IMG/VR virus record: IMGVR_UViG_3300012988_000042
Location: 1-22,761 of that record
DNA from: a virus
Length of the DNA stretch: 22,761 nt
Reading direction: 5' to 3' (one strand)
Shown: positions 1-22,761 of the stretch, piece by piece
How the letters are laid out: every line of letters starts with the position of its first letter
How positions within the stretch are numbered: the stretch's first letter is position 1
Notes under the pieces: generated by a model
Seen by the model: the letters and a program-made list of their open reading frames with translations, nothing else
What the model was told of the DNA's origin: nothing
The model's database searches: none
Position numbers and translations under genes: made by a program

Positions 1-149
1 CGGGCCGCTGGACGACCTGCGAAGTACAGGACGACGCGCACTAGAGCAAGCGCCGTCACCCACAGGACAAGACCGACGAAGTACGCTGCGAAGAAGATCC
101 CCGCCAGGACGTAGAACACCGCCTTGGCCACCAGGTAGAAGAAGAACAT
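1..149 (-). CDS. Partial small membrane protein, leftward
   Basis: Reading leftward from an ATG at 149, the frame stays open to the window edge (49 codons, no stop reached). It encodes an extremely hydrophobic peptide that begins MFFFYLVAKAVFYVLAG and continues with Phe, Val, Leu and Ala, broken only by single Lys and Arg residues. This would form one or two membrane helices. Third codon positions are mostly G or C, as in the other genes here, whereas the forward frames over the same stretch give Arg/Pro-rich peptides. It lies opposite the 190-300/endolysin pair, so it could be a lysis-related membrane protein, but no family is recognised. There is no good Shine-Dalgarno sequence; a TACCAT hexamer lies five bases upstream of the ATG. 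The call rests on hydrophobicity and codon pattern alone. Confidence 0.6.
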   Translation of the reverse strand, partial: MFFFYLVAKAVFYVLAGIFFAAYFVGLVLWVTALALVRVVLYFAGRPAA

Positions 150-154
150 GGTCC

Positions 155-160
155 ATGGTA
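155..160 (-). promoter_or_regulatory. -10-like hexamer TACCAT before the leftward gene
   Basis: On the minus strand TACCAT (TANNNT form) is separated from the ATG at 149 by five bases. This is the geometry expected for a leaderless transcript starting at or next to the start codon. No convincing -35 is visible. Only about 40 bases separate this gene from the rightward gene at 190. Confidence 0.3.
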
Positions 161-189
161 CGCCGGGACCACCACACCGAGGAGGAGCG

Positions 190-300
190 ATGACAGCGAA
201 GAAGAGGACCCCCAAGGAGAAGGTCGTCGAGCCGGAGCCTGCCGAGCCACAGCAGGACGGCCCCGACCACGCCCTGGAGCCACAGGAGGAGGACAAGTGA
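190..300 (+). CDS. Small charged protein of unknown function
   Basis: A 36-residue frame starts with ATG after a GAGGAG ribosome binding site. The protein opens with a basic stretch (MTAKKRTPKEK) and then becomes acidic and rich in Pro, Glu and Gln, ending EEDK. It is probably disordered. Its stop codon overlaps the GTG start of the endolysin in a GTGA arrangement, so the two are very likely translationally coupled. No domain is recognised. Its position just upstream of the endolysin fits a small lysis-cassette accessory, but that is inference from position only. Confidence 0.6.
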   Translation: MTAKKRTPKEKVVEPEPAEPQQDGPDHALEPQEEDK

Positions 301-1304
301 GCCTGCCCACCTGGGTGTACTCCGGGTTCCCGGGAGGCTCCAAGCAGGAGTTCTCCAACCCCACCAACCTGGCGTGGAAGCGTCAGCCCGCCCTCATCGT
401 GTTCCACACCACCGAGGGCGCTGGCTACCCCAGCGCGGCCACGTACAAGAACGGCCAGTCCGCACCCCACTTCACCATCGACCCGTGGGGCAAGACGTTC
501 CGCCAGCACTACCCGCTGACGGAAGCCGCCTGGGCGTTGAAGGCCCCCGCCGGGATGTCCACCAACACCAGCGGTGCCATCCAGTTCGAGGTCATCGGCA
601 CCTGCAACCCGAACAACGCCAGCCTCGCAGCCAAGTACATCCCCGGTGCGCCGGACGACGTGCTCGCCTACGCGGCCCAGGTCATGCACTACGTCGCCGA
701 CGTGCTCAACATCGCGTGGCAGTCCTCGGTGGAGTTCGTCCCCTACCCCGCCTCCTACGGGGTGCGGGCAGCACAGCGCCTCAGCGTCCCCGCCTGGCAG
801 ACCTACTACGGGGTCCTCGGCCACGAGCACGTCCCCGGCAACGACCACGGTGACCCCGGCTCGGTGGACATCGCCCGGTTCCTGTCCCTCGGGGCAGGTG
901 CCACCCCGGTGCCCAACCCCATCCCCACGCCCACCCCGCCGCCCACCCCGCAGCCTGGCGGGATCGACGAGGACGGCATCTGGGGTTCTGGGACGACGAA
1001 GCGCGCACAGCAGGTCGTCGGACGCGGCGCCCTCGTCGCCGACGGGGAGGTCTGGTACCAGTACGCGCCCAACAAGCAGCCCGGCCTGACCACCGGCTGG
1101 GTGTGGAACTGGTCCAAGGGCAAGGGCTCCCCGCTGATCGCGGCGATGCAGCGCGGCATGGGCATCGCCGACGACGGCGTGGCAGGCTCCGACTTCTGGC
1201 ACGCCTTCCAGCGCCGCATGGGCACCGTCGCGGACGGGGAGATCTGGAACCCCAGCCCCGCCGTCAAGGAGTTCCAGCGCCGCCTCAACCAGGGCACCTG
1301 GTAA
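297..1304 (+). CDS. Endolysin: N-acetylmuramoyl-L-alanine amidase with C-terminal wall-binding region
   Basis: This 335-residue protein is predicted to cut the amide bond between N-acetylmuramic acid and L-alanine in host peptidoglycan at lysis. Residues 30-195 form an Amidase_2-type zinc domain: VFHTTEG places a zinc-ligand His at 37, APHF another His at 58, and GHEHVPGNDHGDPG at 175-188 supplies the C-terminal His/Asp ligand region. A Pro/Thr-rich linker spans about 203-220. Residues 222-335 hold peptidoglycan-binding-like units with motifs such as DEDGIWGSGT and FQRRMGTVADG and a closing VKEFQRRLNQG, which probably anchor the enzyme to the wall. There is no signal peptide, so export needs a holin, which is not identified here. 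The GTG start has GGAGG four bases upstream and overlaps the preceding stop. A strong terminator hairpin follows. Confidence 0.88.
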   Translation: MSLPTWVYSGFPGGSKQEFSNPTNLAWKRQPALIVFHTTEGAGYPSAATYKNGQSAPHFTIDPWGKTFRQHYPLTEAAWALKAPAGMSTNTSGAIQFEVIGTCNPNNASLAAKYIPGAPDDVLAYAAQVMHYVADVLNIAWQSSVEFVPYPASYGVRAAQRLSVPAWQTYYGVLGHEHVPGNDHGDPGSVDIARFLSLGAGATPVPNPIPTPTPPPTPQPGGIDEDGIWGSGTTKRAQQVVGRGALVADGEVWYQYAPNKQPGLTTGWVWNWSKGKGSPLIAAMQRGMGIADDGVAGSDFWHAFQRRMGTVADGEIWNPSPAVKEFQRRLNQGTW

Positions 1305-1313
1305 CCCACACAC

Positions 1314-1360
1314 CTCAGCCCCGGCGCGTGTCACCCCTGCACCGACGCGCCGGGGCTGAG
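1314..1360 (+). terminator. Terminator-like hairpin after the endolysin
   Basis: Perfect 15-bp inverted repeat: left arm 1314-1328 (ctcagccccggcgcg), right arm 1346-1360, 17-base loop. It starts ten bases after the endolysin stop. There is no clear U-tract after it, which is common for terminators in high-GC genomes. It separates the endolysin from the next gene, which has its own -10-like element. Confidence 0.7.
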
Positions 1361-1383
1361 CCGCGTTCCGGGGCAACCAGTTC

Positions 1384-1389
1384 TACGCT
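1384..1389 (+). promoter_or_regulatory. -10-like hexamer TACGCT, leaderless geometry
   Basis: TACGCT lies exactly six bases upstream of the ATG at 1396, and no Shine-Dalgarno sequence is present between the terminator and the start codon. A transcript starting at the ATG would be leaderless. No TTGACA-like -35 is visible at the usual spacing. Confidence 0.45.
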
Positions 1390-1395
1390 GAGCAC

Positions 1396-2109
1396 ATGAG
1401 CATCGAGATCAAGCAGGTCGAGCAGGAGTACCCGTTCCTGGGGCGCCAGATGGTGCACGACTCGCGCTCCCGGCTGTTCACCCCCAAGGGCCTGACCGTC
1501 GACAAGGCCACCTGGCGGACCAAGTCCATCCGGCTGTACGACCCGCTGCCCAACCCGAACCAGCGGGTCGGCAACTGCACCGGTGTGGCCAAGGCGATGC
1601 AGTTGAACGCGGCAGGCAACCGCAACCCGGTACGCCACCGGTCCTGGTGGCCGTCCACCTCCGGGATCATCACCATGCTCGACGCCGAGCAGATCTACCA
1701 CCTCAACACCCAGGTCGACCCGTGGCCCGGGGAGTGGCCGCCGGACGACACCGGCTCCTCCGGCCTGGCCAGCGCGCAGAGCGCCCAAGCCATCGGCTGG
1801 GGTGGGGAGTACAACTGGCTGTTCGGCGGCGCCGACGAGGTGGTGCAGGAGGTCATGCGCGGCAACACCGTCTCGGTGGGCACCTGGTGGTACCAGGGGA
1901 TGATGAACCAGGACGCCGACGGGGTCATCCACCCCACCGGTCCCCGCGTCGGGGGCCACCAGTACCTCATCCGCGGCTACGTCAAGGCCAAGGACCTGGT
2001 GCTCGGGCGCTGCTGGTGGGGGGACTTCCGGGACTTCTACATCCCGCGCACCGCGCTGAACGACCTGATCATGGACGACGGAGACGCGCACACCCAGCGC
2101 ACCCTGTAA
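1396..2109 (+). CDS. Papain-like (C1/C39-type) cysteine peptidase
   Basis: This 237-residue protein shows the layout of a papain-fold peptidase. Q55 and C61 (QRVGNCTGVAKA) have the same six-residue spacing as the oxyanion Gln and catalytic Cys of papain. H188 (GGHQYLIRGY) is the likely catalytic His. A CWWGDFRDFYIP segment at 206-217 resembles the Asn/Trp-Gly region that follows His in this fold, with D210 as a possible third residue. There is no signal peptide or membrane segment. It lies alone between the endolysin terminator and the ParB-like gene and has no Shine-Dalgarno site, only the TACGCT hexamer. The substrate is unknown; peptidoglycan cross-bridges or a virion/host protein are possible. 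The fold call is moderate and comes from motif spacing only. Confidence 0.6.
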   Translation: MSIEIKQVEQEYPFLGRQMVHDSRSRLFTPKGLTVDKATWRTKSIRLYDPLPNPNQRVGNCTGVAKAMQLNAAGNRNPVRHRSWWPSTSGIITMLDAEQIYHLNTQVDPWPGEWPPDDTGSSGLASAQSAQAIGWGGEYNWLFGGADEVVQEVMRGNTVSVGTWWYQGMMNQDADGVIHPTGPRVGGHQYLIRGYVKAKDLVLGRCWWGDFRDFYIPRTALNDLIMDDGDAHTQRTL

Positions 2110-2124
2110 GGACCCGCTGGGATA

Positions 2125-2130
2125 TACGCT
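2125..2130 (+). promoter_or_regulatory. -10-like hexamer TACGCT, leaderless geometry
   Basis: GATATACGCT ends six bases before the ATG at 2137; the six intervening bases are GCCCCC. No ribosome binding site is present. The hexamer and spacing are identical to those before the gene at 1396. Confidence 0.5.
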
Positions 2131-2136
2131 GCCCCC

Positions 2137-2658
2137 ATGGTCCAACTCCACGAACTGACCTACGTGCTCGAACCCATCGATGCCGTGCGCCAGCACCCGG
2201 ACAACCCGAACAACGGGGACGACGAGGAAGTCGCCGTCTCCATGGAGATGAACGGCGTCTACAAGGGCGTCACCGCTCAGCGCTCCACCGGGTACATCCT
2301 CGAAGGGCACACCCGCTACGTCGCGTTGAAGCGGCTCAACTCCGAGCACATCTACGTGTCCTGGCTGGACGTGGACGACGCCACCGCGCTGCGCATCCTG
2401 CTCGTCGACAACGAGTCCGCGCGCAAGGCGTGGATCGACAAGATCATGCTCGGGGAGATCCTGGAGCAGATCGCCGCCGACGACCCCATCGTCGGGCTCC
2501 TCGGCACCGGCTACGACATGGCCTACCTGGAGAACCTGCGCGACATGCAGATGGACTCCCCGCTGGACTTCGACGAGAACGACTTCGCCAAGCAGCGCAG
2601 CACCGGCCACGCCATCACCTGCCCCGCGTGTGGGCACGAGTTCGGAGGCGGACGATGA
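2137..2658 (+). CDS. ParB/Srx-like (ParB N-domain) protein
   Basis: This 173-residue protein carries a ParB-type N-terminal domain: HPDNPNNGDDEE at 20-31 resembles the Asn-Pro motif, and ILEGHTRYVALKRL at 54-67 matches the core G-H-x-R signature of ParB/sulfiredoxin-fold proteins. A following LRILLVDNESARKAW at 85-99 fits the segment after the core. The C-terminus ends TCPACGHEFGGGR, with C162-x2-C165-x-H167, half of a possible zinc ribbon. Members of this family bind nucleotides and DNA, and some phage versions are called nucleases; its role beside the terminase is unknown. Its stop overlaps the next start (ATGA), so it is probably co-translated with the small terminase. It has a leaderless-type start. 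Confidence 0.7.
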   Translation: MVQLHELTYVLEPIDAVRQHPDNPNNGDDEEVAVSMEMNGVYKGVTAQRSTGYILEGHTRYVALKRLNSEHIYVSWLDVDDATALRILLVDNESARKAWIDKIMLGEILEQIAADDPIVGLLGTGYDMAYLENLRDMQMDSPLDFDENDFAKQRSTGHAITCPACGHEFGGGR

Positions 2659-3251
2659 CCACCGAGACACCTGCCGAGTGGGAGTTCGAGGACCCCACCG
2701 ACGCGCAGATCGCCAAGGGGGAACTGAACACCCACCTGAAGCCGCGCGTCACCCACCAGGGCAACGGGCGGGGCAAGGACGACGACGACAACCCCACCCG
2801 CGCCATGGCCGCCGTGGCCCTACGCCTCGGTGGCGCCGGGTACGCGACCATCGCCGCGCAGTTGGGGTACGCCTCCGAGCGCCGGGTCCGGGACGTGATC
2901 GAGCGGGCACTGGCCGCCAGCGTCGACGACACCGAGGACACCCAGCGTCTGCGCAAGATCCAGCACGCCCGCCTGGAGCGGATGCTCACCAGCGTCTGGA
3001 CGCGGGCCAACAACCCGAAGGACCCGGACCACCTGGCGTATTCGGCGCGGGCTCTGGCGATCCTTGACAGGGAGAACAAGATGCTCGGCATCGACCTGCC
3101 CACCCAGGTCGCTGTGCACCACATCCCCGAACTGGGCGAGGTGCAGGCGTGGGTCGACGGGATGGTCGGGCGGATCAAGGGCGCCCCACAGGTGGTGGAG
3201 GCGGAGATCCTGGAGATCGAGGGAGGCCAGTCATGGAGCGACCAGGTCTGA
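2655..3251 (+). CDS. terS: Probable terminase small subunit
   Basis: I chose the ATG at 2655 (198 residues) because it overlaps the ParB-like stop by four bases and follows GGAGG inside that gene; an upstream in-frame extension would lie within other genes. Residues 45-85 form a helix-turn-helix-like segment (VALRLGGAGYATIAAQLGY, then a helix RRVRDVIERAL). Residues 95-150 (RLRKIQHARLERMLTSVW ... ALAILDRENKMLGID) match the pattern, common in actinophage small terminases, of an Arg-rich helix followed by a helix ending in MLGID/LLGLD. The small subunit recognises the packaging site and regulates TerL. TerL lies 766 bases downstream with three small genes between, a slightly unusual distance. 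Other HTH phage proteins could look similar. Confidence 0.65.
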   Translation: MTTETPAEWEFEDPTDAQIAKGELNTHLKPRVTHQGNGRGKDDDDNPTRAMAAVALRLGGAGYATIAAQLGYASERRVRDVIERALAASVDDTEDTQRLRKIQHARLERMLTSVWTRANNPKDPDHLAYSARALAILDRENKMLGIDLPTQVAVHHIPELGEVQAWVDGMVGRIKGAPQVVEAEILEIEGGQSWSDQV

Positions 3252-3445
3252 GCGCGGCAGCCGTCGAAGGCAGGGCACTGGGCCTGATGGAGGCGGTGCA
3301 CTGCCTGCACACCCCGGACGAACTGCGCGCCATGCGCGACACCGCCGCCGTAACCGTCGGTTATGGTCCCGCCAGCGAGGGCATGATGGCCAGGTTCGAC
3401 GCCCTCATCGAGTGCAGGGAGGAAGCGTGCCGCTTGACCCGATGA
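3233..3445 (+). CDS. Small protein of unknown function
   Basis: This 70-residue protein starts at ATG 3233 with GGGAGG six bases upstream. The start lies inside the last 19 bases of the small terminase gene, and the end overlaps the next gene. It is largely helical in character (AVEGRALGLMEAVHCLHTPD, then DELRAMRDTAAV) with two Cys residues that do not form a recognisable motif. No family is recognised. Conserved overlaps on both sides suggest it is translated together with its neighbours in the packaging operon. Confidence 0.6.
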   Translation: MERPGLSAAAVEGRALGLMEAVHCLHTPDELRAMRDTAAVTVGYGPASEGMMARFDALIECREEACRLTR

Positions 3446-3816
3446 TCGACAAGACGATGGACACCTTCGACCACCCCGGATGGCAGGAGGAAGTCCTGGA
3501 CAGGGTCCGCGCCTCCGAGCGCAAGAAGAACCCGTCCGGTCGTCGCCTCGCATCCACCACCATCGACTACGACCCACCCCTGGCCATCCTGTTGAAGCAG
3601 GCCGCCGAGGCCCGGGACATCGGGGTCGGGTCCTACGTCAAGCGGGCGCTGGCCAAGCAGATCGCCAAGGACCTGGGCATCGACTGGACCGAGGTGCTCA
3701 TCCACTGCGCGCAGGCCCGCGAGTACGGCTCGAAGCCGCCCGGTGCACGCAAGTCCGAGTTCGGGGTGCGCCGCACCTACGACGACGGCGAAGGCTTCGG
3801 GGACTGGACCAACTAA
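3427..3816 (+). CDS. Ribbon-helix-helix-like small DNA-binding protein (putative)
   Basis: This is 129 residues long from GTG 3427, which has GGAGG four bases upstream, as several other starts here do. An alternative ATG at 3442 overlaps the previous stop (ATGA) but lies far from the ribosome binding site. Residues 43-84 have ribbon-helix-helix order: a short strand STTIDYD, then helix PLAILLKQAAEARDIG and helix GSYVKRALAKQIAKDLG, as in Arc/MetJ-type repressors. The first 35 residues are charged, and the tail (KPPGARKSEFGVRR) is basic and probably disordered. It could be a local transcription regulator, or a second terminase accessory given its position before TerL. The fold call is inference from pattern only. 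Confidence 0.55.
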   Translation: MPLDPMIDKTMDTFDHPGWQEEVLDRVRASERKKNPSGRRLASTTIDYDPPLAILLKQAAEARDIGVGSYVKRALAKQIAKDLGIDWTEVLIHCAQAREYGSKPPGARKSEFGVRRTYDDGEGFGDWTN

Positions 3817-3844
3817 GTTCAGCGTCAGTTAGGCCAACGTGTGT

Positions 3845-3850
3845 CAAGAT
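3845..3850 (+). promoter_or_regulatory. -10-like hexamer CAAGAT before the zinc-knuckle gene
   Basis: CAAGAT (one base from TAAGAT) ends six bases before the ATG at 3857. The 40-base gap 3817-3856 is more AT-rich than its surroundings and has no ribosome binding site. Confidence 0.35.
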
Positions 3851-3856
3851 TGAGGC

Positions 3857-4021
3857 ATGAAGGTGCGCTACCTGACGCGTTGCGGACGGTGCCGGGAGTG
3901 GATGAACCCCGGCACCGAGGCGAGCAACGAGTTCGGCGCCCTGTGGCACACGACATGCGTGCTGGTCTACAAGCAGTCGCGCCTGGCCCTGGTGGCGGCG
4001 GGTCGTAAGATCCGCCCATGA
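3857..4021 (+). CDS. 54-residue zinc-knuckle-like protein upstream of TerL
   Basis: A short frame between the RHH-like gene and TerL encodes 54 residues with C9-x2-C12 (TRCGRC) and H31-x2-C34 (WHTTC). This is a C2HC arrangement typical of a small zinc-binding fold. Its stop overlaps the TerL start as ATGA, which argues for real translation and coupling. The C-terminal half is hydrophobic and basic (SRLALVAAGRKIRP). No named family is recognised; HNH nucleases start with a similar CxxC but the HNH core is absent. A protein-protein or DNA-binding adaptor for packaging is a guess based on position. Confidence 0.6.
   Translation: MKVRYLTRCGRCREWMNPGTEASNEFGALWHTTCVLVYKQSRLALVAAGRKIRP
4006..4011 (+). 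promoter_or_regulatory. -10-like hexamer TAAGAT, leaderless geometry, before TerL
   Basis: TAAGAT ends exactly six bases before the ATG of TerL and lies within the last codons of the preceding small gene. There is no Shine-Dalgarno sequence ahead of TerL, so it is either a leaderless start or translation coupled through the ATGA overlap. Confidence 0.45.
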
Positions 4022-5463
4022 GTGCAGCGGCGGCAGACGACTTCGACCCCTCCGTCTTCGAGATGTGGGACGAGAAGACGAAGCGCCTCGCCGCCGAGCG
4101 CCTGCACAAGTCCGTCGAGGGTCAGATCAAGGTCTTCTACTGCACCCGTGGCCGGGCCTGCGACGGCAAGCCGCACGACGCCTACACCTGGCGCCACGCC
4201 CGGGGTGACCAGTGGCCACCGCCCGGGGATGACTGGTTCGTCTGGCTGGTCATCTCCGGGCGTGGGTCAGGCAAGACCCGCACCGGCGCGGAGTGGGTCC
4301 GCAAGATGAGCGAGCGGGTCCCCGCCATCGCCCTGGTCGGACGAACCGGCAACGACATCCGCGACACCATGGTCGAGGGTGAGCCCACAGAGAACGGCTC
4401 CGGCCTGATCCGGGCCTGCGAGCGCGCCGGTGTCACCGGGTACCTGTGGGAGCCGTCCAAGAAGTTGTTCACCTTCCCCAACGGGGCGCAGGCGCGCGGG
4501 TTCTCCGGCGAGGAGCCGGACACCCTGCGTGGCAAGCAGTTCGGTGCGGCCTGGGTGGACGAGCCCGCGCACATCGACCTCATCGACGAGGTCTGGAAGA
4601 TGCTGAAACTGACCCTGCGCATGCGGACCAGCGCAGGGCGAGCCAAGGTCCTGTGCACCTCGACCCCCAAGCCCATCCCCTGGATCAAGGAACTGGCCAA
4701 GAAGGACAACACCCGCCTGGTCCGCGTCTCCACCTACGTCAACCTGGAGAACCTGGACGAAGCGTTCGCCGAGCAGATCCTCGCCGACTACGAAGGCACC
4801 CGGCTCGGGCGCCAGGAGTTGCACGGGGAGATCCTCGAAGACGTCGTCGGTGCCATGTGGACCAACGGCATGATCGAGGACAACCGCGCCCACGGCTTCG
4901 ACATCGAGATCACCCCCATGGACCGCATCGTCGTCGGCGTGGACCCGGCAGGCTCCAACGTCCGGCGCTCCGACGAGACGGGGCTGATCGTGGTCGGCAA
5001 GCGGGGCAACGAGTTCTACGTCCTGGAGGACCGGTCCGGGAAGTACACCCCGCAGGGCTGGGCGTCCCTGGCGTGGGGCCTGTACGAGCGGTGGCAGGCG
5101 GACAAGATCGTCGCGGAGAAGAACTTCGGTGGCGCCATGGTGGAGCAGACCCTCCAGAACGCGGCAGCCGGACGAGCCCTGGCCCTGCAACTGGTGGTGT
5201 CCCGCCGTGGCAAGGCCGTCCGTGCCGAACCGGTCGCCGGACTGTACGAGCAGGGCCGCGTCCACCACACCGGGGTGTTCGACGAACTGGAAGCGCAGAT
5301 GACCGAGTGGGTGCCCGGCGAGGGTTCCTCACCGGACCGGGTGGACGCCCTGGTGCACGCCGTCCTGGCCCTGTCGGACGGTCGCGGACCGGCGGAGATC
5401 GCCGCGCCCGGGGGCCGGATGCGACCCCGTAACCCCGGTGGTCTCCTAGTATCACGAGCATGA
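4018..5463 (+). CDS. terL: Terminase large subunit (ATPase and nuclease)
   Basis: This 481-residue packaging motor pumps DNA through the portal and cuts it. An N-terminal segment has C42, C48, H53 and H60 before the conserved QWPPPGDDW. Walker A is SGRGSGKTRTG at 80-90 with K86; Walker B is FGAAWVDEPA at 175-184 with D181/E182; a coupling motif CTSTP is at 213-217. The C-terminal RNase H-type nuclease has D309 (VGVDPAG), E367 (IVAEKNFGG) and D443 (SPDRVDALVHA) as likely metal ligands. Length and motif order are normal for a phage large terminase. The start overlaps the upstream stop, and the last base pairs overlap the DUF1360-like gene (ATGA). The motifs are intact. Confidence 0.95.
   Translation: MSAAAADDFDPSVFEMWDEKTKRLAAERLHKSVEGQIKVFYCTRGRACDGKPHDAYTWRHARGDQWPPPGDDWFVWLVISGRGSGKTRTGAEWVRKMSERVPAIALVGRTGNDIRDTMVEGEPTENGSGLIRACERAGVTGYLWEPSKKLFTFPNGAQARGFSGEEPDTLRGKQFGAAWVDEPAHIDLIDEVWKMLKLTLRMRTSAGRAKVLCTSTPKPIPWIKELAKKDNTRLVRVSTYVNLENLDEAFAEQILADYEGTRLGRQELHGEILEDVVGAMWTNGMIEDNRAHGFDIEITPMDRIVVGVDPAGSNVRRSDETGLIVVGKRGNEFYVLEDRSGKYTPQGWASLAWGLYERWQADKIVAEKNFGGAMVEQTLQNAAAGRALALQLVVSRRGKAVRAEPVAGLYEQGRVHHTGVFDELEAQMTEWVPGEGSSPDRVDALVHAVLALSDGRGPAEIAAPGGRMRPRNPGGLLVSRA
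5447..5452 (+). promoter_or_regulatory. -10-like hexamer TAGTAT before the DUF1360-like gene
   Basis: TAGTAT lies seven bases upstream of the ATG at 5460, inside the last codons of TerL. No ribosome binding site is visible; translation may also be coupled by the ATGA overlap. Weaker than the others because it is within coding sequence. Confidence 0.3.
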
Positions 5464-5765
5464 CCTACTTCGAGATCATCGCTGCGGCGGTGGTGGGTGT
5501 CGTCTCGGCTGCCCGTCTGACCCGCCTCATCACACAGGACACCTACCCGCCAGTCGTGTGGCTGCGGATCAAGTGGGCGAACATCACCAACGAGGGACCG
5601 TGGGAGAAACTCGCCACCTGTCCTTGGTGCGCTGCGCCCTACATCACTGCCATCATCTTGGCGTGGGGGTTGCTCACTGACTTCCAGGTAGCCTGGTGGG
5701 TGTTCAACGGCTGGCTCGCCGCCGCCTACCTGGCATCCATGGTTGTCGTCCGAGACGGGGAGTAG
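5460..5765 (+). CDS. DUF1360-like membrane protein
   Basis: This 101-residue protein has a hydrophobic N-terminal helix (about 3-19), then SAARLTRLITQDT, a polar segment, a C54-x2-C57 motif in LATCPWCAAPY, and two further hydrophobic helices at about 60-73 and 78-97. The ARLTRLIT plus CPWC layout is that of the DUF1360 family, which often sits between terminase and portal genes in actinophages and whose function is unknown. It is probably an inner membrane protein. It overlaps the TerL stop by four bases and ends eight bases before the portal gene. Confidence 0.7.
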   Translation: MTYFEIIAAAVVGVVSAARLTRLITQDTYPPVVWLRIKWANITNEGPWEKLATCPWCAAPYITAIILAWGLLTDFQVAWWVFNGWLAAAYLASMVVVRDGE

Positions 5766-5772
5766 ATAGCCG

Positions 5773-7539
5773 ATGGCACGTACCCGGGTGGAGGCCCCCG
5801 CCCCTCCGGCGACGATGATCGCCTCCGCCGTGCGGATGCAGGGCAAGCCGAAGTCGACGAAGAAGTTGGAGACCAAGGGCTGGCAGCGCCAGGCGTGGTA
5901 CTACTTCGACACCATCGGTGAGTTCGCGTTCGCGGCGAACTGGGTGGGCAACCTCCTGTCCCGGGGCGTGCTGTACGCGACACGCGACACCGGCAACGGA
6001 CCCGAGCGGGTGGCCGCGAACTCCCCGGCGGACGCCGCGCTCGACGAGTTGTTCAACGGCCAGGACGGCCGATCTCAGATGCTGCACGACATCGGCGTTG
6101 CCTACACGGTGGCCGGTGAGTGTTACATCGTCGGGTTCGAGTCCAAGGGTGTGCAGGACTGGTTCGTCACCTCACCCGAGGACCTGGTCAACAAGGCCGG
6201 AGCCTGGTGGCTCAACGACGAGGAACTCCCCACGGACGCGTTCGTCATGCGGATGTGGCGCCCCCACCCCCGCAAGCGCAAGGAGGCCACGAGCCCCGCG
6301 CGTGCGGCACTGCCGATCCTGGCCGAGATCGAGTCGCTCACCCAGCGCATCAACGCCGAGGCGTCGAGCCGACTCACCGGCGCGGGCATCATGTGGGTGC
6401 CGAACCAGATCGCCGCCGCAGCCTCCGCCCTGACGCAGGCCGACGACGGCACCCAGGTGGGCGTCACCGCAGCGTCGTTCGTGCGCACCCTCCAGGAGAC
6501 GATGGCCACCGCCATCTCCGACCCGGGCGACGCCAGCGCGATGGTCCCCATCGTCATCACCGCCGACGGCGAGTTCATCGACAAGGTCACCGTCACCAAG
6601 TTCTGGTCCGAGATGGACTCGAACCTGCTGGCGCTGCGCGAAGCGGCGACCAAGCGGCTGGGCCTGGCACTGGACATGCCACCCGAGGTGCTCACCGGTG
6701 CGGGCGAAGCGAACCACTGGAGCGCCTGGCAGATCGACGAGTCCGCCATCAAGGCGCACGCCGAGCCGCTGCTGCGCACCATCTGCGCCGCGCTCGCCAA
6801 GGGCTACCTGCGCCCGGTCCTGTCCGACGAGGACTCCATCCCCGACAACGAGGTGCGCGAGTACGGCATCGGTGCCGACACCTCGGAGATGCGCCTGCGG
6901 CCGAACCGCTCGAAGGAGGCCATCGAACTGAACGACCGGGGCATCCTGTCGAACAAGGCCACCATGCGCGAGACCGGCTTCGCCCCCGAGGACATGATGT
7001 CCCCGAAGGAGCGGGCCGAGTGGATCTTGCAGAAGATGGCCTCCGGTTCGGCCACCCCCGAGATGGTGGTGGAGGCAGCCCGCCTACTGGGCGCGAACCT
7101 GCCCACCCCGGCCATCGAGTCGACCCCCAACGAGGCGCGGCCCGACCCGTCGCTGGAGGAGCACCCCACCCGGGACATCCCCGAGCAGATCCCCGCTGCG
7201 CTGATGATGGCCAGCGAGATCATGGTGTTCCGCGCACTGGAGCGTGGCGGCAACCGGCTACGGACGAAGACCACCAACAAGTTCAGCGACGTGTCCGCCT
7301 CCGAGGTGTACCTGTTCGTGCCGTGCAACAGCGGCACGGTCGACGACTGCCTGGTGGACGCCTGGTCCAACGTGGACCGGTTCGCCCCCGACCTGGGTGT
7401 CATGCCCCAGTCGTGGGCGGCGTGCATGGACGCGTACGTGCGGGTGCTGCTCGCTGAGCGCAAGCCGCACGACCGCGCCCTGCTGGCCCGCCACCTGTCG
7501 AGGGTGACGGCCGCACCGCTGCGTCTGGTGTCGGCATGA
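5773..7539 (+). CDS. Portal protein
   Basis: This 588-residue protein forms the dodecameric ring at one capsid vertex through which DNA enters and leaves and to which the tail attaches. Typical portal features are WQRQAWYYFDTIGEFAFAANW near the N-terminus (split here as residues 37-57), a long helical stretch with ILAEIESLTQRINAEASSR, and the highly characteristic block near 295-335 containing LGLALDMPPEVLTGAGEAN and HWSAWQIDESAIKAHAEPL. The C-terminal 110 residues (after about 470) include two Cys and a helical region that may reach into the capsid. The start follows GGGGAG. The stop overlaps the next start as ATGA. Confidence 0.9.
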   Translation: MARTRVEAPAPPATMIASAVRMQGKPKSTKKLETKGWQRQAWYYFDTIGEFAFAANWVGNLLSRGVLYATRDTGNGPERVAANSPADAALDELFNGQDGRSQMLHDIGVAYTVAGECYIVGFESKGVQDWFVTSPEDLVNKAGAWWLNDEELPTDAFVMRMWRPHPRKRKEATSPARAALPILAEIESLTQRINAEASSRLTGAGIMWVPNQIAAAASALTQADDGTQVGVTAASFVRTLQETMATAISDPGDASAMVPIVITADGEFIDKVTVTKFWSEMDSNLLALREAATKRLGLALDMPPEVLTGAGEANHWSAWQIDESAIKAHAEPLLRTICAALAKGYLRPVLSDEDSIPDNEVREYGIGADTSEMRLRPNRSKEAIELNDRGILSNKATMRETGFAPEDMMSPKERAEWILQKMASGSATPEMVVEAARLLGANLPTPAIESTPNEARPDPSLEEHPTRDIPEQIPAALMMASEIMVFRALERGGNRLRTKTTNKFSDVSASEVYLFVPCNSGTVDDCLVDAWSNVDRFAPDLGVMPQSWAACMDAYVRVLLAERKPHDRALLARHLSRVTAAPLRLVSA

Positions 7540-9950
7540 TCTTCGTCGCCGACCGCGAACAGTTCGCCGCCCAGCGCCGGGCGGTCCTCACCCGTGGAGA
7601 CGATGACCTGTCCCCGGCTGTCGACGATGCCCTCGCACAGTGGGGGCAGGAGCGCTGGTGGGCACCCATCACCGAGGCCGCTGGTCGTCTGTTCGACATC
7701 ACCGCCGAGGCGGAGGGGGTACGCGACCCGGCCACAGTGGCGGGTGCCCGCGACGACTTTACCGAGGGCATGGGGGAGCGGCTCGCTGAGACGAGCGAAC
7801 CCGGGCCTGACCGTCCTGCGCAGAGCGCGCGCATCACCGCCTGGGTCTCCACCGCCACGGTCAACGCCGCCACCATGGCAGCCGCCGCAGCGGACGAGGA
7901 CGAGGTGAACCTGGAGTGGGTCACGATGCACGACCCGCTGGTGCGCGCGGCCCACGACGACGCCGACGGGCAGTCGGTGCCAGCCGGGTCCACGTTCTCC
8001 GTGGCAGGCTACGACTTGCACTACCCGGGTGAGCCTGTCGGCCCGCCCAGTGTCTGGATCAACTGCCGGTGCGTGGTTCGGCCGGGACCTGGAGGGAACA
8101 TGGCTGCCAGCGTGAACTCGGGACTGCTCACCATCCCCGACGCGGTGCACGCAGGAACGCCCGAGGGGAACACACAGTTCGTCGAGGAACTCGCCACCGC
8201 GATGGCCGAGCCCATCGCGGACGACGAGATCGACCCCGACGCTCCGGTCATCACCGACGACGACCTGGACATGGACGTGCCGTTCTACGGCGTCGCCCTG
8301 CCCGAGGGCCTGCCCACCGGGGACCGCCGCAAGTTCGCCGTCGGCTCCGTCCGGTACCGCGACCTGCCCCTGCCGTTCCGCGCCCAGCCCGCCGACATCG
8401 GTGGCCACGACGGTGCCGTCACCATCGGGCGCATCGACAACATCTGGCGCGACGAGGCCAGCGGCCTGATCAAGTACGAGGGCGTGTTCGCACGCACCCC
8501 GCAGGCCGAGGAGTACATCGCGATGAACGCCGACCGGATGCGCCGTGGCGTCTCCGTCGACGTGGACGACGCGACCGCTGAGGTGCAGAACGAGGACGGC
8601 TCCCTGTTCGACGAGGAGACGTGGCAGCAGGGCGACCCGCAGCCGTTCACCGTCGTCACCGACGGACGCATCGCCGCCATCACCGCCGTGGACATCCCCG
8701 CGTTCCAGGAGGCGTTCGTCGCCATCGGCACCTGGGCGGACCACCCCACCGACGACAACTCCGACCCGGTGGACAGTGTCGCGGTGGAGGCCGCCTGCAC
8801 CGAGTGTGAGGTCGCCGCCCTCCTGGCGAACATGCCGCCCGAGCACCTCGCGCAGTTCGAGGCGCAGTACGGCTCCGCCAACGACGAGATGCTCGGCTTC
8901 GAGTTCGAGGTCGACGACGGCACCAAGTACCGGCTCGACTCCGTCGGCCTGCACGTCTTCGCCCCCGGCACCCACGACGGTCCCGGCTGGATCACCCACC
9001 CCCGTGCCACCGAGCGCATCCGCCGCTACTGGGTGCGCGGGAAGGGCGCGGCGAAGATCCGCTGGGGCCAGCCTGGCGACTTCAACCGCTGCCGTCGCCA
9101 GTTGGTCAAGTACGTCAAGAACCCCGACTGGCTGGCGGGACTGTGCGCGAACATGCACAAGGAGGCGATCAAGTTGTGGCCAGGCCAGGAGGGTGGCAAG
9201 CGCAAGCACTCCATCGAGGGTGACCCCGCTGACGCGTTCACGCTGACCGCCGCCATCGAGTCGGACCGCCTGCCCGCCGCCTGGTTCAAGGACCCGAAGT
9301 TCGCCAAGGCCCAGCCGGTCACGGTTGACGAGGACGGCCACATCTACGGCCACCTCGCCCTGTGGTCCACCTGCCACATCGGGATCGACAAGGTGTGCAC
9401 CAGCGCACCCACGTCCCTGTCCCGGTACGCGTACTTCACCACCGGCGCTGTGCTCACCGACGAAGGCCAGGTCCCTGTCGGCAACATCACCATGGACACC
9501 GGCCACGCGGGCATGTCCCTGCGCGCCCGTCCGGCGATGGCGCACTACGACAACACCGGCTCGGTGGCCGCTGACGTGGCGGCAGGCGAGGACCAGTTCG
9601 GCATCTGGATCAACGGTGCCGTCCGCTCCACGCTGAGCAAGGAGCAGGTGCACGCCCTGCGCGCTTCCACCCTGAGCGGTGACTGGCGTCAGGTGGGCCG
9701 GAACCTGGAACTGGTGGCCGCGCTGGCCGTCAACGTCCCCGGCTTCCCCATCCCCCGTACCGCACTGGCCGCCTCGGGCGGCGAGCAGATCTCCCTGGTG
9801 GCGTCGGGTGTCGTGGCCCCCGCCACCGGGGAGGCCGAGGTCGAGCCGGACCCCGCCATCTCGGCGGAGCGTGCGGCCCGTGCCAACGCCGCGTTCAAGG
9901 CCCTGCGCGCCGCGCGCCTGGCCGCCGTACAGAGCACGTTCAGCCAGTAG
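7536..9950 (+). CDS. MuF-like / capsid maturation protease fusion
   Basis: This 804-residue protein combines parts that are often separate genes. Residues 1-185 are MuF-like, ending in LEWVTMHDPLVRAAH, the aromatic GYDLHYPGEP and INCRC typical of MuF C-termini. Residues 245-400 resemble an HK97/U35-type prohead protease: LPLPFRAQP, GGHDGAVTIGRIDNI with H291, and RRGVSVDVDD with S340 as the likely His/Ser catalytic pair. Residues 480-560 form a module (ERIRRYWVRGKGAAKIRWG, GDFNRCRRQ) found in many actinophage proteases. Residues 590-742 are the conserved part with GHLALWSTCHIG, TGHAG, MAHYDNTG and LSGDWRQVGRNLELVAAL. A helical Ala-rich tail follows. The start has no clear ribosome binding site and overlaps the portal stop. 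A strong internal start exists at residue 189. Confidence 0.8.
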   Translation: MIFVADREQFAAQRRAVLTRGDDDLSPAVDDALAQWGQERWWAPITEAAGRLFDITAEAEGVRDPATVAGARDDFTEGMGERLAETSEPGPDRPAQSARITAWVSTATVNAATMAAAAADEDEVNLEWVTMHDPLVRAAHDDADGQSVPAGSTFSVAGYDLHYPGEPVGPPSVWINCRCVVRPGPGGNMAASVNSGLLTIPDAVHAGTPEGNTQFVEELATAMAEPIADDEIDPDAPVITDDDLDMDVPFYGVALPEGLPTGDRRKFAVGSVRYRDLPLPFRAQPADIGGHDGAVTIGRIDNIWRDEASGLIKYEGVFARTPQAEEYIAMNADRMRRGVSVDVDDATAEVQNEDGSLFDEETWQQGDPQPFTVVTDGRIAAITAVDIPAFQEAFVAIGTWADHPTDDNSDPVDSVAVEAACTECEVAALLANMPPEHLAQFEAQYGSANDEMLGFEFEVDDGTKYRLDSVGLHVFAPGTHDGPGWITHPRATERIRRYWVRGKGAAKIRWGQPGDFNRCRRQLVKYVKNPDWLAGLCANMHKEAIKLWPGQEGGKRKHSIEGDPADAFTLTAAIESDRLPAAWFKDPKFAKAQPVTVDEDGHIYGHLALWSTCHIGIDKVCTSAPTSLSRYAYFTTGAVLTDEGQVPVGNITMDTGHAGMSLRARPAMAHYDNTGSVAADVAAGEDQFGIWINGAVRSTLSKEQVHALRASTLSGDWRQVGRNLELVAALAVNVPGFPIPRTALAASGGEQISLVASGVVAPATGEAEVEPDPAISAERAARANAAFKALRAARLAAVQSTFSQ
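8091..8102 (+). promoter_or_regulatory. Internal ribosome binding site and in-frame ATG inside the MuF-protease gene
   Basis: GGAGG at 8091-8095 is followed four bases later by an in-frame ATG at 8100 (codon 189). The same GGAGG-N4-start spacing is used at 297, 3427 and 22155. The site falls exactly between the MuF-like part and the protease part and would yield a 616-residue protease-only product. Confidence 0.5.
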
Positions 9951-9976
9951 TCTGCGACCGAGAGAGAGGAACCATC

Positions 9977-10129
9977 ATGGGATGCGCGTGCAACGGCGGA
10001 GCCAGCAGTGCCAACCGCCAGTCCTACACCGTCACGTTCAGCGACGGCACCACCAAGACCTACGCCAGCGAGGTGGAGGCCCAGGCGGCCATCGCCCGGC
10101 GTGGGGGCGGCACGTACAAGATCGCGTAG
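9977..10129 (+). CDS. Small conserved phage-type protein (MGCxC start)
   Basis: This 50-residue protein follows a GAGAGAGGA ribosome binding site. It begins MGCACNGGASSANR, then has a strand-like YTVTFSDGTTKTYAS, a helix EVEAQAAIARR and a glycine-rich GGGTYK end. Tiny proteins with a Cys-rich MGC start and a GGGT end are common near capsid genes of actinophages and have no known function (I associate them with a DUF7196-like family, from memory only). It is a possible minor virion or capsid-assembly component. The gene ends six bases before the GTG of the next gene, which lacks its own ribosome binding site, so translation may carry over. Confidence 0.65.
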   Translation: MGCACNGGASSANRQSYTVTFSDGTTKTYASEVEAQAAIARRGGGTYKIA

Positions 10130-10135
10130 ACCGCA

Positions 10136-10558
10136 GTGACCCAGGTCCGCATCGACATCCGGAAGGCCACGGCCACCGGAACGAACGTCCCACTGCGGAT
10201 CGGCATGCAGTGGGCGCCCACCGTCGCGCGGAACGTCGGGTCATCGCTGGTCCTGCCTGAGTCCTTCGCGGTGCTGCTCGACTACGCACCGGTCACCATC
10301 GTGGTGGCACCCACCGGTCCCGGCTGGGCCTGGCGGGTGCGCTACTCGGTGAACTCGCAGAAGTACGACCGCTACCTGGTGGTCCCGAACTCCGCCTCGG
10401 TGGTGGAGTTCACGGACCTGGTGGAGGTGGACCCGGGGACGCTGGCGCCCAGCGCGCTGTCCTCCGGGTCCATCCTCTACGCCACCGACACGGGTGCCCC
10501 CATGCGGGTCAGCGTCCTGTCCAACGGCACCATCACCGCTGTCCCGGTAGGTCCCTGA
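10136..10558 (+). CDS. Putative head fibre/decoration protein, paralogue 1
   Basis: This 140-residue protein starts at a GTG with no good ribosome binding site, six bases after the preceding stop. Residues 1-103 are a near-copy of the next gene: MTQVRIDIRK at the start, VLPESF, PGWAWRVRY, DRYLVVPNSASVVEFTDL and VEVDPGTL. The W-x-W-R-V, RYLVVP and DLVEVDP pattern is common in N-terminal domains of actinophage fibre-like and tail proteins. Its position between the protease and capsid genes points to a head-attached fibre or decoration role (inference). The C-terminal 35 residues differ fully from the paralogue and are beta-like and Ser/Thr/Val-rich. The stop overlaps the next start (TGATG). Confidence 0.65.
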   Translation: MTQVRIDIRKATATGTNVPLRIGMQWAPTVARNVGSSLVLPESFAVLLDYAPVTIVVAPTGPGWAWRVRYSVNSQKYDRYLVVPNSASVVEFTDLVEVDPGTLAPSALSSGSILYATDTGAPMRVSVLSNGTITAVPVGP

Positions 10559-10998
10559 TGACTCAGGTGCGCATCGACATCCGCAAGCCGTCCATCACCG
10601 GGGTGAACGTCCCGCTGATCATCGGCATGGTGTGGTCACCCAGCACCCAGCGTGTAGTCAACGACGCGCTGGTCGTCCCGGAGTCCTTCTCGGTGACCCT
10701 CGGGCAGACGCCGACCATCATCGAGGTGGCACCCACCCAGCCCGACTGGGTGTGGCGCGTGCGGTACACCGCCAACTCCGAGAAGTTCGACCGCTACCTG
10801 GTGGTCCCGAACTCGGCCACGGTCGTGGACTTCACAGACCTGGTGGAAGTCGACCCGGGGACCTTGTCTCCGCAGATCGAACCGGAGGCCGCATGGTGGG
10901 CCTCTGTCCAGTACATGCTCCGGGGTGTCATCCTTGCCCCGTCTGACCCCGTCCCGGCAGGGCTACCTCCCGGGTCCCTTGTGTTCCGCACCCAGTAG
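10558..10998 (+). CDS. Putative head fibre/decoration protein, paralogue 2
   Basis: This 146-residue protein starts at an ATG overlapping the previous stop. Its first 103 residues are closely similar to paralogue 1 (MTQVRIDIRK, VVPESFSV, WVWRVRYTANSEKFDRYLV, VEVDPGTL), showing a recent tandem duplication. The tail is different: it holds AAWWASVQYMLRGVILAPSD and ends PAGLPPGSLVFRTQ, a closing motif seen in phage fibre-type proteins. The two tails may bind different partners. No enzymatic motif is visible. Probably virion-associated, by context. Confidence 0.65.
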   Translation: MTQVRIDIRKPSITGVNVPLIIGMVWSPSTQRVVNDALVVPESFSVTLGQTPTIIEVAPTQPDWVWRVRYTANSEKFDRYLVVPNSATVVDFTDLVEVDPGTLSPQIEPEAAWWASVQYMLRGVILAPSDPVPAGLPPGSLVFRTQ

Positions 10999-11007
10999 GA
11001 GTCCGTC

Positions 11008-11403
11008 ATGGCACTGAGCATCGCCGTCGCCACCGGCACCCAGCCCATGGGTGCCGCCCTCGCCACGTCCATCGGGACCGGCTCGATCATCGAGATCCGT
11101 TCCGGCGCCAAGCCCGCCACCCCGGAGACCGCCGCATCCGGCACGCTCCTGGCGTCCATCACCATCGCAGGCGCGTGGACCTCCACGCTGGGCGTGCTGA
11201 CCGCAGCGGACCCGGGCGCCGTCGCACCGGCCGCGTCGGGTACGGCTGGCCACTTCCGGTTGAAGCAGTCCGGTGGCACCGCCGTCCTGGACGGCACAGT
11301 CACCGCGACCGGTGGCGGTGGTGACCTGACGCTGGGCTCGACCACGGTCACGACCGGTGTCAACGTCGACCTGAACGCGCCCGCCATCACGATCCCGGCC
11401 TGA
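11008..11403 (+). CDS. Putative beta-rich head decoration/structural protein
   Basis: This 131-residue protein starts at ATG after TAGGAG. It has a low-complexity, Ala/Gly/Thr-rich sequence with repeated beta-strand patterns: SIIEIRSGAKPATPETAASG, TLLASITI, SGTAGHFRLKQSGGTAVLDG and LTLGSTTVTTGVNVDLNAP, ending ITIPA. The same order (small Gly/Thr strands, a GTAxxFR turn, SGGTAV.DG, then D-L-x-L-x-S-T) is familiar from small structural proteins of many tailed phages, though their exact role is seldom known. Its place in the pre-capsid cassette makes decoration of the head or support of the fibre next to it the best guess. Confidence 0.6.
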   Translation: MALSIAVATGTQPMGAALATSIGTGSIIEIRSGAKPATPETAASGTLLASITIAGAWTSTLGVLTAADPGAVAPAASGTAGHFRLKQSGGTAVLDGTVTATGGGGDLTLGSTTVTTGVNVDLNAPAITIPA

Positions 11404-11431
11404 TCCTTCCCTCCTCTGAGGGGAGGACCCT

Positions 11432-13099
11432 GTGGCGATTTCGTTCTTTCAGACCGCGTCATGGGCGACGGCCGGTACGGTTAACGGCACTGCCTCGACC
11501 TACAAGGACATCACCTTTACCGGTGTCTCCGTTGGTGACCTGCTCGTCGTCGGTGCGGCCGGTGAGAACACTGCCACAACTGGTACTCGATCGGTCACCA
11601 CGCAGTCCGGCACGACCGGAGCGTGGACCACCAGTTTCCCGACCCCTGCCAACGCCGCAGACACGGACGTCTTCCTGGCGCGCGCTGTCGCCACCTCGTC
11701 CGGAACCATCGTCGTCCGAGGGCAGGTCCGCCTGACCCCCTCCTCGCTGCACATGGGCGTGTGCGGGTGGTTGATCCCAGCGGCGGAGTGGAACTCCTCG
11801 GGCACGATCACGCAGGCCGTGTTCACGGGTGATGCCGACGGCCAGGCGTCCCTCGTCTGTACGGCAGGCTCCACGTACACCGTCCTCTACGTCGGTGCCG
11901 GTTGGGACGCGCTCGGCAGCACCACCACCCCCACGCCCGCAGGTGGAACGAACCGCGTAGCGGTCCTCGACTCCAGCCACTACACCGTCGAGGTCTTCGA
12001 CTGGACCGCGCAGGCTGCTGGCACCCGCAACTACGGTCCGGCCGCGCTGACCGGACGCGACTACACCGGCGCGGTCCTGGCCATCCCGGAGGCGGCGGGC
12101 GGCGGTACGAACACCGGGTCCTTGGCCGCGTCCACCAACCGGCCCACCTCGGTGATCACGGGCGCGTCCGTCAACACCGGCTCGCTGGCAGCCTCCACCC
12201 CGCGAGCCACCTCGGCCCTGACGGGCGACTCGGTCAACCCCGGCAGCCTCACCGCGCAGACCAACCGTCCCACGTCCGCGATCACGGGCGACTCGACCAA
12301 CCCTGGTGTGCTCGCGGCCACGACGCCGCGCCCGACCTCCGCGATCACTGGCGACTCGGTCAACCCCGGCTCCTTGGCGGCGGCGGCGAATCGACCCACG
12401 TCTGCCATCACCGGCACGCAGACCAACCCCGGCACGCTGGCAGCGTCGACCCCGAGGATCACTTCGTCCATCACGGACAGCGCCCCAGTCAACGCGGGCT
12501 CCCTGGCGGCGAGCACGCCACGTATCACCTCCGCGATCACGGGCCAGTCCGTCAACGCTGGCTCGCTGGCCGCCAGCACCAACTCCCCGACGAGCGTCAT
12601 CACCGGGACACAGACCAACCCAGGAAGCCTGGCGGCCTCCACGCCGAGGGTCACGTTCCAGGGCAGCGACTCCGCGGTCAACGTCGGCACCCTGGCCGCG
12701 TCCACACCGCGCCCCACCTCCGTCATCACTGGGCAGTCGGTGAACTCCGGCTCCCTGGTGGCATCCACCGCGCGCCCCACTGCTGCGATGACCGGACAGT
12801 CCGTCAACGCTGGGGTGCTCGCGGCCTCCACGCAGCGGCCGACCATCGCGTTCACTGGGCAGTCCCTCAACACCGGTGCGTTGGTCGCCGCCACCAAGCG
12901 GCCCACCATGCTGCTGACCGGGCAGTCGGTCAACGCGGGCGTCCTGGCCGCCGTCCTGCCGAGGATCACCGCGCTCATCACTGGGCAACTGGTCTCCTCC
13001 AACGCCACCCACTGGTTCACCCCTGCTGGGGACCCGGTGACCCTGGAAGGCGTGTGGAACGGGACCAGCATCCAGCCGGTCACGGTCACTGTCACCTGA
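11432..13099 (+). CDS. Repeat-containing putative head fibre protein
   Basis: This 555-residue protein starts at GTG after GGGGAGG. Residues 1-226 form a globular beta-rich domain (TYKDITFTGVSVGDLLVVGA, later VLYVGAGWDALGST, YTVEVFDWTAQAAGTRNYG) resembling adhesive or lectin-like domains of phage fibres. Residues 227-521 are fourteen tandem 21-residue repeats with consensus N-x-G-S-L-A-A-S-T-x-R-P-T-S-x-I-T-G-x-S-V; repeat 6 has one extra residue. The last 34 residues (HWFTPAGDPVTLEGVWNG...) form a capping tail. There is no catalytic motif. I infer a fibre or spike, head-attached because it lies directly before the capsid gene, but a tail role cannot be excluded. Codon use in the first part is less G/C-biased than its neighbours. 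Confidence 0.65.
   Translation: MAISFFQTASWATAGTVNGTASTYKDITFTGVSVGDLLVVGAAGENTATTGTRSVTTQSGTTGAWTTSFPTPANAADTDVFLARAVATSSGTIVVRGQVRLTPSSLHMGVCGWLIPAAEWNSSGTITQAVFTGDADGQASLVCTAGSTYTVLYVGAGWDALGSTTTPTPAGGTNRVAVLDSSHYTVEVFDWTAQAAGTRNYGPAALTGRDYTGAVLAIPEAAGGGTNTGSLAASTNRPTSVITGASVNTGSLAASTPRATSALTGDSVNPGSLTAQTNRPTSAITGDSTNPGVLAATTPRPTSAITGDSVNPGSLAAAANRPTSAITGTQTNPGTLAASTPRITSSITDSAPVNAGSLAASTPRITSAITGQSVNAGSLAASTNSPTSVITGTQTNPGSLAASTPRVTFQGSDSAVNVGTLAASTPRPTSVITGQSVNSGSLVASTARPTAAMTGQSVNAGVLAASTQRPTIAFTGQSLNTGALVAATKRPTMLLTGQSVNAGVLAAVLPRITALITGQLVSSNATHWFTPAGDPVTLEGVWNGTSIQPVTVTVT
12110..12994 (+). repeat. Fourteen tandem 63-bp coding repeats
   Basis: The block encodes 14 copies of a 21-residue unit beginning Asn-x-Gly and ending Thr-Gly-x-x-Val. 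At DNA level copies share words such as GGCTCCCTGGCGGC and ATCACGGGC, but have diverged, so it is not a recent slippage product throughout. All copies are in frame. It spans residues 227-521 of the host protein. Confidence 0.9.
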
Positions 13100-13116
13100 C
13101 CTGCGACGCGCCGGTG

Positions 13117-13140
13117 TGTGGGAGTCGCTGGACTCCTGCA
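13117..13140 (+). terminator. Hairpin in the gap before the capsid gene
   Basis: The core GGAGTC-GCTG-GACTCC (13121-13136) is perfect and extends to a 10-bp RNA stem with two G-U pairs (arms 13117-13126 and 13131-13140). It lies just after the fibre gene stop and is not followed by a U-tract, so it could be a weak terminator, an attenuator or an mRNA-stabilising stem. The rest of the 13100-13245 gap shows no gene and no clear promoter. Confidence 0.45.
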
Positions 13141-13245
13141 CTCCCGGCGTGGTTTGATCCGTCCAGAAGCAGTCGCACCCTCTGGCCGTAGGCCGTGGCA
13201 GTGAAGTCACCTCCCACATACCTACGCGACCCATGGAGGGTTCCC

Positions 13246-14973
13246 GTGTTCAAGATCCCCGGAGTCACCAAGGACTCCACGCCGGAGCAGATCGCCGAGG
13301 CGATCAGCGCCCACCTCGCCAGCCTGGACAAGGCCGGTCTCGCCTCCGCCAAGGACGCTGCGCTCGCCGAGGCCCGCACCATCGGTGCCCCCGAGGACAT
13401 CAGCGACGAGGACCTCGCGGTCCTGGAGACGCTGGCCAAGTTCATCGGTGCCGCCGACGCCGCGATCAGCGAGCAGACCGCCGCCGAGACGCTGCGCGCC
13501 GACCGTCTCGCCGCAGCCCGTGCGCTGCTCGTCGAGCCGGAGGTCGAGCCCGAGGCCGAGGTCGTCGAGCCGCAGCCCGAGGTGACCGACGAGGTCATCG
13601 TCGAGGAGCCCGTCCTGGAGCCGGTCGCGGCCTCCACCACCCCGAAGGAGAAGGTGTCCGCCGTGCGCCGTGCCGCCGCCGCTGCCCTGCCGGTCGACGT
13701 GGAGGTCACGCCGTCGCGTGGCCGCGCGACGATCACCGCCGCAGCCGACCTGCCGGGCGTCTCGCTCGGGTCCACGTTCGAGTCGATGCGCGACCTGCGC
13801 GAGCCCACCCAGCGCGTGCTGGAGGCCCTCGCCCGTGGCACGTCGGGTCGCACGGAGAAGCCCATCGCGCAGTTCAACCTCCAGCGCAGCGACGACCTGT
13901 ACGCGGAGGGTGACCTCTCCTTCCAGGAGGCGCTCGACCGGGCGGTCGACGAGACCCGCCTCCCCGGCGGCTCGCTCATCGCGGCCGGTGGCTGGTGCGC
14001 CCCGTCCGAGACCATCTACGACCTGTGCGAGGGGGAGACCCTGGAGGGCCTGTGGGACATCCCCTCGGTCAACGTCGCGCGTGGTGGCCTGAACTTCACC
14101 AAGGGTCCGCAGTTCTCCGACTTCTACGGGCTGTCGGCGAACTTCATCAACCAGACCGAGGCGCAGGCCATCGCGGGGACGCCCAAGCCGTGCGTCTCGA
14201 TCACCTGCCCCCCGTTCACGGACGTGCGCCTCGGCGTCACGGGCCTCTGCTTCACCGTCCCGATCCTCACCGAGGCGGCCTACCCGGAACTGGTCCAGCG
14301 CTACGTGAACGGCCTCACGGTCGCCCACGCGCACTACAAGAGCCTGGACCTGATCACCCGCGCGCTGGCCATCGCCGGTGCGGCGGTGCCGGTCGTCAAC
14401 CCGTGGCCGACGCTGTCGGGCTCGCTGCTCGCGGCGCTGGAACTGGTCGTCAACGGTGAGCGTCAGCGCTACCGTCTCGGCCTGAACGCCACGCTGGAGG
14501 CCGTCCTCCCGTTCTGGATCAAGGCGGCCCTGCGTGCCGACCTGTCGATCCGCAACGGCGTCGACTACCTGTCGGTCACCGACCAGATGGTCGACGCGTG
14601 GTTCTCCGAGCGTGGCATCCGCGCCCAGTACGTCTACGGCTGGCAGCCGCTGGTCCCGACCTCGGCCGGTGCCGGTGTCGCCATCGACTACCCGGCCACC
14701 CTGGAGGTCCTCGTCTACCCGGCGGGCACCTTCGTCCAGGGCACCAAGGACGTCATCACGCTCAACGGCGTGTACGACGCGGCGGGCCTCGCGCTCAACC
14801 AGTACACGGGCCTGTTCACGGAGGAGGGCATCTCCCTCATGAACATGTGCTACACCCCGAAGCGGATCTCCCTGCCCATGGACATCACCGGCCTCACGGC
14901 GGCGGCGTTCATCAACCAGGACTACGGCACGGTCCCGCCGAAGATCGTCGCGGCGAGCATCCCCGAACTGTGA
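13246..14973 (+). CDS. Major capsid protein with N-terminal scaffold-like region
   Basis: I chose GTG 13246 (575 residues) because TGGAGGG lies six bases upstream; an in-frame GTG at 13195 has no ribosome binding site. The first ~180 residues are helical and acidic, with a Glu/Pro/Val stretch at about 95-126. This resembles the delta/scaffold domain that is removed by the maturation protease in HK97-like phages. The remainder is the HK97-fold shell part: QRVLEALARGTSGRTEKPIA, AAGGWCAPSETIYDLCEGET (C251, C261), VNVARGGLNFTKGPQFSDFY, KPCVSITCPPFTDVRLG and LTEAAYPELVQRYVN. Such Cys-containing capsid proteins are typical of actinophages. No separate scaffold gene is seen between protease and capsid. 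A strong terminator follows. Confidence 0.88.
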   Translation: MFKIPGVTKDSTPEQIAEAISAHLASLDKAGLASAKDAALAEARTIGAPEDISDEDLAVLETLAKFIGAADAAISEQTAAETLRADRLAAARALLVEPEVEPEAEVVEPQPEVTDEVIVEEPVLEPVAASTTPKEKVSAVRRAAAAALPVDVEVTPSRGRATITAAADLPGVSLGSTFESMRDLREPTQRVLEALARGTSGRTEKPIAQFNLQRSDDLYAEGDLSFQEALDRAVDETRLPGGSLIAAGGWCAPSETIYDLCEGETLEGLWDIPSVNVARGGLNFTKGPQFSDFYGLSANFINQTEAQAIAGTPKPCVSITCPPFTDVRLGVTGLCFTVPILTEAAYPELVQRYVNGLTVAHAHYKSLDLITRALAIAGAAVPVVNPWPTLSGSLLAALELVVNGERQRYRLGLNATLEAVLPFWIKAALRADLSIRNGVDYLSVTDQMVDAWFSERGIRAQYVYGWQPLVPTSAGAGVAIDYPATLEVLVYPAGTFVQGTKDVITLNGVYDAAGLALNQYTGLFTEEGISLMNMCYTPKRISLPMDITGLTAAAFINQDYGTVPPKIVAASIPEL

Positions 14974-14978
14974 TCGGC

Positions 14979-15017
14979 ACCCCAGGGCTAGGGACTTCGA
15001 CCCCCTAGCCCTGGGGT
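14979..15017 (+). terminator. Strong intrinsic terminator after the capsid gene
   Basis: Perfect 15-bp stem: left arm 14979-14993 (accccagggctaggg), right arm 15003-15017, nine-base loop, then the pyrimidine-rich run CCTTTCCCTCT. It starts six bases after the capsid stop. Partial read-through would set the ratio of capsid to downstream products. Confidence 0.85.
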
Positions 15018-15042
15018 CCTTTCCCTCTGGAAGGAGGTCGAC

Positions 15043-15825
15043 ATGGCTGCACTGGTCACAGTGGAGGCACCGGAGTTCGGCCCCGCAACGGGTGGTCTGC
15101 TCACCGTGGCGAACGTGGTCGACGGGGACGCCCGCGTCGGCATGGGTGTCACCTACGACAACACCGGCTTCTGCGGCGTGGCACGCGCCCTGCCGCAGGG
15201 CTGCTTCTCCACCGGCCCGGCCCAGCAGACCAAGACGTTCGACGGGTTCGGTACGAACCCCGCCGCTGCGTCGTTCGGCATCTACAAGGGTGTCGAGTGC
15301 TGGCTGTCGGGTGACGACAACTTCGAGGCGACCGCCACCAGGGGGCTCGGTCTCGGGGAGTCGTTCGCCGTGGCGAACGCACTGGCGACCACCATCCTGG
15401 AGGTCAGCCCCACCATCATCCTGCCGTCCACGAACGACCCGGTCCTCGCCCTGGCGAAGGCCGAGCAGTGGGCGGGGGAGAACTACTCCGGCATCCCGGT
15501 CATCCACGTCACGCGGTACGGGGCGTCCATCCTGGCGAGCCTCGGCCTGCTGGTCCGCAACCTGGACGGCAGCCTGGAGACGTGGCTCGGCAGCAAGGTG
15601 TCCGCCGACGCTGGCTACATCGCCAACGAGTCCACGGCGTTCAACATCTGGGTGACCGGCCAGGTCAACCTGTGGCGCACCCCCGTGATCGTCAACAACG
15701 CGCCGAACACCACCCTGAACAAGGGCCGCGCCATCGCGGAGCGGCTCTACGCAGCGACCGTGGACTGCATCCACGGCAAGGTCGTCGCGAACTCGATCAC
15801 GCTCACCAACAAGACAGGAGTCTGA
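15043..15825 (+). CDS. Capsid-associated or structural protein of unknown role
   Basis: This 260-residue protein follows the best ribosome binding site in the window (AAGGAGG, five bases before ATG). Features are VDGDARVGMGVTYDNTGFCG, a YKGVECWLSGDDNF segment, TRGLGLGESFAVANALATTI, and LPSTNDPVLALAKAEQWAG. Four Cys residues are present. No catalytic motif or named family is recognised. It lies directly behind the capsid gene, and its size and strong translation signal suggest an abundant virion protein such as a minor capsid or capsid-stabilising component. It could instead be a head-tail joining protein. The terminator between it and the capsid gene implies its level is adjusted separately. 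Confidence 0.65.
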   Translation: MAALVTVEAPEFGPATGGLLTVANVVDGDARVGMGVTYDNTGFCGVARALPQGCFSTGPAQQTKTFDGFGTNPAAASFGIYKGVECWLSGDDNFEATATRGLGLGESFAVANALATTILEVSPTIILPSTNDPVLALAKAEQWAGENYSGIPVIHVTRYGASILASLGLLVRNLDGSLETWLGSKVSADAGYIANESTAFNIWVTGQVNLWRTPVIVNNAPNTTLNKGRAIAERLYAATVDCIHGKVVANSITLTNKTGV

Positions 15826-15827
15826 CC

Positions 15828-16055
15828 ATGGCTTACGAGGTCCAGGAAGGCGAGGCGTTCGTCGACGGCCTGACCCAGGAGAACGCAGTCGCGCTCCTGG
15901 AGGCAGCCGAGTCCCTGGAGGTGAGCGTGCACGAGGTGCGCACCGTCTCCGGCGGGTTCGTGGTGCCCGAGGCTGTGGCCGACAAGGCGTTCCCCCCGAA
16001 GAAGCAGACGGCGGCACAGAAGAAGGCCGCTGAGAAGGACGAGGAGACGGCCTGA
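15828..16055 (+). CDS. Small helical protein with Lys-rich tail
   Basis: The ATG at 15828 follows AGGAG and lies two bases after the previous stop, giving 75 residues. The first part is acidic and helical (GLTQENAVALLEAAESLE), then a short strand-like HEVRTVSGGFVVPEAV, and a basic tail PPKKQTAAQKKAAEKDEETA. Small proteins with a Val/Pro segment followed by a charged tail often lie between capsid and connector genes of actinophages, with no assigned function. Its stop overlaps the next start (TGATG), so it is coupled to the tail protein gene. Confidence 0.65.
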   Translation: MAYEVQEGEAFVDGLTQENAVALLEAAESLEVSVHEVRTVSGGFVVPEAVADKAFPPKKQTAAQKKAAEKDEETA

Positions 16056-16987
16056 TGGCAACCAAGTGCTTCCCGGTCCTGCGGGGACGGCGCATGCGCC
16101 TGACCCGTCTGGACGGGTGCGGTCGGCCGGTCTACGCCGCTGACTCGGTGATCGTCACGAAGGGGTTCATCTCGGTGGCCCTGACGGCGGACATCGACGA
16201 CGGCGAGGCGATCACGGTGCAGAACGCCAACGGCGACAACTGCATCAACGAGCCCGCCGTCCCGAAGTTGAACGGCTACGGGGTCGCGATCACGTTCTGC
16301 TCCGTCGAGCCGGACGCCCTGGCGATCACCTCGGGCCAGCGCCCGTACCTCGACTACACGGGGGACTCCGCTGGCTTCACGGTGGACACCTCGGTGTCGA
16401 TGACGGACACGGCGTTCGCGCTGGAACTGTGGATGGGCTCGCCCTCCGCAGACGCGTGCACCCCGGGGGCCACCGGCTCCTACGGGTACATGCTGCTCCC
16501 GTTCGTCCAGGGTGGCGTGCTCGGTGACTTCACGGTGGAGAACGCGGCGATCAACTTCGCCATCACCAACGCGGCCACCAAGACCGGCGGCTCCTGGGGC
16601 GTCGGCCCGTACAACGTCGTGAACAACACGACGCCTGCACCGGCCCCGCTGCCCCGTGCGCTGTCCACCACGGAGCCGTTCCTCCTGGTGCAGACGACCC
16701 TGGCCCCGCCGGACCCGTTCTGCGGTGCGCAGCCGCTGCTGAACCCGACCGGCACGGCGCTCACGTCCATCGCGGCCACGCCGTCGGCCAGCCGCAACGT
16801 CTCCATCGCGGCGACGCCGTCGAACTCCGAGCCGTGGTACGTGGACTTCGGTAACGGGGTCACCCGCTACAACGCGACCGGTGCGGCGATCACGTACCAG
16901 TACCCCACGGGCACGACCGGCTCCAAGACGGTCACCGCCTACCGGGGCACCTCGTCCAAGACCGCCACGTTCACGATCGTCCCCTGA
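16055..16987 (+). CDS. Probable major tail protein with C-terminal PKD/Ig-like domain
   Basis: This 310-residue protein begins MATKCFPVLRGRRMRLTRLD with GCGRPVYAADS, then VTKGFISVALTADIDDGEAI and NANGDNCINEP, a pattern I associate with tail tube proteins of actinophages. Residues 140-190 (GSYGYMLLPFVQGGVLGDFT, then INFAITNAATKTGGSWGVG) are the most characteristic block. Residues 235-310 look like an added PKD/Ig-like domain (WYVDFGNGVTRYNATG, AITYQYPTGTTGSKTVTAYR), preceded by a duplicated SIAATPS motif. Such domains decorate tail surfaces and may bind host polysaccharide. It lies before the head-tail connector genes, whereas a tail tube gene usually comes after them, which lowers certainty. 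A terminator hairpin follows. Confidence 0.65.
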   Translation: MATKCFPVLRGRRMRLTRLDGCGRPVYAADSVIVTKGFISVALTADIDDGEAITVQNANGDNCINEPAVPKLNGYGVAITFCSVEPDALAITSGQRPYLDYTGDSAGFTVDTSVSMTDTAFALELWMGSPSADACTPGATGSYGYMLLPFVQGGVLGDFTVENAAINFAITNAATKTGGSWGVGPYNVVNNTTPAPAPLPRALSTTEPFLLVQTTLAPPDPFCGAQPLLNPTGTALTSIAATPSASRNVSIAATPSNSEPWYVDFGNGVTRYNATGAAITYQYPTGTTGSKTVTAYRGTSSKTATFTIVP

Positions 16988-16999
16988 TCGACGCGGCAT

Positions 17000-17035
17000 G
17001 ATGGGGGGCGGGGGCTCACGCCTTCGCCCCCCATC
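17000..17035 (+). terminator. Terminator-like hairpin after the tail protein gene
   Basis: Perfect 11-bp stem: left arm 17000-17010 (gatggggggcg), right arm 17025-17035, 14-base loop. It begins 13 bases after the stop and ends 18 bases before the next ATG. There is no U-tract. Confidence 0.65.
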
Positions 17036-17052
17036 GACGTAGAGGAGCACCG

Positions 17053-17853
17053 ATGAGCGAGCCCCTGCCTGACCTGCCCAGCCTGTGCTGGCCAGTGGAC
17101 TGGTCGTGTGTGCCGAACGAGGACGACATTGACCCGGTGGTGAAGGTGCGCTCGGAGGCCCTGGCCACGTCCGCCCTGCGGTCCCTGACCGGCTACCAGG
17201 TGGGCGGCTGCCCCATCCAGGTGCGCCCCTGCTCCCTGGGCTGCGGCCAGGCCAGCGGCTACCAGGTGTGGCCCATCACCGGCCAGCCTGGTGTCGGCCC
17301 GTTCATCAACGCCGCTGGGCGCTGGGTGAACGGCTGCGGCTGCGGCACCTCCTGCTCCTGCACCACCCTGTCCGAGGTGCTCCTGCCCGGCCCAGTGGGG
17401 CGCGTCGACCAGGTGCTGCTGGACGGGGACGTGCTGCCCGCCACCGCCTACCGGATCGACAACGGCAACCGGCTGGTCCGCACGGACGGCCTGACGTGGC
17501 CGGTGTGCCAGGACATGTCGAAGCCCCCGACTGCTGACGGGACGTTCGCGGTCACCTACGTGCGGGGCATCGTCCCCGACGGGACCGCCGCCTACGCTGC
17601 CGGTCTGCTCGCCTACGAGTTCGCGAAGGCGTGCGGGGGCCAGAACTGCGGCCTGCCCACGAACGTGTCTCAGATCGCCCGCAGCGGCGTCACGTACGAC
17701 ATCGAGCCGGGCACCTTCCCGAACAACGCGACGGGCATCTTCGCCGTGGACGCCTGGCTGCGGACCATCAACCCGTACGCGGTCACGCTGCCCGCTGCGG
17801 TGTACTCCATCGACCGCCCGTCCACCCGGGTCACCACCTTCGGCGGGTACTGA
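17053..17853 (+). CDS. Head-to-tail adaptor (connector) protein, cysteine-rich
   Basis: This 266-residue protein follows GAGGAG and starts at ATG. It contains 12 Cys, notably GGCPIQVRPC with C53/C60/C64 and the tight cluster C95-x-C97-x3-C101-x-C103 (VNGCGCGTSCSCTT). Other marks are LPGPVGRVDQVLLDG, YRIDNGNRLVRTDGLTWPVC, GTFAVTYVRGI and LAYEFAKACGG. This whole pattern is familiar from the adaptor proteins that bind the portal in actinophages; the helix-rich C-terminal part would contact the portal ring. The number of Cys could reflect metal binding or disulfides formed after release. The stop overlaps the next start (TGATG). Confidence 0.7.
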   Translation: MSEPLPDLPSLCWPVDWSCVPNEDDIDPVVKVRSEALATSALRSLTGYQVGGCPIQVRPCSLGCGQASGYQVWPITGQPGVGPFINAAGRWVNGCGCGTSCSCTTLSEVLLPGPVGRVDQVLLDGDVLPATAYRIDNGNRLVRTDGLTWPVCQDMSKPPTADGTFAVTYVRGIVPDGTAAYAAGLLAYEFAKACGGQNCGLPTNVSQIARSGVTYDIEPGTFPNNATGIFAVDAWLRTINPYAVTLPAAVYSIDRPSTRVTTFGGY

Positions 17854-18338
17854 TGGCACTGCCTGGTGTGTGGGCGCTGCTGACGTCCCTGCGCGAGTGC
17901 CTCTGTAACGAGATCGAGGCGTCGGGCCGCAAGGTCTGCTTCTGCGCCATCGTCCCCGGCCAGCAGACCATCTTCGAGTACGCCCAGGGCGGGCAGGCGT
18001 GGGTGCGCCTGGCCAACGTGTTCCCCTCCAACGACTTCCCCGCGCCTGCTGGCACGGAGGCGAAGTGCTACAGCCCGATGGCCTGGCAGATCGAGGTGGG
18101 CATCGCCCGCTGCGTCCCGGTGGTCAACGGCCAGCAGAGTCCACCCACGGCGGAGCAGCAGACGTACGCCGCTGAGGTCCAGGCTGCCGACATGGAGTTG
18201 ATGCGCCGGGCTATCGCCTGCTGCGTGGCCAGCGACGACGACTACTCCTACCTGCTCGGGCAGTACACCCCGCTCGGCCCGGTCGGGGACATCGTCTCCG
18301 GGTCCTGGACCCTGCTGGTGCAGAAGGGCGACGACTGA
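17853..18338 (+). CDS. Head-tail completion protein (stopper or tail terminator type)
   Basis: This 161-residue protein starts at the ATG overlapping the adaptor stop; an upstream frame extension lies within the adaptor. It carries eight Cys, including CLC (16-18), CFC (29-31) and CC (123-124). Motifs are VCFCAIVPGQQ, GQAWVRLANVFPS, AWQIEVGIARCVPVV and VGDIVSGSWTLLVQ. This layout is shared by a family that follows the adaptor gene in actinophages and closes the head or ends the tail tube; sequence alone does not separate the two roles. The stop overlaps the next gene (TGATG). Confidence 0.6.
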   Translation: MALPGVWALLTSLRECLCNEIEASGRKVCFCAIVPGQQTIFEYAQGGQAWVRLANVFPSNDFPAPAGTEAKCYSPMAWQIEVGIARCVPVVNGQQSPPTAEQQTYAAEVQAADMELMRRAIACCVASDDDYSYLLGQYTPLGPVGDIVSGSWTLLVQKGDD

Positions 18339-18808
18339 TGGCGGGCGGCACCAGGATTCGCCTTAACGAGGCCGAACTCGCGCGGGTGAACTACACCGGT
18401 GGGATGGTCTCTACCCGGGTCGGCATCCTGGCCGAGCAGATCGCCACGGCCGCACGGGTGTATGCCCCGAAGCGCACCGGCAGGATGGTGCTGTCCATCG
18501 ACACGGAGAAGGGGTACGCCCGACGCACCGGCTGCTCCTTCCGAGTCACAGTGGACGTGCCGTACGCCAGGTATGTGCTGCGTGGTACCTACGGTCCGAT
18601 CCACGCGAAGTTGCGCCGTGACGCCTTCGGCCGGTTCTCCGGCGCCGGGGTGGACTCGCGCGGTCGACGCACCGAGAACCGCAAGCGGATGCCAGTCGGC
18701 CGCTCCCAGGGCGGGCCGGAGACGTGGGCTCGGGAGGTCAGTGGTCAGACGGCCAACGACTTCCTGTCCGAGGCCGCACGGGACGTGCTCGCCCGGTACG
18801 GGATCTGA
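18338..18808 (+). CDS. HK97 gp10-like tail completion/minor head protein
   Basis: This 156-residue basic protein starts at the overlapping ATG. The central part, IATAARVYAPKRTGRMVLSI, then FRVTVDVPYARYVLRGTYG, has the order of HK97 gp10-type proteins: an Ala-rich helix, a K-R-T-G turn, strands, and a V-P-Y-A-x-Y-V strand followed by a G-T turn. Residues 97-130 are Arg/Gly-rich and probably disordered. It most likely joins the tail to the head. With the two genes before it, it forms the expected adaptor-stopper-terminator set. The start has no separate ribosome binding site and relies on coupling. Confidence 0.65.
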   Translation: MAGGTRIRLNEAELARVNYTGGMVSTRVGILAEQIATAARVYAPKRTGRMVLSIDTEKGYARRTGCSFRVTVDVPYARYVLRGTYGPIHAKLRRDAFGRFSGAGVDSRGRRTENRKRMPVGRSQGGPETWAREVSGQTANDFLSEAARDVLARYGI

Positions 18809-18814
18809 CCGCGC

Positions 18815-18820
18815 TACGAT
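18815..18820 (+). promoter_or_regulatory. -10-like hexamer TACGAT before the tail chaperone genes
   Basis: TACGAT lies in the gap after 18808, about 40 bases before the chaperone ATG. A short GAGGC-GAGC-GCCTC hairpin (18827-18840) follows it. No -35 is visible at the usual distance. Weak support. Confidence 0.25.
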
Positions 18821-18861
18821 CACGATGAGGCGAGCGCCTCTCCGTGTCGAAGGAGCAGAGC

Positions 18862-19293
18862 ATGGCTGAGCAGTTCGGTAAGGCGTTCGGCGACCACATG
18901 GCCGAACAGGCAGGGCGCGAAGTCAGCGTCGTGCTCAACGTGGCAGGCAAGGACATCACGTTCTACGAGCCCACCGGTGGCCAGATCATGGCCATGTCGC
19001 TGCTGGCCGAGGACCGTGGTGACCTCATGGGCATGGCCCGGGACGTGTCCCGCCTGCTGATGAACCTCATGGACGAGGAGGATGCGGAGCACTTCCGCGC
19101 TGCACTGGTCCACTGGTCCGAGCCCCTCCCCCCGAGCGCGTTGGCGGCCATTGTCCGGCGCCTCACCGAGGAGTGGACCGCCCGCCCTACCGAGCCGCTG
19201 TCCGGATCTTCGCCGTCGGCGCAGCGCGGTGGGACCTCATCGACGGCGAGCACGCGGCGCGAGCCCAAGGACCGGAAGCCCAAAGCCTCCTGA
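18862..19293 (+). CDS. Tail assembly chaperone, short (zero-frame) form
   Basis: The ATG at 18862 has AAGGAG six bases upstream and is preferred over the in-frame GTG at 18844, which has none. The 143-residue product has a folded part with FYEPTGGQIMAMSLLAED, MARDVSRLLMNLMDEEDA, HFRAALVHW and LAAIVRRLTEEWTARPTEP, followed by a low-complexity Ser/Thr/Arg tail. Ending in such a tail after an x-R-P-T sequence is typical of the short G-type chaperone of siphophages, which binds the tape measure and helps tail tube assembly. It lies directly before the overlapping frame of the long form and the tape measure gene. Confidence 0.75.
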   Translation: MAEQFGKAFGDHMAEQAGREVSVVLNVAGKDITFYEPTGGQIMAMSLLAEDRGDLMGMARDVSRLLMNLMDEEDAEHFRAALVHWSEPLPPSALAAIVRRLTEEWTARPTEPLSGSSPSAQRGGTSSTASTRREPKDRKPKAS

Positions 19294-19484
19294 ACCTGCC
19301 GCCGCAGCGGCTGTGCAACATGCTCTACACCTGGTGCCACTCACGCATCCAGAGTCAGGAGGACCTCGACAAGTGGTTCTTCGAGTTGGAGCAGCCACTA
19401 CCCGGTGAGGACCCGGACGACGTGTCGCCGCTGGATGTCGACCGTGAGATGGACGCCTTCCGGCAGTTCACGTCGATGATGTAG
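18862..19484 (+). CDS. Tail assembly chaperone, long form made by -1 frameshift
   Basis: A second frame, -1 relative to the short form, is open across the overlap and runs to the stop at 19482-19484. It encodes AVRIFAVGAARWDLIDGE, then LLNLPPQRLCNMLYTWCHSR and ELEQPLPGEDPDDV, typical of the C-terminal part of the long G-T chaperone. It has no credible start codon with a ribosome binding site, so it is most likely joined to the short form by programmed frameshifting, giving about 207 residues. The coordinates cover both frames; the true join lies within the overlap that ends at 19293. The slip site is uncertain: CCCCCCG at 19128-19134 is the only perfect heptamer I see. Confidence 0.65.
19128..19134 (+). 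other. Candidate -1 slippery heptamer C-CCC-CCG
   Basis: In the zero frame the bases read ctC CCC CCG, matching X-XXY-YYZ, so both tRNAs could re-pair after a one-base backward slip. The new frame is open to 19484. However, the zero frame still reads as plausible helix after this point, so a later, less canonical slip site is possible. Confidence 0.35.
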
Positions 19485-19490
19485 GCCGAG

Positions 19491-19524
19491 ACCACCCTGG
19501 TCGGTACGCTTCGACCAGGGTGGT
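19491..19524 (+). terminator. Terminator-like hairpin before the tape measure gene
   Basis: Perfect 13-bp stem: left arm 19491-19503 (accaccctggtcg), right arm 19512-19524, eight-base loop. It starts seven bases after the chaperone stop. The right arm touches a second palindrome (19524-19538). Confidence 0.7.
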
Positions 19525-19538
19525 TAACCGGCGGTTAA
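19524..19538. repeat. Palindrome TTAACC-GGC-GGTTAA beside the tape measure ribosome binding site
   Basis: A perfect 6+3+6 inverted repeat shares its first base with the terminator's right arm and runs into the AAGGAGG ribosome binding site of the tape measure gene. It is AT-rich at its tips for this genome. It could be a protein-binding operator or a small stem affecting translation. Confidence 0.5.
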
Positions 19539-19551
19539 GGAGGAGGTGCTC

Positions 19552-22146
19552 GTGTCTCTCGGTCCCGAGTGGGGCAATGCCCACATCGAGGTCCACGCGG
19601 ACACCTCTCCGCTGCGCCGCGAACTGCGTGCCGCCGCCGCCACGTCCGGCAAGGAGTTCGGCAAGGACTGGGGTGACGCGGCCGAGACGGAACTCGGCAA
19701 GGAACTGAGCGTCCTGGGCCGCCACATCGAGACCGCCATGAAGGGCCGTGGCGAGGACGCCGGTACCAACTGGGGCGACGAGTTCGAGAACGGCCTGCGT
19801 CGGCGCCTAAAGCGCTTCGACATGAACATCATCGAGTCGGCCCTCTCCGGCGACTGGTCGTTCGCCATCGAGCAGTTCGGCGGACTGGACCAGGCCCTCG
19901 ACGGGCTGCACGCCAAGTTCGAGCAGATGCGCCAGGACTCGGGCCTGTCGTCGGCGGCCTTCCAGGACATGGAGGGGTCGCTGCTGAACTGGTCGCAGCG
20001 CATCCGCCACGACAACGCCTTCCAGGTGCTGCACGACGACGCGTTGAAGATGAACGCTGAGTTCGACCGCTCCAAGAAGGAGGCGGCCGACTTCGACAAG
20101 GCGCTGACGCAGGCGTTCAACGACATCGAGGACGCCGCCCACAAGGCGAACAAGGAGTTCGACCGCACCTCCACTGCGAAGGCGCGCGAGGAGTACGCCG
20201 CGCTGCACCGCGAGTCCAAGGCCCTGCACTTCGAGATCACGAAGATGTTGAAGGCCCACGACGACGAGGACCGTGCCCTCCAGCGCACCCGCGACTCGGC
20301 ACATGCCGCAGCCCTGGAGTTCGAGAAGGTGGGTGGGGCGGTCCGTGGGGCGGTGCGGAACTTCTCCCTGGCTGGGCGCCTGAAGGGATCGCGCAACAAC
20401 TTCATCAACCTGCTCGGTGTCATGGGTGTGGCGGCCGAGAACTTCGGCGACGGCCTGCTGAAGGTCCTGACCAGCGGTCAGATCCCCGCCGCCATCGCCA
20501 CGTTCACCTCCAACTTCCGGGGACTCGGCGACGTGTTCCGGGACCAGGGCGTGCTGGGCGGGTTGAAGGAGTTCGGCAACGCCTTGAAGGGCGGGCTCGG
20601 TGGGCTGACGGAGGGTGGCGGCAAGGGCGGCATCACCGGTGCCATCCTCGGTGCGGTGGCCGGGTTCCTCCAGTTGGCGCAGGCCATCGGCGCCGTGGTG
20701 CTGATCATCGGCTCCCTGAACGTGGTCGCCCCCGCCATCACCGGTCTGCTGGGCATCCTCACCGCACTGGCGAGCAGCGTCGCGTTCGCCCTCGCCGGGT
20801 TCCTGCTGCCCATCGGCCCCGCCGCCCTGGCCGCTGCCGCCGGTGTGGGTGCGCTGGTCGTCGCGTTCAAGGACGCAGGCGACGAGACAAAGAAGGCGGT
20901 CCAGCCGTTCAAGGACTTCTTCAAGGAGATCAAGAAGCCCGTCCAGGACGCGCTGTTCCGAAACCTGACGGCCCAGGTCGAGGGGTTGAAGGGCGTCCTG
21001 AACAACTTCCTCGGCCCGCTGCTGATCGCCGCCGCTGGCGAACTGAGCCGGGTGTTCGACTACGTGGTGCTGGCGCTGAACCGGCCGGACGTGCAGAACA
21101 CGCTGCGCATCCTGGGCGAGACGCTGCCCCCGATCCTGCACGACCTTGGCACGGCGCTGACGGACTTCGTCACCGGGCTGCTGGGGTTCTTCGCGCCCAT
21201 CGCCACCTTCACGCAGATCATCGCGCAGAACATCGCCGACGCCGCGTGGCAGTTCTCCCAGTGGGCGAACTCCGCTGAGGGCCAGACCGCCATCGGTGAC
21301 TTCTTCGCTGGGGCTTCGGCTTCCGCGCAGATCCTGTGGGACCTGATCGTCAACGTCGGTGCCGCACTGGGCACGCTGTTCTCGCAGGGCAAGGAGACCG
21401 GCGACGGCTTCCTCCAGAAGATCGTGGAGATCGTCCAGAAGTTCACCGACTGGGCCAACTCTGACGAGGGCCGCGCGAAGATCGCATCCTGGATGGCGTT
21501 CGCCAGGGACCTGGCGGGGCAGTTGTGGGCGGCTATCGAGACGGTCGGCCGGATGATCGCCCGCCTGGACACCCCGGAGAACCGGGCTGCTCTGCTGTCC
21601 CTCATCGGTGCGTTCACCTCCATCCTGGACGCCATCGGGAAGGTTGCCGCTGCGGTGGCTCCGCTGGCCCCAGCGTTCAACATCGCGTTCCGCGTCATCG
21701 GTGCACTCGCGCAGTCTGCGGCTGGTCTGATCCAGAACATCGCCACCGCCATCGAGAACGTCATCCGCGCACTGGGCCGCATCACCGTCCCGTCCGCGCT
21801 GCGCACCCTGGCCGAACTGGTCGGCAAGGTGTCAGGCAACATGCCGAACCTGCCGAAGACCGCGACGGGTGGCATGTTCTTCAACGCCCAGGCGCGCATC
21901 ATCGGTGAGGCTGGGCCGGAGGCGGTCGTCCCACTGAACCGGCCCCTGGCCCAGGTGGACCCGTCGGTGCGCTGGCTGTCCGCGCTGGCTCAGGGTAAGA
22001 CCGGTGGGCTCGGCGCCCAGGGTGCGCCGAGTTCAGGCCGTACGATCACGGTGATGGAGGGTGCCATCCAGGTCAGCGCCCCCGTACGCAACGAAGCGCT
22101 CGTCGCGAGCATGGTGCTCGACGGCCTCGTCTCCCGAGTCAAGTAG
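19552..22146 (+). CDS. Tape measure protein
   Basis: I place the start at GTG 19552 (864 residues), five bases after GGAGG and eight after AAGGAGG; the in-frame GTG at 19546 overlaps the ribosome binding site. It sets tail length and is ejected with DNA. Residues 1-280 are charged and mostly helical with coiled-coil character (KALTQAFNDIEDAAHKANKE). A long hydrophobic region at about 360-438 (VVLIIGSLNVVAPAITGLLG, LAGFLLPIGPAALAAAAG) may form membrane-spanning helices during DNA entry. The C-terminus has the classical ARIIGEAGPEAVVPLNRPL motif. There is no clear lysozyme or peptidase motif. By the usual relation of about 0.15 nm per residue the tail should be near 130 nm long. Confidence 0.92.
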   Translation: MSLGPEWGNAHIEVHADTSPLRRELRAAAATSGKEFGKDWGDAAETELGKELSVLGRHIETAMKGRGEDAGTNWGDEFENGLRRRLKRFDMNIIESALSGDWSFAIEQFGGLDQALDGLHAKFEQMRQDSGLSSAAFQDMEGSLLNWSQRIRHDNAFQVLHDDALKMNAEFDRSKKEAADFDKALTQAFNDIEDAAHKANKEFDRTSTAKAREEYAALHRESKALHFEITKMLKAHDDEDRALQRTRDSAHAAALEFEKVGGAVRGAVRNFSLAGRLKGSRNNFINLLGVMGVAAENFGDGLLKVLTSGQIPAAIATFTSNFRGLGDVFRDQGVLGGLKEFGNALKGGLGGLTEGGGKGGITGAILGAVAGFLQLAQAIGAVVLIIGSLNVVAPAITGLLGILTALASSVAFALAGFLLPIGPAALAAAAGVGALVVAFKDAGDETKKAVQPFKDFFKEIKKPVQDALFRNLTAQVEGLKGVLNNFLGPLLIAAAGELSRVFDYVVLALNRPDVQNTLRILGETLPPILHDLGTALTDFVTGLLGFFAPIATFTQIIAQNIADAAWQFSQWANSAEGQTAIGDFFAGASASAQILWDLIVNVGAALGTLFSQGKETGDGFLQKIVEIVQKFTDWANSDEGRAKIASWMAFARDLAGQLWAAIETVGRMIARLDTPENRAALLSLIGAFTSILDAIGKVAAAVAPLAPAFNIAFRVIGALAQSAAGLIQNIATAIENVIRALGRITVPSALRTLAELVGKVSGNMPNLPKTATGGMFFNAQARIIGEAGPEAVVPLNRPLAQVDPSVRWLSALAQGKTGGLGAQGAPSSGRTITVMEGAIQVSAPVRNEALVASMVLDGLVSRVK

Positions 22147-22154
22147 GAGGTCTG

Positions 22155-22761
22155 GTGTTCGACGGCTACTTGTCTCTCGGCGGCACGGAGATCATCAACT
22201 CCGAGCGCATCGGTGCCTACGTGCGCAACCTGATCCCCACCCTGCCGTTGAAGGTGGACTGCTGCGACTGCACCGACCTGGCCGCGTTCCTCGGGGACGC
22301 GCCGTACGCGTCGCCGCTCCAGGACGAGCCCGGCTGGTTCAGCCCGTTCCGCACGGAGTCCACCGACTTCCTCGGCCTGCTCCCGTTGTCACTGGAGGGG
22401 TTCGAGGACTCCACCCGCCAGGTCCCCATCACCGAGGTGACTGGACCCGGGTCGGTGTCGGGCCGTCCGCGTGACGCCAGTCGTGACGTGCGGGTGACGG
22501 CGCTCATGATCGCGAGCAGCGAGAAGGGCATGGAACTGGGCATGTCCTGGCTGCGTGACGCGCTGGCCGGGTCCGGCTGCGCGGAGGGTGACTGCTCCGG
22601 GGATGACCTGTGCTACCTGGCGGCGTGTCCGTCCATGTGTGACGACGACCTGGTGGTCGACATCCTGGACGTGGACTACCGCAACCTGGCCACGCAGGCT
22701 CGCGCCGACGAGCGGGCGCTGTGGACCCCGTCGAGCGGGGCGATGGCTGACGGGTTCTACG
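22155..22761 (+). CDS. Minor tail protein (partial, cut by window edge)
   Basis: A frame opens at GTG 22155, four bases after TAGGAGG, and stays open to the right edge (202 codons). It begins MFDGYLSLGGTEIINSERI, with a Cys cluster C36-C37-x-C39 (VDCCDCTDLAAFLGD), then DEPGWFSPFRTESTDFLGLL, SRDVRVTALMIASSEKGMEL and WLRDALAGSGC. Five further Cys lie between 142 and 162. This is the pattern of the first minor tail protein after the tape measure gene in many actinophages, probably a distal-tail or baseplate component. Its C-terminal part, including any host-binding domain, lies outside the window. Confidence 0.75.
   Translation, partial: MFDGYLSLGGTEIINSERIGAYVRNLIPTLPLKVDCCDCTDLAAFLGDAPYASPLQDEPGWFSPFRTESTDFLGLLPLSLEGFEDSTRQVPITEVTGPGSVSGRPRDASRDVRVTALMIASSEKGMELGMSWLRDALAGSGCAEGDCSGDDLCYLAACPSMCDDDLVVDILDVDYRNLATQARADERALWTPSSGAMADGFY

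Follow-up and report, generated by a model that had tools for sequence, protein, structure and literature searches.

Does the MuF–protease gene of this phage encode one protein or two? The gene (7536-9950) lies in the window, the whole 22,761-nt stretch of viral DNA that was analysed, and specifies a MuF–protease fusion of 804 aa that contains a ribosome-binding sequence and an in-frame start codon between its two parts. We propose, with a probability of roughly 0.8 and on the strength of sequence comparison, that it is a nested gene, which would yield a MuF–protease tied to the portal and, from the internal start, a protease free of MuF.

The portal gene, the fusion gene with its parts and the small ORF behind it lie on the + strand. 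The portal gene (5773-7539; PHROG 776 portal, E 6e-134) overlaps the full-length start of the fusion with its stop codon (ATGA), and the 804-aa gene is placed between the portal and major capsid genes, with extra genes before the capsid. The window also encodes a terminase, and a capsid relative is found at about 13588-14931. Downstream of the protease gene lies an ORF of about 50 aa (9977-10129) that is kept in distant relatives, with 49% identity to Pureglobe5 gp27 and 38% to OneinaGillian gp23 by tblastn. It is followed by two adjacent genes (10136-10558 and 10558-10998) whose products start VTQVRIDIRK and MTQVRIDIRK; the pair looks like a tandem duplication that was inserted ahead of the major capsid gene. 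In the Arthrobacter relatives the capsid gene comes straight after the protease gene, unlike in the window.

The domain layout of the fusion was established from its ORF, profile matches, an AlphaFold model built with 33 sequences and the annotation of phage relatives. The N-terminal MuF domain (aa 88-181, 7797-8078) matched Pfam PF04233 with E 8.9e-07 (30.1 bits against a cut-off of 29.6), as did 40 of 41 aligned homologues, and it ends with an NCRC motif (aa 176-179, 8061-8072) that is invariant in all 41. In the model, the last MuF strand spans residues 180-185 and disorder begins at 188. The acidic residues of the translation mark the linker that follows (aa 188-244, 8097-8267), where pLDDT is below 50 at residues 188-212 and over most of 222-240 (222-233 and 235-240). 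The first protease-like domain (aa 245-402, 8268-8741; PHROG 859 and PHROG 3244, the latter with E 0.009) starts in the model at about residue 249 and carries a consensus GH near residue 291 and a serine, S340, invariant in the 41 aligned homologues; beta-rich domains were modelled at about 249-397 and 602-732. The second protease-like domain (aa 585-772, 9288-9851) matched PHROG 18402 'head maturation protease' with E 3e-58. Searched as a whole, the model gave Foldseek matches to HK97-type prohead proteases in a viral library and a weak match to T4 gp21 (5jbl; probability 0.98-0.99 but E 0.04). Pfam Peptidase_S78 did not match the window protein and matched only 1 of the 41 homologues (2.2e-04), so the protease assignment is drawn from PHROG, the structure and deposited annotation, in which the top phage relatives are named 'capsid maturation protease (and MuF-like fusion)'. 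A profile search of PDB sequences gave no match, and a single-sequence fold of the 616-aa form was uninformative (pLDDT 35). With its N-terminal MuF domain, the protease behind it and its position between portal and capsid genes, the window gene belongs to the actinobacteriophage fusion group.

The protein holds two tandem protease-like domains, both matching head-protease families. The first was not detected in L075 and L091-L094, and in the Gordonia phages L109-L111 the second is N-terminal and the first absent. Between the two sits a small inserted domain of roughly 67 residues (aa 491-557, 9006-9206; PHROG 6439, WITHP..RIRRYWVRGKGAAKIRWG..), which is not confined to head genes: stand-alone hypothetical proteins of Gordonia, Rhodococcus and Nocardia phages match it, some of them encoded near genome ends.

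The internal site, ...CGGGACCTGGAGGGAACATGGCT..., consists of GGAGG (8091-8095), the four bases GAAC and ATG (8100-8102) in the frame of the 7536 start. A sequence-only reading of this DNA had placed such a pair at codon 189 of 804, at the end of MuF and ahead of an acidic linker, with a predicted 616-residue product (8100-9950) and a full-length start that overlaps the portal stop without a visible ribosome-binding site. These sequence features were borne out: Pfam MuF ends at 181, disorder begins at 188, M189 is about the first residue of the disordered linker, the frame from 8100 encodes 616 residues, and only a 4-nt partial match, GGTG, precedes the ATG at 7536. The internal SD is on a par with several SD-led starts of the same phage (AGGAG at 11008, 16055 and 17053; GGAGG at 11432), and its spacing of 4 is at the short end of the range. 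RNA folding revealed no special openness at the internal start (0.44 against a gene mean of 0.38), while the full-length start was more closed (0.15).

A first alternative is that the site is a chance SD-like string, in which GGA GGG happens to code Gly-Gly ahead of Met in a flexible linker. Considered alone, the window is compatible with it. GGAGG-N3..9-ATG was not rarer than chance in the window (6 observed against 5.9 expected from dinucleotide shuffles), and synonymous-codon resampling of the window site, given its peptide, was not significant (p about 0.1 for the exact match and 0.30 for the energy score). A single site is weak evidence, and the claim therefore depends on the homologues.

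A profile scan yielded 80 loci, to which phage records with deposited annotation were added, and one representative was kept per 80%-identity group. A hit was defined as an exact SD match of at least 5 nt with an in-frame ATG or GTG, and for the null each gene's amino acids were kept while its synonymous codons were drawn anew from that gene. In the 65 representatives of the NCRC-anchored test, an SD with a start was found 10-28 codons after NCRC in 27, compared with 7.1±2.3 expected, whereas about 5% of same-gene windows and 1 and 0 representatives in the other two frames gave hits. In the protease-anchored test, which covered 60 MuF–protease fusions with a located first protease domain, 39 had a strong SD with a start in the 75 codons before that domain, compared with 17.9±2.8 under resampling, 8.6 when windows of equal length were placed elsewhere in these genes, and 8 and 0 out of frame. 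Weighting by 25 clusters left 16.6 observed against 7.9±2.0 (synonymous null) and 3.4 (windows elsewhere); the relatives are not fully independent, and this weighting reduces their kinship without removing it. As the excess (27 versus 7; 39 versus 18) was measured with fixed amino acids, it points to a nucleotide-level signal and indicates, from sequence comparison, that the SD/start pair is under selection in the relatives.

Equivalent sites were found in most homologues, and they vary in peptide, codon phase and spacing or distance, and start with ATG or GTG, while the SD stays. The site peptides include PGPGGNM, PGLGGDM, RPVGGEM, PVVGDEM, RSGGITM, DSGGVTM, ADEGVAM, TETGVAM, LLTGGLM and TADGGEM, as well as ARGDSAM (GTG in the sister phage Pepe25), VEGALTV (GTG), FKV and IERTAM. 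The internal site is not universal among fusions: no recognisable site was present in L009, L051, L052 and L068, nor near the protease in L077 and L082. Combined Fisher tests over all representatives were weak (p=0.03 with the energy score and 0.08), as site-less genes weigh against the signal. The energy-based SD score with synonymous resampling was set aside in favour of the exact-match score, which separates better; with the energy score, many ways of coding Gly-Gly do well through G:U pairing, and genes lacking a site dilute the result.

Among the closest relatives, the contigs L002 and L003 are near-identical to the window gene, with eight differences that all lie away from the site. L004 (63% identity over the matched segment) keeps GGAGG-N4-ATG intact; the stretch TGGATCAACTGCCGGTGCGTGGTTCGGCCGGGACCTGGAGGGAACATG is identical and divergence begins directly after the ATG. 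Within 10 codons of the start, 10 of 10 codons for identical residues are the same in the window and L004, compared with 74% over the gene. L028 (49%) has GGAGG-AGAC-ATG and, as in the window, a full-length start without an SD. The check proposed in the sequence-only reading, whether the pair is kept when surrounding codons vary, came out in its favour: GGAGG-N4-ATG is intact in L004 and L028, and across the relatives the SD/start combination persists while codons and amino acids change. Pooled in 5-codon bins over all homologue pairs, synonymous conservation showed no visible rise at the site; only the comparison of the window with L004 did.

Chance is unlikely to account for these observations, since the enrichment occurs at the same place and in frame only across 25 clusters. 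Site glycines also use the rare codon GGA in 35 of 50 cases compared with 12% gene-wide, a figure biased by site choice, and in most lineages with an inserted 2H domain the signal lies past the insertion. In Arthrobacter-type relatives, MuF and protease are separated by a 2H phosphoesterase domain (2'-5' RNA ligase superfamily). These relatives have no site after MuF; in most of them it lies behind 2H, at a distance of roughly 38 to 60 codons from the protease, with peptides PLGGNV, PLGGDV, PLGGAV or LGEAM (for example cttGGAGGgaacGTG and ctaGGAGaagcaATG, with further sites CTAGGAGAAGCAATG, CTTGGAGGGAACGTG, CTTGGAGGCGACGTG, CTAGGAGGGGCCGTG and others). In B-cluster mycobacteriophages, AGGAG (AGGA in Thora) stands ahead of an APSE..xxM start, and the harman site is AAGGAGACCCGATG. 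A position behind 2H and next to the protease suits a signal that releases the protease from whatever is fused ahead of it. In the Curtobacterium phages Sunfish and Kithara (L016 and L017), the homologous gene starts with 2H and has no MuF match, and no good site was found behind 2H in these two MuF-less genes; they are annotated 'membrane protein' and 'RNA ligase', and their products are probably mis-named head proteases.

The site could also be a relic of a time when MuF and protease were separate genes, with the old ribosome-binding site of the protease persisting unused after fusion. Separate arrangements are indeed known. In the split-gene Microbacterium phages Megan, Gina and Jollipop and the Gordonia phages Zitch and Gaea, a MuF-less protease is a protein of its own, MuF and protease being encoded by two genes with extra small genes between them rather than by one nested gene as proposed for the window, and MO526 and Phlop also encode MuF and protease separately. 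An unused site should decay, yet this one persists across lineages that share ≤60% identity and differ in its peptide, and where a 2H domain is present the site usually follows it. A relic is therefore quite improbable.

Maturation proteases often process themselves, and the boundary often reads Gly-x-Met, so a free protease might arise by self-cleavage at a Gly-rich site rather than by initiation. We consider this very unlikely as the explanation of the site: the peptide is not conserved (RGDSAM, EGALTV, FKV, DEGVAM, IERTAM) and the excess over fixed-amino-acid resampling is a nucleotide-level one, although cleavage could still happen as well. Least probable of all is that an SD-like sequence at the domain boundary slows ribosomes to aid folding, since SD cores, though about twofold denser in the linker (2.8 per 100 codons versus 1.3 elsewhere), are followed there by an in-frame start at initiation spacing in 39% of cases versus 10% elsewhere (p=2e-12), and pausing needs no start codon; the in-frame starts therefore argue for initiation.

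In the nested-gene reading, initiation at 7536, coupled with the portal stop, would give the 804-aa MuF–protease, and ribosomes binding GGAGG at 8091-8095 would start at the ATG at 8100 and make the 616-aa MuF-less protease. The prediction of the latter product draws on the conservation of the internal start, unchanged in L002, L003 and L004 and with an equivalent in L028, and on the separate protease of the split-gene relatives. By analogy with SPP1 gp7, the MuF part would dock a few copies on the portal, and the free form would supply the remaining protease for capsid maturation. SPP1 gp7, of the MuF type, is likewise encoded directly after the portal, and 1-3 copies of it are bound to the portal of each virion (PMC5576092, PMC4493119); it differs in being single-domain, with no fused protease and no known nested product. 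If the fusion were held to a copy number of this kind, a protease made solely in fused form would be in short supply, and an independent internal start would make up for this. The phages with separate MuF and protease genes reach the same end by another route.

The sequence-only reading had likewise suggested two nested products, with the fusion in low amount. Its two-product part is well supported by the comparative evidence of an SD/start pair kept while codons and amino acids vary. The sequences show the signal, its position at the domain boundary and selection on it in relatives; from these we infer the synthesis of both forms, their amounts and their locations, with relative abundance taken from stoichiometry in other phages. 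The argument that a missing full-length ribosome-binding site implies a low amount found no support as a general rule, because several relatives have a strong SD at that start (8 nt in L069, 9 nt in L024, GGAGG in L010).

Phage lambda offers a known case of nested in-frame head genes, C/Nu3, whose long form is the protease and whose short form is the scaffold. The window gene resembles this pair in its internal start, shared C-terminus and position as a head-morphogenesis gene adjoining the portal gene; it differs in that its short product would itself be the protease, to which the long one would add a portal-associated MuF, as read here from sequence. An internal start with a ribosome-binding site, the same frame, a shared stop and conservation beyond the amino acids make it a probable nested head gene. 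The actinobacteriophage fusions Beagle gp25, OneinaGillian gp22 and Thora gp9 have the same position after the portal and the same MuF and protease domains, and the genes that follow, the small ORF and the major capsid gene, agree as well; in the regions examined they are annotated as one protein with no internal start marked. The internal start is nevertheless present, though unannotated, in OneinaGillian (AGAGGAGATTCCGCCATG) and in the B-cluster phages Hydro and Imvubu. A paper on cluster EG phages mentions a single fused gene only (PMC7302621), and no published internal start or nested product in a MuF–protease gene was found in the open-access literature. The arrangement would thus be a known one for head genes, in a MuF–protease/free-protease version that we did not find described in that literature.

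More tentatively, and with slightly less than even confidence, we suggest that across a very large set of actinophages one gene gives a MuF form tethered to the portal alongside a free one, with the start staying beside the protease despite inserted cargo such as 2H. Relatives of the protein occur in 993 phage-collection records, and many of these name just one MuF–protease fusion; if this suggestion is true, hundreds of phage genomes lack the internal start in their annotation. Selection can act on SD sites within genes, and comparative synonymous tests find them where gene callers miss them. The fusion would then position the protease, and any cargo, at the portal vertex, with the free form filling the head, and a free protease encoded by the same gene would give a simple answer to how a protease can be fused to a protein of 1-3 copies.
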